DNA of 64,000 nucleotides from Proluteimonas flavola. Its GTDB lineage: Bacteria; Pseudomonadota; Gammaproteobacteria; Xanthomonadales; Xanthomonadaceae. The notes under the pieces were generated by a model. That model was given only the letters and a program-made list of their open reading frames with translations, was not told the DNA's origin and searched no databases. The position numbers and the translations under genes were made by a program. Positions 1-64,000 of this stretch are shown one piece after another (position 1 is the first letter of the stretch; each line of letters begins with the position of its first letter). The stretch is from assembly GCF_021191705.1 (NCBI RefSeq), contig NZ_JAIWPU010000003.1, positions 1 to 64,000 of the forward strand, written 5' to 3'.

Positions 1-85
<85 letters not shown>

Positions 86-209
86 CTCCCACAGGCAGGG
101 AGTCCCGCATCTGCCGCTGCTGCGGATCCGTCGTGCGCGCATGCGTCGTCGGGGCGATGGGTTTCGCTGCGCTCTACCCGTCCTATGGGAGGGCGCTGGA
201 TCGCTGTCT

Positions 210-277
210 GTGGGAGCGCGCTCGCGCGCGAAGGGGCTTCACTCGTAAAGCGCCATCGCGCGCAAGCGCGCTCCCAC
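210..277. repeat. REP-like palindrome, copy 1
   Basis: Two inverted 22-bp arms (210-231 and 256-277) begin GTGGGAGCGCGC and end GCGCGCTCCCAC, with a 24-bp loop. A second copy lies at 2735-2800 and a half copy abuts the C-run at the left edge. Intergenic palindromes of this form (GTRGGAGCGC) are common in xanthomonads and resemble RAYT-mobilised REP elements. No RAYT transposase gene is present in this window. Confidence 0.6.
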
Positions 278-304
278 ATCGTGCCCAGCCTCTTGTGGTT
301 GCCC

Positions 305-325
305 GAGGCCGTACGGCCTCGCCCA
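305..325. repeat. Short palindrome GAGGCCGTACGGCCTC
   Basis: A perfect 16-bp palindrome (305-320) is followed by GCCCA. A near copy (GAGGCCGTGCAGGCCTC then GCCCA) lies at 32065-32086, just after an O-methyltransferase gene. Both are intergenic. The rest of the first 418 bases holds repeats only; no gene is supported before 419. Confidence 0.4.
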
Positions 326-418
326 TGCGGCATCGGCCCCGGAGCGCGGCATTCTTGAAAACCTCCCCGTATACTCGGGCGCAGCTGTGGCCGCAGGCCA
401 TGTCGCCAAGGGTGCTTC

Positions 419-934
419 GTGCGTAATTACGATCTCGAATTCCTCAAGCGCTTCTCGATGGTCCTGGGCTTCCTGACCGTCGTCACGCTGGGCCTGATCC
501 TGGGGGCCTGGTACCTGCACACGTCGCTGCCGACGGACGTGCCGCCGAATGTCGCCAAGCGCACCGAAGCGCGCATCGCCCCGGTCGGTGCGGTCTATGC
601 CGGCGCCACCGGTGCCGCATCGCAGGCGGCAGCCACTGCCGCCGCTGCGGCCGCCGCCGCTGCGCAGGTCGCCTACGGCGGCACGCTCGACGGCTCGGTG
701 ATCTACCAGAACCTGTGCGCGGGCTGCCACACCTCGGGCGCCGGTGGCGCGCCGACGCTCGACCACCAGCACTGGGACGCGCGCCTCGCCCAGGGCACCG
801 AGACGCTCTACCGCCATTCGATCGAAGGCTTCACCGGCGCGGCCGGCGTGATGCCCGCGCGCGGCGGCAATCCGGCGCTCAACGACGCGCAGATGCATGC
901 CGCGGTCGACTGGATGGTCGACAATCTGAAGTAA
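419..934 (+). CDS. Membrane-anchored c-type cytochrome (cytochrome c5-like)
   Basis: The 171-residue protein has an N-terminal membrane anchor (residues about 12-32), an alanine-rich linker (about 60-85) and a single class I haem domain. The haem-binding motif is C100-A-G-C103-H104, and Met145 in a GVMPARGG segment is the probable sixth ligand. It should act as a periplasmic one-electron carrier facing a terminal oxidase or reductase. The GTG start at 419 gives an N-terminus MRNYDLEFLKRF that leads straight into the anchor. Related xanthomonad proteins have the same layout; the specific redox partner is not evident from the neighbours. Confidence 0.85.
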   Translation: MRNYDLEFLKRFSMVLGFLTVVTLGLILGAWYLHTSLPTDVPPNVAKRTEARIAPVGAVYAGATGAASQAAATAAAAAAAAAQVAYGGTLDGSVIYQNLCAGCHTSGAGGAPTLDHQHWDARLAQGTETLYRHSIEGFTGAAGVMPARGGNPALNDAQMHAAVDWMVDNLK

Positions 935-1019
935 CGTCTGCCGGGTCGCTTGCCCGTCCCGGACCCGCCTCTCCGGGCGGCGTCGTCGCGTCCGGCCGCC
1001 CCAGGCCGATGGAGATCCG

Positions 1020-2726
1020 ATGTTTCGACCGACCGCTGCCCTGCTCGCCGCCGCGCTGCTCACCGCCTGCCGCGCCACCACGCCGACCGCCGATGTCGCC
1101 ACCGTGCCGATTGGCAGCCTGCACGCCGTGGCGCAGACCGGACCGGTCAGCGTCGCCGGCCGGGTGACCGCGCGCTTCGACGAGCTCGGCGGCTGGTTCG
1201 TGCAGGACGCAGGCGACGGCGATCCGGCGACGCCCGACGCGGTGTTCGTGCAGGCCGTCGACGGCCCACCGCTGCCCGAGGTCGGCGCGCACGTGCGCGT
1301 GACCGGCACGCGCGAAGGCGCGGTGGCGATCGTGCTGCGGCCGCAGCGCGTGGATGTGCTGTCCACGCCCGCGCCGGCGATCGCGCCACTCGCGCTCGAC
1401 GCGCCGCCGGCCGACTGGTCCGCGCTCGCCGGCACCCGGGTGCGCATCGACGCCCCGCTGACGTTGACCGGCCAGCACGAGCGCGCGCGTCGCGGCACGC
1501 TGGCCGCGAGCTTCGACGGCCGGCTGTTCACGCCGACCGAGATCGCGCGCCCCGGCGCTGATGCCGCGCGCGTCGCGTCCGACAACGCGCGTCGTCGCGT
1601 GCTGCTCGACGACGGCCGCGAAGACGCACCGGCCGACGGCCAGCTCTGGTATCTGCCCGAGACCGCGCAGGCCCTGCGCAGTGGCAGCGTGCTGACCGGC
1701 ATCGAAGGCGTGGTCGACCATCGCCACGGCGCCTGGCGCCTGCAGCTCACCGCGCCGCTGCAGCCGCAGCCGGCCTCGCGCCCGCCGGCGCCGGTGGTCG
1801 GCGGCGATGTGCGCATCGCCGCGTTCAATCTGCAGAACCTGTTCAATGGCGATGGCCGCGGCGGCGGGTTTCCGACGCCGCGCGGCGCACGCACGCCGGA
1901 AGAACTGACGCGCCAGATCGAAGGCCTGGTCGCGACGATCGCCGCGCTCGACATCGACGTCGCCGCACTGATGGAACTGGAGAACGACGGGTACGACGCG
2001 CACTCCAGCATTGCGCAGCTGGTCGATGCGCTGAATGCCGACGGGCTGGCGCACGACTGGCGCTTCGTCGACGCCGGGCAAGGCCCGGGCACGAACGCGA
2101 TCCGCGTCGGCCTGATCTACCGCGACACGCGTGTGCGACCCAAGGGTCGGCCGGCGACGCTCGACGGCGGCCCGTTCGCCGAACTCAGCCGCGTGCCACT
2201 GGCGCAGGCCTTCGCGCCGCTGCGCAATGGACGCGCGAACGGCCTCGATTTCAGCGTCGTCGCCGTGCACTTCAAATCCAAGGGCTGCGGCGAAGCCGAA
2301 GGGCTGAATCTGGATCGGCGCGACGGCCAGGCCTGCTGGAACGCGGCCCGCGTCGACTCCGCCCAGCGCCTGCGCGACTGGCTGGCCACTGTGCCAACCG
2401 GCACCGCGGATCGGGTCGCGGTGGTCGGCGATTTCAACGCCTATGCAATGGAAGACCCGGTGCGCGTGTTCACCGATGCCGGTTGGCGCGACCCGTTCGC
2501 CGGCGGCGATGGCGATACGCATTACAGCTTCGTGTTCGACGGCCAGGCCGGTCGCCTCGACCATCTGTTGCTCGGCCCGTCCCTCGCCGCGCGCGTGGCT
2601 GGCGCGGCGAAGTGGCACAGCAATGCCGACGAGCCCGTGGACACGCGCGAACGCGAAGCGGCGGGGCCGTGGCGCAGTTCGGATCATGATCCGCTGGTGG
2701 TGGGGCTGCGCCTGCGCGGGCGCTGA
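1020..2726 (+). CDS. ExeM/NucH-type extracellular endonuclease
   Basis: The 568-residue protein starts with a lipoprotein-like signal (LLTAC, Cys about 17). A first domain (about 25-230) resembles the OB-fold region found in front of ExeM/NucH nucleases. The C-terminal endonuclease/exonuclease/phosphatase domain spans about 260-568. It carries the metal-binding Glu of LMELEN, HFKSKGC (about 417), GDFNAY (about 470) and the terminal SDHDPLVV (about 555) that supplies catalytic Asp and His. It probably degrades extracellular DNA at the cell surface or after secretion, for phosphate scavenging or biofilm turnover. It is shorter than well-studied ExeM because extra C-terminal domains are absent. 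A REP-like palindrome lies just downstream. Confidence 0.88.
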   Translation: MFRPTAALLAAALLTACRATTPTADVATVPIGSLHAVAQTGPVSVAGRVTARFDELGGWFVQDAGDGDPATPDAVFVQAVDGPPLPEVGAHVRVTGTREGAVAIVLRPQRVDVLSTPAPAIAPLALDAPPADWSALAGTRVRIDAPLTLTGQHERARRGTLAASFDGRLFTPTEIARPGADAARVASDNARRRVLLDDGREDAPADGQLWYLPETAQALRSGSVLTGIEGVVDHRHGAWRLQLTAPLQPQPASRPPAPVVGGDVRIAAFNLQNLFNGDGRGGGFPTPRGARTPEELTRQIEGLVATIAALDIDVAALMELENDGYDAHSSIAQLVDALNADGLAHDWRFVDAGQGPGTNAIRVGLIYRDTRVRPKGRPATLDGGPFAELSRVPLAQAFAPLRNGRANGLDFSVVAVHFKSKGCGEAEGLNLDRRDGQACWNAARVDSAQRLRDWLATVPTGTADRVAVVGDFNAYAMEDPVRVFTDAGWRDPFAGGDGDTHYSFVFDGQAGRLDHLLLGPSLAARVAGAAKWHSNADEPVDTREREAAGPWRSSDHDPLVVGLRLRGR

Positions 2727-2734
2727 CTGCCTGC

Positions 2735-2800
2735 GTGGGAGCGCGCTTGCGCGCGATGTGGCTTGGCCGGGAACGCCTTCGCGCGCGAGCGCGCGCCCAC
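2735..2800. repeat. REP-like palindrome, copy 2
   Basis: Inverted arms 2735-2756 (GTGGGAGCGCGCTTGCGCGC...) and 2779-2800 repeat the structure seen at 210-277. It lies 8 bases after the nuclease stop codon and could also stabilise or terminate that transcript. Confidence 0.55.
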
Positions 2801-2937
2801 AGGTACCTCGGCCGGAACGCCTGCTCGCGCGATGTGCTGCGGATCGCCGCTGCCCGCAGCGAGAAAGCGCGTGCATGCACGCGCCCTCGCACGTGACCGC
2901 CACGGCTCCGTTGCAGAGGGGCCGGTATCATCGGGGC

Positions 2938-3606
2938 ATGACGTCCCCCATATTTCCCTCCGAATCCGGTCCGCTGACGCTCGCCGGTCCCGCCGGCGCC
3001 CTCGAAGCCATCGTCGATCTGCCCGACGCCGATGTCGCGGCATTGCCGCTGGTCGCCGTGGTCTGCCATCCGCTGCCCACCGAGGGCGGCACGATGCACA
3101 ACAAGGTGGTCACGATGGTCGCGCGCACCTTGCGCGAACTCGGCGTGGCCACGGTGCGTTTCAACTTCCGCGGCACCGGTGCATCCGACGGCACGTTCGA
3201 CAATGGTGTCGGCGAGGTCGACGACCTGACCGCCGTGATCGAGTGGGTCCGCCGCGAACGTCCGGGCCATGCGCTGTGGCTCGCCGGTTTCAGCTTCGGC
3301 GCCTACGTGTCGCTGCGTGCGGCCGATGCGCTGCAGCCGGATGTGCTGATCTCGGTCGCACCGCCGGCAGGCCGCTGGGATTTCGGGTCGATCGTGCTGC
3401 CGACGTGTCCGTGGCTGGTGATCCAGGGCGAGGCCGACGAGATCGTCGATCCGCAGGCCGTCTACGACTGGCTCGACGACAGCGGCGCGCAGGCCGAACT
3501 GGTGCGCATGCCCGAGACGAGCCACTTCTTCCATCGCCGCATGATCGACCTGCGCGGCGTGGTGAAGCACTGGGCTGCGCCGCACCTGCCGCAGGCCGCA
3601 GGTTGA
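2938..3606 (+). CDS. Small alpha/beta hydrolase (COG2945 type)
   Basis: A 222-residue cytosolic alpha/beta hydrolase. The CHPLPTEGGTMHNKVV segment (about 42-57) and RFNFRGTGASDG are characteristic of this family. The nucleophile elbow is GFSFGAY (Ser about 117), the acid lies in GEADEIVD (about 164-171) and the His in ETSHFFHRR (about 196). The ATG at 2938 follows a purine-rich GCAGAGGGG. The substrate is unknown; family members are usually annotated as esterases or dienelactone-hydrolase-like. The gene is 46 bp upstream of zapE on the same strand. Confidence 0.85.
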   Translation: MTSPIFPSESGPLTLAGPAGALEAIVDLPDADVAALPLVAVVCHPLPTEGGTMHNKVVTMVARTLRELGVATVRFNFRGTGASDGTFDNGVGEVDDLTAVIEWVRRERPGHALWLAGFSFGAYVSLRAADALQPDVLISVAPPAGRWDFGSIVLPTCPWLVIQGEADEIVDPQAVYDWLDDSGAQAELVRMPETSHFFHRRMIDLRGVVKHWAAPHLPQAAG

Positions 3607-3652
3607 AGCGCATGCGGTCGATCCGGGCGCATGCGCGCCGGACGCGCTGCGC

Positions 3653-4846
3653 ATGAGCGCACTGCCGACGCCCTCCGGACGCTACGCCGCTGGTGTCGCC
3701 CGCGGCGACTGGCAGTCCGATCCCGCGCAGCAGCCGGCGCTGGTCGAACTCGACCGCCTGCATGCCGCGCTGATCCGGCCGCCTGCGCGGCGCGGCATGC
3801 TCGGCCGCCTGTTCGGCGGCGGCGATGCGCCCGACGTGCCGGCCGGCCTGTACCTGTGGGGCGGCGTGGGCCGCGGCAAGACCTTCATGATCGATCTGTT
3901 CCATGACGGCCTGCCGCTGCAGTCGATGCGGCCCGCGGCGTCGGACGACACGACATCCGCGCCGCCGGCGAAGGACCCCGCGCGCCACGCCACGCCCGAC
4001 CCGAAACTCGGCCGCAAGCGCCGCACCCATTTCCACCGCTTCATGCGCGAAGTCCACGAGTCGCTGCGCGCGCATGCCGGCGAGCGCGATCCGCTGGCGG
4101 CGATCGTGCGCGGCTGGCGCGACGCGGGCCTGCGCGTGCTGGTGCTCGACGAGTTCTTCGTCAGCGACATCGGCGATGCGATGCTGCTCGCGCGCCTGCT
4201 CGACCGCATGTTCGCCGACGGCATCGTGCTGGTGACCAGTTCCAACGTCGATCCCGAGGATCTCTACAGGGACGGCCTGCAGCGCGCGCGGTTCCTGCCG
4301 GCGATCGCGCTGCTCCAGCGCCACACGCACGTGGTGTACCTGGAAAGCGACACCGACTACCGCATGCGCGCACTGACGCGCTCCCCGGTGTACCGCATGC
4401 CGCTCGATGCGGGCTCCGACGGCTGGCTCGACACGCGCTGGCACGAACTCGGCGGCGACGACGCGCACCGCGATGCCGGCGTCGAGATCGACGGCCGCCG
4501 CATCTGCGTGCGCGCACGCACGCCGGGCATGGCGTGGTTCGATTTCGACGCACTGTGCGAAGGCCCGCGCGGCGCCAGCGACTACATCCACGTCGCCACC
4601 GAATTCCACACCGTGCTGCTCGGCGGCATTCCGCACATGGACGCCACCCGCGACGACGCCGCCCGGCGCTTCGTCACCCTGATCGACGAGCTCTACGACC
4701 GCCACGTCAACCTCGTCTGCACCGCCGCGGCCGATCCGCCGTCGCTGTATTCGGGCGAACGCCTGACCGGCGCGTTCGAGCGCACCGCCTCGCGCCTGAT
4801 CGAGATGCGCAGCGCCGAGTACCTGCAGCGCGAACACCGCGGCTGA
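3653..4846 (+). CDS. zapE: Cell division ATPase ZapE (AFG1 family)
   Basis: The 397-residue protein is a P-loop ATPase of the AFG1/ZapE family. It has Walker A GGVGRGKTF (about 69-77), Walker B LVLDEFFVSD (about 163-172), the sensor segment VLVTSSNVDPEDLYRDGLQR, and the family C-terminal stretch YDRHVNLVCTAAADPPSLY. In Escherichia coli ZapE associates with the Z-ring late in division. The segment around 105-125 is longer and more polar than usual. The gene ends 8 bp from the convergent AraC-type gene. Confidence 0.93.
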   Translation: MSALPTPSGRYAAGVARGDWQSDPAQQPALVELDRLHAALIRPPARRGMLGRLFGGGDAPDVPAGLYLWGGVGRGKTFMIDLFHDGLPLQSMRPAASDDTTSAPPAKDPARHATPDPKLGRKRRTHFHRFMREVHESLRAHAGERDPLAAIVRGWRDAGLRVLVLDEFFVSDIGDAMLLARLLDRMFADGIVLVTSSNVDPEDLYRDGLQRARFLPAIALLQRHTHVVYLESDTDYRMRALTRSPVYRMPLDAGSDGWLDTRWHELGGDDAHRDAGVEIDGRRICVRARTPGMAWFDFDALCEGPRGASDYIHVATEFHTVLLGGIPHMDATRDDAARRFVTLIDELYDRHVNLVCTAAADPPSLYSGERLTGAFERTASRLIEMRSAEYLQREHRG

Positions 4847-4854
4847 GAACCTGT

Positions 4855-5613
4855 TCAGCGCGCCATGTAGGCACTCGGCGGCTGGCCGAACGCACGATGG
4901 AAGGTGGCGGTGAACGCGCTCGGACTCTCGTAGCCCACGTCGAGCGCGACCGAAGTGATCGACCGTCCCTCGGCCAGCAGCGAGATCGCCGACAGCAGGC
5001 GGATCTGCTGCCGCCACTGCGCGAAGCCCATGCCCAGTTCGTCACGGAATGCGCGCGTGAAACTGCGCCGGCTCATGCCCACCTGCGCCGCCCATGCATC
5101 GATGTCGCGCGGATCGGCCGGGTCGACCAGCAGGCTGCGGCAGACGCGCAGCAGCCGGGGATCCTGGGGCATCGTGGCCTGGTAGGGCGCATTGGGCATG
5201 CGTGCGCATTCGTCGAGCAGCAAGGCCGTGATGCGGCCTTCGCGGCTCGCGGCTGCATAGCCGGCCGCGAAGCCGACGACCTCCAGGATCAGCGCGCGCA
5301 GGAAATCCGAGACCTGCAGCAGGCGGCAGCGGTCGGGACTCGTGTCGTGCACCGTGTCGATGTAGAGCGTGCGCACCGACACCGCGCCACGGCACGAGAC
5401 CTCGTGCATCATCCGCGCCGGCAGCCACACCGCGCGTTGCGGCGGCACGACGTAGCTGGTCTGCGGGGTCGCGACCGACATCACGCCCGCCGAGGCGTAG
5501 AGCAGTTGCGCGCGTTCGTGGCAGTGCATCGGGTCGACGAAGCCCGGAGGATACTCGTCGGCCAGTCCGATCACGGGGTGCGGCGTGTCGAGATAGTCGG
5601 CGCTGCGTTTCAT
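4855..5613 (-). CDS. AraC-family transcriptional regulator
   Basis: A 252-residue regulator. An N-terminal cupin-like sensor domain (DPMHCHERAQLLYASAGVM...) is followed by a C-terminal pair of helix-turn-helices (about 165-252) ending in the family signature VALDVGYESPSAFTATFHRAFGQPPS. The start MKRSADYLDT is chosen because the reading frame further upstream has no domain content. It is divergent from the esterase/PaiB operon (150-bp gap), which is therefore its most likely target. The effector is not evident. Confidence 0.87.
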   Translation of the reverse strand: MKRSADYLDTPHPVIGLADEYPPGFVDPMHCHERAQLLYASAGVMSVATPQTSYVVPPQRAVWLPARMMHEVSCRGAVSVRTLYIDTVHDTSPDRCRLLQVSDFLRALILEVVGFAAGYAAASREGRITALLLDECARMPNAPYQATMPQDPRLLRVCRSLLVDPADPRDIDAWAAQVGMSRRSFTRAFRDELGMGFAQWRQQIRLLSAISLLAEGRSITSVALDVGYESPSAFTATFHRAFGQPPSAYMAR

Positions 5614-5761
5614 CGTCACGATCACACTGCAAACCCGGCGGTCGCGCAACTGCCGGGCGCGGTCCGTCGATGGCCCGACCGCGCGACCCGCCGACCTGTC
5701 GTGACCAGCCGGTGGCCGGCGCGCTGGGTATCGTGCAGGCACTTCGCCGACCGGGACCGTC

Positions 5762-6733
5762 ATGTCATCCACCCCGCCGCCCGCCGGGACGCCGCACGAC
5801 GACGTCGCGCCCGAGATCCGACAGTTCCAGCAGTGCATCAACGCCGGCTACGCGAGCGCGGGCGACTTCGCGCGGCTGCCGCTCGACGACGCGCGACGTG
5901 CCGCCGAACGCATCCGCGCACCGTGGACGCGCGGCGGTCCGACGATGGCACGCACGACTTCGCTGCCACCGGCGATCGCCGGTGTCGGCGTGCGCATCCA
6001 CCATCCCGGGCCGCCCGGCGCAGCGCTGCCCGCGCTGGTCTATCTGCACGGCGGGGGCTGGACGATGTTCAGCGTGGACACGCACGACCGCCTGATGCGC
6101 GAGTACGCCGCGCGCGCCGGCATCGCCGTGGTCGGTGTCGATTACAGCCTCGCGCCGGACGCGAAGTTTCCACAGCCGATCGCGGAAACCGCCGGCGTCC
6201 TCGCATGGCTGCGCCGGCATGGCGACGCGTACGCGATCGACGGCACGCGCATGCTGCTGGGTGGCGATTCCGCCGGCGCCAACCTGTCGGTGGCCACCAG
6301 CCTGTGGCTGCGGCAGCACGACCAGCCGCAGGTGCTGGGGATGCTGTTGAACTACGGCGCGTTCGATCGCGAGCCGAGTGCGTCGTGGCATCGCTACGAT
6401 GGACCGCGCTACATGCTGGAGGTCGGCGAGATGCACCGGTTCTGGGACAACTACCTGCGCGACGACGCCGATCGCCTCGACCCGCTGGCCGAACCGATGC
6501 GCGGCGATCTGCGCGGGCTGCCGCCGGCCTTCTTCGCGATCGCCGAGTGCGACATCCTCGCCGACGGCAACCGCCGCCTGGCGGCCGGACTCGAGGCGGC
6601 CGGCGTGGCGGTCGAGGTGAAGGCGTATCCGGGCGCGACCCACAGCTTCCTCGAAGCGGTGTCGATCTCGCCGCTCGCCGGCCGTGCGTTCGACGACGCC
6701 GCGCACTGGCTGCGCGCCACGGTGGCGGCATGA
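5762..6733 (+). CDS. HSL-family carboxylesterase / lipase
   Basis: A 323-residue alpha/beta hydrolase of the hormone-sensitive-lipase family. The oxyanion-hole motif is LHGGGW (about 96-101), the nucleophile elbow GDSAGAN (Ser about 170), the acid probably in FAIAECDILADGN, and the His in GATHSF (about 292). No signal peptide, so cytosolic. Its TGA overlaps the ATG of the next gene (ATGA), so the two are translationally coupled. The AraC-type gene upstream is divergent and may control it. Confidence 0.87.
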   Translation: MSSTPPPAGTPHDDVAPEIRQFQQCINAGYASAGDFARLPLDDARRAAERIRAPWTRGGPTMARTTSLPPAIAGVGVRIHHPGPPGAALPALVYLHGGGWTMFSVDTHDRLMREYAARAGIAVVGVDYSLAPDAKFPQPIAETAGVLAWLRRHGDAYAIDGTRMLLGGDSAGANLSVATSLWLRQHDQPQVLGMLLNYGAFDREPSASWHRYDGPRYMLEVGEMHRFWDNYLRDDADRLDPLAEPMRGDLRGLPPAFFAIAECDILADGNRRLAAGLEAAGVAVEVKAYPGATHSFLEAVSISPLAGRAFDDAAHWLRATVAA

Positions 6734-7332
6734 CCCGCGTCTTCGCACCACGGGGCGACGCCGACGTGCTGGCCCTGGTCCGCGCCTATCCGCTGGCCTG
6801 GGTGATCGGTCACGGCCACGCGGACACCGGTCCGTTCGATGCCACGCCGCTGCCGCTGTTGCCCGAACTCGACGACAGCGGCCGTCTCGCCTCCTTCCTC
6901 GGCCACTTCGCACTGGCCAACCCGCAGGTCGCCGCGCTGCGTGCGGATCCGCGCGCACTGCTGCTGTTCAAGGGACCGGACGGCTACATCGCCCCGCGCC
7001 TGGTCAGCAATCCGACCTGGGGGCCGACGTGGAACTACGCGGTCGCGCGTTTCCACGTCCGCATCGAATTCGCGCCCGACGACAACGACCACGCGCTCGA
7101 CGCACTGGCCGCGACGCTCGAGGCCGGCAATCCGGATCCGTGGACGACCGCGCGCATGGGCCCGCGCTATGCGCAGCTGCGCCAGCACATCGTCGCCTTC
7201 CACGCGCAGGTCGAGCGCGTGCAGGCGACCTTCAAGCTGGGCCAGGACGAACAGCCCCAGACCTTCGACGAGATCGTCGGCGGACTCGACGATGCGCCGT
7301 TGCGCACCTGGATGCGGTCGCAGCGCGGCTGA
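6730..7332 (+). CDS. PaiB-like FMN-binding protein
   Basis: A 200-residue protein of the PaiB family (split-barrel FMN-binding fold). Recognisable parts are the N-terminal region before VIGHGHADTGPFDATPLPLL, the GHFALANPQ segment, LLLFKGPDGYIAPR, and TWNYAVARFHVRI, which lines the flavin site. Bacillus PaiB was described as a negative regulator, but many homologues are probably flavin enzymes. It overlaps the esterase by 4 bp and is convergent with the siderophore receptor downstream. A GC hairpin separates them. Confidence 0.82.
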   Translation: MTRVFAPRGDADVLALVRAYPLAWVIGHGHADTGPFDATPLPLLPELDDSGRLASFLGHFALANPQVAALRADPRALLLFKGPDGYIAPRLVSNPTWGPTWNYAVARFHVRIEFAPDDNDHALDALAATLEAGNPDPWTTARMGPRYAQLRQHIVAFHAQVERVQATFKLGQDEQPQTFDEIVGGLDDAPLRTWMRSQRG

Positions 7333-7350
7333 TCCGCAGCCACCGGCCGC

Positions 7351-7370
7351 CGCGTCCGATCCCGGACGCG
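7351..7370. terminator. Hairpin between convergent genes
   Basis: An 8-bp perfect stem CGCGTCCG / CGGACGCG with a 4-base loop lies in the 51-bp gap between the convergent PaiB-like and TonB receptor genes. There is no T-run. It is a plausible bidirectional terminator. Confidence 0.45.
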
Positions 7371-7383
7371 GACACCGTGCCCC

Positions 7384-9537
7384 TCAGAGCTTCATCGTCA
7401 CCGTCGCCATGATCTGCCGGCCCTGGCCGTAGATGCAGTTGGCGATCGCCGAGCAGCGGCCGACGTATTCCTTGTCGAAGAGGTTGCTGGCATTGAGCGC
7501 GAAGCGCCAGTTGTCGAGGTCGTAGCGCACGATGGCGTCGTAGAGCGTGGTCGACTTGCCGTAGAGCACGTTCGCATTGAACGCGCTGCGCAGGCTGCCG
7601 GCCGATTCGCTCAGATACCGCGCGCCGAAGCCCGCACCGAAGCCGGCCAACGGCCCGTCGACGAAGCTGTAGTCCACGAAGCCGGTGAGCTTGTGCTTCG
7701 GCGTGGTCGGCAGCGGGTCGCCGGTCGAGAAACCGCCCTGGTCGGTGACCACTTCCGAATCGGTGTAGCTGTAGGCGCCGTTGAAGCTGAGCCGGTCGCG
7801 CACGCGCGCGACGATCTCTAGTTCGCCGCCCTGCGCGCGCACTTCGCCGATCTGGCGGCCGAACATCGGCGTCTGCCCGGACTGCACGTTGACCAGGTTC
7901 TCCTGGTCGATACGGAACAGCGCCGCGGTCGCGAACAGGCGCACGTCGTCGGAGAAACCGCGCGCATCGAACTTCACGCCGGCCTCGACCTGGGTCGCGG
8001 TGCTGGGCTCGAACGCGCGGCCGGTGGCGGTATCGGTGCCGAGGATCGGCTCGAACGAGGTCGCATAGCTCACGTAGGGCGCGATGCCGCTGTCGAACAC
8101 GTAGTTCGCGCCGGCGCGCCAGGTGAATTCGTCCTGCTTCGTGGTGACGCCGGTCTGCCGGTTCTCCAGTTCCACCTTGTCGAAGCGGCCGCTGGCGGTC
8201 AGCACCGTGCGGCCGATCCTGATCTGGTCCTGCAGGTACAGGCCGGCCTGCTGCACGCGCTGGTCGTTGAAGATGTTGGTCATCGCCGGCGTGACGATGG
8301 GCGCGGCGCCGTAGACCGGATCGTAGGCATCGATCGGCGGTGCGGCCGCGAAGCCGAGCCGCGCGAAGTTCTCCAGCGCGCGCACGTCGAGTCCGGCGAG
8401 CAGCGCGTGCTGCACGCGATCGTTGCCGAAGGTCATCGACAGGCGGCTGTCGACCGCGAAGCCCTCGACATCCTCGGCGTACGGATACGCCGAGCGGTTG
8501 ACGGTGCGCTGGTCGGCCTGGAAGCCGGTCGAATACACCAGCTTCTGCGCTTCCTCGTAGCTGTTCCAGCGCGCGTTCTGCTGGAAACGCACGGTGTCGC
8601 TGAAGGCATGGCTGACGTCGTAGCCGACGCCGTACTGGGTGCGGTCGTAGCGATTGTAGTCGGGCTCGCCGAGGTTGCGGTGGCGCGGCAGCGGTCCGTT
8701 GGGATTGCCGAGCAGCGTGCCCGAGGCCGGCAGGTAGCCGTTGGTGTCGCCGGTGTTGGCGTCCTTCTGGTAGTAGGCCAGGCCGGTGAACTGCGTGGCC
8801 TCGCCGATCTGCCAGGTGAAGGTGGGGGCGACATAGGTGCGGTTGGCTTCGACGAAGTCCATCTGCGAGCCGCGTTCGCGCACCAGCGCGGTGACGCGGC
8901 CGCTGAGCGTGTCGGTGAGTGCGCCGGTGACGGTGCCGTGCAACTGGCGGTAGTCGTCGCTGCCGACGCGCACGCCGACTTCGCCACCGAAGGTCGTATC
9001 GGCGCGGCGGCTGGTGAGGTTGTAGATGCCGCCGGGCGGCGCGTTGCCGTACAGCACGGACGCCGGGCCCTTGAGCACGTCGACTTCCTGGAAGCCGTAG
9101 AGATCGAGGCCGACGTTGAAGATGGTCGTCGTGATCGGCGCCTGCAGGCCGTCGATGTACTGCTTGGGCGTGAAGCCGCGCAGGGTCAGGAAGTCGAAGC
9201 GCAGGTCGGGCCCGTAGTTCTCGCCGACGATGCCGGCGGTGTAGCGGATCGCCTGCTGCACGTCGGTGACTGACAGCAGGTCGATCTGGTCGCGGGTGAC
9301 CACCGAGATCGACTGCGGCGTCTCGATCAGCGGGATGTCGGACTTGGTCGCGGTCATGCTGCCCGACGGCACGTAGTCGGGCGCGATGGCGGTGACACGG
9401 TCGAGATCGGTCGGCGACTGGCGACCGGCGCCGGTCGACTGGGCCTGCGCTGCGCCGGCGATGCAGACGGCGGACACCGCCAGGGCCAGCGCGGCACGTT
9501 GCGGATGGGAACGCGGATACGCCTGTCGAACCGTCAT
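7384..9537 (-). CDS. TonB-dependent siderophore-type receptor
   Basis: A 717-residue outer-membrane receptor. A Sec signal (about 1-28, ending AAQAQS) is followed by a plug domain (about 50-165) with IETPQSISVVTRDQI, LTLRGFTPKQYIDGLQAP and VLKGPASVLYGNAPPGGIYNLTS, then a 22-strand barrel ending in TVTMKL. The sequence KEYVGRCSAIANCIYGQGRQ near the end is typical of ferric siderophore receptors such as FhuE/FoxA relatives. ATG at 9537 starts a clean signal peptide. No convincing Fur box could be found in the 188-bp upstream gap. Substrate is inferred from family only. Confidence 0.88.
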   Translation of the reverse strand: MTVRQAYPRSHPQRAALALAVSAVCIAGAAQAQSTGAGRQSPTDLDRVTAIAPDYVPSGSMTATKSDIPLIETPQSISVVTRDQIDLLSVTDVQQAIRYTAGIVGENYGPDLRFDFLTLRGFTPKQYIDGLQAPITTTIFNVGLDLYGFQEVDVLKGPASVLYGNAPPGGIYNLTSRRADTTFGGEVGVRVGSDDYRQLHGTVTGALTDTLSGRVTALVRERGSQMDFVEANRTYVAPTFTWQIGEATQFTGLAYYQKDANTGDTNGYLPASGTLLGNPNGPLPRHRNLGEPDYNRYDRTQYGVGYDVSHAFSDTVRFQQNARWNSYEEAQKLVYSTGFQADQRTVNRSAYPYAEDVEGFAVDSRLSMTFGNDRVQHALLAGLDVRALENFARLGFAAAPPIDAYDPVYGAAPIVTPAMTNIFNDQRVQQAGLYLQDQIRIGRTVLTASGRFDKVELENRQTGVTTKQDEFTWRAGANYVFDSGIAPYVSYATSFEPILGTDTATGRAFEPSTATQVEAGVKFDARGFSDDVRLFATAALFRIDQENLVNVQSGQTPMFGRQIGEVRAQGGELEIVARVRDRLSFNGAYSYTDSEVVTDQGGFSTGDPLPTTPKHKLTGFVDYSFVDGPLAGFGAGFGARYLSESAGSLRSAFNANVLYGKSTTLYDAIVRYDLDNWRFALNASNLFDKEYVGRCSAIANCIYGQGRQIMATVTMKL

Positions 9538-9725
9538 CGTCGTTTCTCCGGAAAGTGGTGGGGCGTCTGCGCCGCGTCCCTGTCGCACCCGATCGGGCAT
9601 ACACACAGCCGTCATCGGAATATGCGTGCCGCCGTGGCGGCCGGATGACGTGCGAGGGTCCGATGCCGTCGTGAGCGGGCCATCCGTCGATCGCCGCCGC
9701 CCGGGATGCCGCACCGCACGTCGGG

Positions 9726-11816
9726 TCAGTCGTTCGACTCTGCTGCCAGGTGACGATCCAGCCAGCCGAGGACACGCACCAGCACGTCGCGCTCGTGCCC
9801 GCGTTCGTGGAACCAGTGCGGACCGCGCGGGTAGCGCACCATCGTCACCGGGGTGCCCTGGAAGCGCAGCGCGCCATACAGCTGGTCGCCCTGCGAGACC
9901 GGCACGCGCGTATCCGCATCGCCATGCAGGATCAGCACCGGCACCTCGATGCCGTCGACATGCCGGATCGGCGAATGGCGGTCGTAGACATCGCGGCGCG
10001 CCACCGGATCGCCGAAGTAGCCCGGCAGGTAGTCGGGCGTATCGGTGGTCAGGGCCATCGCGCCGATGTCGCTGACGCCCGCGCCGACGATCGCGGTGCG
10101 GAACCGGTCGCTGCGCGCGACCGCCCAGGCGGCCAGATAGCCGCCGTAGCTCCAGCCGCCGATGGCGACGCGCGCGGGATCGACGATGCCCGCGTCGACC
10201 AGCATGTCGAGACCGTCCAGCACGTCCTGCAGATCGCCGCCGCCCCAGTCCTCGCGCACGGCTTCGGTGAACGCCTGCCCCTGCCCTTCGGAACCGCGCG
10301 GATTGGGCAGCAGCACCGCGTACCCGTGCGAAGCCAGCAGTTGCGCCCAGTCGTGCCACGAACCGAGCCAGCCCGACGACCACGCCCAAGCGGGACCGCC
10401 ATGGATCTGAAGCAGGGCCGGCAGCGGCGTGCCGGGCACATGATCCGGTGGCAGGACCAGCACGCCGTGGATGGTTTCGCCGTCACGGCTGCTCGGCCAC
10501 GACAGCTCGCGCAGCGTGCCGCGCGCCCAGCCGGCGGCCTGCGGATTGCTGTCGCTGCGCACGCGCAGCGCCGGCGCGCCATCGGGGGCCGGCTCGAGCA
10601 GCCAGACCTCGGCGGGCTGGTCGGACCGCGTGCCGATGAAGGCGATGCGGCCGGTGCCGGCGCGTTCGAATCCGCCGCTGGCCGTCTGTACCGAGGCGAA
10701 CGCGGTCGCCGCGCCGCTGTGCGCGTCGATGCGCAGGAACTCGCCGCGCACGCCGCGGATGCCCAGCGCGACCAGGGTGTCGTCGTCCTGCCAGCGCAGG
10801 CCGCGCAGGGTGCCCGGCCAGTCGCGCGCGAGCCGCACGCGGCGCCCGTCGGCCAGCGTCTCGACGATCGCATCGGCGCTCATCGCATGCGGATGCAGTT
10901 CGCCGTACAGCAGCCTGCGGCCATCGGGCGACCAGGCCAGGTCACGCGCCGCCGCCCGCGCGAACACGGTGCGACCGGGCGCACCGGTGGCGGCGTCGAG
11001 CAGCACGATCCGCGAGCGGTACCAGTAATCGTTGATCGTCGGCGTGTCCGCCACCCGCAACGCGAACTGGCGACCATCCGGCGACCACGCCGCATCGAGC
11101 ACCTGCAGCGCCGGCGGCGACAGCGCCTGCACTGCGCGCGTCTCCATGTCGAGCAGCCACAGGCGCTGGAAGCGCTCGTGCGTATCGAGCACCCGCGCAT
11201 CGTCCCTGCAGGCCGCACGCGCACGCTGCGCAGGCGACAGCGGATCGGTGACCAGCAACGCGACCTGGCGACCGTCGGGCGACCAGTGCACGGCGCCGAT
11301 GTCGCCGGCCAGCGCGGTCAGGCGTTCGGCGCCGCGTCCATTGCGATCGACGCGCCACAGCTGCGTGGACGCGGTCGCCGGCGTGCTGTCGACCGCCGCG
11401 CCATCCCGGCAGGACGCATCGCCGGCGGCGTCACCGGAATCGGCATCGCCGCGCCGCGCGCCTGTCGTGTCGGCCCGGTCGGACAGGAACAGCAGCGACG
11501 CACCGTCGGGAGACCAGCGCGGCTGCGAATCGGTCGCCGCGCCCGGTGCGTCCAGGAGGCGCGGCGGTGCGTCCCCCTCCGCATCGGCCAACTGGATGCG
11601 CCGCTGCGGGGTTCCGCCACCGCGCATCGGCGTCTCGAGCACCCACGCCAGGCGCGCGCCATCGGCGCTGATCCCGACATCGTCGACCTCGCGCAGATCG
11701 ACGATGTCGTCGGGCGTGATGACGCGAGCCGGTGGTGCGGCGACCGCCTGTATCGCCATCATCAGTCCCGCCACCGCCAGCAGCCGTCGCCTCCACATCC
11801 CCCGAACCCCGCGCAT
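9726..11816 (-). CDS. S9 family prolyl-oligopeptidase-type peptidase
   Basis: About 696 residues. A Sec signal (LLAVAGLMMAIQAVAA) is followed by a WD40/PD40-like beta-propeller with repeated WSPDG segments (about 45-400), then an alpha/beta hydrolase catalytic domain. The nucleophile lies in GGWSYGGYLAAW (Ser about 560), the acid in HGDADTRVPVSQG and the His in GPHWFHERGHE. It should be a periplasmic or secreted dipeptidyl/acyl-aminoacyl peptidase that trims short peptides. Three in-frame ATGs (11834, 11816, 11798) are possible; 11816 has a GGGGG five bases upstream, while 11798 gives the shortest signal peptide. Confidence 0.87.
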   Translation of the reverse strand: MRGVRGMWRRRLLAVAGLMMAIQAVAAPPARVITPDDIVDLREVDDVGISADGARLAWVLETPMRGGGTPQRRIQLADAEGDAPPRLLDAPGAATDSQPRWSPDGASLLFLSDRADTTGARRGDADSGDAAGDASCRDGAAVDSTPATASTQLWRVDRNGRGAERLTALAGDIGAVHWSPDGRQVALLVTDPLSPAQRARAACRDDARVLDTHERFQRLWLLDMETRAVQALSPPALQVLDAAWSPDGRQFALRVADTPTINDYWYRSRIVLLDAATGAPGRTVFARAAARDLAWSPDGRRLLYGELHPHAMSADAIVETLADGRRVRLARDWPGTLRGLRWQDDDTLVALGIRGVRGEFLRIDAHSGAATAFASVQTASGGFERAGTGRIAFIGTRSDQPAEVWLLEPAPDGAPALRVRSDSNPQAAGWARGTLRELSWPSSRDGETIHGVLVLPPDHVPGTPLPALLQIHGGPAWAWSSGWLGSWHDWAQLLASHGYAVLLPNPRGSEGQGQAFTEAVREDWGGGDLQDVLDGLDMLVDAGIVDPARVAIGGWSYGGYLAAWAVARSDRFRTAIVGAGVSDIGAMALTTDTPDYLPGYFGDPVARRDVYDRHSPIRHVDGIEVPVLILHGDADTRVPVSQGDQLYGALRFQGTPVTMVRYPRGPHWFHERGHERDVLVRVLGWLDRHLAAESND

Positions 11817-12058
11817 TCGCACCCCCGATGCCATCGCGCCGGCCGCATGCCGGACGCACCGCGTCCGACTATGCCGCGCCGGGCACCGGGACGGATGGCA
11901 TGGCGGGTCGCAAACCGTTGCAGGCGGGCCAACCCGCGCCTTGCGCCGTCATCGCGCCGGCGGGCGGCCGACCTTCGGGATGGGCATGCGTACGCCAGTG
12001 ATCGCGTGCGCCACCCTCGCGCGCGTCATCAGCGGCCTTGCCGCACCGCGCAGGGCTT

Positions 12059-12865
12059 TCAGGTTTCCAGTGTCCGCGTCGGCACGATGTTCGGCAGGAT
12101 CTTCTCGATCTCCGGCGCGCCAGGTTCGCCCGGACGTTTCATGCCGTAGGCATTGACCGGCTGCGAGCGGTTCACCCACAGCGTGTAGTACAGATGGTCG
12201 GCGCGCGGGTCGTCGGAATTCGGGTGCAGCAGGATCGTCAGGCCCAGGCTGTTGAGCTGCAGCCATGGCACCACGACCGGCAGCAGGTCGTTGGTGAACC
12301 CGAAGTAGAACGAGGGCGTGACATGCGGGCCCCGCGGCTCGAAGTTCCAGTTGCCCAGTTCGACCGGGAAGCGTTCGGTCACCCACAGCCGCAGGCGCTC
12401 TGCCTTCAGATAGGTGTCCTCGTCGAAGTAGACGTGCGCGTGGTAGCTGTAGATGTCGGTGTAGGGGCGCGGCGCGTCGGGCAGGCCGGTCGCGCCATCG
12501 CGCGGGCGCACGCTGGCCGGACGCGTCGCAGGTTCGTTCGCGGTGTGATCGCCCCAGGGGCTGCGGCCCACGTCGCGCGGCGGTACGACCGCGCGGAATG
12601 CGGGATCGCCGAGCGCGGCGCTGCCATCGGGTGTCGCGGCATGCGCGCTGCCGGCGAATACGGCGGCGCCGAGGCCACCCGCGACGAGGCCGGCGCTGCG
12701 CAGGAAGCGGCGGCGGGTCGGCGCGAGCAGATCGGCCCAGGCCTGGTCGTCGTCGCTGTTGCGCAGGCAGCGTCCGTGGCGGTCTACGAAGTCGGGGGCG
12801 GGCGCGGCGGCGAGTGCGATGCCGGGCGGATCGAGGTCGTGTTCGTGGTCGTCGTGATGGCTCAT
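12059..12865 (-). CDS. Tat-exported DOPA 4,5-dioxygenase-like protein
   Basis: A 268-residue protein. Residues about 145-250 match the DOPA 4,5-dioxygenase family: IYSYHAHVYFDEDT, then GPHVTPSFYFGF, then VVPWLQLNSLGLTILLHP and DHLYYTLWV, with His in SYHAH, GPH and LLHP as likely metal ligands. In front is a twin-arginine signal (TRRRFLRSAG, about 50-59, then a hydrophobic stretch and AHA) and a further 49-residue polar extension rich in His and Asp. Family members are normally cytosolic proteins of 110-170 residues, so a Tat-exported version is unusual. Whether it cleaves catechols is not shown by the sequence. Confidence 0.75.
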   Translation of the reverse strand: MSHHDDHEHDLDPPGIALAAAPAPDFVDRHGRCLRNSDDDQAWADLLAPTRRRFLRSAGLVAGGLGAAVFAGSAHAATPDGSAALGDPAFRAVVPPRDVGRSPWGDHTANEPATRPASVRPRDGATGLPDAPRPYTDIYSYHAHVYFDEDTYLKAERLRLWVTERFPVELGNWNFEPRGPHVTPSFYFGFTNDLLPVVVPWLQLNSLGLTILLHPNSDDPRADHLYYTLWVNRSQPVNAYGMKRPGEPGAPEIEKILPNIVPTRTLET

Positions 12866-12899
12866 GGTGTCGTCTCGCTTCACGTGGAAAGGAATGGGC

Positions 12900-13015
12900 T
12901 CAGAACCGGGCACTCAAGCCTGCGTACCAGTAGCCGCCCCGGGCCGGATTTGTCGCAGGCGTTCTGGTACTGCGCGATGGAATTGGCGGTGCGCCAGTCG
13001 TCGGGCGGTGCGGAC
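12900..13015 (-). pseudogene. Possible remnant of a TonB receptor C-terminus
   Basis: Between the dipeptidase stop codon and the dioxygenase gene, the minus strand reads RGGYWYAGLSARF followed by a stop. That is the aromatic, Phe-terminated ending typical of outer-membrane beta-barrels. A neighbouring frame reads DDWRTANSIAQYQNACDK and has no start of its own. The pair looks like the frameshifted last 35-40 codons of a receptor whose remainder has been lost. The piece is short, so chance is not excluded. Confidence 0.3.
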
Positions 13016-14290
13016 TCAGCCGGCGGCGGCCTGCGCCGCGCGCCATGCACGCAGGAGGTTCCCGCTCCAGATCGCCGCGATCTGCGCCTGCGTGTAGCCG
13101 CGCCGCAGCAGTTCGGCGGTGACGTTCGGCGCATCGGCAGGGCTGTCGAATCCGTCGATGCCGGCGCCGTGGTCGAAATCGCTGCCGATGCCGACGTGGG
13201 CGATGCCGATGCGCTGCACGAGAAAGTCGATGTGGTCGACGAGCTCGCCCACGTTCGCGCGTGCCTCGGCCTGCTTCAGCGCGTCCTGTGCCGGGCCGCG
13301 TGCGGATTCGGCAAGCGTCTCGACGCCGGCGTACGAACTGTGGACATCGAAGTCGCGGGGCAGGCCATGCGCTTCGCGCACATCCGCGATACGCACGCGT
13401 TCCTGCAACGTCGGCGCATGCAGGTAGCCGTTGAACGGCGTCACCAGCACCACGCCGCCGTTGGCCTTGATGGCATCGAGTTCGTCGTCGCCGAGATTGC
13501 GCCGATGGTCGATCAGCGCGCGTACGTTGGAGTGGCTGGCGATCACCGGCGCACGACTCAGCGCCAGCGTCTGCAGCACGCCATCGGGCGTCAGCTGCGA
13601 CACGTCGATCAGCACGCCGAGTTCGTTGAAGCGCCGCACCGCCTGACGGCCGAGGTCCGACAGGCCACCATGCAGGGACACCGGCTGCCCGGCCTGCGGC
13701 CGCGAGGAATCGGCGAAGGCGTTGTGGCCCGCGTGGGCCAGACCCGCCACGCGGACGCCTGCGGCATGGAAGCGGTCGAACGCGGCGGGATCGTGGCCGA
13801 GGATGCGCGCGTTCTGGAAACCGAGCACGACGGCGACCTTGCCCGCGGCGTGCAGGCGCTCGACGTCGCCGGGCGTCGTTGCCAGTGCGGCGCGGTCGCC
13901 GGCCTCGACGAGCCACGCCTGCACCGCGTCGAGCTTGGCGTCGGCGATCGCGCGTGCCTCGGCATCCGCGTCCGGCGTGTCGTCGCCAGGGCCAACCGCG
14001 ATCGAGAACACGATCGCATCGACGCCGCCGCGCTGCAGACGCTCGAGCGTCGTGCGCTTGCCGCCGTCGGGCAGGTAGTAGCGCTTCGGCGTCTCCGGCA
14101 GCAGCAGATCCGCATGACCGTCGAACGCCAGGACCGCGTCGTGCACGGCGCGAGGGTCGGGCGCATCCGTGGCGGGGGCCGCAGGCGCGGCATCGCTCTG
14201 CACGCAGGCGGCCAGGTCAAGGCACGCAATGGCGATCGCCAGCAAGACGAAACGGGGCAGGGGTGGACGGCGGTGGCGCGCGTGGGACAT
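13016..14290 (-). CDS. M19 membrane dipeptidase (lipoprotein-like)
   Basis: A 424-residue zinc dipeptidase of the renal dipeptidase family. A signal peptide ends in a possible lipobox (LDLAACVQS). Motifs are DGHADLLL (zinc-binding His and Asp), VLGFQNA, GLAHAGHNAFADS, a conserved LIDVSQL, VIASHSN, and the GIGSDFDHG segment near the C-terminus. It should hydrolyse dipeptides in the periplasm. The ATG at 14290 is followed by a short basic n-region. It is divergent from a TonB receptor and M14 carboxypeptidase pair, so this locus groups receptor and peptidase genes. Confidence 0.88.
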   Translation of the reverse strand: MSHARHRRPPLPRFVLLAIAIACLDLAACVQSDAAPAAPATDAPDPRAVHDAVLAFDGHADLLLPETPKRYYLPDGGKRTTLERLQRGGVDAIVFSIAVGPGDDTPDADAEARAIADAKLDAVQAWLVEAGDRAALATTPGDVERLHAAGKVAVVLGFQNARILGHDPAAFDRFHAAGVRVAGLAHAGHNAFADSSRPQAGQPVSLHGGLSDLGRQAVRRFNELGVLIDVSQLTPDGVLQTLALSRAPVIASHSNVRALIDHRRNLGDDELDAIKANGGVVLVTPFNGYLHAPTLQERVRIADVREAHGLPRDFDVHSSYAGVETLAESARGPAQDALKQAEARANVGELVDHIDFLVQRIGIAHVGIGSDFDHGAGIDGFDSPADAPNVTAELLRRGYTQAQIAAIWSGNLLRAWRAAQAAAG

Positions 14291-14592
14291 GCCGGAATTC
14301 CGATGCAGGGACGGTCGTGGTGCGGTGCACAAGACCCGTGATCCGAATCTAGACCGCACGCATTCATCCGTCCATGCGGATCGAGCGATTCCGCCATGAC
14401 GATTTGTCCGTGGGGAATCACGTTCTGGACGGTCGAAACGTGTTCGCAACCCGCTTCTGCGCGGCCCTGCACGCGCACACGACTGGCCCGGCGTATTCCC
14501 TGGCGGAATGATTCAAGTCCGGATTACCATTTTTTTACGCACCGCGCACATGGCCCACTGCCTGCCCCCTTGGACTCACTGCGGTGCAGCAA
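14291..14592. other. Divergent intergenic region, M19 dipeptidase / TonB receptor
   Basis: This 302-bp gap is a little richer in A+T near 14505-14545, including a run of seven T. It should contain the promoters for both divergent genes, but no match good enough to name was found. No small gene is supported. Confidence 0.4.
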
Positions 14593-17223
14593 ATGCTTCG
14601 ATCCTCGCGTCTCTCCGCCGCCGTTCTGGCGGCCCTCGTAGCCCCCGCCGCGGTGTCGGCGCAAACGCCGGCCGCCGCCGAGGCGCGCACGCTCCACACG
14701 GTCACGGTGACCGGCTCGAACATCCGCCGCGCCGAGGCCGAGGGCAGCAATCCGGTGCAGGTCATCGACGCCGAGGAACTGGCGACCTCGGGCAAGGTCA
14801 CCGTCGCCGACGTGCTGCGTTCGATCTCGGCCAATACCGGCAACGCGACCAACGAGACCAGCAACAGCGGCTGGGCCTCGGGTTCGGCGGGCATCGGCCT
14901 GCGCGGCCTGTCGCAGAAGAACACCCTGGTGCTGCTCAACGGCCGGCGCCTAGCGAACTACGGGTTCCCGGCCGGCGGCCTGTCGGACACCTTCGTCAAT
15001 CTCAACGCGCTGCCGCTGGTCGCGGTCGAGCGCATCGAGGTGCTCAAGGACGGCGCGTCGGCGGTCTACGGCTCGGACGCGGTCGCGGGCGTGGTCAACA
15101 TCATCACCCGGCAGAACTTCCAGGGCCTGGAAGTCGGCGGCAGCTATGGCACGTCGGATGAGGGCGGCCTCGACACGCGCCGCGCGCGACTGCTCGGCGG
15201 CATCGGCGATCTAGACACCGACGGCTACAACCTGCTCTTCAGTGTCGAGGCCTACGACCGTGACCGCCTCGACCAGGACCAGCGCGACCTGACCGCGTCC
15301 GGCATCTACAGCGACCTGCCCGGCGGGCGCTGGAACGGCTGGTCGGCCAAGGGTGCGCGCTTCCTCGTCGACGGCCGCTCGGTGCCGTTCCTCGATGCCG
15401 CCGGCAACTGCCCCGAGGGCATGACGCTGACGCCGAGCGCGCCGATCGACGGCCTCGCCGGGGACACCTGCGCGATCAACCTCGCGCCCTACACCACGCT
15501 GATTCCGTCGACCGAGCGCTATCAGGCGTACCTCAACAGCACCGTGCGCCTGACCGACACCGTCGATCTGTTCGGCGAAGCGCTGGTCAGCCGGATCCGC
15601 GGCGCGTCGATCTTCGGCTCCAGCCCCTACTTCACCCTCGAGGGCGGCCGCTTCGCGCTCAACGCGCAGACCGGCCTCGCCGAGCCGGTGTCGAACCTGC
15701 TGCCGGCCGGCAATCCCTACAACCCCTACGGCGTCGACACGCCGATCGAATACACGTTCTTCGATCTCGGCCAGACGCTGAAGACCAACCGCTCCGATGC
15801 CTTCCGCATCCTCGGCGGGGTGCGCGGCCGCGGCGAACGCTTCGACTGGGAGTTCACCGGTTTCTTCGCCAAGAGCACCGAGGAGGAAACCGTCTCCGGC
15901 GGTTTCGCCAACCGCTGGCCACTGGCGCAGGCGTTGGCCGACGGCTCGCTGAACCTGCACGACCCGGCGGCGACGCCGTCGGCGGTGCTCGATGCGATCC
16001 GCCTGTCGACGGTGCGCGAAGCGCAGTCGTCGCTGCACGGCTTCGACTTCAAGTTCAACGGCGATCTGTTCGAGCTGCCGGCGGGCCCGGTCGGGTTCGC
16101 CGCCGGCATCGAGGCGCGCACCGAATCGCTGACCTCGCGCAATCCCTGGCAGATCGACGCCGGCCTGCAGGTGCGGCCGGCGATTGCCGCGGTCGACGGG
16201 ACGCGCGATGTCGCCGCGCTCTATGCCGAGTTCAACGTGCCGATCGTCAAGGGCCTGGACCTGCAGCTCGCCGGCCGCGGCGACGACTACAGCGATTTCG
16301 GCAGCGCGTTCTCGCCCAAGGCCGGCCTCCGCTGGCAGGCGCTGGATACCCTGCTGGTGCGCGCATCGGCCTCGCGTGGCTTCCGTGCGCCTTCGCTGTC
16401 GGAGAACTCGGCCTCGACCAACATTTCCTACGGCAGCGTCGTCGATCCCTTCGATCCCGACATCGCCGGCTCGCGCCAGAGCCCGACCTTCTTCACCGTC
16501 GGCAACACCGAACTCGATCCCGAACGCACGAAGTCCTACAACGTCGGCTTCGTCGTCTCGCCCTGGGCCGACACCAGTCTGTCGCTGGACTGGTACCGGA
16601 TCGAACTCGACAACCTGATCGGCACCAACAACGCGACGACGATCGTGCAGAACAACGATCCCAGCGATGTGATCCGCGATGCGCGCGGCAAGCTGGTCGC
16701 GGTCTACAACCGCTACCAGAACCTCACCGCGCTCAAGACCTCGGGCCTGGACGCGGAGTTCAACCAGACCTTCCGCACCGGCGCCGGCGATTTCAGGATC
16801 GCGAGCGTCTACACCCACGTGCTCGACTACAGCCGCCCGCAGGTCGTCGGCGGCCCGCTGGTCGACTACGCCGGCAGCAACCTCGGCCCCTCGCTGCCGC
16901 GCAACAAGCTGACCTCGCGTTTCGGCTGGTCGATCCACGATTTCGAGACCGCGCTGACCTGGTACCGCACCGGCGGCTACGACCAGAAGGCGAGCGTCGC
17001 GGCGACCGCGGTGCAGTCGCGCGTCGATGCCTACGACCAGCTCGATCTCTACGCCGGCTGGTCAGGCATCGAAGGGCTGACGCTGTACGCCAAGGTCGAC
17101 AATATTTTGGATGAAGCACCGCCGCACGACGCCTCGTTCCCGGGGATCCGGGCGCCCTACGACTTCAGTCAGTACGATCTGCGCGGGCGGTATTTCCAGG
17201 TGGGGTTTGATTACCGGTTCTGA
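14593..17223 (+). CDS. TonB-dependent receptor (peptide/Oar-like class)
   Basis: A 876-residue outer-membrane receptor. It has a Sec signal ending AVSAQT, a TonB box ([14 protein letters not shown]), a plug with [18 protein letters not shown] and [27 protein letters not shown], and a barrel ending in [11 protein letters not shown]. The ATG at 14593 is used; a GTG at 14584 is possible. The plug motif LVLLNGRR...[17 protein letters not shown] marks the large xanthomonad receptor class often tied to carbohydrate or peptide uptake rather than siderophores. Neighbouring M19 and M14 peptidases favour a peptide substrate; that is an inference. Confidence 0.88.
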
Positions 17224-17290
17224 TGGTGCTGCGGGTCCGCCCTATTTGCGAACGAACAGGCTTGTTCAGATCGCGGAATTTTTTTGATCC

Positions 17291-17374
17291 CGTCATTCCC
17301 GCGTAGGCGGGAATCCAGTGTCTCTGACTTCGACGGCTCAAGTCGCTGGATTCCCGCTTTCGCGGGAATGACGG
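17291..17374. repeat. Paired dRS3-like inverted repeats
   Basis: Two 20-bp hairpins of the form ATTCCC-N8-GGGAAT lie at 17295-17314 and 17350-17369, in mirrored contexts (CGTC...CCAG and CTGG...GACG), so the whole 84 bp is itself an imperfect palindrome. A single hairpin of the same family is at 46191-46216. The block sits between the receptor and carboxypeptidase genes and could act as a terminator or recombination site. Confidence 0.65.
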
Positions 17375-17440
17375 GGAAATTAAATCGCGGTGACTTCCGA
17401 TTCCGACGTGCAACACAACTTCACGCAGGACACACCACCG

Positions 17441-20020
17441 ATGCTTCGATCTCCGTTCGTGCGCCGTCTGCTGTTGACGATCGCCTTGCTGCTGCCCTTC
17501 GCCGCAGCCGCGCAGACCGCGTACTACTTCCCCGATGCCGCGCCGGATTCGCACGATCCCGCGATCCCGACACCCGAGCAGTTCCTCGGCTATCCGATCG
17601 GCACGCACTACACGCGCCACGACCGCATCGTCGATTACCTGCGCGAGCTCGAGCGGCTGTCGGACCGCGTGCATGTCGAGGAAATCGGCCGCAGCTACGA
17701 GGAACGGCCGCTGCTCGCGGTGCTGGTGACATCTCCAGCCAACCACGCACGCCGCGAACAGCTGCGCGCCGCGCACGCGACGCTGGCCGATCCCGATGCA
17801 CCGGCCGTCGATCCGGCGCAGGTGCCGGTCGTCGTCGGTCTGTACTACAGCGTGCACGGCAACGAGACCTCGAGCGGCGAAGCGATGCTGCTGACCGCCT
17901 GGCATCTCGCGGCGAGCCGCGATCCCGACGTCGCACGCTGGCTCGACAACGCGATCGTGCTGATCGATCCGGCGCAGAACCCAGACGGCCGCGACCGCGC
18001 GGCGAACTGGCACAACGCCTGGAAGTCGAATCCGGCGATCGCCGATCCGCTCGACAAGGAACACGTCGAACCCTTCCCGAACGGCCGCAGCAACCACTAC
18101 TTCACCGACCTCAACCGTGACTGGCTGGCGGTGAGCCAGCGCGAGACGCGCGCCAAGCTCGACGTGTTCCATGCGTGGCTGCCGAACATCCAGATCGATT
18201 TCCACGAAATGGGATCGGGCAGCACCTACTACTTCGAACCCTCGCCGAGCAGCATGCACAGCCCGCTGCTGCCGCAGGCCTCCTACGACTGGAACGTCAC
18301 GCTGGCGCGCTACCACGCGCAGGCGCTCGACAGCCTCGGTTCGCTCTATTACACCAAGGAGAACTTCGACAACTTCTCGCCGGTCTACGGCTCCACCTAT
18401 CCGGATTTCCACGGCGGCGTCGGCGTGACCGTCGAGCAGGCCAGCTCGCGCGGGTTGGTGCAGGACACCGCGAACGGGCCGCTGGAATTCCGCTTCACGA
18501 TCCGCAACCAGCTGGCCGTGGGCCTGGCGACGATCCGCGGCGCGGTCGCAGAACACGCGGGGCTGTTCGGGCTGCAGAAGGACTTCTTCCGCTCGGCGCG
18601 CGACCAGGGCCGGCGCAATACGTACTCGGCCTATGTGTTCGGCGATCCGAATGACGCGACGACATCGCGGCGCCTGCTCGACCTGCTGCTGACCCATCGC
18701 ATCCAGGTGCATGCGCTCGATGCGGCGCTGACCGTCGACGGCCGCACCTATGCGCCCGGCAGCGCCTGGGTGGTGCCGGCGGCGCAGCCGCAGTTCCGCC
18801 TGGTGCACTCGATCTTCGAGGAAACGCCCGACACCGGCGGCGGCGTCTACGGCAGCACCTCGTATGCGATCGCGCATGCCTACGGTCTGCGCAACGATCG
18901 TCTGCGTCGCGCACCGCGTCTCGGCGCAGCGGTGCGCGAAGTCCCGGCGCTCGACACCGGCGCGCGCGGCGAGACCGCGTATGCCTGGGCGATCGACTGG
19001 CGCGATCTCGGCGCGCAGCGCGCACTGGCCGAACTGCTCACGCACAACGTGCGCGTGCGCACCGCGTTCTCGCCGTTCACCACGCGTACCGCAGCGGGCG
19101 ACACCGCGTTCGGCGAAGGCACGCTGGTGATTCCGGTCGCCGGGCAGACATTGGATGCCGCGGCCTTGCGTGCGGCGGTCGATACGGCAGCGCGCGATGC
19201 GGGCGTCGTCGCACACGGGCTCGCCAGCGGGCAGAGCGTGTCCGGCATCGACCTGGGCAGCGACGGCATCCGCGCGGTGCGCAAGCCTGCGATCGCGCTG
19301 GTGATGGGCGAAGGCGTCAACGCGACCGAGATCGGCTCGACCTGGTTCGCACTCAGCGAACGCCTGCACTACCCGGCGACGCGGCTCGATCCCGCGCAGC
19401 TCGGCCGCGTGCCGCTCGGCAGCTACACCAGCATCGTGCTGGCCGGCGGCCGCTACGACGATCTGCCCGAGGCCACCGTCGCCGCGCTCAAGCGCTGGGT
19501 CGAGGCCGGCGGTTCGCTGGTGACCTTCGGCAGCGCCGCACGCTGGGCGCAGGCCAAGGGCCTGACCGGCGCCGCGCCCGCACCGGCCGCGCAGGACGCA
19601 CCGGCATCGACGGAACGTCTCGACTTCGCCTCGCGCCGCGACATGCTGGCCGAACAGCGCAGCGCCGGCAATCTGGTCTCGGTTGATGTCGACACCACGC
19701 ATCCGCTGGCCTTCGGCGTGCCGCAGCGCGCGGGCTTCGTGCACAAGGAAACCGACGTGACGCTCACGCCGCTGGCCGATGCCTTCGCCAACGTCGTGCG
19801 CATCGACGACGCCCCGCTGGTCAACGGCTATCTCGGTGCCGATCTGCGCGCCGCGCTGGCCGGCACCGTCTGGGCACAGGTCGCGCGCGTGGGCAGCGGC
19901 AACGTGGTGCTGTTCGCCGACGATCCGGCGCATCGCAAGTACTGGCTCGGCACCGAACGCATGCTGGTCAATGCGCTGTTCTTCGCCGACCAGCTGGCGC
20001 CGGCGCCGCCGCGGCGCTGA
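17441..20020 (+). CDS. Secreted M14 zinc carboxypeptidase
   Basis: 859 residues with a Sec signal (LLLTIALLLPFAAAAQT). The M14 catalytic domain (about 50-330) has zinc ligands in H139-G-N-E142 and H255 (QIDFHEMG), plus QNPDGRDR and DLNRDW. A long C-terminal region (about 400-850) resembles the class I glutamine-amidotransferase-like domain attached to large bacterial M14 peptidases. It should remove C-terminal residues from peptides outside the inner membrane. The ATG at 17441 follows AGGA with 12-base spacing. It lies downstream of a TonB receptor, separated only by paired hairpin repeats. Confidence 0.88.
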   Translation: MLRSPFVRRLLLTIALLLPFAAAAQTAYYFPDAAPDSHDPAIPTPEQFLGYPIGTHYTRHDRIVDYLRELERLSDRVHVEEIGRSYEERPLLAVLVTSPANHARREQLRAAHATLADPDAPAVDPAQVPVVVGLYYSVHGNETSSGEAMLLTAWHLAASRDPDVARWLDNAIVLIDPAQNPDGRDRAANWHNAWKSNPAIADPLDKEHVEPFPNGRSNHYFTDLNRDWLAVSQRETRAKLDVFHAWLPNIQIDFHEMGSGSTYYFEPSPSSMHSPLLPQASYDWNVTLARYHAQALDSLGSLYYTKENFDNFSPVYGSTYPDFHGGVGVTVEQASSRGLVQDTANGPLEFRFTIRNQLAVGLATIRGAVAEHAGLFGLQKDFFRSARDQGRRNTYSAYVFGDPNDATTSRRLLDLLLTHRIQVHALDAALTVDGRTYAPGSAWVVPAAQPQFRLVHSIFEETPDTGGGVYGSTSYAIAHAYGLRNDRLRRAPRLGAAVREVPALDTGARGETAYAWAIDWRDLGAQRALAELLTHNVRVRTAFSPFTTRTAAGDTAFGEGTLVIPVAGQTLDAAALRAAVDTAARDAGVVAHGLASGQSVSGIDLGSDGIRAVRKPAIALVMGEGVNATEIGSTWFALSERLHYPATRLDPAQLGRVPLGSYTSIVLAGGRYDDLPEATVAALKRWVEAGGSLVTFGSAARWAQAKGLTGAAPAPAAQDAPASTERLDFASRRDMLAEQRSAGNLVSVDVDTTHPLAFGVPQRAGFVHKETDVTLTPLADAFANVVRIDDAPLVNGYLGADLRAALAGTVWAQVARVGSGNVVLFADDPAHRKYWLGTERMLVNALFFADQLAPAPPRR

Positions 20021-20078
20021 ACGCGCATCCGCCATGCGCAGGACGCGTGAACTGCTGCGGCCGGTCACCACTCCTGAG

Positions 20079-20260
20079 CCCTCCCCCGCCTCGCGGGGGA
20101 GGGTTGGGTGGGGGCGAACGATCCGATTGCGACGACGTCTGCCGCACGCGGATTCAAAGATGGAATCCCGCCCGATGCAGTGCTGTGGACACGCACAGCT
20201 TGCTCCCATCCCAACCTTCCACCCATGAAGGGCGCAATGCCCCGCACGCGGGGGAAGGCG
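20079..20260. repeat. Dispersed 170-180-bp palindromic repeat, copy A
   Basis: The left part contains CCCCCGCCTCGCGGGGG and GGGTTGGGTGGGGGCGAA. The right part contains GCTCCCATCCCAACCTTCC, GAAGGGCGCAATGCCCC and a CGCGGGGGAAGG end. The same order is seen in copy B at 49868-50036, with a more variable centre. The two ends are roughly complementary, so each copy can fold into a long hairpin. Copy A fills most of the 444-bp gap before the LysR gene; nothing else was recognised in that gap. Confidence 0.65.
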
Positions 20261-20464
20261 CGGAAGCCGTCGCCTATCGGCGTCCGGCGCAGCGCGACAA
20301 GCCCTCATGCCGTCGCAGAAACCTCCGCCCAGCCGCCTGAAAACGTCGTCCCATACGAGTCCACACAGTGTGGTCCCGCATGGAACATGTCGCCGCTGCA
20401 TCCGGGCGAGGATCGGAGCTATGCACACGCGCCCCGCCCCGCCCTTCGTCGCCGGTCCGCCGGC

Positions 20465-21484
20465 ATGACCCTGACCCAGCTGCGCAGCTTCATCGCGATC
20501 GTCGACTGCGGCCACAACGTGACCCTCGCCGCGCAACGGCTGCACGCCACCCAGTCGGGCGTGTCCAAGCAGCTGGCGCAGCTGGAAACCGCGCTGGGCA
20601 TGGCGCTGTTCGTGCGCCGCGCGCGCGCGCTGACCGGCCTGACCGAAGCCGGCACCCAGGTGCTGGCGCATGCGCGCCGGCTGCTGGCCGAGGCGGCCAA
20701 CATCCAGGCGCTGTCGGACAACCTGCGCCGCGAGCATCACGGCGTGCTGCGCATCGCCACCACCCACACCCAGGCCCGGCACGCGCTGCCGCTGGCCCTG
20801 CAGGCGCTCAAGCGCGCCTGGCCCGAGGTCGCGGTGCACGTGGCACCCGGCGCCGACGACGATTCGCTGCGGCTGCTGGCCGAAGGCCAGGCGGACCTCG
20901 CCATCCTCAGCGGCACCGGCGCGCCGCCCCCGGACGTCATCGCGATCCCGCTGTACCGTTGGCGGCGCCGCGTGCTGGTACCCCGGCACCACCCGCTGGC
21001 GACGCCGGGCGCACCGCTGACCCTCGACCGCCTCGCCGGCCTGCCGCTGGTCAGCTACGCGTCCAGCCGTGCCGCCAGTTCCTCGCTGCAGCGCGCGTTC
21101 GCCGCGGCCGGGCAGACCGCCCAGGTCGGCGTGACCGCACGCGATGGCGATCTGATCCGCACCTACGTCCGCGCCGGGCTCGGGGTGGGCATCCTCGCCG
21201 AGATGGCGCTCGACGACGACCCCGACCTCGTCGCGCCGCCGGTCGCCCCGGACCTGCTGCCACCCTGCACCACCTGGCTGCTGCTGCGCCGCGACCATGT
21301 GCTGCGCGACTTCGGCTTCGCCCTGCTGCGCGTCCTCGCCCCGCAGCACGCCACCACCGACCTGCGCCGCCATCTCGACCATGAACAGCCGCTGCCCGAC
21401 TTCGTCCCGGACTGGGCCGAGTGGCGGGTTGCGATCCAGGCATCGGCGGCGCGCGGGGCCTCTCCAGGGCGGCAAGTGGCCTGA
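20465..21484 (+). CDS. LysR-family regulator (CysB-like)
   Basis: A 339-residue regulator. The N-terminal winged HTH (about 1-60: TLTQLRSFIAIVDCGHNVTL, then HATQSGVSKQLAQLE) and the following effector-binding domain (about 90-300, with GVLRIATTHTQARHALP) look most like the CysB/Cbl subgroup, which senses sulfur compounds. CysB acts as a tetramer at sulfur-assimilation promoters; no such target lies beside this gene. An unusually long C-terminal tail (about 300-339) extends beyond the usual end. The ATG at 20465 is the only start giving the full HTH. Confidence 0.85.
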   Translation: MTLTQLRSFIAIVDCGHNVTLAAQRLHATQSGVSKQLAQLETALGMALFVRRARALTGLTEAGTQVLAHARRLLAEAANIQALSDNLRREHHGVLRIATTHTQARHALPLALQALKRAWPEVAVHVAPGADDDSLRLLAEGQADLAILSGTGAPPPDVIAIPLYRWRRRVLVPRHHPLATPGAPLTLDRLAGLPLVSYASSRAASSSLQRAFAAAGQTAQVGVTARDGDLIRTYVRAGLGVGILAEMALDDDPDLVAPPVAPDLLPPCTTWLLLRRDHVLRDFGFALLRVLAPQHATTDLRRHLDHEQPLPDFVPDWAEWRVAIQASAARGASPGRQVA

Positions 21485-21611
21485 GGGACCCTGTTCACGA
21501 TCCCGGCTTCACCGCCGATGGCGCGTTCGTCGGCCAGGACGGACTTCACCACGGCGGCATGATGTTCCTCGACAGAAGTAACGGCTTGACGAGTGGATCA
21601 TCGCGACGCAC

Positions 21612-22310
21612 TCAATCACCGCGCTCGCCCGGAGGCGTCAGCAGGTAGCCGCGGCCATGCAGCGTCCTGATCAGGGACATGCCGTAGGCCTCCTGGAGCT
21701 GCCTCCTGAGCAGATAGACGTGGGTCCTGAGCGTATTCGTATCGACGCCGCGCTCGGGCCACAGCTTCGCGCTGAGCGACGCGTACGAGACGAATTCCGG
21801 ATAGCCCCGGACCAGCGCCTCGAACAGGTGCGCGGCCAGTCCGGACAACTCGATCTTCGCCTGCCCCTGCAGGCGTACTTCCAGCGTGCCCGGACTGAAG
21901 CTCAGCGGGCCCGCCTTGAGCACCGTGTCGCCGTTGCGCCTGCGCCGGCTCAGGGCGTTGATGCGCAGGGCCAGCTCGCGCAAGGGGAACGGCTTCACCA
22001 GGTAGTCGTCGCCACCCACCGCATAGCCTTCCTCCTTGTCCTCGATCGATCCCCGCGCCGTCATGAAGATGACCGGCGTCCGGTTCTTCATGTCGCTGCG
22101 AAGCCGGCGGCAGATGTCGAAACCCGAGATGCCGGCCAGCATGACGTCGAGCACGATGACGTCATAGGCCTGGGTGTCGAGAAAGTGCAGCGCGGCCATC
22201 CCGCCCTGCGCATGATCGAGCTCGTACTCCACCTCGCCCAGGAATTCGAACAGGTTCTCCGCCAGTTCGGGGTTGTCCTCCACGATCAGCACACGGGTCC
22301 TGTCAATCAT
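21612..22310 (-). CDS. OmpR-family response regulator
   Basis: A 232-residue regulator. The receiver domain (1-120) has the acidic pocket ED at 11-12, phosphoacceptor D55 (VIVLDVML) and the conserved Lys in YLVKPF (about 105). The winged-helix DNA-binding domain (about 135-230) ends RTLHGRGYLLTPP. Its start codon overlaps the end of the sensor kinase gene by 8 bp, and GGAGAGGAGAG lies just upstream. Winged-helix regulators of this family bind pairs of direct half-sites about 11 bp apart, which fits the repeat blocks at 23792 and 23965. Confidence 0.92.
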   Translation of the reverse strand: MIDRTRVLIVEDNPELAENLFEFLGEVEYELDHAQGGMAALHFLDTQAYDVIVLDVMLAGISGFDICRRLRSDMKNRTPVIFMTARGSIEDKEEGYAVGGDDYLVKPFPLRELALRINALSRRRRNGDTVLKAGPLSFSPGTLEVRLQGQAKIELSGLAAHLFEALVRGYPEFVSYASLSAKLWPERGVDTNTLRTHVYLLRRQLQEAYGMSLIRTLHGRGYLLTPPGERGD

Positions 22311-23625
22311 GGCGGGGACTCTCCTCTCCAGCCGCGTGGGAGGCAGCCGCGAAACCCAGGCGCAGCCTGGTGCCGCCCGGAGCGGTCGCGTCCTGTTCCA
22401 GCCGCCACTGCAGGCGCTCGCAGACCAGGGTCGCGATGAACAGTCCCAGGCCGGTCGCTGCCTGCTCCGGGGCGGGCGGCGCCCCGGCGAGCAGGGCGCG
22501 GGAACGCTGCGGAAGCCCCGGGCCTTCGTCGCTGATTTCGACGTTCCCGGCCGCCACGCTCACATGCACGGCCCCGGAGGTGTGCCGCAGGGCGTTGTGC
22601 AGCAGGTTGCGGATCAACATCTTCACCAGCACGGGATCGGCGGTCACGACCGGCGCCGCCGCTTCGTGGACCTGCACCCGCGCGTGGACGGCGTGCATGG
22701 TCCCCAGGTCGTCCAGCGTTTCCCGGATCACCGGCAACAGCGCGACCGGTTGCGTGCCGAGGTCGCCGTACCGGGTCAGCTTCAGGATGGCATCGACACT
22801 GGCGTCCATCTCGTCGATGGCGCGACGGATGCGCCGCATGGCCTTGGCATCGACCGGCGAGATCATTGCCCGCGCCTCGATGCCGTCCAGGGCGCCGGCC
22901 ACGATCGAAACGGGCGTCCGCAGCTCGTGGCTCGCCATCCCGAGCAGGGTCTTTTCCCGTCTCACGTAGGACTCCACTTCTTCGAGCAGGCGGTTGAACG
23001 ATCGCACCACCACCTGCAGTTCCAGGTCGGTGCCCGCTTCGGACAGGCGCGCCATGCTCGATGCCGGCTCGATGTCCTCGATCTCCCGCGCCAGCCGTAC
23101 CAGCGGGGCCACCAGGCGACGACTCGCGACGTAGGCCAGCAACATCGCCAGTGCGGCCACGGCCAGGCTCATCACCAGCAGGATCTGCTTGAATGCCAGG
23201 TCCTGCCGTTCGTACAGGCCGACGTCCTTCGCCAGGTACAGCCGCCCGCCTTCGACCGGCGAACTGTCGAACACGAACGGGGTGCCGTCCACTTCGGCCT
23301 CGCCGGTGAACGGGAAGGGCCGGTCGCGGAACAGCGCCGGGATCGGCGTGCTGTCCTGCAGGGCATCCGGTACCCAGACGCCGTGGACCGTCGCCGTTTC
23401 CCAGACGAAGGCCGCCTGCGGATCCACCAGGCGCATCATGAAATCGCGCTCGGCCTGGATGTCCCGGCCGAGAAGCGCCCGTTCGAGCCGATCGTTGGCG
23501 ATGAGCAAGCACACCGCAGCGGCCAGCAGCGTCACCACCACCACCCCGAGCGCGGCGCGGCGGATACGCCGTTCGATCGAGCCGGCGGCGATTTCGGTTT
23601 CCTGGGCCACGATGCTGCCAACCAT
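22303..23625 (-). CDS. Two-component sensor histidine kinase
   Basis: A 440-residue membrane kinase. TM1 is about 26-46; an extracytoplasmic sensor loop (about 50-150) is followed by TM2 (about 155-178), HAMP, a HisKA domain with phospho-acceptor H233 (MASHELRTPVS), and an ATPase domain with NLLHNALRH (N box), DEGPGLP (G1) and TGLGLFI (G2). The start MVGSIVAQ is chosen because it places TM1 near the N-terminus; longer in-frame starts exist upstream. It is co-transcribed with the regulator. The ligand is unknown. Confidence 0.87.
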   Translation of the reverse strand: MVGSIVAQETEIAAGSIERRIRRAALGVVVVTLLAAAVCLLIANDRLERALLGRDIQAERDFMMRLVDPQAAFVWETATVHGVWVPDALQDSTPIPALFRDRPFPFTGEAEVDGTPFVFDSSPVEGGRLYLAKDVGLYERQDLAFKQILLVMSLAVAALAMLLAYVASRRLVAPLVRLAREIEDIEPASSMARLSEAGTDLELQVVVRSFNRLLEEVESYVRREKTLLGMASHELRTPVSIVAGALDGIEARAMISPVDAKAMRRIRRAIDEMDASVDAILKLTRYGDLGTQPVALLPVIRETLDDLGTMHAVHARVQVHEAAAPVVTADPVLVKMLIRNLLHNALRHTSGAVHVSVAAGNVEISDEGPGLPQRSRALLAGAPPAPEQAATGLGLFIATLVCERLQWRLEQDATAPGGTRLRLGFAAASHAAGEESPRHD

Positions 23626-23791
23626 GGAGAGGGACTCGCGCAGGAGCGCAGGGAGGGGAAGGCAGGCCACGGGAGCACCCGCAATGGCTCTGGCGACGAC
23701 ACGGCGAATGGCGATCCGGCATGCGCCCGGACCCATGCGCATGGCGATCCTATCCCGGCGGATGCGCAGGCGGGAGGCCGGCGCGGCCGGT

Positions 23792-23830
23792 TTGATGGAA
23801 TCTTGATACCGGCTTGATGCCCGGTCGATG
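23792..23830. promoter_or_regulatory. Phased 11-bp repeat block 1 (putative regulator operator)
   Basis: Four half-sites begin exactly 11 bp apart: TTGATGG at 23792, TTGATAC at 23803, TTGATGC at 23814 and TCGATG at 23825. Block 2 at 23965 has the same architecture, 173 bp away in the same orientation. This is the geometry of OmpR-family operators. Block 1 is about 165 bp upstream of the kinase start and could serve autoregulation. Confidence 0.6.
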
Positions 23831-23964
23831 TATCGACCCGGCGGCGCGCTCGCCAGCGCAACAGGTCTGTCGCCTGCGGGCCGTTTCCGCATTCCCGCGC
23901 ACATCGAACGCATCCATCGCATACGCCATGGCCGGCGGGCGTGCGGCGCCTGCGCATCGACCGT

Positions 23965-24015
23965 TTGATGGCGCCTTGAGATCCGCTTGATACCTGCTGG
24001 ATGGGCGCCTCAATA
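23965..24015 (+). promoter_or_regulatory. Phased 11-bp repeat block 2 with overlapping promoter
   Basis: Half-sites start at 23965 (TTGATGG), 23976 (TTGAGA), 23987 (TTGATAC) and 23998 (TGGATGG), again 11 bp apart. The third half-site doubles as a -35 (TTGATA, 23987-23992), with a 17-bp spacer to a -10-like TCAATA (24010-24015) about 40 bp before the methyltransferase ATG. A regulator bound here would touch RNA polymerase. The layout suggests activation from the upstream half-sites or repression through -35 occlusion. Confidence 0.55.
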
Positions 24016-24056
24016 GAGTTGGGACCACCGCGATAGACCGCGCCATCCGGGCCGAC

Positions 24057-24647
24057 ATGAGAACGGCATCCTCGCACCATCTGCGCTTCCTTCGCGCCTG
24101 GCTGGACAGTCCGCTGCGCGTCGGCGCGATCGCGCCGTCGGGGAAGCGGCTCGCATCGCTGATGACGCGCGATATCGGACCGGCGTGCGGCCCGGTGCTC
24201 GAACTGGGCCCGGGCACCGGCGCCTTCACCCAGGCGCTGCTGGAACGCGGCGTCCAGGAGCGGGACCTGACCCTGGTCGAGCGTGGCGAAGATTTCATCG
24301 GCCACCTCCACAGTCGCTTCCCAGCCTCGCGCATCCTGCGCATGGACGCGACGCAGGCACCGGTGGAAGGCCTCTTCGCCCACCAGGCGTTCGGGGCGGT
24401 GATCAGCGGCGTGCCGCTGTTGTCGCTGGGCGCACGCAGGACGACGGCGCTGCTGTCGTGGGTGTTCCCCTGCCTGAAGGACGGCGGGGCGTTCTACCAG
24501 TTCACCTACGGATTCGGATGCCCGGTTCCGGCCTGCGTACTCGCCCGGCTCGACCTGGTGGCCGAGCGCATCGGCTTCACGGTCCGCAACCTCCCGCCCG
24601 CAACGGTCTATCGCATCGCACGGCGAAGCAGTGGGACCTGCTGTTGA
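24057..24647 (+). CDS. SAM-dependent methyltransferase, phospholipid N-methyltransferase-like
   Basis: A 196-residue class I methyltransferase. The SAM-binding motif is LELGPGTGAFTQALL (about 48-62). The N-terminal FLRAWLDSPLRVGAIAPSGKRLA segment matches the PmtA/rRNA dimethylase-like group known for phosphatidylethanolamine N-methylation. Later motifs are DLTLVERGEDF and VISGVPLLSLG. It is first in an operon with an RND adaptor, RND pump and patatin lipoprotein, so a membrane-lipid role is plausible. Substrate assignment is inference. Confidence 0.75.
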   Translation: MRTASSHHLRFLRAWLDSPLRVGAIAPSGKRLASLMTRDIGPACGPVLELGPGTGAFTQALLERGVQERDLTLVERGEDFIGHLHSRFPASRILRMDATQAPVEGLFAHQAFGAVISGVPLLSLGARRTTALLSWVFPCLKDGGAFYQFTYGFGCPVPACVLARLDLVAERIGFTVRNLPPATVYRIARRSSGTCC

Positions 24648-24669
24648 GTTCTCCAGAGCCCCCTCGCCC

Positions 24670-25818
24670 ATGACGAACCATCTGTTCCCCCTGTATCGGC
24701 ATCGCGCGGCCGCGGCCGGCGCGGCCTGCCTCCTGCTCGGCGTCGCCCTGCTCGCCGGCTGCACGGCCCCGGCCGACCCACAGCCGGAGGATCCGGCGCC
24801 CGCGCGCATCGTGGTGGAGGCCGCGCGCAAGGCCGACATCGGCCAGGAAGTCTCGCTGCCGGGCACCCTGACCGCGGAGCGCGAAGTGCAGCTTTCCCCG
24901 AGGACCGACGGGCTCGTTCATCGTGTCCTGGTGGATGCCGGGGATCGTGTACGCGCCGGGCAGGTTCTCCTGGAACTGGACGACACCATGGCCCGGCAGC
25001 CCCTGTCAGGCGCGCGCGCCGGTCTGGCCCAGGCCACGGCGGCGCGGGAGGAAGCGCAGCGCCTCCTGTCCCTCGCCAGGCGCCTGGGGATCGACCGCTA
25101 TGTGTCGGCCTCCCAGGTCGAGACCCGGGAATCGGAACTGGCCATCGCCCAGGCCGCGGAACGCTCGGCCCGGGCCAGCGTGGAGGAACAGCGTGAGGTG
25201 GTCGAGCGCCATCGCCTGCCCGCGCCGTTCGCCGGCGTCGTCTCGCAGCGCCTGAGCGAGGCGGGCGCCTGGGTGCAGCGCGGCACGCCGGCGTTGACGC
25301 TGGTGGCGACCGATCGCGTCCGCCTCGACGTGCAGGCGCCGCAGGAACGCTTTGCGCAGTTCGCCGGCGACGTGGGCGTCCAGGTGCATGCCGAGGCGCT
25401 GGGCGGGACCGCGATGCAGGCCAGGGTCGGGGCGCGGGTGCCGGTGACCGACCCCGGCGCGCGCACCTTCCTGCTCAGGCTGCTGGTGGACGATCCCGCA
25501 GGCCGTCTGCTGCCGGGCATGTCGGCCCGGGCGACGATCCGCCTGCCGCCGCCGACCGCGGCCGTCGTCATCGGCCGGGACGCGCTGCTGAGGCAGGTGG
25601 ACGGGGGCTACAGCGTGTTCGTCGTCGGGGATGCGGATACGGACACGGACAAGGACACGGCGGCGAGCGTGCATCGACGCAGCGTCCAGGTCGCATACCA
25701 GCAGGGCGACCGCGCGGTGATCGGCGGTGGGCTGGGCGAGGGCGAACGGGTCGTGGTGCGCGGCAACGACGCGCTGCGGGAAGGCCAGCGCGTCCTCATC
25801 GAGCGCGCGGCGCCATGA
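24670..25818 (+). CDS. RND efflux periplasmic adaptor (membrane fusion lipoprotein)
   Basis: 382 residues with a lipobox LLAGC (Cys about 35) that would anchor it to the inner membrane. It has a split biotinyl-lipoyl domain (LPGTLTAEREVQLSPRTDGLVHRVLVDAGDRVRAGQVLLELD, then LPAPFAGVVSQRLSEAGAWV), an alpha-helical hairpin between the halves (about 105-185), and a beta-barrel plus membrane-proximal domain. It links the RND pump to an outer-membrane channel. The stop overlaps the pump start (ATGA). A DTDTDKDT acidic stretch near residue 325 is unusual. Confidence 0.9.
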   Translation: MTNHLFPLYRHRAAAAGAACLLLGVALLAGCTAPADPQPEDPAPARIVVEAARKADIGQEVSLPGTLTAEREVQLSPRTDGLVHRVLVDAGDRVRAGQVLLELDDTMARQPLSGARAGLAQATAAREEAQRLLSLARRLGIDRYVSASQVETRESELAIAQAAERSARASVEEQREVVERHRLPAPFAGVVSQRLSEAGAWVQRGTPALTLVATDRVRLDVQAPQERFAQFAGDVGVQVHAEALGGTAMQARVGARVPVTDPGARTFLLRLLVDDPAGRLLPGMSARATIRLPPPTAAVVIGRDALLRQVDGGYSVFVVGDADTDTDKDTAASVHRRSVQVAYQQGDRAVIGGGLGEGERVVVRGNDALREGQRVLIERAAP

Positions 25819-28800
25819 ACTTCGGGCGCATTCTCGAACAGGGCAACCTGATCGCGGTCGCGACCGTCATCGTCTGCGTACTCGGCCTGGCGGCGGCCCT
25901 GCGCGTTCCGGTGCAGATGATCCCCGACGTGGACACGCGCACGGTCATGGTGGAAACGCGCTGGCCGGGCGCCACCCCGCAGGACGTCGAGCAGGAGATC
26001 CTGGTCGAACAGGAGCAGTACCTGCGAACCCTGCCGGGCCTGAGGCGCATCGTCTCGGTGGCGTCGTCCGGCCTGGCCTCGATCCAGCTCGAATTCCCGT
26101 TCGGGACCGATATCAACGAAGCCCTGCTGCGCACGAGCAACGCCCTCAACCAGGTCTCGGGCTACCCGGAAAACGTCGATCCGCCCGCGCTGACGACCGA
26201 GTCGGCATCGCAGGAGCCGTTCATGTACTTCGCGATCGGTCCGCGCGCCGGCAGCGGCCTGGACCTGGACCTGGCGATGATCCGCGATTTCCTGGAGGAC
26301 CAGGTGCGTCCGCGCCTGGAACGCCTGCCGGGCGTGTCCCAGGTCGAGGTCAACGGCGGCGCCGAGCGCCAGGTGCGCATCGAACTCGATCCGCAGCGCC
26401 TCGCGCAGCGGGGGCTGGACATGGTGGACGTCCGCTCGGCCCTGCGCGCCGACAACATCGACACCTCCGGCGGCGATCTGGACCGGGGCCGGCAGCGCAT
26501 CCTGGTCAGGACGATGGGGCGCTTCACCGATGTCGAGAGCATCGGCGCGCTGGTGATCGCGGAGCGTTCCGGGGTCATCACCCGCCTGGCCGACGTCGGC
26601 GAGGTCCGCCTGAGCCACCACGAGCGCCGGGAAATCGCCTTCCACGACGGCGAGCCGGCACTGATCCTGGCGCTGCGCCGCGAGGCCGGCGCCAACGTCA
26701 TCCAGACCAAGTACACCGTGCTGCCGGAGATCGACGCCATCCGCGAGCAGGTGCTCGCCCCCGAGGGCCTGGACATCACCCTGTTCAGCGAGGATGCGCG
26801 CTACGTCGAGGCGTCGGTCGCCAGCGTCTGGCGCGCCCTCGTGCTGGGCGCGCTGCTGGCATCGCTGGTCATCCATGCCTTCGTCCGCTCGCTGCGCACC
26901 ACGGCGATCGCCGTGGTCGCCATCCCCATCTGCACCCTCGCCGCCTTCGCCGGGCTGCTGCTGACCGGGCGGACCCTCAACGTGATCTCGCTGGCCGGCG
27001 TGGCCTTCGCCCTGGGCATGTCGGTCGACAACGCCGTGGTGGTGCTGGAAAGCATCGACCAGGCGCGGCGCCGCGGCCTGGCGCGGTTCGCGGCGGCGGT
27101 GGAGGGCGTGTGCAGCGTCTGGCCGGCGGTCCTGGCCTGCACGATGACCACCGTCATCGTGTTCCTGCCCATCTTCTTCATCGAGGAGGAAGCCGGCCAG
27201 CTGTTCTCCGATATCGCGATCGCCATCGTCGCCGCGATCGTCGCCTCGCTGATCGTCGCGATCACCGTGGTGCCCGCCCTGACCGCGCACCAGGGCGGCT
27301 CCGGCGCCGTCCAGCCGGCGGTCGGCGACGGCCATTTCGAGCGGCTCACGCAGGCGCTGGTCTGGTGGGTCCTCACCCCGCGCAGGCGCGTGGCCGTGAT
27401 CGCCGCGACGGTGCTGGTGTCGGTGGTCGGCGTGGTCGTGCTCACCCCGCCGGCCGAGTACCTGCCCGAAGGCGAGGAAACGCGGATCTTCGCGGAGATG
27501 GTGGCGCCGCCGGGCTACAGCCTGACCGAGATGCACCGGATTGCCGACGACCTGATCCGCGACCTGCGTCCCCATGTCGGCGAGGCGACGGCGGCGCGCG
27601 GGGAAGACGCCGCGCGGTTCCCGCGCATGGCGATGTTCGCGATGTTCGTCGCGCCGGAGGCCATCACCTTCGTCACCGATCCTGCCCGCGCCTCCGACCT
27701 GGACGCCCTGCGGCGGGCGCTGGAATCCCGGTTCGAGGCGGTGCCGGGCATGCGCGCCTCGACCGCGCGCGGCTCCATCATCTCCAGCGACGACGGCGGC
27801 ACCCGCAGCATCAACCTGGAGATCTCCGGCAACGACCTCGCCGAGGTCTATCGCGTCGCGGCGCTCGCCTATGCCCGCGCCGACACCCTCTTCGACGATG
27901 CCCAGATCAGCTCGCAGCCCGGATCGCTGAGCCTGGACCAACCGCTGATCGAGCTGCTGCCGCGACGCGAGCGCATCGCCGAGGTCGGCCTGGATGCCGG
28001 TCGCTTCGGCTATGCCGTCGCCGCCCTGAGCGACGGCGCCTATGCGTCGGAGATGATCCTCGACGGACGCCGGGTCGACATCTATCTCTTCAGCAACGTG
28101 GCCGGCGAGCAGCGGCTGGCGCGCCTCGCCGACCAGCCCATCGCCACGCCATCGGGCGCGATCCTGCCGGTGTCCGCGCTGGCCGACTTCCGGGAGTCCA
28201 CCGACACCGACAGCATCCGGCGGGTGGACGGCCGCCGCACGGTGACGATCGGCATCGTGCCGCCGCGCTCGGTGGCCCTCGAGTCCGGCGTGGCCCTGGT
28301 CCGCGCACAGCTCATGGAGGCGATGGCGGCCGCGGGCGAGATCCCCGACGGCATCACCCTCGACATCTCGGGCGCGAGCGACCAGCTCGACGCGACGCGC
28401 GCCTCGCTGGCCGGCAACTTCGCTTTCTCCCTGCTGCTGTGCTACCTGGTGCTCGTGGCCATCTTCGGCCGCTGGGGGCGGCCGTTGATCGTGATGGCCA
28501 CCATTCCGCTGGGCGCGGCCGGCGGCATCTTCGGCCTGGCGATGCTCAACGGCGCCGGCGCCGTGCTGGCGCTGCTCGGGCTGGGCGGCGTCGAGCAGCC
28601 GTTCGACATGATCACGCTGCTGGGCTTCCTGGTGCTGCTCAGCGCGGTCGTCAACAACCCGATCCTCATCGTGATGGAGACCTACCGCGCGCTCGGGGAC
28701 GGCGCCGCGGCCATCGATGCGGTGCGCGGCGCCATCCGCACCCGCATCCGCCCGATCCTGATCTCGAGCCTGTCCACCGTCATCGGGCTGCTGCCGCTGA

Positions 28801-29024
28801 TCGTCATTCCCGGCGCCGGGACCGAGCTGTACCGCGGCCTGGGCACGGTCATGCTGTCGGGCGTGCTCATGTCGACCCTGGTCACGGTCACCTTCCTGCC
28901 GTGTTTCCTGGTGACCGTGATCGGGCTTTCGCGCAGATCCGGCGCCGGTTCGGTCGGCATGGCCGCGGTGCATGGATGGCTCCGCGGCCGGCGCGCGGCC
29001 GGCACGGCGGGCGACGCGGAATGA
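25815..29024 (+). CDS. RND-family efflux permease
   Basis: 1069 residues, the normal length for AcrB/HAE1-type pumps. TM1 is about 12-30. The first porter domain follows (PVQMIPDVDTRTVMVETRWPGATPQDVE), then TM2-TM6 at about 340-490, and the second porter domain and TM7-TM12 (about 860-1040). The TM4 proton-relay segment reads GMSVDNAVVVLESI, with Asp-Asn in place of the Asp-Asp of AcrB, as in several RND subfamilies. No outer-membrane factor gene lies in the operon, so the pump must borrow one. Substrate is unknown; the lipid-related neighbours hint at a lipid or amphiphile. Confidence 0.92.
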   Translation: MNFGRILEQGNLIAVATVIVCVLGLAAALRVPVQMIPDVDTRTVMVETRWPGATPQDVEQEILVEQEQYLRTLPGLRRIVSVASSGLASIQLEFPFGTDINEALLRTSNALNQVSGYPENVDPPALTTESASQEPFMYFAIGPRAGSGLDLDLAMIRDFLEDQVRPRLERLPGVSQVEVNGGAERQVRIELDPQRLAQRGLDMVDVRSALRADNIDTSGGDLDRGRQRILVRTMGRFTDVESIGALVIAERSGVITRLADVGEVRLSHHERREIAFHDGEPALILALRREAGANVIQTKYTVLPEIDAIREQVLAPEGLDITLFSEDARYVEASVASVWRALVLGALLASLVIHAFVRSLRTTAIAVVAIPICTLAAFAGLLLTGRTLNVISLAGVAFALGMSVDNAVVVLESIDQARRRGLARFAAAVEGVCSVWPAVLACTMTTVIVFLPIFFIEEEAGQLFSDIAIAIVAAIVASLIVAITVVPALTAHQGGSGAVQPAVGDGHFERLTQALVWWVLTPRRRVAVIAATVLVSVVGVVVLTPPAEYLPEGEETRIFAEMVAPPGYSLTEMHRIADDLIRDLRPHVGEATAARGEDAARFPRMAMFAMFVAPEAITFVTDPARASDLDALRRALESRFEAVPGMRASTARGSIISSDDGGTRSINLEISGNDLAEVYRVAALAYARADTLFDDAQISSQPGSLSLDQPLIELLPRRERIAEVGLDAGRFGYAVAALSDGAYASEMILDGRRVDIYLFSNVAGEQRLARLADQPIATPSGAILPVSALADFRESTDTDSIRRVDGRRTVTIGIVPPRSVALESGVALVRAQLMEAMAAAGEIPDGITLDISGASDQLDATRASLAGNFAFSLLLCYLVLVAIFGRWGRPLIVMATIPLGAAGGIFGLAMLNGAGAVLALLGLGGVEQPFDMITLLGFLVLLSAVVNNPILIVMETYRALGDGAAAIDAVRGAIRTRIRPILISSLSTVIGLLPLIVIPGAGTELYRGLGTVMLSGVLMSTLVTVTFLPCFLVTVIGLSRRSGAGSVGMAAVHGWLRGRRAAGTAGDAE

Positions 29025-29119
29025 ATCGCGCGCGCGCCAGCCGGGCCGCGGACCGGCGCGCGCATGCGCCTGCGTGGCGGTGTGGCGCGGCGGGCACGCG
29101 TGCCCGGACCCACGCAGCC

Positions 29120-30247
29120 ATGGCGCGCGGGCTCCTGCTCCCGCTGCTGCTCCTGCTCGCGGGGTGCGTCGGCCCCCGCATCCACGTGGTCCTGGATCCC
29201 CCGGCCGCAGAGTCAACGCTCCCAGCCTGTCCGATCGACCGGGACGCGCAGCGCAACGTGCTGCTGCTGTCCGGCGGCGGCGCCGACGGCGCCTTCGGCG
29301 GCGGCGCCCTCTCCGGCTGGGGCGCGTCCGGAACGCGGCCCGAGTTCGACGTGGTCACCGGCGTATCGACCGGCGCGCTGCAGGCGACCTTCGCCTTCCT
29401 GGGATCGGGCGAGGATCTGCTCCGGCACGTGTACACGCGCACGCACTCCCACGACGTGCTCAAGCGGAACAATGTCCTCGCCCCGCTGTTCGGCGCGGGG
29501 CTGTACCGCCTCACGCCCCTGCAGCAACTGCTGGAGACGCTCATCGACGACGCGGTGCTCGACGAGGTGGCGGACGCGCATCGCAAGGGACGCCGGCTCT
29601 ACGTCGCCACGACCGACCTGACCTACGGGCGCTCGGTGCAATGGGACCTGGGCGCGATCGCCGCGAGCGGCCACCCCGACAGGCAGGCACGCTACATCGC
29701 GATCCTGCTGGCGTCCTCCGCCGCGCCCGGGCTCATCGAGCCGGTGCTGGTGCAGCGCGACGACGGCCGCGCCACCTTTCATGCCGACGGCGCCACCAAG
29801 GCCCCGCTGCTGTTCGAGCGATCGATGCTGCGCGACGACTGCGGCCAGCCGACCACCGTCTGGATCATCGCCAACGGCCACGTCAGCGCCGAGGCGGTGA
29901 CCGAGAGCGAACGCGCGCGCACCCTGCCCCTGATGCGCCGCGGCGTGACCCAGATGGTGAGGCATTTCCTCTACGCCACGGTCACCACGGTCGCCTACCG
30001 CAGCCGCGAGGCCGGCGCGGACGTGCGCCTGCTCGCCATACCCGACAGCACGCCGGAGGCGCTCGACCCGTTCGCATTCGTCCCCGAGGAAATGCGGGCC
30101 CTCTACGCGACCGGCTTCCAGCTCGGCGCTGACCCTGCGGCATGGCGACGCTTCGAGGACATCATCGAGGCGACGCCCGCTCCCCCGTACCGCGCGACCA
30201 ACCGGCCCTGTCCGCAAATCACACGCGAGGCCTGCGCATCGCCATGA
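29120..30247 (+). CDS. Patatin-like phospholipase lipoprotein
   Basis: About 375 residues. A short signal (MARGLLLPLLLLLAGC) predicts a lipoprotein. The patatin domain has the glycine-rich oxyanion loop SGGGADGAFGGG, the nucleophile elbow GVSTG, and the dyad Asp in HADGA. It probably acts as a periplasmic phospholipase or esterase. An alternative start at 29021 overlaps the pump stop codon (ATGA), which suggests coupling, but would put a 33-residue Arg-rich leader before the signal. It is the last gene of the methyltransferase/RND operon and is followed by a small CGCCC/GGGCG hairpin near 30290. Confidence 0.85.
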   Translation: MARGLLLPLLLLLAGCVGPRIHVVLDPPAAESTLPACPIDRDAQRNVLLLSGGGADGAFGGGALSGWGASGTRPEFDVVTGVSTGALQATFAFLGSGEDLLRHVYTRTHSHDVLKRNNVLAPLFGAGLYRLTPLQQLLETLIDDAVLDEVADAHRKGRRLYVATTDLTYGRSVQWDLGAIAASGHPDRQARYIAILLASSAAPGLIEPVLVQRDDGRATFHADGATKAPLLFERSMLRDDCGQPTTVWIIANGHVSAEAVTESERARTLPLMRRGVTQMVRHFLYATVTTVAYRSREAGADVRLLAIPDSTPEALDPFAFVPEEMRALYATGFQLGADPAAWRRFEDIIEATPAPPYRATNRPCPQITREACASP

Positions 30248-30303
30248 CCGCGACCCGTGCGCGGATCGGCACCGACCCGGCGGCGCCCCTTTCTGGGCGA
30301 CCT

Positions 30304-30939
30304 TCAGGCCGGCGTGCGCAGGCTCTTCAGGTAGGCGCAGAACATGTCGGCCATGGCATCGGCATAGGCCTCGATCTGCGCCTGCGTCCGCGGCGTTTCC
30401 GAGAAGCGCTTCCCCGCCACGCTGAATGTCGTGGTGATCAGGTCCCCGGCGAGCGCGCGGGTGGCCGCGGACGCCTCGGGAAGCAGTTCCTGCATGAACG
30501 CCTCGAAGGTCCGGTCCGCAGCCGCGCGCGCCTGCTGCGCCTCGGGGGCGTCACGATAGAGCGGCGCCGCATCGTTGAGAGCCACCCGCATCCGCGCCTC
30601 GTCGCACTCGGAACGGATGAAGGCATGGACCAGCGCGCGCAGGCGATCGAGCGCCGGCTTGCCGGCATCCTCCAGGATCCTGCGCAGCATCTCGGACGTC
30701 TGCCTCCACTCGTCTGCCTGCAGCTGGAACAGGATCGCCGCCTTGTTCGGGAAGTACTGATAGATCGATCCGACGCTGACCCCGGCCTTCTCGGCCACCC
30801 GCGCGGTGGTGAACCGGGTGGCGCCTTCCTCGGCCAGGACCTTGACCGCCGCTTGCAGGATCGCGGCGACCAGCTCGGTCGAGCGCGCCTGTTGGGGGCG
30901 CTTTCGGGAAGAAATCTGCGGGCGGCCTGGGGGGGTCAT
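30304..30939 (-). CDS. TetR-family transcriptional repressor
   Basis: A 211-residue repressor. The N-terminal HTH (about 20-66) reads ILQAAVKVLAEEGATRFTT, then VAEKAGVSVGSIYQYFPNKAAIL. The C-terminal ligand domain resembles the TetR_C group with RTFEAFMQELLP. It is divergent from an O-methyltransferase gene, 444 bp away. A perfect 8+8 palindrome near that gene's start is a candidate operator. Confidence 0.88.
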   Translation of the reverse strand: MTPPGRPQISSRKRPQQARSTELVAAILQAAVKVLAEEGATRFTTARVAEKAGVSVGSIYQYFPNKAAILFQLQADEWRQTSEMLRRILEDAGKPALDRLRALVHAFIRSECDEARMRVALNDAAPLYRDAPEAQQARAAADRTFEAFMQELLPEASAATRALAGDLITTTFSVAGKRFSETPRTQAQIEAYADAMADMFCAYLKSLRTPA

Positions 30940-31299
30940 GGTGGTACCGGAACGCGGGGATCGCTGCGGGCAGGAGGGCGAAGGCCTGGCCAATCGGCCG
31001 CGTCCTTGAATGCGAAGCATTGGTCGCATTCTAGAGGGGCCCGGCCGACACCTCAATCGTGCCGCCGGCAGAAGCGCTGCGACCCGCGCACGCGGCGACC
31101 TGGCCCGGCGGCGCCATCGCACACAGCGCGAAGGCGGGCATCTCTTCTCGAACACAAACCTGAGCCCTGCGGCTGCGACGAACCTCGCACGCCCGCCCGG
31201 CCGGGGCGCAGCCCAGGAGAAACCAGAGGTTTGCGATAGACCGCCTGGGGCAGGGAAATGCGAACCCCAATGCGAATATCGAACGCGAATGTTCAGTCG

Positions 31300-31334
31300 T
31301 ATTATTCGGTGCAACGCGATCAATTCATCGCGTT
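31300..31334 (+). promoter_or_regulatory. Promoter -10 and palindromic operator before O-methyltransferase
   Basis: TATTAT at 31300-31305 is a good -10 in an A+T-rich patch; no clear -35 was found. Starting 8 bp later is AACGCGAT-CAATTC-ATCGCGTT (31313-31334), a 22-bp palindrome with perfect 8-bp arms, covering the expected transcription start. TetR-type dimers bind sites of this size, so it is a candidate operator for the divergent repressor. The rest of the 30940-31383 gap shows nothing further. Confidence 0.5.
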
Positions 31335-31383
31335 TTGCCCCAGCCCTCGATCAGGGCGCCCTACTTCCAGACCGGACACCACC

Positions 31384-32043
31384 ATGACCACGACACTGAC
31401 CACCTCGCCCCTGGCGCCCCTGCTGGATCGCCTGTTCGCCCAGGCCGATGCGGCGACCAGCCCGGCCCTGGCCGGCATCTCGCGCGAAGAGCGCGCGCGC
31501 CTGATGCACAGCAGGACCGAGTACCTCGACTTCTACGGACGCCTGAAGGATCTCTGGCTTCCCGTATCGCGCCAGACCGGGGCGCTGCTCTACCTGCTGG
31601 CGCGCAGCACCGGCGCGCGCAACGTCGTCGAATTCGGCACCTCGTTCGGCATCTCCACCCTGCACCTGGCCGCCGCCCTGCGCGACAACGGCGGCGGTCG
31701 CCTGATCGGCAGCGAGTTCGAGCCCTCGAAAGTGGCGCGGGCGCGCGAACACCTGGCCGAAGGCGGCTTCGCCGACCTGGTGGAGATTCGCGAAGGCGAC
31801 GCGCTGCAGACGCTGGCCAGCGATCTTCCCGACACCATCGACCTGCTGTTGCTCGACGGCGCCAAGGCGCTCTACGGCGACATCCTGGCGCTGCTGGAGC
31901 CGCGCCTGCGGCCGGGCGCGCTGATCGTGGCCGACAACGCCGACGACAGCCCGGACTATCTGGCGCACATGCGCTCGCCCGCCAGCGGCTACCTGTCCGT
32001 GCCGTTCGCGCAGGACGTCGAACTGTCCATGCGGCTGGGCTGA
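31384..32043 (+). CDS. O-methyltransferase family 3 (CCoAOMT-like)
   Basis: A 219-residue SAM-dependent O-methyltransferase. The SAM site is VVEFGTSFGISTLHLAAAL (about 80-98), followed by the acidic IGSEFEPSK, then LLLLDGAKALYGDILALLEPRL and VADNADDSP. The family methylates catechols and related phenols using a divalent metal. The ATG at 31384 follows a 50-base leader with the palindrome. TetR plus methyltransferase suggests a detoxification response to a phenolic or quinone. Confidence 0.85.
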   Translation: MTTTLTTSPLAPLLDRLFAQADAATSPALAGISREERARLMHSRTEYLDFYGRLKDLWLPVSRQTGALLYLLARSTGARNVVEFGTSFGISTLHLAAALRDNGGGRLIGSEFEPSKVARAREHLAEGGFADLVEIREGDALQTLASDLPDTIDLLLLDGAKALYGDILALLEPRLRPGALIVADNADDSPDYLAHMRSPASGYLSVPFAQDVELSMRLG

Positions 32044-32123
32044 GAACCGAGCGATTCCAGGCGCGAGGCCGTGCAGGCCTCGCCCAGGGGCACAGCGAGC
32101 CCGCCATCCGACCCCGAATTTCC

Positions 32124-32378
32124 ATGCACGCATTCGTAACGGGCGCCTCCGGCTGGATCGGTCCGGCCGTCACCGGCGATCTGTTGAAAGCAGACCACCA
32201 GGTCGCCGGACTGGCCTGCACCGCGGCCAAGGCCGCGGCCTTGGCCGCGACCGGCACACAGGTGATCCATACCGCGCTCGACCACGACGTCACGATGTGG
32301 AAAGCGCCCGAAAACCCGGATCCCCCCCTTGCCCGGCGCACCCCGTTCTGCATCCGCCAGCCCGCACGAAGGGCTTGA
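32124..32378 (+). pseudogene. Truncated SDR / NAD(P)-binding gene
   Basis: The 84-codon frame starts MHAFVTGASGWIGPAVTGDLL, the Rossmann nucleotide-binding start of extended SDR proteins, then GLACTAAKAAALAATGTQ. It jumps directly to VIHTALDHD, which in full-length family members follows after some 20 further residues (a GDLDDL-type stretch). After HDV the sequence loses similarity. Family members are about 280-300 residues, so this is a remnant with an internal deletion and lost 3' end. Confidence 0.7.
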
Positions 32379-32417
32379 CGAACCGCGATGCCGGTCCCCA
32401 AGCGCTCTCCAGCCTAT

Positions 32418-32461
32418 TCACTACATTTAGCGTTGACGCTGCAGACCCACCCCACTATCTT
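32418..32461 (+). promoter_or_regulatory. nrdA promoter with NrdR-like box
   Basis: TTGACG (32433-32438), a 17-bp spacer and TATCTT (32456-32461) make a strong sigma-70 promoter about 10 bp before the riboswitch. Just upstream, TCACTACATTTAGCGT (32418-32433) matches the NrdR box consensus ACACTATATATAGTGT at 12 of 16 positions and abuts the -35. A weaker partner (CCACTATCTTGG...) overlaps the -10 near 32452. NrdR is the ATP/dATP-sensing repressor of reductase genes. Confidence 0.6.
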
Positions 32462-32469
32462 GGGCCCCG

Positions 32470-32652
32470 TCGGTTCCGCGCCCCCCAAGGGCTGTGGATT
32501 AAAACGGGAAGCCGGTGACGCCTCGCGCCACTCCGGCACTGCCCCGCAGCGGTAATTGGGAACGAACCCGCCATAGCACTGGAGCGATCCGGGAAGCGGC
32601 GGGGGAGGAGAAGGCGCTGCCTTCGTACCCATGAGTCCGAAGACCTGCCGAC
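32470..32652 (+). ncRNA. Cobalamin riboswitch upstream of nrdA
   Basis: The leader contains the conserved blocks of the adenosylcobalamin aptamer in order: GGTTCC (32472), TTAAAACGGGAAGCCGGTG (32499-32517), CCGGCACTGCCCCGCAGCGG (32533-32552) with TAATTGGGAACGAA, the B12-box region AGCACTGG (32575), TCCGGGAAG, and ATGAGTCCGAAGACCTGCC (32631-32649) closing the structure. It ends about 200 nt before nrdA. Cobalamin should switch off this B12-independent reductase, which makes sense if a class II (NrdJ) enzyme exists elsewhere in the genome. Confidence 0.93.
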
Positions 32653-32851
32653 AGCCGCGCGGAAGCACACCGCGCGGTGCCGGCTGCGGACGTCCCGTGG
32701 GGGGCGGGTTTGCGGAACGGGGGCGATGGCGCTGTGCGCCCGATCGCGATCCCTGCGACGCCGCCCACCGACCCTTGGACCGTCCCGGCCGCCGAACCCG
32801 ACGTGGGCGGGACGGTCGTGTGCACGAATGCACTGGACACAGAGAGGACGC

Positions 32852-35353
32852 ATGACCAGCCACGAGACCGTCGCGACCGGAACCCCGGCCGCCGCAGACG
32901 CCACACCGGACACCGTGACCGCTCCCGCCCCATTCCCCATTTCCGTTGCGCCACCCGCCGTCGAGCCCGACGACGACGTGCCGCCACCCCCGAGTGCCGC
33001 CATGAACACCGCGATTGCTGAAGTCTTCGACGCCGAGGCCGGCGTTTCCAACTGGATCACCAAGGAAGCCGGCAACCGCCGCATTCCCTACGACCGCGCG
33101 CGCCTGGAGCGCAGCATCGACCGCGTGCACGCCGAGTTCCCGCAGCTCGACATCGCCGACTACAAGCGCAGCGTGTTCGGCTTCGTCGAGCGCAAGGAGG
33201 CGGTCAACGCCGACGACCTGGTCGACCATCTGATCCGCGAGGCCGAAGCCCGCGTCGATGTCACCGCGCCGGAGTGGGAATTCTTCGCCGCCCGCCTGTA
33301 CCTGCACCGCCTGTACAAGCGCGCCAGCCGCAACCGTTTCTACGACGCCGAGCAGAAGTACGGCTCCTACGTCGGCCTGCAGGAGTCGCTGGCCGACCGC
33401 ACCATCTATTCCAACGACATCCTGCGCGCCTATTCCAAGGAAGAGCTGCAGGAAGCCGGCCGCATGATCGAGCCCGAGCGCGACAAGCTGTTCGCCTACA
33501 ACGGCCTGTACCTGCTGGCCACGCGCTATCTCGCCACCGACACCTCGCGCGCCGTGTTCGAACTGCCGCAGGAACGCTGGCTGACCATCGCCCTGTACCT
33601 GATGCAGAACGAGACCAAGGGCGGCCGCGAGCGCCGCATGCAGCTCGTCGGCGAGGCCTACTGGGCGCTGTCGAACCTGTACATGACCGTGGCCACGCCA
33701 ACGCTGCAGAACGCCGGCAAGGTCGGCGGCCAGCTGTCGTCGTGCTTCATCGATACCGTCGACGATTCGCTGCAGGGCATCTACGACTCCAACACCGACA
33801 TCGCCCGCGTCTCCAAGGGCGGCGGCGGCGTCGGCGCGTACATGGGCTACGTGCGCTCGTCGGGTTCGGCCATCCGCGGCGTGCCCAATTCCTCCGGCGG
33901 CGTGGTGCCGTGGATCAAGCAGCTCAACAACACCGCCGTGTCGGTGGACCAACTGGGCCAGCGCAAGGGCGCGGTCGCGGTGTATCTCGACATCTGGCAC
34001 CGCGACATCGAGAACTTCCTCGACCTGCGCCTCAACAACGGCGACCAGCGCCTGCGCGCGCACGACGTGTTCACCTCGATCTGCATCCCCGACATCTTCA
34101 TGGAAGCCGTCGAGCGTCGCGGCGACTGGTACCTGTTCGACCCGCACGAGGTCCACAAGATCAAGGGCTGGCACCTGCAGGACTTCTTCGACGAGAAGAA
34201 GGGCGATCCGAACGGCAGCTTCCGCCGCAGGTACGAAGAAGTGGTGGCCGACGAGCGCATCTCGCGCAAGACCGTCAAGGCGATCGACATCTTCAAGCGC
34301 GTGATGGTGAGCCAGCTCGAGACCGGCAACCCCTTCATGTTCTACCGCGACGAAGTGAACCGGAAGAACCCGAACAAGCACGTCGGCCGCGTCTACTCGT
34401 CGAATCTCTGCACCGAGATCCTGCAGAACATGAGCCCGACGAAGATGATGCAGGAGATCATCTCCGGCAATCAGATCGTCACCACCAAGCAGGCCGGCGA
34501 CTTCGTCGTCTGCAACCTGTCGTCGGTGAACCTGGGCCGCGCGGTCATGCCGCAGGCCGGCCAGAGCGATCTGATCACCGACGTGCTCGAGCGCCTGATC
34601 CCGATCCAGGTGCGCATGCTCGACAACGTGATCGACCTCAACATGCTGCCCGTGCCGCAGGCCACGATCACCAACCAGAAGTACCGCGCGATCGGCCTGG
34701 GCACCTTCGGCTGGCACCATCTGCTGGCGCAGAAGGGCATCCAGTGGAACGAGACCGCCGCAGAGGACTTCAGCGATTCGCTGTACGAGCGCATCAACTT
34801 CCTGACCGTGCAGGCCAGCATGGAACTCGCCAAGGAAAAGGGCGCCTACCCGGTGTTCGCCGGCAGCGACTGGCACACCGGCGCGTACTTCAGCGACCGC
34901 GACTACAACAGCCCGCAGTGGCTGGACCTGGCCGCGCAGGTCGGCGTCAACGGCATGCGCAACGGCTGGCTGATGGCGGTCGCCCCGAACATGTCCACCG
35001 CGCAGATCGCAGGCAGTACCGCCTCGATCGACCCGATCTACTCCGCGTTCTATTACGAAGAGAAGAAGGACTACCGTCGCCCGGTCGCAGCCCCCGGCCT
35101 GTCGCTCGAGACCTGGCCCTACTACGAGAAGGGCGCCTACAAGGTCGACCAGTTCGCCTCGGTGCGCCAGAACGCCCGTCGCCAGCGCCACGTCGACCAG
35201 GCGATCAGCTTCAACCTCTACGTGCCCAGCACCATCCGCGCCAGCACCCTGCTCGACCTGCACATGACCGCATGGCGCGAAGGCATCAAGACCACGTACT
35301 ACGTGCGCTCCAACGACATCGATATCGCCGAGTGCGAGTGGTGCTCGAGCTGA
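32852..35353 (+). CDS. nrdA: Class I ribonucleoside-diphosphate reductase, alpha subunit
   Basis: 833 residues. After a variable Pro/Ala-rich leader (1-50) comes an N-terminal region resembling the NrdA_N/ATP-cone zone. In the barrel, the redox pair is C298 (GGQLSSCF) and C554 (FVVCNLSS), and the thiyl-radical site is N518-L-C520-T-E522. The YY pair lies in KTTYYVRS, and the C-terminal shuttle cysteines are C828 and C831 (ECEWCSS). It reduces ribonucleotides to deoxyribonucleotides with NrdB. AGAGAGGA precedes the ATG at 32852. Expression is probably controlled by the promoter, NrdR-like box and riboswitch upstream. Confidence 0.96.
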   Translation: MTSHETVATGTPAAADATPDTVTAPAPFPISVAPPAVEPDDDVPPPPSAAMNTAIAEVFDAEAGVSNWITKEAGNRRIPYDRARLERSIDRVHAEFPQLDIADYKRSVFGFVERKEAVNADDLVDHLIREAEARVDVTAPEWEFFAARLYLHRLYKRASRNRFYDAEQKYGSYVGLQESLADRTIYSNDILRAYSKEELQEAGRMIEPERDKLFAYNGLYLLATRYLATDTSRAVFELPQERWLTIALYLMQNETKGGRERRMQLVGEAYWALSNLYMTVATPTLQNAGKVGGQLSSCFIDTVDDSLQGIYDSNTDIARVSKGGGGVGAYMGYVRSSGSAIRGVPNSSGGVVPWIKQLNNTAVSVDQLGQRKGAVAVYLDIWHRDIENFLDLRLNNGDQRLRAHDVFTSICIPDIFMEAVERRGDWYLFDPHEVHKIKGWHLQDFFDEKKGDPNGSFRRRYEEVVADERISRKTVKAIDIFKRVMVSQLETGNPFMFYRDEVNRKNPNKHVGRVYSSNLCTEILQNMSPTKMMQEIISGNQIVTTKQAGDFVVCNLSSVNLGRAVMPQAGQSDLITDVLERLIPIQVRMLDNVIDLNMLPVPQATITNQKYRAIGLGTFGWHHLLAQKGIQWNETAAEDFSDSLYERINFLTVQASMELAKEKGAYPVFAGSDWHTGAYFSDRDYNSPQWLDLAAQVGVNGMRNGWLMAVAPNMSTAQIAGSTASIDPIYSAFYYEEKKDYRRPVAAPGLSLETWPYYEKGAYKVDQFASVRQNARRQRHVDQAISFNLYVPSTIRASTLLDLHMTAWREGIKTTYYVRSNDIDIAECEWCSS

Positions 35354-35372
35354 GAGAACGCTGCACCCGACA

Positions 35373-35563
35373 GGGCTCGGAGTCGTTTTTCGGCCGATCG
35401 CGTTGAGCACGCGCGCGGTCGATCCCCGAAAACACGACTCCGACCCCGTTCGCGCGATGCCGCACCGCGCGACGCTTTAAAACAGCAAGGTGTCAGAGTC
35501 ACTTTCCGGACGCGCACCATCGGCTGACGGAACGTCTACGAGCCGGAAAGTGACTCCGACACC
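35373..35563. repeat. Two related inverted repeats between nrdA and nrdB
   Basis: Hairpin 1 pairs 35373-35393 (GGGCTCGGAGTCGTTTTTCG...) with 35426-35447. Hairpin 2 pairs 35489-35509 (GGTGTCAGAGTCACTTTCCG...) with 35543-35563, with one mismatch. The arms of both share CGGAGTC, so they belong to one repeat family. They fill most of the 329-bp gap inside what should be one operon and may attenuate transcription or process the mRNA. The remaining part (35564-35682) shows nothing recognisable apart from the expected nrdB leader. Confidence 0.7.
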
Positions 35564-35682
35564 GTCGCGCGATCAGCCCGTGCGCGAGCGTCACGTCCAC
35601 CGTCGCGCGATCCACCACCGCGCGAGAATTTCCCCGTCGCGCGCTTCATTGCTGCGCGAGACTTCGAACACGAGAACCGCAC

Positions 35683-36732
35683 ATGGCCGTCACCTCCACC
35701 CCGCTCGACCGCATCAAGATCCTCGAGCCGCGCCACCCCAACCGCTCCACCGGCATCATCAACGGCCAGACCAGCGGCATCCTCAACTGGAACGACATTC
35801 CGTATCCGTCGTTCTACCGCGCCTACAAGGAACTCTCGACCAACTTCTGGATTCCGGACGAGGTCGACATGAAGGGCGACGCCAAGCAGTACGGCGAGCT
35901 CTCGGCGCGCGAGAAGAACGCCTACGATTCGATCATCGGCCTGCTGGCCACGCTGGATTCGCCGCAGACGCGCTTCATCTACAACGTCGCCGAATACATC
36001 ACCGACCCGGCCGCGCACGCGAACGCCGCGATCATCGGCCAGCAGGAAGTGATCCACAACGAGAGCTACAGCTACGTGCTGGCCTCGATCACCGGCCTCG
36101 CCGACCAGAACCGCGTGTTCGAACTCGCGCGCACGCATCCCACGATCATCGCGCGCAACCAGCCGATCATGGACTCGTACAACGACTTCATGCGCGAGCG
36201 CTCGGCCGAGACGCTGATCCGCTCCCTGGTGCAGTCGTCGATCCTCGAAGGCATCAACTTCTATTCCGGCTTCGCCTACTTCTACAACCTGGTCCGCCAG
36301 AACCGGATGACCGGCACCGGCAAGATCATCAGCTTCATCAACCGCGACGAACTGGCGCACAGCAAGTTCATCAGCGAACTGATCCGCGCCATCGTCGGCG
36401 AGAACCAGACACTGCAGGGCGACCAGCTCACCCAGTACGTGCACGACGCGTTCGAACACGCCATCGAACTCGAAACCCGCTGGACCGCCGAAGTGCTCGA
36501 CGGCATCGACGGCATCGACGTCGACGAGATGGTCCGCTACGTGAAGTACCGCGCCAACAAGATGGCCGGCATGCTCGGCATCGAGAAGCTGTATTCCGAC
36601 ACCACCGACAACGTGATGCCGTGGATCAAGGCCTACGCCGACAACTTCACCGAGACCAAGACCGACTTCTTCGAGATGCGGAATGCGTCGTACAAGAAGA
36701 CCAACTCGGATAACGGGTTTGATGACTTGTAG
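35683..36732 (+). CDS. nrdB: Class I ribonucleoside-diphosphate reductase, beta subunit
   Basis: 349 residues. The di-metal site is D92 (LLATLDSPQ), E122 and H125 (EVIHNESY), then Glu in ILEGINFYSGFAYF, and Glu/His in NRDELAHSKF. The radical tyrosine is present as Y129, in the same E-x2-H-x3-Y spacing as E. coli E115/H118/Y122. The acidic C-terminal tail (NSDNGFDDL) should dock into NrdA. Chlamydia-type Tyr-less enzymes can be excluded. The downstream flavodoxin and thioredoxin could activate the cofactor and recycle thiols. Confidence 0.96.
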   Translation: MAVTSTPLDRIKILEPRHPNRSTGIINGQTSGILNWNDIPYPSFYRAYKELSTNFWIPDEVDMKGDAKQYGELSAREKNAYDSIIGLLATLDSPQTRFIYNVAEYITDPAAHANAAIIGQQEVIHNESYSYVLASITGLADQNRVFELARTHPTIIARNQPIMDSYNDFMRERSAETLIRSLVQSSILEGINFYSGFAYFYNLVRQNRMTGTGKIISFINRDELAHSKFISELIRAIVGENQTLQGDQLTQYVHDAFEHAIELETRWTAEVLDGIDGIDVDEMVRYVKYRANKMAGMLGIEKLYSDTTDNVMPWIKAYADNFTETKTDFFEMRNASYKKTNSDNGFDDL

Positions 36733-36814
36733 AAGCGGTTCAAATCCCAAGATGCATGCTTCGCGCTTTTCTCAATACCTTGCAGTGGAAGTTGGGTGAT
36801 TGTTGGGGAACTTC

Positions 36815-37405
36815 ATGGACTACTCAAAGCTAATCGATTTTCTGCACACGTACCCCGCTTGGTTTCGTACAGCAATCGTTGCTTGGGTGATCCTTAGTGC
36901 GGTAGTGGCCAGTTGTTTTTTGCTGGTCTCACGCGAAGCCGCACCGGCGATCGATAGCTCCTATTCTCAGCCTGCAGTAGAGGAAAAGAGTCGCGTTGAC
37001 GTAGCACAGGATGCCGCACCCAAAGCTGCAGAGCATCAAGTAGCTCCTGCTTCCGACATTGGAGATGACTTCTTTAAGTCACACAGTTTGTATGCCTCAA
37101 GGCGCGATTCTTTAGACGGTCGTTTCGTCCAGATGGAGCAGTTCGATAGAGCTGCGATTGGCAGGACTGTTTCATGGGAAGGAATTCTCCACAGCATGGA
37201 AGGCCTCACCAATGAAACGACACCCGCAGACATCATTGTTTACGCCGACGGTGACGACCGCACGTTCTTTGGCGCGTCCATACCGTTAGAGGAGAAGTTA
37301 TTTCTTTCTTCCCTTAGGCGAGGCGACAAAGTTGCCGTTAGCGGATCCATCCGATTTGCAGGACGCAGTCCTTACTTGACCGCAGAGAAGATCGAACTCA
37401 AGTAG
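36815..37405 (+). CDS. Membrane-anchored protein of unknown function, OB-fold-like C-terminus
   Basis: 196 residues. A single TM segment (about 18-38) is followed by a polar linker. The C-terminal domain (about 110-196) has a strand pattern ending GDKVAVSGSIRFAGRSPYLTAEKIEL, which resembles the last strands of an OB fold. I do not recognise the family. The ATG at 36815 has GGGGA five bases upstream. G+C is about 50% across this gene and its flanks against about 70% in the neighbours, and codon use differs, so it looks recently acquired. Confidence 0.7.
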   Translation: MDYSKLIDFLHTYPAWFRTAIVAWVILSAVVASCFLLVSREAAPAIDSSYSQPAVEEKSRVDVAQDAAPKAAEHQVAPASDIGDDFFKSHSLYASRRDSLDGRFVQMEQFDRAAIGRTVSWEGILHSMEGLTNETTPADIIVYADGDDRTFFGASIPLEEKLFLSSLRRGDKVAVSGSIRFAGRSPYLTAEKIELK

Positions 37406-37483
37406 GAAGTGGGGCCAGAGTGGGTTTTCGTTGAGCGCTATCGCGACCTGAGCCCGCATTGATTGAAAGCCGAATCTGACACC

Positions 37484-37978
37484 ATGCGCATCCTCCTCGC
37501 CCACACATCGCTCAGCGGCAACACCCGCGATGTCGCGCGCGCGATCCACGCGCGGTGCGAGGAGATGGGCCATGCCGTCACCTGGATCGACGCCGACATC
37601 CAGACGCTGGCCAAGGCCTGCCCAGATGGCGCCGAACACGATCTCTACGTGCTCGGCAGCTGGAGCATCAACGCCGGGCGCACGCCGCCGGAGATGAAGC
37701 GCTTCATCGAGGACCTCGTCGCCGCGGTCGGCAAGCCGGAACGCCTCGCGGTGTTCGGCACGGGCGAGACGCAGTGGGGCGAGGAGCACTACTGCGGTGC
37801 GGCCCGGCGCATGGCCGCGTTCTTCGGCACGCGGTATCCGCGGCTGGAGATCGAACAGATGCCCCATGGCGAACACGACGCCACCAAGATCCAACGCTGG
37901 ACCGACCACATCCTTGCCATCACCGAGACACCGTTCGAGACCATCCCCCATGCAGACGCTCCACGCCGCCACGCCTGA
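37484..37978 (+). CDS. Flavodoxin family protein
   Basis: 164 residues with a flavodoxin fold. The phosphate-binding loop is TSLSGNT (8-14), the middle flavin loop LGSWSINAGRTPPEM (about 64-78), and the third loop VFGTGETQWGEEHYCGAARRM (split over about 93-113). In a reductase cluster it may deliver electrons for NrdB cofactor assembly or maintenance, as NrdI does for NrdF; that is inference. Its 3' end overlaps the thioredoxin gene by 29 bp. Confidence 0.82.
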   Translation: MRILLAHTSLSGNTRDVARAIHARCEEMGHAVTWIDADIQTLAKACPDGAEHDLYVLGSWSINAGRTPPEMKRFIEDLVAAVGKPERLAVFGTGETQWGEEHYCGAARRMAAFFGTRYPRLEIEQMPHGEHDATKIQRWTDHILAITETPFETIPHADAPRRHA

Positions 37979-38276
37979 CGACTACGCCGCCGCCCTTGCC
38001 GCACATCCGCGCCTGCTGGTGGATTACTACAAGGACGATTGTCCGGGCTGCAAGATGCTCGACATGTCGCTGGCGAAGTTCGCCGCGAGCGAGGATGCCG
38101 CCGGCGTGGCGCTGCTGAAGGTGAAGCTGGAAGTGATCGGCGAGGCGTTCTTCCGCGATCTCGGCCTGCGCCAGACGCCGACGCTGGCGCTGTTCAAGGA
38201 CGGCACCGAAGCCGCGCGCCTGCCGGGCTTCCAGACGCCCGCGCAGATTTCGCAGGTGGTCTCGCAACACCCGTGA
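37950..38276 (+). CDS. Thioredoxin-like protein with CPGC active site
   Basis: 108 residues. It has the thioredoxin fold with active site DDC31-P-G-C34K, a cis-Pro in RQTPTLALF (about 75) and the terminal GFQTPAQISQVV helix. The CPGC order differs from the standard CGPC, which would alter redox potential and partner choice. It probably acts as the dithiol reductant for NrdA, given its position and 29-bp overlap with the flavodoxin gene. Confidence 0.85.
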   Translation: MQTLHAATPDDYAAALAAHPRLLVDYYKDDCPGCKMLDMSLAKFAASEDAAGVALLKVKLEVIGEAFFRDLGLRQTPTLALFKDGTEAARLPGFQTPAQISQVVSQHP

Positions 38277-38517
38277 CGCACCCGTAGCAGCCGTGCGGGA
38301 TGACCGCACCGCTGCTGCACGCGCCGGGACGCGCCGGCATCGATCGGGCGTCAGCCCGGACGCCGGCTGCGGTGGCATCGCCCGCGCGCAAGGCGACGAC
38401 TCCACCCGCGCGCCGTTTGGCCCCGCCCCAGGATGGCCCTCGCCCCGCCCCGCACCGGCATGCCGGCCGCGGAGTGGCGGAAACGCCCCGCTCGCGCATC
38501 GTCTTGTATCGGGAGCG

Positions 38518-38547
38518 GGAAATTCGTGCAGGGGATCGGGGTGTCTG
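38518..38547 (+). promoter_or_regulatory. Candidate FecI-type (ECF) promoter
   Basis: GGAAAT (38518-38523), an 18-bp spacer and TGTCTG (38542-38547) resemble the E. coli fecA promoter elements (GGAAAT and TGTCCT, 17 bp apart). The operon that begins 5 bp later encodes a FecI-type sigma factor. A start from here would give an almost leaderless mRNA for the M14 gene, or translation could begin at its downstream ATG (codon 11). Confidence 0.35.
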
Positions 38548-38552
38548 AGGAC

Positions 38553-39761
38553 ATGCGTCGCGCGTGCTGGATTCCAATCGTCATGCTGGCGCTGCTGGCG
38601 TTCGGCCCGCCGGTGCTCGCGCGGAGCGCGGACGGCGCAAGCGTCCCGCCGCAGGCACGCGGCCTGTGGCCATTCCCCGACGATGGCGTCACCTTCGACA
38701 ACCTCGGCGAAGGCGCGCGCCTGAGCGGCGTCAGCCGCACCGCACCCGGCCACTACCGGGTCACGGTGCTGCCCGAGACCTCGCCGATCAATCCCAGCCC
38801 CTGGTATGCCTTCGGCATCGCGGCCGAGCGGCCGGTGCGGATCACCCTGGACATGCGGTACGGGCAGACGCGCCATCGCTATACGCCCTGGCTGCTGCCC
38901 GACGGCGCGGACGCCTGGGCGACCGTGGCGGGCGATGCGGTGGCGGTGTCCGAAGCCGGCGAGGCCGCCATCACGCTGGCGCTGCCGGCGGGGCGCAGCC
39001 GCATCTCGGCGCAGCCGCCGGTGCGGCTGGACGCCATTGCCCGCTGGCAGGCCGCGCTGGTCGCGCGGACGCACGCGGACGTGCTGCCGATCGGCACCTC
39101 GGTGCAGGGGCGCACGTTGGAGATGGTCGCGTTCGGCAATCCGCAGGCCCGCGAAGCGGTGCTGATCCTCGGCCGCCAGCATCCGCCCGAAACCACCGGC
39201 ATGCGGGCCCTGCAGGCATTCGTGGACAGCGTGGCGGCCGACGATCCGGTCGCCCGCGCGTTCCTGGCCCGGTTCCGGGTCCTGGTGGTGCCGGTGGTGA
39301 ATCCCGACGGCGTGGCGGACGGACACTGGCGCACCAACGCCAACGGGATCGATCTCAACCGCGATTGGGGCCTGTTCGAGCAGCCGGAAACGCGCGCGGT
39401 CGCCACGGCGCTGGCGCAGCAGCTGCAGGACCGGTCACTGGCCTTCGCGCTGGACTTCCACTCGACCTGGCACGACATCTTCTACACGGTGACCGAGGAT
39501 CCCTCGCGCGCGCCGGGCGGGGTGATGCACGACTGGCTGGCCGAGCTCGACCGGCGCTTTCCGGGGCGCATCATCGAACGCCCCGGCCCTGCCGCCAGCA
39601 CCAGCCATGTGTTCAAGAACTGGGCGTTCCGCACCTACGGGGCACCGGTCGTGACCTACGAGGTCGGCGACGACACCGATGCAGGCACGCTGGCGCAGTT
39701 GGCGGACTTCGGCGCCCATGCGTGGATGCGCCGGCTCGGCGCGACCGCACCCGCCCCATGA
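38553..39761 (+). CDS. Secreted M14-type zinc carboxypeptidase, first gene of sigma/receptor operon
   Basis: 402 residues with a Sec signal (PIVMLALLAFGPPVLARS). An N-terminal beta-sandwich-like domain (about 30-165) precedes the M14 domain. Zinc ligands are H210 and E213 (GRQHPPE) and H303 (ALDFHSTW). NPDGVADGHWR and NGIDLNRDW supply the substrate-carboxylate Arg region, and E370 (VTYEVGD) is the general base. It should trim peptides in the periplasm or outside. Its stop overlaps the sigma factor start (ATGA), so the two are translationally coupled. Confidence 0.88.
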   Translation: MRRACWIPIVMLALLAFGPPVLARSADGASVPPQARGLWPFPDDGVTFDNLGEGARLSGVSRTAPGHYRVTVLPETSPINPSPWYAFGIAAERPVRITLDMRYGQTRHRYTPWLLPDGADAWATVAGDAVAVSEAGEAAITLALPAGRSRISAQPPVRLDAIARWQAALVARTHADVLPIGTSVQGRTLEMVAFGNPQAREAVLILGRQHPPETTGMRALQAFVDSVAADDPVARAFLARFRVLVVPVVNPDGVADGHWRTNANGIDLNRDWGLFEQPETRAVATALAQQLQDRSLAFALDFHSTWHDIFYTVTEDPSRAPGGVMHDWLAELDRRFPGRIIERPGPAASTSHVFKNWAFRTYGAPVVTYEVGDDTDAGTLAQLADFGAHAWMRRLGATAPAP

Positions 39762-40351
39762 CGGCCGCCATCTGCCCGAGCCGCATCGCCTGGCTGGCCG
39801 GGCACGTGCTGCCCCACGAGCCGGCGCTGCGGCAATGGCTGGCCGGGCGGGGGCCGGGCGCGTTGTCGGCCTGCGAGATCGACGACATCGTGCAGGACAC
39901 CTACGCGGCACTGGTCTCGCTGGCGGCGGTGGACCACATCGATGCGCCGCGCGCCTACCTGTTCACCACTGCGCGCTCGATCCTGCTGCAGCAGCTGCGC
40001 CGGGCGAAGGTGGTGCAGATCGAGGCCGTGGCCGACATCGAGCGGCTGCGCGTGGAGGACCAGCACACGCCCGAGCGCCACATGTCGGCGCACCAGGAGC
40101 TGCGGCGCTTGCACGCACTGCTTGCCGCATTGCCGGGCAAGTGCCGCGAAGCGTTCGTGCTGCGCAGGGTCGAGGGGCTGACGCAGCGCGAGATCGCCGC
40201 GCGCATGGGCATCAGCGAGAACACCGTCGAAAAACACGTCGGCAAGGCATTGCGCCTGCTGACCGACGCCATGGGCCGGGGGGACTCGCCCGGTGCCGAT
40301 TCTTTCATGGAGCAGGTCGATGACATCGATGGACGCCGGAATGTCCGTTGA
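39758..40351 (+). CDS. FecI-type ECF RNA polymerase sigma factor
   Basis: 197 residues. Region 2 (about 30-95) includes EIDDIVQDTYAALV and RAYLFTTARSILLQQLRRAK. Region 4 (about 125-180) reads LLAALPGKCREAFVLRRVEGLTQREIAARMGISENTVEKHV when read across. This is the iron-starvation/FecI subgroup, which is released by a FecR partner when a TonB receptor is engaged. It overlaps the M14 gene by 4 bp upstream and the anti-sigma gene by 32 bp downstream. Confidence 0.9.
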   Translation: MTAAICPSRIAWLAGHVLPHEPALRQWLAGRGPGALSACEIDDIVQDTYAALVSLAAVDHIDAPRAYLFTTARSILLQQLRRAKVVQIEAVADIERLRVEDQHTPERHMSAHQELRRLHALLAALPGKCREAFVLRRVEGLTQREIAARMGISENTVEKHVGKALRLLTDAMGRGDSPGADSFMEQVDDIDGRRNVR

Positions 40352-41300
40352 GCAACAGGCTGCCGACTGGGTGGCGCGCGAGGATCGCGGTCCCCTGTCC
40401 GGGGAGGCACGCGCGCAACGGGATGCCTGGCTGGCCGCCAGCCCACGGCATCTGGGCGCTTATGCGCGGGCGCACGCGGCGTTCGTGGCGCTGGCGCGTG
40501 TCCGCGCCGTGCCCGCGGCCGCGCCGGCGGCCTCCGGCCGGCGGCGGCGCCTGCTGCGCTGGAGCGCCGGCCTGGCAGCCACGGTGGCGGCCTGCGCGCT
40601 GGCGATCGCGCTGCACGGCGCATGGCCCGCCGCGCACCGCAGCGCCGACGGCATCAGCGCCGTCGACCTGCCCGACGGTTCGCGCATGGTGCTCAACGCC
40701 GACAGCGAGGTGCGCCTGCACTTCGACGCGCAACGCCGCGAGGTCGCGCTACTGCGCGGCGAGGCCATGTTCGAGGTGCGCAAGGATCCCACCCGCAGGT
40801 TCGTGGTGACCGCGGGCCGCAACCGGGTGGTCGCGATCGGCACCGCCTTCAGCGTGCAGCGCAGCGGCGAGGACGACATCGTGGTGCTGGTCCGCGAAGG
40901 CCTGGTGGATGTCAGCGAGGGCGACGCCCCCAGGCCGGTACGCGTGGCGTCGAACTTCCGGGCCAGGACCCAGGCCGGCGGCACGGTCGAGATCGAGCCG
41001 CTGCGGACCGACGTGGTGGACAGGCACCTGGCCTGGAGCCACGGCATGCTCGCCTTCGAGGGCGACACGCTGGCCCAGGCCGCTGCGCAGTTCGCACGCT
41101 ACAGCGAAGTCCGCATCCTCATCGACGAGCCGCAGGTCGCCCAGCAGCGCGTGGCCGGCCTCTACGCAGCCGACGATCCGGAGGGGTTCGCCCGCGCCGT
41201 GGCGACCAGCCTCGGCCTGCGCATGTCGCGCGACGCAACGGGCATCCACCTCCACGCGGCCCCGCGCTTCGCGCCCGCCGTGTCCACCCAGCAGCAATGA
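40320..41300 (+). CDS. FecR-type anti-sigma factor / signal transducer
   Basis: 326 residues. The N-terminal cytoplasmic domain (about 5-60) has QAADWVAREDRGPLSGEAR, then AWLAASPRHLGAYARA, the sigma-binding module. One TM helix (about 80-103) is followed by the periplasmic FecR domain (about 115-210, VDLPDGSRMVLNADSEV) and a C-terminal STN-contacting region. It senses the occupied TonB receptor and frees the sigma factor. The start overlaps the sigma gene by 32 bp. Confidence 0.9.
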   Translation: MTSMDAGMSVEQQAADWVAREDRGPLSGEARAQRDAWLAASPRHLGAYARAHAAFVALARVRAVPAAAPAASGRRRRLLRWSAGLAATVAACALAIALHGAWPAAHRSADGISAVDLPDGSRMVLNADSEVRLHFDAQRREVALLRGEAMFEVRKDPTRRFVVTAGRNRVVAIGTAFSVQRSGEDDIVVLVREGLVDVSEGDAPRPVRVASNFRARTQAGGTVEIEPLRTDVVDRHLAWSHGMLAFEGDTLAQAAAQFARYSEVRILIDEPQVAQQRVAGLYAADDPEGFARAVATSLGLRMSRDATGIHLHAAPRFAPAVSTQQQ

Positions 41301-41335
41301 GCCACTCACGACCACCCAGGGGAGTCCGAACGTCC

Positions 41336-44300
41336 ATGCAGAATCGAATCCGCACGCTAGTGTCGCGTCCCGCATCAGATGCCGGCCTGCACGTGCCCTC
41401 GGCGCGCATCGCCGCGTTGCCTGGCTTGCCAGGACGGTCGGTACTGGCTGCGCCAGGCGCCTTGCGCTGCACGCCGATCGCGGCGCGCAGCCTGCGACAT
41501 CTGATGCGGGACGCGACACTAGACCGCGCCGTCCGGATCGCGCTTGTCGCCTCCGTCCTGGGCGCCAGCAGCGCCGTGGCCGCGCAACAACGCGACTTCG
41601 ACCTGCCCGCCAGCGACGCGAACCGCGTGCTGCCCGATTTCGCCCGACAGGCCCGGGTGCAGGTGATCGCGCCGGCCGACCAGCTTGCCGGCGTACGCAC
41701 CGACGCGCTCAGGGGCCGCATGGACGTGCGCGAGGCGGTGACACGGCTGCTGTCGGACACGGGACTCGAAGTCGTCAGCCAGGACGACCGCAGCATCGTG
41801 CTCGGCGTTCCGCGACAGCCGGTCCTGCTGGCCTCGAACGGGCCGATCGCGCAGGCCACGGCGCAGGTCGCCGAAACGGAACAGGCGCCGGTTGCATCGC
41901 CCCCGCCCGCGGGTCCGCAGGCCCGCGACCTGGCGACGGTCACCGTCACCGGCAGCTTCATCCGCGGCATCGATACCGAAACCGCCTTGCCGGTGACCAG
42001 CCTCACCCGCGACCAGCTGGACATGACCGGCGCCACCACGCTCTCCGATGCGCTGGCCTATCTCCCGCAGTCGTCGGGCTTCGACAATTCCGAAACATCG
42101 ACCGGCCCCAATGCCGCGCGGGGCGACGCGGCGTCGATCAACCTGCGCGGCATCGGCTCGGGCAACACCCTGGTGCTGCTCAACGGCCGTCGACTGGCCC
42201 CGCACCCGATCTCCGAAGGCGCGGTGCCCAGGCTTTCGGCCAACATCAACCAGATTCCGCTTGGCGCGGTGGAGCGTGTCGAAGTGCTGCGCGACGGCGC
42301 ATCCGCGCTGTACGGTTCGGACGCGGTGGCCGGTGTGGTCAACACCATCCTGCGTCGCGATTACGAAGGCATGGAGGTCAACGCACGCCATGGCTGGGTG
42401 GACACCGGCGACCTAGCGGAAACCACGCTCAGCGTGCTGGGCGGGCGCAACTTCAACGACGGCCGCACCAACGCGATGGGCTTTCTGGGCTATTACGACC
42501 GCTCGGCCCTGTCCACGCGCGACAAGTGGTACAGCCGCAACGGCGACCTGCGCGCGCGCGCGGGCAGCACCAGCACGCTCTGGGACAACCGCTCGACCAG
42601 CGGCCCCTACGGCAACTTCAGCACCGGTCGCATCGATGCGGACGGCAACTTCAGCACCGCCAGGGCGCCGGGCCTGAGTGGCGCGTCATTCCATATCGCC
42701 CCCGACGGCAGCGGCACGACGGTCGCCAATGGCACGTTGCCGCGCGACCTGCGCTACGACTACACCCCCGAGTACGTGCTGCTGCCCGACACCACGCGCT
42801 ACCAGGCGTTCGGCGCCTTGAACCACCTGTTCGACAACGACATCGAAGCCTATGCGCAGGGCTTCTACTACCGCGCCGACTCCTGGACCTCGAACGCCAC
42901 CTCGCCGATTTCGGCCAACGCCGACAACGGCATCCACGTGCCGGCCAGCAACTACTACAACCCGTTCGGCACGCGCTTCTACGGCCCGGGCACCGCGAAC
43001 CCCGGCATCGCGCCGATGGACGTGCGCATCAACAACTATCGCCCGCTGGAACTGGGGCCGCGCACGGCCGACGTCGCCTCGCGGGCCTACCAGGCCCTGG
43101 CCGGGTTGCGCGGCGGCATCGGCGAGTGGAACTGGGAAGCCGGGGCCAGCTACGGTGCCGGCAAGACCCGCGACGAGGCGGGCAACATGATCCGCGAAAG
43201 CGCCCTGCGCGACCTGCTGGCCCTCGACACCCCCGATGCCTTCAATCCCTTCGCCGGCCCCGGCGCGAACAGCGCGGCCACGCTCGATGCGGTGCGCGTG
43301 AACACCTGGCGCGAAGGCGAGGCCTCGCTGGGCACGGTGGACGTCAAGGCCACCGGCCCGCTGCTGGACCTGCCCGGCGGCACGCTGCAGATGGCAGCCG
43401 GCCTGGAATACCGCCGTGAGACGTTCGACGACCGCCGCGACGCACTCTCCAATGCCGACGACGTGATCGCCCTGAGCCAGACCAGCGATTCGAGCGGCAG
43501 CCGCAACATCCGCTCGGCATTCGTGGAGTTCTCGGTGCCGATCTTCAGCGACCGCAATGCACGGCCGGGCTTCAAGCGGATGGAGCTCTCGCTTGCGGCC
43601 CGCACCGAGGACTACAGCGACTTCGGCAATGCCACCAAGCCCAAGATCGGGCTGACATGGGGCCCAACGGACTGGTTGATGCTGCGCGGCTCCTACAACG
43701 AAGGCTTCCGCGCGCCGACGCTGGCGCAGGTCTTCGTGGGCGAGATCGTCCGTCGCAATGCGGGGACGCCCGATCCCTATCGCGCCGACGTGACCGGCAC
43801 GGCCGCCGACCTGGGCGAGGAATCCAGGCAGGTCATCCGGGGCGGCAACGCCGAGCTGGGGCCCGAGCAGGCCAAGCTGCACTCGTTCGGCATGGTCCTG
43901 CAGCCCACGTTCGCCGAAGGCCTGACGCTCAGCCTGGACTACTTCCGCATCCGCCAGCACGACGTCATCGACACCTACGGCGAGTCGCAGCAGCTCGCAC
44001 TCGATGCAAGCCTGCGCAGCAGCGGACAAGGCGCCAACCCCTCGGTCGTACGTGCCGCGGTGACGGCTGCCGACCAGGCGGCGTTCGATGCCTGGAATGC
44101 CGCCAACCCGAACGACCCGCGCGTGGCCGCGGGCGAAGTGCTCTACGTGATGGACACCTTCATCAACATCGCCTCGCGCACGATCTCCGGCTACGACGTG
44201 AGCCTGGATTACCGCTTGCCGGACACCCCGCTGGGCCGTTTCACGTTGCGCCTCGCCGGCTCCTACACGGACACGTACGAAGAAAAAGTGGCGGACGATG

Positions 44301-44665
44301 CCCCCACGACCTCGCCGCTGCGCATCAACGGCTTGCCGCGCGTGCGCGGCACCGCGGGCGTGCAATGGCGCCGCAACGCGCTGGACGCGAGCATGTTCGT
44401 CAGCCGGATCGGGTCGTTCTACGACACCAGTGCGCCGTGGAACGATGACGGCAGCTATTACCGGATCGCGCCGTGGACCACGGTCAACGCGCACGTCGGC
44501 ATGCGCTTCGAGGCCCTGGGCGGCCGCAGCAACTATCTGCGCGTGGGCGCCAACAACCTCTTCGACCGCGCACCACCGCTGGCCGACGAGGATCGCGGGT
44601 TCTTCGAGGGCGTGCACGACGGCCGCGGCCGGCTGTTCTACGCCGAATGGCGCCTGGAACTGTGA
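41336..44665 (+). CDS. STN-domain TonB-dependent transducer (FecA-like), N-terminus altered by insertion
   Basis: From the ATG at 41336 the frame is 1109 codons. The barrel and plug are intact: STN domain (RDFDLPASDANRVLPDFARQ onward), TonB box (DLATVTVTGSFIRG), [49 protein letters not shown], and a terminal FYAEWRLEL. A 166-bp palindromic element (41357-41522) interrupts the signal-peptide codons in frame. Deleting it restores MQNRIRTLDRAVRIALVASV, a normal signal. An ATG inside the element (41504) yields MRDATLDRAVRIALVASV and may be the present start, though no ribosome site is evident. The stop overlaps the next gene's GTG (GTGA). Confidence 0.88.
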   Translation: MQNRIRTLVSRPASDAGLHVPSARIAALPGLPGRSVLAAPGALRCTPIAARSLRHLMRDATLDRAVRIALVASVLGASSAVAAQQRDFDLPASDANRVLPDFARQARVQVIAPADQLAGVRTDALRGRMDVREAVTRLLSDTGLEVVSQDDRSIVLGVPRQPVLLASNGPIAQATAQVAETEQAPVASPPPAGPQARDLATVTVTGSFIRGIDTETALPVTSLTRDQLDMTGATTLSDALAYLPQSSGFDNSETSTGPNAARGDAASINLRGIGSGNTLVLLNGRRLAPHPISEGAVPRLSANINQIPLGAVERVEVLRDGASALYGSDAVAGVVNTILRRDYEGMEVNARHGWVDTGDLAETTLSVLGGRNFNDGRTNAMGFLGYYDRSALSTRDKWYSRNGDLRARAGSTSTLWDNRSTSGPYGNFSTGRIDADGNFSTARAPGLSGASFHIAPDGSGTTVANGTLPRDLRYDYTPEYVLLPDTTRYQAFGALNHLFDNDIEAYAQGFYYRADSWTSNATSPISANADNGIHVPASNYYNPFGTRFYGPGTANPGIAPMDVRINNYRPLELGPRTADVASRAYQALAGLRGGIGEWNWEAGASYGAGKTRDEAGNMIRESALRDLLALDTPDAFNPFAGPGANSAATLDAVRVNTWREGEASLGTVDVKATGPLLDLPGGTLQMAAGLEYRRETFDDRRDALSNADDVIALSQTSDSSGSRNIRSAFVEFSVPIFSDRNARPGFKRMELSLAARTEDYSDFGNATKPKIGLTWGPTDWLMLRGSYNEGFRAPTLAQVFVGEIVRRNAGTPDPYRADVTGTAADLGEESRQVIRGGNAELGPEQAKLHSFGMVLQPTFAEGLTLSLDYFRIRQHDVIDTYGESQQLALDASLRSSGQGANPSVVRAAVTAADQAAFDAWNAANPNDPRVAAGEVLYVMDTFINIASRTISGYDVSLDYRLPDTPLGRFTLRLAGSYTDTYEEKVADDAPTTSPLRINGLPRVRGTAGVQWRRNALDASMFVSRIGSFYDTSAPWNDDGSYYRIAPWTTVNAHVGMRFEALGGRSNYLRVGANNLFDRAPPLADEDRGFFEGVHDGRGRLFYAEWRLEL
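41357..41522. mobile_element. MITE-like palindromic insertion
   Basis: The 25-bp ends are perfect inverted repeats (left begins CTAGTGTCGCGTCCCGCATC, right ends GATGCGGGACGCGACACTAG). The outer CTAG on each side can be read as a 4-bp target duplication, which makes the net gain 162 bp, exactly 54 codons, and keeps the receptor gene in frame. No transposase is encoded. No second copy was found in this window. Confidence 0.75.
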
Positions 44666-46101
44666 TCGTCCGCGCCCTGCAGGCCGCGCTGCTGGCGGGC
44701 CTGCTGTGTGCGGCGCCCGGCAGCCGGGCCGGCGGGCAGGCCTCCGTGCTCGCGGCCATCGACGCCTACGCTCCGCGCATGGGCGAGGTGGCCGATGCCC
44801 TGTGGCACAACGCCGAGCCGGGATATCTGGAGCAGCGCAGCTCGGCGCTGCTCCAGCGCGAACTGCGCGAGGCCGGCTTTTCCATCGAACCGGGCGTGGC
44901 CGGCATGCCGACCGCCTTCGTCGCCCGCGCCGGCAACGGGCACGGCCCGGTGATCGCGCTGCTGGCGGAGATGGATGCCCTGCCGGGCATGGGCCAGGCC
45001 GCAGTGCCCGGCCACAGCCCGCTGCACGGGCAACCGGGGCATGCCTGCGGGCACAACCTCTTCGGTGCCGGCACCGTCGCCGCCGCACGCGCGGTGGCCC
45101 GCTGGCTGCACGACAGCGGCCGGCCCGGTGAGATCCGCGTCTACGGCACGCCCGCCGAAGAAGGCGGCTCGGGCAAGGTCTACATGGTGCGCGCTGGCCT
45201 GTTCGACGACGTGGACGCGGTGCTGCACTGGCATCCGGCCGACCGCAACAGCGCTGCGCAGTCGGGCTCAATGGCCAACGTCAACGGTCGCTTCCGGTTC
45301 GCCGGCCTCGCCTCGCACGCCTCCATCGCGCCCGAGCGCGGGCGCTCCGCGCTCGATGGGGTGGAAGCGATGAACCACATGGCCAACCTCATGCGCGAGC
45401 ATGTCCCCGTCGACGCCCGCATCCACTACACCATCAGCGACGGCGGTGGCGCCCCCAACGTGGTGCCCGCCTCGGCCGAAGTCTGGTACTACGTCCGCCA
45501 CCCCGATCCCGATGTCGTGCGCGGCGTGTTCGAGCGCGTGCAGAACGCGGCGGAAGGCGCCGCGATGGGCACCGGCACCCGTGTGGCGTACACACCCCTC
45601 GGCGGGGTCTACAGTCTGCTGCCCAACGACACCCTGGGCCGGGTGCTCGACAGCGCCCTGCGCGCATCCGGCGTCGCCGCGCCCGACGCGGACGCCGTGT
45701 CCTTCGCGCGGTCGATCCAGCAGACGCTGGCGCAGCCCCCGGCGCTCGAAACCCTCACCGCCATCGCCGACTACGGCATCGACGGGGTTTCCCACGCATC
45801 GACCGATGTCGGCGACGTGAGCTGGACCGTGCCGACCGCCGGGCTGTCCACCGCGACCTGGGCGCCCGGCACGCCGGCGCACAGCTGGCAGGCCACTGCC
45901 GCATCCGGCCATGCGCTCGGACACGCCGGCACACGGACCGCCGCGCGTGCGATGGCCCTGGCCGCGATCGAACTGGTTGGAAAACCCGACGTCCTGAAAC
46001 AGGCACGCGAAGAGCTTGATCGGCGCCGGGGCGAGCACTTCGACTATCGCCCGCTGCTGGAACGCGACACGCCGCCGCTGGACTACCGCGCAACCCGGTG
46101 A
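44662..46101 (+). CDS. M20D amidohydrolase (AbgB-like), exported
   Basis: 479 residues from a GTG that overlaps the receptor stop (GTGA). A signal peptide (ALQAALLAGLLCAAPGSRA) implies export. M20 motifs include LLAEMDALPGMGQ (metal Asp region), GHACGHNLFGAG (His/metal ligands), GTPAEEGGSGK (catalytic Glu pair) and a lid domain with ASHASIAPERGRSALDG. Closest family resemblance is to p-aminobenzoyl-glutamate and N-acyl-amino-acid hydrolases. An exported copy is unusual, since AbgB acts in the cytoplasm. It completes the operon by cleaving an amide-linked nutrient, which is inference. Confidence 0.85.
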   Translation: MIVRALQAALLAGLLCAAPGSRAGGQASVLAAIDAYAPRMGEVADALWHNAEPGYLEQRSSALLQRELREAGFSIEPGVAGMPTAFVARAGNGHGPVIALLAEMDALPGMGQAAVPGHSPLHGQPGHACGHNLFGAGTVAAARAVARWLHDSGRPGEIRVYGTPAEEGGSGKVYMVRAGLFDDVDAVLHWHPADRNSAAQSGSMANVNGRFRFAGLASHASIAPERGRSALDGVEAMNHMANLMREHVPVDARIHYTISDGGGAPNVVPASAEVWYYVRHPDPDVVRGVFERVQNAAEGAAMGTGTRVAYTPLGGVYSLLPNDTLGRVLDSALRASGVAAPDADAVSFARSIQQTLAQPPALETLTAIADYGIDGVSHASTDVGDVSWTVPTAGLSTATWAPGTPAHSWQATAASGHALGHAGTRTAARAMALAAIELVGKPDVLKQAREELDRRRGEHFDYRPLLERDTPPLDYRATR

Positions 46102-46190
46102 GCCATGCCGCCGGCGCAGTGCGCCGCGTCGCACGATGCCGAAGCCGTGACGCTGCCGAAGGCCAGGACGGAGCAGGTCTGCCCCTGTTG

Positions 46191-46216
46191 GTCATTCCCG
46201 CGAAGACGGGAATGAC
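46191..46216. repeat. dRS3-like hairpin
   Basis: GTCATTCCCGCGAAGACGGGAATGAC folds as a near-perfect hairpin when read in two halves around 46203. It belongs to the same ATTCCC/GGGAAT family as the pair at 17291-17374. It lies 90 bp after the M20D gene and may end the operon transcript. Confidence 0.55.
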
Positions 46217-46291
46217 GACGTTTCCAGCGTCGCTTAGACTGGCGCGCCCCACGGGCGTGGCCGCTCTGGCCGTGCCATCCGCGCAGGTTCC

Positions 46292-46708
46292 ATGACGCTA
46301 CCCCTCGACAACACGCCCACGACCGAAGCCCGCATGCTCGAGATCGTGTTCCCCGACCACACCAACCATCTGGGCACGCTGTTCGGCGGCACCGCACTGG
46401 CGTGGATGGACAAGGCCGCCTTCATCGCCGCGTCGCGTTACGCGCGTCGCACCGTGGTGACCGCGCGCTCGGAACAGGTCGACTTCAAGCTGCCGATCCG
46501 GCAGGGCCAGCTGGTGGAGACGATCGCGCGCGTGGTCGAGGTCGGCCGCACGTCGATGCAGGTGGAGGTGGAACTGGTGGCCGAAGACCTGCTCAGCGGC
46601 GACCGCGAAGTCTGCACGCGCGGCCGCTTCGTGATGATCGCGCTCGATGGCCGCGGCCGCCCGGCACAGGTCGCGCAGTTGCCGGCCAATGACGGCGACG
46701 CGGCATGA
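46292..46708 (+). CDS. Hotdog-fold acyl-CoA thioesterase (YciA/BACH type)
   Basis: 138 residues with a single hotdog domain. The signature PDHTNHLGTLFGGTALAWMD holds the catalytic Asn and Asp region, followed by VTARSEQVDFKLPI and ARVVEVGRTSMQVEVEL. It hydrolyses acyl-CoA thioesters in the cytosol. The stop overlaps the ATG of a 31-codon membrane peptide gene. Confidence 0.9.
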   Translation: MTLPLDNTPTTEARMLEIVFPDHTNHLGTLFGGTALAWMDKAAFIAASRYARRTVVTARSEQVDFKLPIRQGQLVETIARVVEVGRTSMQVEVELVAEDLLSGDREVCTRGRFVMIALDGRGRPAQVAQLPANDGDAA

Positions 46709-46800
46709 GCGACATCACGCTGCTGCAATGGATCGGCCTCGGGCTGGGCCTGGGCATCCTCTACGCGGCGGTGCGCGCATGGTGGGACCGGCGCCGCTGA
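46705..46800 (+). CDS. 31-residue single-pass membrane peptide
   Basis: The frame reads MSDITLLQWIGLGLGLGILY then AAVRAWWDRRR and a stop. It has one hydrophobic helix (about 6-22) with a Gly-rich face and a positively charged tail, so the N-terminus is probably outside. The ATG overlaps the thioesterase stop (ATGA), the arrangement of a coupled gene rather than a chance frame. Function is unknown. Confidence 0.6.
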   Translation: MSDITLLQWIGLGLGLGILYAAVRAWWDRRR

Positions 46801-46900
46801 CTTCCAGTGACCTGGCGCCGTCGGAAAAGAAGTCCCTGGTGCGACGACGGGGAGAGCGTCCGCCTGTACCGTCTCCCGGCGGCTCCCCGAAAGTCGCTGG

Positions 46901-46975
46901 GCCCCGGCCTGCGCCGGGGCGACGGATTGCGAATGCACGGACCGCCGCAAAGCAGGGCCCCGGCTTTTGCGGGGC
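46901..46975. repeat. Paired GCCCCGGC hairpins
   Basis: GCCCCGGC-CTGC-GCCGGGGC (46901-46920) is a perfect hairpin, followed about 36 bp later by GCCCCGGCTTTTGCGGGGC (46957-46975). Intergenic pairs of this sort recur in xanthomonad genomes. The pair lies between convergent genes and may terminate transcription from both sides. Confidence 0.5.
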
Positions 46976-47069
46976 GAGCGATGACGCGGGTTTGCGTGTC
47001 CACAGGCCCGGCCCGCAGGGTGGCCGCAACGCGGCCACGCGACGTGCGGCGGGATCGTAAACAGGGTTC

Positions 47070-47963
47070 TCAGGCCACCGAAGCCCGGTAGATCGACTCG
47101 ATCGCCTTGTCGAGCGACGCATTGAAGTCGTCGTCGCTCTGCTGCGCGCTCAGGCCTTCGGTCAGCGCGCGGCTGAAACTGGCGACCACGCCCGGGTTCT
47201 TCGCCAGGCGCGCATTCGCGTCGTCGCGGGCGTAGCCGCCCGACAACGCGACGACCTTCAGCACGCTCGGGTGGTCGACCAGTGCCTGGAAGAAGCCGTC
47301 GACCTCCGGAAGGGTGAGCTTGAGGATCACCGGGGTCGACGGGGCCACCTTGTCGAGGCGCTCGAGCAGGCCCTGCTTCAGCGTGGTCTCGATGTCGGCC
47401 TTGTCGGCGGCGTTGATGTCGACTTCCGGTTCGATGATCGGCACCAGGCCGGCGTCGAGCACCTGCTGGCCGAGTTCGAACTGCTGGTCGAGCACCGCGG
47501 CGATGCCGGCGGCGTTGTTCTGCTTGATGACCGAACGTTCCTTGGTGCCGAACACGCCTTTGGCCCTGGCGCGCGCGAGCAGGTCCGACAGGCCCGGGAT
47601 CGGCTTGAGCAGCTGCACGCCGTCGGCTTCGTCTTCCAGACCCTTGTCGATCTTCAGGAACGGCACGACGCCCTTGACCTGCCACAGGTACTCGGCGGCG
47701 CCCTGGCCTTCGAACGCATCGTCGAGCGTGCGCTCGAACAGGATGGCGCCGAACACGCGCTCGCCGCTGAAGGCGGGGCTGGTGACGATGCGGGTGCGCA
47801 TCGCATGGACGAGGCCGAACATCTCCGCGTCGTCCGCGTACTCGGTTTCGTCGATGCCGTAGAGCTTGAGCGCCTTGGGCGTGCTGCCGCCGCTCTGGTC
47901 GAGGGCGGCGATGAAGCCCTGGCCCGACTTGATCCTGTCCAGCTGTTCCTGATGTACGGCCAC
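47070..47963 (-). CDS. Class I fructose-bisphosphate aldolase (FdaB type)
   Basis: 297 residues from a GTG start with AGGA upstream. It has IAALDQSGGSTPKALKLYG near the N-terminus, VPFLKIDKGLED, then VPIIEPEVDI and PVILKLTLPE with the Schiff-base Lys, and VVALSGGYARDDA. This short class I type is the one known from Staphylococcus and several proteobacteria, not the metal-dependent class II enzyme. It cleaves fructose 1,6-bisphosphate in glycolysis and gluconeogenesis. It is divergent from metN. Confidence 0.93.
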   Translation of the reverse strand: MAVHQEQLDRIKSGQGFIAALDQSGGSTPKALKLYGIDETEYADDAEMFGLVHAMRTRIVTSPAFSGERVFGAILFERTLDDAFEGQGAAEYLWQVKGVVPFLKIDKGLEDEADGVQLLKPIPGLSDLLARARAKGVFGTKERSVIKQNNAAGIAAVLDQQFELGQQVLDAGLVPIIEPEVDINAADKADIETTLKQGLLERLDKVAPSTPVILKLTLPEVDGFFQALVDHPSVLKVVALSGGYARDDANARLAKNPGVVASFSRALTEGLSAQQSDDDFNASLDKAIESIYRASVA

Positions 47964-48163
47964 GTGCTTGAGTCCTGTGCGATCGGTGGGAGACCCGGGC
48001 CGGGGATGATACCGTCCCGCGCCGCCGGGGACGGTCGACGCCGCCGCCAGTGGATTCCGGAACGCTGCACCCGTATGCCTGGGTCTTCGACAGACGCATG
48101 TCGGGTCATGCCGCAACGCGCCCGCCCTGCTAGGCTGCCCGGCCGCCTGCCCACCCTGTCGCC

Positions 48164-49171
48164 GTGATCCGTTTCGAAGGCATCCACAAGTCGTATTCCG
48201 CCGCCGGGCGCGAGACCGTCGCCCTGCATCCGCTCGATCTCACGATCGAGGCCGGCGAGGTGTTCGGCATCGTCGGCCACTCGGGCGCGGGCAAATCGAC
48301 CCTGCTGCGGCTGATCAACGGGCTGGAGACGCCGAGCGGCGGCCGCCTGACCGTCGATGGCCGTCGCCTCGACACGCTCGATGGCGACGGCCTGCGGACC
48401 CTGCGCCGGCGCGTGGGCATGATCTTCCAGCACTTCAACCTGCTGTCGTCGAAGACCGTGGTCGACAACGTCGCGTTTCCGCTGCGCCTGGCCGGCGTGT
48501 CGAAAGCGCAGGCGCGCACGCGTGCGCAGGAACTGCTGGCGCGCGTGGGACTGGAAGCGCACCGCGACAAATACCCGGCGCAGCTCTCGGGCGGCCAGAA
48601 GCAGCGCGTCGGCGTGGCGCGTGCGCTCGCGACCGAGCCGAAGATCCTGCTGTGCGACGAGGCCACCAGCGCGCTCGATCCGCAGACCACCGCTTCGGTG
48701 CTGCAGCTGCTCGACGGCATCAACCGCGAGCTGGGTCTCACCATCGTGCTGATCACCCACGAGATGGACGTGATCCGCCGGGTCTGCGACCGGGTCGCGG
48801 TGCTCGATGCCGGGCACCTGGTCGAGCTGGGGCCGGTGCGGCAGGTGTTCCTGCATCCGCAGCACCCGACCACGCGCCGCTTCGTCGCCGAGAGCGAGGC
48901 GATCGACGAGAACGACCAGCACGCGCAGTACGCGGCGATCCCAGGACGCCTGCTGCGGCTGACCTTCACCGGCGACGGCACCTGGCAGCCGGTGCTGGGC
49001 CGGGTCGCGCGCGAGACCGGGATCGACTACACGATCCTGGCCGGGCGCATCGACCGGATCAAGGCCCTGCCCTACGGCCAGCTGACGCTGGCGCTGACCG
49101 GTGGCGACGTCGAGGCCGCGCAGGCGGCGTTCGCCGCCGCCGGCGTCGAGATCGAGGAACTGCGCCGATGA
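48164..49171 (+). CDS. metN: Methionine ABC transporter, ATP-binding protein
   Basis: 335 residues from a GTG start. Walker A is GHSGAGKST (about 38-46), the signature motif LSGGQKQR (about 142) and Walker [13 protein letters not shown]. The C-terminal NIL domain (about 260-335), which binds methionine and inhibits the transporter, is present ([32 protein letters not shown] in two parts). The stop overlaps the metI start (ATGA). No SAM riboswitch or MetJ-type site was recognised upstream. Confidence 0.94.
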
Positions 49172-49854
49172 ACACGCTCGCCAGCCGCTGGTTCCCCAAC
49201 CTGGACGCCGGCAAGTGGGTCGAGATCGGCCAGACCACCGTCGAAACCCTGCTGATGCTGGCCGGCTCGCTGCCGCTGACCCTGCTGATCGGCCTGCCGC
49301 TGGGCGTGCTGCTGTTCCTCACCGGGCCGCGCCAGCTGCACGCGCGGCCGGCGCTGTACGGGGTGCTGGCGCTGGTGGTGAACCTGCTGCGCTCGGTGCC
49401 CTTCATCATCCTGATGATCGTGCTGATCCCCGTCACCCTGAAGGCCGTGGGCACGTCGCTGGGCGTGCGCGGCGCGATCCTGCCACTGGTCGTCGGCGCG
49501 GCGCCGTTCTACGCGCGGCTGGTGGAGACGGCGCTGCGCGAGGTGGACCGCGGCATCATCGAGGCCTCGCTGGCGATGGGCGCCACCACGCGCCAGCTGG
49601 TCGCCCGCGTGCTGCTGCCCGAAGCGCTGCCCGGCCTGATCGCCGGCGCCACGGTGACCACGATCGCGCTGATCGGCTTCACCGCGATGGGCGGCGCGAT
49701 CGGTTCCGGCGGTCTCGGCGACCTCGCCTACCGCGAAGGCTACCAGCGCTCGCGCACCGACATCGCCGTGGTCGCGGTGGTCGCGCTGCTGGTCATGGTG
49801 CAGGTGCTGCAGATGGTGGGGGACCGGCTGGTGGCGCGGTTCACGCGGCGGTAG
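49168..49854 (+). CDS. metI: Methionine ABC transporter, permease
   Basis: 228 residues with five predicted TM segments. The coupling EAA loop reads [27 protein letters not shown] (about 131-157, in two parts), and the C-terminal part has [25 protein letters not shown], typical of MetI. It overlaps metN by 4 bp. It is separated from metQ by a 276-bp gap filled with a dispersed palindromic repeat. Confidence 0.95.
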
Positions 49855-49867
49855 GAGCCCGCTTGAA

Positions 49868-50036
49868 GCCCGCCCCCGCGTGCGGGGGAGGGTTGGGTGG
49901 GGGCGAAGCTTCAGGCCTCCTGACATCGGATCCGAGCGATCGCACGGAGAGCTTTTCCGCAGCCGGACGGCTTGCCCCCATCCCGGCCTTCCACCCGTAA
50001 AGGGCGCAATGCCCCGCGCGCGGGGGAAAGAGCGGT
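49868..50036. repeat. Dispersed palindromic repeat, copy B
   Basis: Same order of blocks as copy A (20079-20260): GCGGGGGAGGGTTGGGTGGG at the left and CTTGCCCCCATCCCGGCC, AAAGGGCGCAATGCCCC and CGCGGGGGAAAG at the right, with a divergent middle. It sits inside the metI-metQ gap and may set the metNI to metQ expression ratio. Confidence 0.65.
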
Positions 50037-50130
50037 CTGCTGCTTCCCCACACACTGATTTCCACCCCCGGACTCGATCCCCGCGCGCGACCCCCGATAC
50101 TGGTCGGCCCCTCGTCTCACCGGATCCGAC

Positions 50131-50934
50131 ATGGCCCTGCTGCCCCGCCTCGCCACTGCCGCCCTGCTGCTGTCCGCCCTCGCCGGTTGCGGTGGTTCCG
50201 GGTCCGGCGCGAACGGCGAACGCCTGACCATCGCCGCGACCGCGGTGCCGCATGCCGAGATCCTCGAGGTGGTCAAGCCGCTGCTCGCCGACGAGGGCGT
50301 CGACCTGCAGGTGCGCATCTTCAACGACTACGTGCAGCCCAACGACCAGGTCGTGCAGGGCCAGATCGACGTCAACTATTTCCAGACCGAGCCCTACCTC
50401 GACGCCTACAACCGCGACCGTGGCACCGATCTGACCACGCTCGCCGGCGTGCACATCGAGCCCTTCGGCGCGTACTCGCGTCGCTACACCTCGCTCGACG
50501 CGGTGCCGGATGGCGCCGACGTGGTGATCCCGAACGATCCGAGCAACAACAGCCGCGCGTTGATCCTGCTGCACCACAGCGGCGTGATCACGCTGAAGGA
50601 TCCGGACGACGCACTGGCGACACTGCGCGACATCACCGCGAATCCGAAGCACCTGAAGTTCCGCGAGCTCGACGCGGCGATGCTGCCGCGCGTGCTCGAC
50701 CAGGTGGACCTCGCGCTGATCAATACCAATTACGCGCTCGACGCCGGCCTCGACCCGGCGACCGACGCGCTCGCCATCGAGGGCAAGGAGTCGCCGTACG
50801 TGAACTTCCTGGTCGGCCCGCCGGATGCCGCCGACGACCCGCGCGTGCGCAAGCTGATCGCGGCATTGACCAGCGAACAGGTCCGCGCCTTCATCCAGGA
50901 CACGTACAAGGACGCGGTGATCCCGGCGTTCTGA
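50131..50934 (+). CDS. metQ: Methionine ABC transporter, substrate-binding lipoprotein
   Basis: 267 residues. The signal ends in a lipobox (ALAGC20). The mature part is of the NlpA/MetQ family: IAATAVPHAEILEVVKPLL, FNDYVQPNDQVVQGQIDVNYFQTEPYL, HIEPFGAYSRRY, VIPNDPSNNSRALILL and LINTNYALDAGLDP. It delivers methionine to MetNI. It lies downstream of a repeat in the same transcription direction. Confidence 0.94.
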   Translation: MALLPRLATAALLLSALAGCGGSGSGANGERLTIAATAVPHAEILEVVKPLLADEGVDLQVRIFNDYVQPNDQVVQGQIDVNYFQTEPYLDAYNRDRGTDLTTLAGVHIEPFGAYSRRYTSLDAVPDGADVVIPNDPSNNSRALILLHHSGVITLKDPDDALATLRDITANPKHLKFRELDAAMLPRVLDQVDLALINTNYALDAGLDPATDALAIEGKESPYVNFLVGPPDAADDPRVRKLIAALTSEQVRAFIQDTYKDAVIPAF

Positions 50935-50952
50935 GAAGCCGCAGATCGGAAC

Positions 50953-50975
50953 GACGCCCCGACCGGGGGGCGACG
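50953..50975. terminator. GC hairpin between metQ and pncA
   Basis: GACGCCCCGACCGGGGGGCG forms a 6-7-bp GC stem 18 bp after the metQ stop, followed by GCTTTCC. The neighbouring genes are convergent, so it can serve both. Confidence 0.45.
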
Positions 50976-51072
50976 CTTTCCGATGTCGCCGAAGATCAAG
51001 CAGGGAAGCAGGTCCCCCGCTGCGGGAGGGACGCCATGGAGACGATGTCGCCCCCATGCGCCGCGGCGACGC

Positions 51073-51657
51073 TCACGCGTCGCCGTCGATCGCGATGCCG
51101 ATGTTCCGCAGCGCCAGCCGCGTCGGCGCGTCGGCATCCTGCGCCGACCACAGCACGCAGTAGTCGCGCGCCAGCCCGCACACGTGCACCTCGGCGATGC
51201 CGCGCTCGCGCAGCCAGCCGGCCAGTCCGGTCGGGGGCCGGCCGCCGCCGGGACCGTGGTTGCCGCGGAACGCGCTGTAGGAATCGACGTCCGGATCGGT
51301 GCCCTTGCGCAGGACCAGCTCGGCCGGGGTCCAGTCCACGCGCGCGTCGAGCACCGCGCCCGCCGTGCCCTGCACGCAGTGGTCGGGCCACAGCACCTGC
51401 GGCCGGCCATGCAGGTCGATCGTCGAGAACGGCGCCTGCCCGGGATGGCTGGATGCGAACGAGGCATGCCCGGGCGGATGCCAGTCCTGGGTCGCGACCA
51501 CGGTGCGATAGCGGCGGGACGCCAGCAGCGCGGCGATGCCCGGCACGACGGCATCGCCGTCATGGCAGGCCAGCGCGCCGCCGGGCATGAAGTCCGGCTG
51601 CAGGTCGATCACGAGCAGGGCGGTGTCGGCATCGGGCGGAGGCAGGACTTCGGGCAT
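51073..51657 (-). CDS. pncA: Nicotinamidase (isochorismatase family)
   Basis: 194 residues. Catalytic D18 lies in VIDLQPDFM. The metal site is in TQDWHPPGHASFASSHPG, the catalytic Lys in LRKGTDPDVDSYSAF, and the nucleophile Cys in VCGLARDYCV, preceded by the cis-peptide region. It converts nicotinamide to nicotinic acid for NAD salvage. Arg replaces the more usual Thr in VCGLATDYCV. A short tandem repeat (CGCCGGTCCCGCAA, twice, near 51710) lies upstream. Confidence 0.92.
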   Translation of the reverse strand: MPEVLPPPDADTALLVIDLQPDFMPGGALACHDGDAVVPGIAALLASRRYRTVVATQDWHPPGHASFASSHPGQAPFSTIDLHGRPQVLWPDHCVQGTAGAVLDARVDWTPAELVLRKGTDPDVDSYSAFRGNHGPGGGRPPTGLAGWLRERGIAEVHVCGLARDYCVLWSAQDADAPTRLALRNIGIAIDGDA

Positions 51658-51823
51658 GGCGTGCCGGCGGCGTCATCGTCGAGCCGCATGTTGGCACGGA
51701 CACAGGGCGCCGGTCCCGCAACGCCGGTCCCGCAACGCCGGGTGTGCGACCGCGCGAGGTGTGCGGACGATGGGACGATAAAGCCGCCCATGCGTCCGGC
51801 ACCCCAGTGTCGCGCTGGGCGAC

Positions 51824-53710
51824 CTATTGCCGCGCGGTCAGGCTGACGCCGCGGTAGCCCGTCGCACCGCCGGTCAGCTTGATGTAGTAGATGCCCGCCT
51901 GCGGCGCGGTGAACCGCACGGTGTGGGCGGTACCGGTCCGCACCGAGCGTGCGTCGTAGTCGGCCGTCGTCGGCTCGCTGTCGCGCTTGACGTGGAGGCT
52001 GACGTTGCCGGTGCCGCCCAGGGCCAGGATCGACAGCGTGGCACCGGCCCGGGCTTCGAACGCGTACAGCGTCTCGCGCAGTTCGCCGTCCGCCAGGCCG
52101 GTCCGGGCGACGCCGTTGGCCAGCGGCAGCGCGACGGGCGTGCAGTCATCGACCGCCGGGTCGCACGGCACCTCCAGCGCCTTGGTCAGCGCCAGGCTGG
52201 CATCGACGATGCCGGTGCCGATCGGCCGGGTGCTCGGCGGCACGACCGGGAACGGGCGCGAGGTCTGCTTCAGCAGGGTCTCCATGTCCGCCGGGCTCAG
52301 CACCGGCCTGCCGGCCTCGGCCAGCGCGCTCTGCACCAGCGCCACGGTCGCCGCGACGTGCGGCGCCGCCATCGAGGTGCCGGCCTTGCCGGTGTTGACG
52401 TACTCGCCACCGCTCGGGACGGTCTCCCCGCTGTAGCCGGCCTGGACGACGTAGCCGTCCCAGCCGTCGTTGCCGGTGTCCTCGTTGCCGCCACCGCCCG
52501 GGCCGGAGAGATCGACCGCCGGGCCGTAGTTGGAGTAGGCGGCGATGCCGCCGGTGATGCGCGTGGCGCCCACGGTGACCACGTTGGCGCAGTTGGCGGG
52601 CGTGAAGTTGGCGGTGTTGGCGGCGCTGTTGCCGGCGGCGACCACGACCACGCTGCCATTGGCCACCGCGGTGTCGATCGCGCCCTGCATGGTCGCGCTG
52701 CAGGCACCGCTTCCGCCGAGGCTGAGATTGATGACCTCGGCGGGATGGGCGTTGTCGGGCACGCCCTCGACGCTGCCGCCCGAGGCCCAGACGACGGCAT
52801 CGGAGATGTCGGACATCAGGCCGCCGCAGTAGCCCAGCACGCGGACCGGCAGGACCTGCGCGTCATGGGCAACCCCGGCCCCGCCCAGCGCATTGTCGGT
52901 GAGCTGGGCCACGGTGCCGGCGACGTGGCTGCCGTGCCAGGAACTGGGCGCGGCGGGCAGGCCGCACTGGTTCGTGGCCTCGCGCCAGTCGCCGTAATCG
53001 AGGGCGCCGGGGACGCGCCCGTCGGTGGCGCGCCGCGAGTAGAAACTGCTGCTGATGAAGTCGTAGCCCGGCAGCAGGTGGTCGCCATCCTGCAGGTCGG
53101 GGTGCGCGGGCAGAATGCCGGTGTCGACCACGGCCACCACGGTGCCCGCGCCGGTCGAGGTGTCCCAGGCGGCGGGCGCAACCATGCCGCCGATCGCGTC
53201 ATGCAGATGCCACTGGTAGCCGGCATAGAGCGGATCGTCCGGCACGACCTCGGCCGGCGCGGCGTTCGCCGCCGGGCGGGTCAGCATGCCCACCGGATGC
53301 ATCACCTGGTCGGGCTCGGCGTACTCGACGGCCGGATCGGCGCGCAGTTCGGCGACCAGGCGGGCGAGTTCGGCATCGCCGAGGCGACGCGAGAGCTGCA
53401 CGACCTCGCCGCCGGTCGAAGTCCGCCGCAGGGACTGCGCGGCCAGCGGGCGCGCGCCGGCAATGCCGGCGCGGCCGGCGTGTACGATGCCGGCGCGGTC
53501 GGCAGCGGTGGCCACCGCCAGGCCGCGCGTGCCTGCCTGCCGGTACTTGACGATCAATCGGGTAGGCGCCTGCTGCGGGGCAACCGCCGCGGCCGGGGCC
53601 TCGACCAGGGTGCGGCCGACGGGTCCGGCCGCGGACAGCGCCTGGGAAACCGCCATCGCCAGCAGCGTGCCGGCCGCCAGGCCCAGGGTCTTTGTCGTGT
53701 TCGCGTTCAT
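51824..53710 (-). CDS. Secreted subtilisin-family (S8) serine protease
   Basis: 628 residues. Signal peptide 1-28. An I9-type propeptide (about 50-140: RLIVKYRQ ... VEYAEPDQV) is followed by the catalytic domain with Asp in VVDTGILPAHPDLQ, His in SWHGSHVAGTVA and Ser in GKAGTSMAAPHVA. The C-terminal pre-peptidase domain (about 535-628: LYAFEARAGATLSIL ... GIYYIKLTGG) is normally removed in maturation. It lies 47 bp downstream of the autotransporter adhesin on the same strand and could process the adhesin or act with it outside. Confidence 0.92.
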   Translation of the reverse strand: MNANTTKTLGLAAGTLLAMAVSQALSAAGPVGRTLVEAPAAAVAPQQAPTRLIVKYRQAGTRGLAVATAADRAGIVHAGRAGIAGARPLAAQSLRRTSTGGEVVQLSRRLGDAELARLVAELRADPAVEYAEPDQVMHPVGMLTRPAANAAPAEVVPDDPLYAGYQWHLHDAIGGMVAPAAWDTSTGAGTVVAVVDTGILPAHPDLQDGDHLLPGYDFISSSFYSRRATDGRVPGALDYGDWREATNQCGLPAAPSSWHGSHVAGTVAQLTDNALGGAGVAHDAQVLPVRVLGYCGGLMSDISDAVVWASGGSVEGVPDNAHPAEVINLSLGGSGACSATMQGAIDTAVANGSVVVVAAGNSAANTANFTPANCANVVTVGATRITGGIAAYSNYGPAVDLSGPGGGGNEDTGNDGWDGYVVQAGYSGETVPSGGEYVNTGKAGTSMAAPHVAATVALVQSALAEAGRPVLSPADMETLLKQTSRPFPVVPPSTRPIGTGIVDASLALTKALEVPCDPAVDDCTPVALPLANGVARTGLADGELRETLYAFEARAGATLSILALGGTGNVSLHVKRDSEPTTADYDARSVRTGTAHTVRFTAPQAGIYYIKLTGGATGYRGVSLTARQ

Positions 53711-53757
53711 GGTGTTGTCCGTGTTGGATTGTCGTAGGGAATCCGGAGAGGGGCGCG

Positions 53758-56634
53758 TCACCAGCTGAAGCCGGCGCCGCCCATCACGCTCTTCTCGCCG
53801 CCGGAGATCGCACCGCCGAAGGAAACACTGGCGCGCTCGCCGATCGCGCGCTGGTAGCCGACCGCGAGGGCCTCCTCGCCGCCCTGCGCGCCCACGCCGA
53901 CGCCGAGCCGGTTGCGGCCCGGCAGGCCGGCGGTGTTCATCGCCATGCCGGCATAGGCGCCGCTCATCGCCGCCATGCGGTCGAAGCGGCGGTCCACGCG
54001 CTCGAAGCGTTCGTCGACCTCGCGGCGCAGGCCATCGAAGCTGTCGCTCAAGGCGGTGAACTTCGCGTCCGTATAGCGGTTGGCCGTGGTCACCGCCTGC
54101 GTCGCCGTGGTGTCGGCGTAGGCCCTGGCCTCGGCGACCCCGGCGTTGAGCTGGGCCACGTTGGCCGCATCGGTGTCCGCCGTGCCCGCCGCCACGTTCG
54201 CGATCTGGCGCTCGTTGCCCGCGCTGCCCACCGACACCGTGTCCGCGCGGTCCGCCACCGAACCCTGGCCCAGCGCCACCGCGCCTTCGGCCGTCACCGA
54301 CGCGCCCTGGCCCAGCGCCGTGCCCGAGGCCGCGCTGACGCTTGCGCCCTCGCCCACCGCCACCGCATTGGTCGCCGCCGCGGTGATCGTGCTGTTGGCC
54401 CCCACCGCCGTACTGCCATCGGCACCGACCTTGGCATTGCCGCCGATCGCGGTGTCGTCGGGACCATGCGCATAGGCATCGCCGCCCACCGCCACGCCGT
54501 TGGCGCCGTTGGCCGCCGCGCCGGCGCCGATCGCCACCGCGTTGGTGCCCTCGCCGACACTCGACGCCTGGTCGCCGCCGACGCTGACCCCCTCGTCGCC
54601 GCTGCCGCCCTGGCTGGCGAGCTGGTCGATGCGGGTGTCGAGGCGGCCGATCTGCGCATCCAGCGCCCCCAGTGCGTCGCCGACGCTGAAGTAGGTGCCG
54701 CCCTGGATCGCGTAGGCCGGGGCCGACAGCGTGCCGAACGCGGTCACCGCCGCGCCGCCGCCGAGCGCATCGGCGGTCGCCTGCAGGCCGGCGTGCAGCT
54801 GGCCGCCGTTGACCGCCTGCCGGCTGTCGGTGCCCACCGCACCCGCGGCGACGTTGTCCAGCACCGTGCCGTCCGCGCCGCCGAGCGTGGCCGTGGCCTT
54901 GCCGGCGTCGTCGTAGGCGATCGCGTTCGCCGCCACCCCGGCGACGTCGCCGATGCGCGAGTCGAGGTCGTCGACCCGGCCCTCGACCACGCCCACCCGG
55001 GTATTGGTCTCGAACAGTTGGCTGCCGTTGACCGCCTCCATGCTGTCGGCCGAGACCTCGCCGGCGGCGACATTGCCGATCACCGTGCCGTCGGCGCCGG
55101 CCAGGGTCAGCGCCGCCTTGTCCGCGCCGTCGTAGACCACCGCGTTCGCGCCGAGCTCGCCCAGCTCGCCGGCCACCGCGTCGAGCTGGGCCAGGTTGAC
55201 CGCGTCGGTGGCCTCGGTGCCCGCGGCGAGGTTAGTGATCTGGCGGGTCTGGCCGGTGGTGGCGTTGCCGATGGAGACCACGTCGTCGCGGTCGGCGAAG
55301 GAATCGGCGCCCAGCGCCACGCTGTTGACGCCGAGGAAGCTGCCGCTCTCCCACCAGTTCTCCGGGGCCACATACAGGCCCACGCGCGCGTTGTGGCCGA
55401 TCGCCGTGCCGCCGCTGACGCCACCCACGTAGGTGCCGGCACCGAGCGCGGTCGCCTGATGGCCCAGGTAATGCGTCTGCGCGCTGGCACCGATCACCAC
55501 GCTGTTCTGTGCGCTGGCGGCGGTGTTCCGGCCGATGGCGATGTTGCCGTCGTGGCTGGTCCGCGCCAGGTAGCCGATCGCAAGCGTGTAGTCGCCGTGC
55601 GTGATCGCATTGCGGCCGACGGCGATGGAATCGTCGCCGTAGGAGTAGGCGGTCGCGCCCAGCGACACCGAACGCAGTCCGTAGGCCTGCGCGCCGGCGC
55701 CCACCGCGGTGGAACTCTGGCCGTTGGCCTCGGTCTTCACGTAGCTGCCGCCGATCGAGTACATGCCGCCGACCGCGACCGCTTCCGCAGCCGTCGCGCG
55801 CGTCTCCACGCCGATCGCCATCGAGGCGATCCCGGTGGCCCGCGCCTGCACGCCGTAGGCGGTGCTGTAATCGGCCTCCGCCAGCGAGATCGCCCCCATC
55901 GCCGTGCTCTGCTCTCCCAGCGCGCGCGCGTACAGGCCGGTGGACGTCGCCAGCACGCCGGTCGCCTGGGCGCTGGCGCCGATCGCCGTCGCGCCGGTGC
56001 CGCTGGCAACCGTCGCGTCGCCACCGAGAAACTCGATCGTCTCGCCGAAGAAATCGACCAGCCGGAACAGCGGGTCGCCGTTGGCATCGACCGCCTTGCC
56101 GCCGATCGCGACCGTGCCGTCGGCGACGGCCGCGGCGGCGTTGCCGAACGCGGCGGCGTTGCTGCCGAACGCGCTCGCGCCGTAGCCGACCGCGGTGCCG
56201 TAGTCGCCGAGCACCGTCGCGCCGGCGCCGAATGCCGAGGTGCCGTAGCCGATCGCATTGCTCGCCTCGCCGGCCGCGGTCGCGTACGCGCCCTCGGCCC
56301 AGGCGCCGATGTCGTCCTCGCCGGTCTCGCTGCCGGTGGCCTGGAACCAGGCCGCGGCATCGACCGCGGCCGGGATGGCACCGGCCTCGGTCTCCTGCAC
56401 GATCTCTTCCGCTTCCGCCGCGTCCGTCTCCGCGGCGTCCGCCTGCACCGCCGGCGCGGGAACGTCCGCACCCTCCAGGGCCGCGGCATCGAACGCCAGC
56501 ACGCCGAAGGCGGCCATGGCCAGCACCGGGAACGCGCGCCTGCGCGCCGCCCGGGATGTCCCGCTCGCCAGTTCCGACGCAACCACCACCTGTCCCAGCG
56601 CACGATTCCAGAGCTTGCAATAGATCCTGTTCAC
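53758..56634 (-). CDS. Trimeric autotransporter adhesin (YadA-like)
   Basis: 958 residues from a GTG start. The N-terminus NRIYCKLWNRALGQVVVASE is an extended signal-peptide region typical of trimeric autotransporters. The passenger has many head repeats of the AxGxxA type (about 100-430), then neck motifs such as ITNLAAGTEATDAVNLAQL and NVAAGTADTDAANVAQL, with a second head-repeat cluster and coiled-coil stalk (about 460-880). The last 75 residues are the YadA anchor (MSGAYAGMAMNTAGLPGRN ... FGGAISGGEKS). It should form surface fibres for adhesion or autoaggregation. Confidence 0.94.
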   Translation of the reverse strand: MNRIYCKLWNRALGQVVVASELASGTSRAARRRAFPVLAMAAFGVLAFDAAALEGADVPAPAVQADAAETDAAEAEEIVQETEAGAIPAAVDAAAWFQATGSETGEDDIGAWAEGAYATAAGEASNAIGYGTSAFGAGATVLGDYGTAVGYGASAFGSNAAAFGNAAAAVADGTVAIGGKAVDANGDPLFRLVDFFGETIEFLGGDATVASGTGATAIGASAQATGVLATSTGLYARALGEQSTAMGAISLAEADYSTAYGVQARATGIASMAIGVETRATAAEAVAVGGMYSIGGSYVKTEANGQSSTAVGAGAQAYGLRSVSLGATAYSYGDDSIAVGRNAITHGDYTLAIGYLARTSHDGNIAIGRNTAASAQNSVVIGASAQTHYLGHQATALGAGTYVGGVSGGTAIGHNARVGLYVAPENWWESGSFLGVNSVALGADSFADRDDVVSIGNATTGQTRQITNLAAGTEATDAVNLAQLDAVAGELGELGANAVVYDGADKAALTLAGADGTVIGNVAAGEVSADSMEAVNGSQLFETNTRVGVVEGRVDDLDSRIGDVAGVAANAIAYDDAGKATATLGGADGTVLDNVAAGAVGTDSRQAVNGGQLHAGLQATADALGGGAAVTAFGTLSAPAYAIQGGTYFSVGDALGALDAQIGRLDTRIDQLASQGGSGDEGVSVGGDQASSVGEGTNAVAIGAGAAANGANGVAVGGDAYAHGPDDTAIGGNAKVGADGSTAVGANSTITAAATNAVAVGEGASVSAASGTALGQGASVTAEGAVALGQGSVADRADTVSVGSAGNERQIANVAAGTADTDAANVAQLNAGVAEARAYADTTATQAVTTANRYTDAKFTALSDSFDGLRREVDERFERVDRRFDRMAAMSGAYAGMAMNTAGLPGRNRLGVGVGAQGGEEALAVGYQRAIGERASVSFGGAISGGEKSVMGGAGFSW

Positions 56635-56773
56635 ACGTCCCCCAGCATTGCGGATTGTTGGAAACCGCCGATGTCCGGACACCCGGTCGGCGCACCGTGA
56701 AGCCCGATGATGAGCATGGCGAGGCGCCGATGTCACTCACACAAGTGGTTGAAAAAGAACAATATTTCGCAAG

Positions 56774-56821
56774 CTCACGCATCATGTGAGTTTGGGCGTA
56801 CGCTATCGATGGCGTACGCCC
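56774..56821. promoter_or_regulatory. Inverted repeats between adhesin and sensor kinase genes
   Basis: A perfect palindrome GGGCGTACGC (56794-56803) - 8 bp - GCGTACGCCC (56812-56821) lies 29 bp before the kinase ATG. A smaller one, CTCAC-N7-GTGAG (56774-56790), adjoins it. The 216-bp divergent region is clearly A+T-richer (near 56745-56770) than its surroundings and should hold both promoters. The palindrome is a candidate operator for the response regulator encoded at 58241-58975. Confidence 0.5.
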
Positions 56822-56849
56822 CGCCCGTGTCGTTCCGATCCCATTTCCG

Positions 56850-58256
56850 ATGTTCCGATCGTTCCATCGCTGGCTCGAGACGGCGCCAGTCACCGACCCG
56901 GTCGACCGGCGCAATGCGCCGTTCCTGCAACTGCTGCTGGTCGCGGTGGGCACGGTCGCGCTGCTCAACACCCTGTTGTGCCTGCTGGCGATCGGCTTCT
57001 TCGACTGGGCCCTGCCGCCCGGCGCCGGCTTCGCGCTGGCCGGGGCCACGCTGATCGGCGCGGCATCGTGGGCAAGCCTGTGGCAGATCCGCCAGGGACG
57101 GCTGCGCGTGGCGGTCCACCTGTTCGTCGCCGCCCTGCTGATCGGCATGACGATCGGCTATTCGTACATCAGCGTGCGCGAACTGGTGGCCGATCCGATC
57201 CCCCTGCTCGCGCTGGTGACGGTCGGGCTGGTCCTGGGGCATCGCTCGCTGTGGCGCGCCCTCGGACTGATCTGCCTGCTGTGCATCGCGGTCGCGGTTT
57301 CGGAACTGGTCCGCACCGCGGACGATCCAGCGATCTCCCCGGTCGGCATCGCCGGGACGGCGCTGGCGGTCATGGGCTCCTACCTGCTGATCACCCTGCT
57401 GCTCGATCGCACCATCGCGGCGCTGCGCGAGACCCTGGCCGAGTCCGAGCAGCGCCGGCGCGAACTGGAACGGGTCAACGCCCAGCTCCGGCAGGAAATG
57501 GCCGAGCGCGAACGCGCCCAGGAACGGCTGATCCATGCGCAGAAGATGGAAGTGGTCGGCCGGCTGGCCTCCGGCGTCGCGCACGACTTCGACAACATCA
57601 TCAACGTGATCTCCGGTTATGCGAAACGACGCGAGCAGCTGGCCGACCGCGGTACCGGCGCGCTGGTCGAGGCCATGGGCGGCATCGAGACGGCGTCGCG
57701 GCGGGCGCTGGCGATCAGCCGGAAACTGCTGAACTTCAGCCGCGCGCCGGTCAGCAGGCCGGAGGCGTTCGACCTGGGCGAGGCCTTGCGCGAGCTGCAG
57801 CCGATGGTGCGCCAGCTGTTCAGGGCGGGCGTGCGCATCGACGTGCATGCCGGCGACGAAGCGCTGGTGGTCCACATGGACCGCGACCAGCTGGAACTGA
57901 TGGTCCTCAACATCGCCGCGAACGCCCGCGACGCACTCGGCCCGAGCGGCCGCTTTTCCATCGACTGCAGCCGCGACACGGCCGGGGATGCCGTCCTGGT
58001 CCGGCTGCGCGACGACGGCAGCGGCATTCCCGCCTCGGTACTGCCGCACATCTTCGAGCCGTTCTACACCACCAAGCCGGTCGGACAGGGCACCGGGCTC
58101 GGGCTGTCGGTCGTGCGCGACATGGTCGCCGCCGCCGGCGGCCACATCGGCGTGCAGAGCCGGGAGGGCGAGGGCACCTGCTTCAGCATCCGCCTGCCGC
58201 TGCTGGCGGCTGTCCCCGAAGCGGCCGCCGTCTCCGGGATTCAGATCGCCAGCTGA
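56850..58256 (+). CDS. Membrane sensor histidine kinase (six-TM sensor)
   Basis: 468 residues. Six hydrophobic segments (about 25-190) form an integral membrane sensor without a large periplasmic domain. A coiled-coil linker (about 195-230, [22 protein letters not shown]) leads to the kinase. The phosphoacceptor is H245 in GVAHDFDN, and the ATPase domain has NIAANARDA (N box), DDGSGIP (G1), FEPFYTTKP (F box) and GTGLGLSVV (G2). The last 16 bp overlap the convergent regulator gene. Confidence 0.9.
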
Positions 58257-58975
58257 TAACCGACGCCGCGGCGCGCCTGCAGCGGCAGTGCACCGCCATC
58301 GCCCGCGATGCCGGCCGCCTTGCGGCGCAGGCGGTGGACCAGCATCTCCAGCCGGTGCGGATCGAACTGGCTGACGTCCTCGACCAGCGCCGCGATCAGC
58401 GCTTCGCGGGGCACCGGCCGGCCGCGCTCGGCATCGAGCCGCTTCATCACGCTGCGCTCCGATGCGGTCAGTGCGGCGACCCGGCCGTCGGGCGCAACCA
58501 GGCACCAGCCATCGGATTCCACGCGCCATCTCCCGGTTTCCGACATCGGCACCGACGGCGGCGCCCGGCCGCTGCCGAGCCGCTTGGCCAGATTGCGCAG
58601 CGTCAACGCCAGCACCTCGATGTCCACCGGCTTGCGCAGGAACGCGTCCGCGCCGCTGCTCAATGCCTGGACCTCGTCCTCGCGCGCCCGGTTCGCGGTC
58701 AGCATGACCGTGCCCAGGTGCGGAAAGAGCCTGTGCAGATACTCGATCACGCTCAATCCGCTTTCGTCCGGCAGGCCGATGTCCAGCACCGCCAGATCGA
58801 ACGCCTGCTCGAGCATCGTCCGGTACAGCGCGCCGGCACTGCCCAGACCGATCACGTCGAAACCGAAATCCCGCAGGCCCGGCAACAGGATGCCCTCGCG
58901 AAGATCGTCGTCGTCCTCGAGGACGACGACACGCAACCGCGGACTGGAGGGGGCGGACGAACGGCGGGTCGACAC
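58241..58975 (-). CDS. OmpR-like response regulator, convergent to the kinase
   Basis: 244 residues from a GTG start. The receiver has LEDDDD (20-24), phosphoacceptor D65 ([13 protein letters not shown]), a Thr in MLTANRA and Lys in FLRKPVD. The C-terminal winged helix (about 155-244) with [15 protein letters not shown] and [10 protein letters not shown] binds DNA. It is probably the partner of the kinase despite being convergent. Its 3' end overlaps the kinase 3' end by 16 bp, so antisense coupling is possible. Confidence 0.9.
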
Positions 58976-59070
58976 GACGGCAGTTCGTTGGCAGGTGGCG
59001 GCCAAGCATACAGCCTGGACGCCGGACGACGCGGACACGGTGTGTCGCGTCGCCGGCGACCGGACCGGCC

Positions 59071-61365
59071 TCAACCGGCCGGCAGGTCGTCGACCTCCGC
59101 ACGCAGGATCCGCGCAGCCGCCACCATCGCCTCCAGCGCGGCCCGCGTCTCCTGCCAGCCGCGGGTCTTGAGCCCGCAGTCCGGGTTGACCCACAGCTGC
59201 CCGACCGGGATCAGCGCCGCGGCCCGGCGCAGCAGCCCGACCATCTCGTCGACGCTCGGCACGCGCGGCGAGTGGATGTCGTAGACGCCGGGGCCGATGC
59301 CGTTGGGATAGCGGAAGCGCACGAAGGCATCCAGCAGTTCCATGCGCGAGCGCGAGGTCTCGATCGAGATCACGTCGGCGTCCATCGCGGCGACGGCCTC
59401 GATGATGTCGTTGAACTCCGAGTAGCACATGTGGGTGTGGATCTGGGTCGTGTCGGCGACGCCCGAGGCGCTGATGCGGAAGGCCTCGACCGCCCAATCG
59501 AGGTACGCGGCCCAGTCGGCGCGGCGCAGCGGCAGGCCTTCGCGCAGTGCGGGCTCGTCGATCTGGATCACGCCGATGCCGACCGCCTCGAGGTCGGTCA
59601 CCTCGTCGCGCAGCGCGAGCGCGATCTGCCGGCAGGTGTCGGCGCGCGGCTGGTCGTCGCGCACGAACGACCACTGCAGGATGGTCACCGGGCCGGTCAG
59701 CATGCCCTTCATCGGCCGGTCGGTCAGCGACTGCGCGTAGGTCGACCAGCGCACCGTCATCGGCGCGGGCCGCGCGACATCGCCCCAGATCAGCGGCGGC
59801 TTCACGCAGCGCGAGCCGTAGCTCTGCACCCAGCCGAACTTGGTGAAGGCGAAGCCGTCGAGTTGCTCGCCGAAGTACTCGACCATGTCGTTGCGCTCGA
59901 ATTCGCCATGCACCAGCACGTCGAGCCCCAGCGCTTCCTGCTCGCGCACGCAGCGCGCGGTCTCGGCGGCGATGAAGGCGTCGTAGCCGGCGTCCGTGAG
60001 CGTGCCGGACTTGTGGGCGGCGCGCGCTTCGCGCACCGCGAGCGTCTGCGGGAACGAGCCGATCGTCGTCGTCGGGAACGCGGGCAGCGGACGCAAAGCG
60101 TCCTGCGCGATGCGGCGCTTTGCGAAGCCGGAAAGACGCTGCGCATCGGCAGGCCGGACCGCCTGCAGGCGCGCAGCGACTTCGGCGCGATGCACGCGCC
60201 TGGACTGGCGACGTGCATCGATCGCGGCGCGCGCCTCGGCCAGGCGGGGTCCGGCCGCATCGGCATCGTGCAGCGCGTCGGCCAGCAGGCGCAGTTCGCC
60301 GAGCTTCTGCGCCGCGAACGCGAGCCAGCCGCGCAACTCGGGATCGAGCGCCTTCTCCTGCTTCAGATCCACCGGCACGTGCAGCAGCGAGCACGAAGGC
60401 GCGAGCTGCACCGCATCGGCGCCGCGGGCTTCGACGGCGTAACGCGCGAGCACCAGTGCGTCGTCCAGCCGCGTGCGCCAGATGTTGCGGCCATCGACCA
60501 GACCCAGCGACAGCGTGCGACCGGGCGGCAGTGCGCGCAGCACGGCGTCGAGCTGCTCGCGTCCGCGCACCAGATCCACATGCAGGCCGTCGACCGGCAG
60601 CGATGCGGCGAGTTCGAGGCTGTCGTCGAGTGCGCCGAAGTAGGTCGCCAGCAGCAGCTTCGGCCGGGCGCTGCCGGCGAACGCGGCGTAGGCGCGACGG
60701 TAGGCCTCGCGCGTGGTGTCGTCGAGATCGAGCACCAGAACCGGCTCGTCGATCTGCACCCAGGCTGCGCCCGCGTCATGGAGCTTGCGCAGCAGTTCGG
60801 CATACACCGGCAGCAGGCGGTCGAGCAGTGCGAAACGGTCGCTGCCGTCGGTGGTCTTCGACAGCCACAGCAGGGTGACCGGACCGATCAGCACCGGTCG
60901 CGTCTCGATGCCGGCGGCCCTGGCTTCCAGGTATTCGCGCACCGGCTTGTCGTCGCGCAGCGCGAAGGCCTGGTCGGCGTGGAGCTCGGGGACGATGTAG
61001 TGGTAGTTGGTGTCGAACCACTTGGTCATCTCCAGCGCATGCAGGTCGATGCCATCGCGCTGATGGCCGCGTGCGAGCGCGAAGTAGCCGGCCAGCGGAT
61101 CGGCATCGGCCAGCGCGCGGTAGCGCCCGGGAATGGCATCGACGCAGAACGCGGCGTCGAGCACCTGGTCGTAGAGCGAGAAGTCGTTGCTGGGCGGCAG
61201 GTCGACGCCCGCCTCGCGTTGCAGGGTCCAGTGCCGCAGCCGCAGTTCGCGCGCAGTGGCCTGCAAGGTGGCGGCATCGCCGCCGCGCCAGTGCGCCTCG
61301 ACCGCGCGCTTGAGTTCGCGGCGTGCGCCGATGCGGGGAAAACCGAGATTGCCGATCTGTGTCAT
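59071..61365 (-). CDS. metE: Cobalamin-independent methionine synthase
   Basis: 764 residues, the normal MetE length, with N- and C-terminal barrels. Start [21 protein letters not shown] is typical. The zinc site is in [12 protein letters not shown] and [10 protein letters not shown], and the folate/homocysteine region in [10 protein letters not shown] and [15 protein letters not shown]. It transfers a methyl group from 5-methyltetrahydropteroyl-triglutamate to homocysteine. A cobalamin riboswitch lies in its 218-bp leader. Confidence 0.97.
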
Positions 61366-61582
61366 CTGTAGTGCGCCTCAATGCGATGGATGCTTGAGGA
61401 ACGAAGGACCGCGCGCCGCGGCGCATGCGCGCCACGGACAGTGCAGGCGACCTTCGCCCCCTCGGGCGAACCGGGCCTGCGCGCGGACATGCGGGATCGA
61501 CCACCAGATGCGTGGCACGACACCGATCACCTCCCCGCGGAGGTCCAGGTCGAACGTCCGCACGGTCATGCGCGGACGGCCA

Positions 61583-61785
61583 GGGCAGGTCTTCGGGCTC
61601 ATGGACGGGCCACATGCGTGGCGGGCCTACTGTCCGTCGCTTCCCGGCCCATGCGGGCGCCAGTGCGATGACGGGGGTCGTTTCCAATTACCGCTGCGGG
61701 GCAGCGCCGGAATTGCCGCGAAGGGCGCGACGCACCGGCTTCCCTTTTAATCCATCGCCATATCTTGATACAGAGATGGAACCAA
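61583..61785 (-). ncRNA. Cobalamin riboswitch upstream of metE
   Basis: On the minus strand the blocks appear in order: GGTTCC at 61783, GATTAAAAGGGAAGCCGGTG (near 61745), CGGCGCTGCCCCGCAGCGG (61709-61691), TAATTGGAAACGA, GCACTGG, GGGAAG, and ATGAGCCCGAAGACCTGCCC (61602-61583). The same blocks occur upstream of nrdA. Cobalamin should repress metE when the B12-dependent MetH can replace it. The 218-bp stretch from 61366 to 61582 is the remaining leader with a GC-rich fold near 61410-61440 and no gene. Confidence 0.94.
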
Positions 61786-61795
61786 GGCGGCGCCG

Positions 61796-61824
61796 ACGTT
61801 ACGCCGCTCGCGGGCGGGCGTCAA
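61796..61824 (-). promoter_or_regulatory. metE promoter
   Basis: On the minus strand, TTGACG (61824-61819), a 17-bp spacer and TAACGT (61801-61796) form a good sigma-70 promoter. Transcription would start near 61789, immediately before the riboswitch. Confidence 0.7.
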
Positions 61825-61916
61825 TCGGATGCGAGCATGCGGAACCGTGTGCGTACTCGACCATCGGCTGCGGAGCATGCCAACGCCGCGCCGGTCGGCT
61901 GCAACGGCAGGCGCCG

Positions 61917-62105
61917 TCAGCGTTCGCCCGGATGCCGCGCGTGCCATGCCTTGAGCTGCTCGCGGTAGTACTGCAGCTCTTCGGAATAGGTGTCGTGCAC
62001 GCAGACCGCGCAGCCGCTGTCGCAGCAGTCGCCGGGCAGCGGCGGTTCGGGCGGCTGCGGGCGCGGGTCGGGGGTGGGGACGCCGGGAGCGGGCCGGTTC
62101 GACAC
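61917..62105 (-). CDS. Small OXLD1-like (oxidoreductase-like domain) protein
   Basis: 62 residues from a GTG two bases after the acid phosphatase stop. A Pro-rich start (PTPDPRPQPPEPPLPGD) leads to CCDSGCAVCVHDTYSEELQYY, the conserved four-cysteine pattern of the oxidoreductase-like domain family. The cysteines may bind metal. Function is unknown in bacteria. The spacing implies co-transcription with the phosphatase and transaldolase genes. Confidence 0.75.
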   Translation of the reverse strand: MSNRPAPGVPTPDPRPQPPEPPLPGDCCDSGCAVCVHDTYSEELQYYREQLKAWHARHPGER

Positions 62106-62107
62106 GG

Positions 62108-62974
62108 TCAGTCGCGTGCGTCCGCGGCCGGGATCGGCGACTGCCGCAGGCCGATGGTTTCGGTATCGCAATGCGACGGCGTTGCACCGGCCGCGCGCTG
62201 CGCGGCGATCTCGTCGCGTGCGGCGTCGAGGTCGGCGCGGAAGTCCGGCGACGCCTGCAGGCGTGCGAAGGTCGCCGCGCCGACGCGCTCGCCTTCGACG
62301 ATGTCGCTGTGCCAGTGCACGTTGCAGACCAGCCGGCTCTCGCCGAGCGCGCGGCCGCGCTGCAGCAGCGCATCGCTGCGCTCGGGCGCGAGTTCGACCA
62401 GCGCCAGCGTCCACGCCCAGCCGATCGCCGTATGGCCCGACGGATACGAGGCGCTGTGCGTCAGCCGCGGCACGTCTTCGGGCGTGCACACCGGCGCGGC
62501 GTTGCGCGCGAACGGACGTCCACGCTGCCAGTGGTCTTTCGCCGCGCGGCCGGCATTCGACGCATCGGCAAGGCTGCGCCGCAGCAGCCGCACGAGATGC
62601 GGCGTGCGCGCGGCGCTGATCTCGACCCCGAGCGCGCAGGCGAACAGGGGTTCGGCCGCCGGGAAGCTCAGATCGGCATCGACCGTGGCCTGACGCCAGC
62701 GCGCGGTGCCGTGCAGCGCGAGGCTGCGCACGGCGAGCGCATCATCATGCGCCTGCGCTGCCGAACCCGGTGCGGGCGGTGCAGGCAACAGTGCGCGGCT
62801 GTCGAACGCGGGCGCGTCGAGATACCCGATCGTCACGCCCGGCCGGCTTTCCGGCACGACCACGGCCGCGCCTGGCGCGGGCGCCTGGCGCGCGGGCAGC
62901 GCGCAGGCGACCAGCAGCGGCAGCAGCGCCCCGCACGCAGCGATGCGCACGCCGTCCCGCACACGCGGGCGCAT
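62108..62974 (-). CDS. Class A non-specific acid phosphatase (PAP2 superfamily)
   Basis: 288 residues with a lipobox-like signal (LLPLLVACALP). The PAP2 signature is complete: KDHWQRGRP, YPSGHT, and SRLVCNVHWHSD with the nucleophilic His. It should hydrolyse phosphomonoesters in the periplasm. It is separated from transaldolase by a single base and from the OXLD1-like gene by 2 bp. Confidence 0.92.
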   Translation of the reverse strand: MRPRVRDGVRIAACGALLPLLVACALPARQAPAPGAAVVVPESRPGVTIGYLDAPAFDSRALLPAPPAPGSAAQAHDDALAVRSLALHGTARWRQATVDADLSFPAAEPLFACALGVEISAARTPHLVRLLRRSLADASNAGRAAKDHWQRGRPFARNAAPVCTPEDVPRLTHSASYPSGHTAIGWAWTLALVELAPERSDALLQRGRALGESRLVCNVHWHSDIVEGERVGAATFARLQASPDFRADLDAARDEIAAQRAAGATPSHCDTETIGLRQSPIPAADARD

Positions 62975-62975
62975 G

Positions 62976-63950
62976 TCAGCGGGCCTGCAGGCGCTGGGCG
63001 ATGGTCGCCCGCAGTGCGTCCAGATCCCTGGCGAACGCGGCGATGCCGCCCTGCAGCTTCTCGGTCGCCATCGGATCGGCGGCGAGGTCGGCGGCGTAGC
63101 GCGCGGCGTCGACCGGCGGCGCGATCTCGCCCTCGTCGTCGCCGGCCTTGAGCTTGCGCGGCAGTTCGCCGTGCGCGGCAGCGAGCTCGTCCAGCAGGTC
63201 CGGCGAGATCGTCAGGCGGTCGCAACCGGCCAGCGCTTCGATCTGCGCGGTCGAGCGGAACGACGCGCCCATGACCACGGTCGGCGAGCCGCGACGCTTG
63301 AATTCGGCATAGACATCGCGCACGAAGCGCACGCCCGGATCGTCGTCGATCGTCGCCGGCACCTCGCCGCGCGCGACGTGCCAGTCGAGGATGCGGCCGA
63401 CGAACGGCGAGATCAGGAACACGCCCGCTTCCGCGCAGGCGATCGCCTGGGTGCGGTTGAAGATCAGCGTCAGGTTGCAGTCGATGTCCTCGCGCTGCAG
63501 TTCCCTGGCCGCGCGGATGCCTTCCCAGGTCGCGGCGATCTTGATCAGCACGCGCTCGCGCGAGACGCCGGCGTCCTGGTACATCTCGATGAACTGCCGT
63601 GCCTTGGCGATCGTCGCCTCGGTGTCGAACGACAGGTCGGCATCGACTTCGGTCGAGATGCGGCCCGGCACCAGCGCGGCGAGCTTGCGGCCGACACCGA
63701 CCGTCAGGCGATCGACGACGGTGCGCGCGATCGTGTCGATGTCGCCATCGAGATCCGCGGCGCGCTCGAGCTCGCGCTCGACGAGATCGGCGTAGATCGG
63801 CAGGTCCAGCGCCTTGCGCACCAGCGTCGGGTTGGTCGTGCAGTCGACCGGCTTCAGGCGCGCGATGGCCTCGGCGTCGCCGGTGTCGGCGACGACCACG
63901 GAGAGCTCGCGCAGCTGTTCGAGTTTGGACGCGGATGATGCAGCGGACAT
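62976..63950 (-). CDS. tal: Transaldolase
   Basis: 324 residues. [11 protein letters not shown] near the N-terminus holds the conserved catalytic-region residues. The Schiff-base Lys is in [11 protein letters not shown], followed by [11 protein letters not shown] and [11 protein letters not shown]. The ATG at 63950 follows CGAGGTGTCC; a GTG 6 bases upstream is possible. It works in the non-oxidative pentose phosphate pathway. A promoter is expected beyond 63950, mostly outside the window. Confidence 0.95.
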
Positions 63951-64000
63951 GGACACCTCGGGGTTCGGGACGCGCGCCGCGCTTCGGGCGGGCCCGTCAT

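Follow-up and report, generated by a model that had tools for sequence, protein, structure and literature searches.

The signal-peptide codons of a TonB-dependent receptor gene are split in frame by a 160-bp palindromic element that we classify, from its sequence, as an IS630-type non-autonomous element (MITE). The insertion appears to be tolerated as a longer, cleaved leader translated from the original ATG at 41336, and we give this explanation as a whole a probability of roughly 0.7. In what follows, 'the window' is the whole 64,000-nucleotide stretch of Proluteimonas flavola DNA that was analysed.

Element at the receptor locus

The receptor gene (41336..44665, plus strand, 1109 codons) encodes STN, plug and barrel regions; the Pfam models PF07715 and PF00593 scored over their cut-offs and PF07660 (STN) just under (27.2 vs 28.4). 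Directly upstream lies a FecR-type regulator gene (40293..41300, plus strand; Pfam PF04773). The frames 38433-39761 and 44600-46101, which we take to be zinc carboxypeptidase-like and M20-type peptidase-like and to flank sigma factor, FecR and receptor genes, suggest a peptide-related uptake locus.

The MITE proper covers 41360..41519 (160 bp, no strand assigned), with borders set by alignment of the copies, and is an imperfect palindrome from end to end. Its terminal inverted repeats at 41360..41381 (plus) and 41498..41519 (minus) match perfectly over 22 bp, and the wider arms, 41357-41384 and 41495-41522, are 28 nt each and 96% complementary. The 22-mer of the terminal repeat occurs twice in the window, at the element's own two ends, vs 0.01 occurrences expected. 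On either side stands a TA within CTAG, the left one at 41358..41359 (CTAG 41357-41360) and the right one at 41520..41521; both were placed from a flank comparison covering 15 long and 4 short copies, the right one also by the empty site of homologues. With the TA duplicated, the net insertion is 162 bp or 54 codons. It sits at codon 8 of the receptor, and the frame 41336-44665 crosses it with zero stops; the openness of a 54-codon stretch was by itself given zero weight at this GC content (approximately 69% for the own genome, in 464 kb). With 5 of 160 positions deviating from the consensus of the copies, the window copy looks young, so the intact frame is no proof of function.

The first-pass annotation had placed a MITE-like palindrome at 41357-41522 and proposed that it splits the signal-peptide codons in frame by 54 codons. 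The inverted arms were found at those coordinates, and the insertion in the n-region was supported. Perfect 25-bp ends had also been described, which holds if the self-palindromic CTAG is counted; otherwise the perfect ends are 22 bp long.

Receptor homologues without the element

The nearest receptor homologues, in genomes G015 (74% identical) and G014 (73%), have the start and the signal peptide and are without the element. They start MHIHRTRLAGAIRFAVATFALGAAPAFAQEREFDLP (36 residues), and the window receptor minus the 162 bp starts MQNRIRTLDRAVRIALVASVLGASSAVAAQQRDFDLP (37 residues). Two further homologues at 43% identity (G028 and G034) also lack the 54 codons. Empty alleles thus exist, and the ends recur elsewhere in the genome, so that the mobile-element reading withstood both comparisons on which it could have failed. 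The remainder of the original signal peptide, RAVRIALVASVLGASSAVA, is now at 41525..41581 (plus), approximately 63 codons past the start; its cleavage site, like the signal peptides and cleavage sites of the other fusions described below, was judged by eye.

Copies in the same genome and the target site

A search with the 17-base end (at most 2 mismatches) gave 47 matches vs 1 for the reversed control. In the own genome there were at least 15 long copies (91-100% identical, core 156-160 bp), 4 intact short copies (with a core of 79 bp, shorter by 81 bp), one truncated short copy and fragments, all counts being lower bounds with 40 of the 293 first-look candidates scored. The net length was divisible by three in 12 of the 15 long and 4 of the 4 short copies. 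In the right flank of one copy (L010, G000:C53 near 4725) a lone extra terminal-repeat piece, TAGTGTCGCGTCACGTAG, abuts the element.

Of the 19 copies whose flanks were compared (15 long and 4 short), 12 kept TA at both ends, five had one of the two altered (L003, L008, L012, L015 and L023) and two had both altered (L011 and L021). CTAG had been considered as a 4-bp target duplication, giving a net insertion of 162 bp and 54 codons. This duplication was rejected, since the left flanks of L004 and L010 read TTAG and ATAG and both right flanks read CTAG; the net length stands. What is duplicated is TA, with CTAG as the preferred context.

Judged by a single fixed criterion, the stop codon of a high-GC3 frame was hit by 8 of 20 own copies, and in all of these but L023 (7 of 8) the frame had a Pfam domain. 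The stop codon is mostly regenerated at such copies because the element starts with G after the TA. A preference for stop codons was rejected, as the placement is explained well enough by the location of CTAG sites (8/20 copies vs 15/58 unoccupied sites, p 0.26); with the borderline copies L009 and L013 included, the count was 10/20 (p 0.056). One copy (L015, G000:C76:10105-10265) lies between convergent histidine kinase and M90 peptidase genes and touches both stop codons. Another (L021) interrupts a CPXCG gene (PF14255) and, as read by eye, introduces a stop. The genomic context of some own copies is ambiguous, e.g. for L003 and for L020, which lies at the end of a contig.

Relationship to IS630

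In the own genome, a broken IS630-type transposase gene (part of DDE_3) adjoins an end reading CTAGTATCTCGTCACGCATCAAATGTCGG. After CTA, 22 of 26 positions in the end of this remnant are identical to the MITE end; among the other 26-mers in 400 kb, both strands, the highest count was 20. Genome G146 contains an IS630-type element with DDE_3, at least 1225 bp long and running to the contig end, whose ends are CTA followed by GTGTCGTGTCATGCG and CTA followed by GTGTCACGTCACATG. These match the MITE end at 20/26 and 17/26, counts that as such do not stand out from the background (maximum 20), and their weight would rest on the position after CTA and the identical outermost bases.

With respect to the IS630/Tc1-mariner MITEs, the segment is short (160 bp), is repeated (at least 15 long copies), is without a transposase gene, has terminal repeats in common with an IS630-family element (the own remnant, 22/26) and has a duplicated TA target. 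The MITE reading of the first-pass annotation is accordingly borne out by the multi-copy family, the terminal repeats and the IS630-type ends in the own genome, and an IS630-family transposase would be the source of mobility in trans. A search of the own genome for PF13358 gave two broken matches and no active partner, and no complete active source with MITE ends was found. The transposase end fragment was present in 2/247 family genomes and the end pattern in 1/398 genomes, in a sample listed without G024 and G052. At another own-genome locus (L116, G000:C16, 635-787) a second MITE-like element, with ends TTAGTATCGTGTCTCAG and CTGAGACACGACACTAA, lies within a broken IS630 transposase gene.

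In-frame copies in a related genome

The element gave 7 match rows in G024, which belongs to the same genus as the own genome, and 17 in G052, which belongs to another. At least 6 of the 16 copies examined in G052 lie in open frames of recognisable genes, a lower bound from the subset of frames tested per copy. Homologous genes without the element were the basis of comparison for the receptor and for two of these copies, L125 and L136. L125 is in an RsmC-like methyltransferase gene (PF05175; NF007023 under its cut-off), and the segment is absent in 4/4 other genomes, where the homologue matches in two pieces, overlapping or at most 15 bases apart. L136 is in an S9 peptidase gene (PF00930, PF00326), the own-genome homologue of which is 72% identical and without the element. 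For L136 the comparison used row L227; row L228 and the RsmC rows of the relatives were in wrong frames and were set aside.

The other four copies were compared with family models only. L124 is in GlnD (TIGR01693 over cut-off; PF08335), immediately before FAVGGYGRGELFPCSDIDLL, and L137 is in an amidase (PF01425; NF006006), between an upstream ATG-TGC and ALLLAIAAMMVGSQAVHA, with a Shine-Dalgarno (SD) value of -7.5 for a GTG within the element vs -5.7 for the upstream ATG. In L139 (G052:C40 near 12560) an LptA (TIGR03002 over cut-off) reads MNPTP, then a decayed element, then TLAVLSALLLPTAALA, and in L141 the element follows MNAMG (SD -8.3) and precedes RAVRSFPAAAAVPLLCLLLAGC in an RND adaptor (TIGR01730 over cut-off). 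SD pairing at the lptA ATG is weak (-3.2). Of the in-frame ATG, GTG and TTG codons up to the lptA signal, two are upstream of the element and one, a GTG, is within the hydrophobic stretch; since the element itself offers no such start, LptA would carry a longer leader. LptA is essential in many Gram-negatives. A second lptA may exist in G052, which is counted against the explanation that we favour.

At lptA, the RND adaptor and the amidase, as in the receptor, the element follows the start and precedes the hydrophobic segment of the signal peptide. Insertions in the n-region thus make up 4 of the 7 open in-frame insertions (the receptor plus six in G052). Four further copies (L127, L129, L131 and L140) were rejected as fusions, because the domains are well downstream of the element, which is probably upstream of the genes; in L133, L135 and L138 the frames tested contained zero domains.

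Hairpin and receptor output

The predicted receptor mRNA forms a single long hairpin spanning the element, and the region folds below shuffles (z -3.95). Alignment A1 of 23 copies (15/15 long own copies, 2/7 G024 rows and 6/17 G052 rows, most others being partial matches) had standard pairs in 95.7% of paired cells and double-sided changes in 17 of 52 hairpin pairs; four pairs near the apex also covary. None of 500 shuffles reached any of the five measures, and slid structures dropped to 17-46% paired, a comparison that favours the scored structure, as it was predicted from the same alignment. The covariation is explained in part by relatedness of the copies, co-evolution of the ends and the use of the same alignment for the structure. 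The hairpin may be kept by RNA selection or by arm-to-arm copying. When G024 and G052 copies were folded singly, 16 of 21 gave z at or below -2; L139 and L143 did not (-0.8 each), and at L139 the frame has therefore outlived the hairpin.

It could be argued that the insertion is damaging, with the long leader and a stable hairpin approximately 22 nt into the coding sequence cutting receptor output, and that the gene is being lost. The folding of the element region well below shuffles is consistent with such an effect, and so is the scarcity of own copies inside genes, as if they were usually removed: 2 of 20 (the window copy and L021) vs 24 of 65 unoccupied CTAG sites (p 0.027), from simple GC-frame gene calls with criteria that differ between the two sets. 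We nevertheless consider it unlikely that the insertion is damaging in this way, as the receptor frame, its start region and the downstream gene are intact and G052 has at least six in-frame insertions in open conserved genes despite the divergence of its copies.

Translation start

The original start codon (ATG, 41336..41338, plus), which lines up with the start of the homologues in G014 and G015, is preceded by the SD-like AGGGGAG at 41318..41324 (plus). Anti-SD pairing in the 17 nt upstream was -7.8 kcal/mol, a value equalled by approximately 2-3% of 2000 random 17-mers of the window, and the starts of the homologues gave -8.3 and -11.5 kcal/mol. In the predicted mRNA, the unpaired fraction around this ATG was 47% with the element vs 49% in the empty allele. 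The right terminal repeat contains a second in-frame ATG (41504..41506, plus), a weak start candidate which is paired in the stem and has no SD (+0.4 kcal/mol over the 17 nt upstream; surroundings 12% unpaired). An in-frame CTG at 41444 had -7.2 kcal/mol upstream.

Since the SD and the accessibility are retained at ATG 41336 and ATG 41504 has neither, these predictions suggest that the receptor is most likely still translated from ATG 41336, with a leader that is 54 residues longer. The first-pass annotation had offered both this leader and a start codon donated by the element, and of the two the leader is the likelier. If ATG 41504 were the working start, it would initiate MRDATLDRAVRIALVASV and restore a near-normal signal peptide of ordinary length, and starts within the element are likely at two other genes. 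At the receptor we regard initiation there as quite improbable, however, given the values above and the strong site that the old ATG retains.

The first of these genes is imuA (NF033429), before which G052 (L056) and G143 (L181) have a common insertion; the gene upstream of it is presumably lexA-like. The most natural imuA start is likely to be the ATG in the right terminal repeat of the element, judging from the sequence, with the reservations that its SD is weak (-4.0 and -4.9) and that the NCBIfam model leaves the first 15 residues uncovered. The second is tatD in G052 (L143), where the TatD domain (PF01026) starts right after the element and TatD models begin approximately 3 residues past a GTG in its right end (SD -6.4), so placed that the tatD start codon is likely inside the element. 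Donation of a start codon is thus unlikely at the receptor and plausible elsewhere in the family.

Distribution and related hairpin repeats

With 8 candidates per genome scored, 42 of 101 genomes contained a match at E 0.001. Matches longer than 100 bp were limited to 3 of 101 (the own genome, G024 and G052), and a wide spread of the exact element was therefore rejected. An exact-pattern scan of named genomes returned one record, Luteimonas sp. BDR2-5, and a plasmid search for the element returned zero matches.

Under strict filters, a covariance model built on the hairpin found matches in 9/198 family genomes and 6/54 genera, several of the matches having the apical core in common and different ends. 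Hairpin repeats with the core GCGTTGC..CCTTGCCAAGGCGGCCAGCCTTGGCGGCGG were seen at L182, L190 and L197 (G244), L183 (G004), L185 (G224) and L187 (G203), and these have other ends, e.g. TTAGAGCGTGTTATGCACTTTGG. The apical-core pattern, with at most 3 mismatches, was present in 7/198 family genomes, the own genome not being among them. The core-sharing repeats look like a modular MITE set.

Rfam gave zero matches at family cut-offs for region 41000-42000 and for eight loci; the rows for mir-3099 in L187 fall outside the element. The open frame and a sub-threshold Rfam match to Xoo5 (E 0.038, 22.7 bits vs a cut-off of 50) might suggest that the segment is plain protein sequence specific to the lineage, or an RNA element belonging to the gene. 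Both readings are very improbable in view of at least 15 long copies at other loci, the terminal repeats, the TA duplication, an IS630 element with matching ends and the empty alleles.

Discussion

We propose that an IS630-family transposase would have moved the non-autonomous IS630/Tc1-type MITE in trans into the receptor gene at codon 8, entering the TA of a CTAG, with duplication of the TA. The insertion would add 54 codons and leave the gene open, because 160 + 2 bp is divisible by three and the phase entered (CTA followed by GTG) is stop-free. The longer leader would come after the start codon and before the hydrophobic core; with the cleavage site of the signal peptide unchanged, successful export would yield an unaltered mature receptor. 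Removal of the leader would probably make such insertions tolerable. Against this, so long an n-region could prevent export, or the hairpin could reduce expression.

Several known repeats resemble the element in part. RUP of pneumococcus and Correia/NEMIS are MITEs with TA ends, and the ends of RUP resemble IS630-Spn1 (PMC2229807). Like the present element they are approximately 100-200 bp long and have terminal inverted repeats, TA ends and a long RNA hairpin; they differ in sequence and host, the likeness being one of description. RUP is reported from intergenic regions and from IS elements (PMC2229807). IS630 of Shigella sonnei inserts into TA within CTAG and duplicates the TA, according to a title in a reference list (Tenzen and Ohtsubo 1991, in PMC2170065); it is autonomous and is likened to this MITE by target only, not by sequence. 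The IS5-like MITEPsy1 of Pseudomonas syringae (100 bp) is also small and at CTAG sites, and is described with a 4-bp duplication, CTAG or YTAA (PMC3189936), whereas TA is duplicated here.

The Rickettsia palindromic elements (RPE), roughly 150 bp long, are reported in frame in conserved protein genes (PMC2229807, PMC10969869), and the present element is likewise a palindrome of similar size inserted in frame in such genes. By comparison, the own genome has 1/20 copies in an open in-frame fusion and 8/20 on stop codons, and G052 at least 6/16 in frame; moreover, the transposon family is identifiable here and insertions in signal-peptide n-regions are recurrent. The Yersinia repeat YPAL/RU-2 is 168 bp long and has an open frame; in the YPO1552 fusion it is part of the predicted signal peptide (PMC2229807). 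That repeat helps to form a signal, whereas this element splits an existing one, with element-free homologues. In-frame MITEs are thus already known from RPE and YPAL, and the pattern of insertion in signal-peptide n-regions looks new; neither family nor pattern was found in the papers searched on miniature inverted-repeat elements of Luteimonas, Lysobacter and Xanthomonas and on in-frame signal-peptide MITEs.

A wider proposal, which is tentative and to which we give limited credence, is that Luteimonas/Lysobacter genomes hold a family of modular hairpin MITEs, with a conserved apical hairpin and exchangeable ends, that recurrently become in-frame protein. The signal-peptide n-region would be a safe site, and the receptor, LptA, RND adaptor and amidase would be made and exported with a MITE leader of approximately 54 residues; start codons would be supplied at other genes, and the hairpin would be kept by selection or arm-to-arm copying.

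The receptor is a clean, testable case in a GC-rich bacterium of a mobile element that splits a signal peptide in frame, with element-free homologues known. The same position recurs in three further exported proteins from a related genome, LptA among them, which would make the n-region length accepted by the export machinery directly testable. It would also illustrate how selfish DNA can become part of proteins at low cost, the extra residues being removed by cleavage. Should the paired changes in the hairpin be due to selection, the element may have a role as RNA as well.
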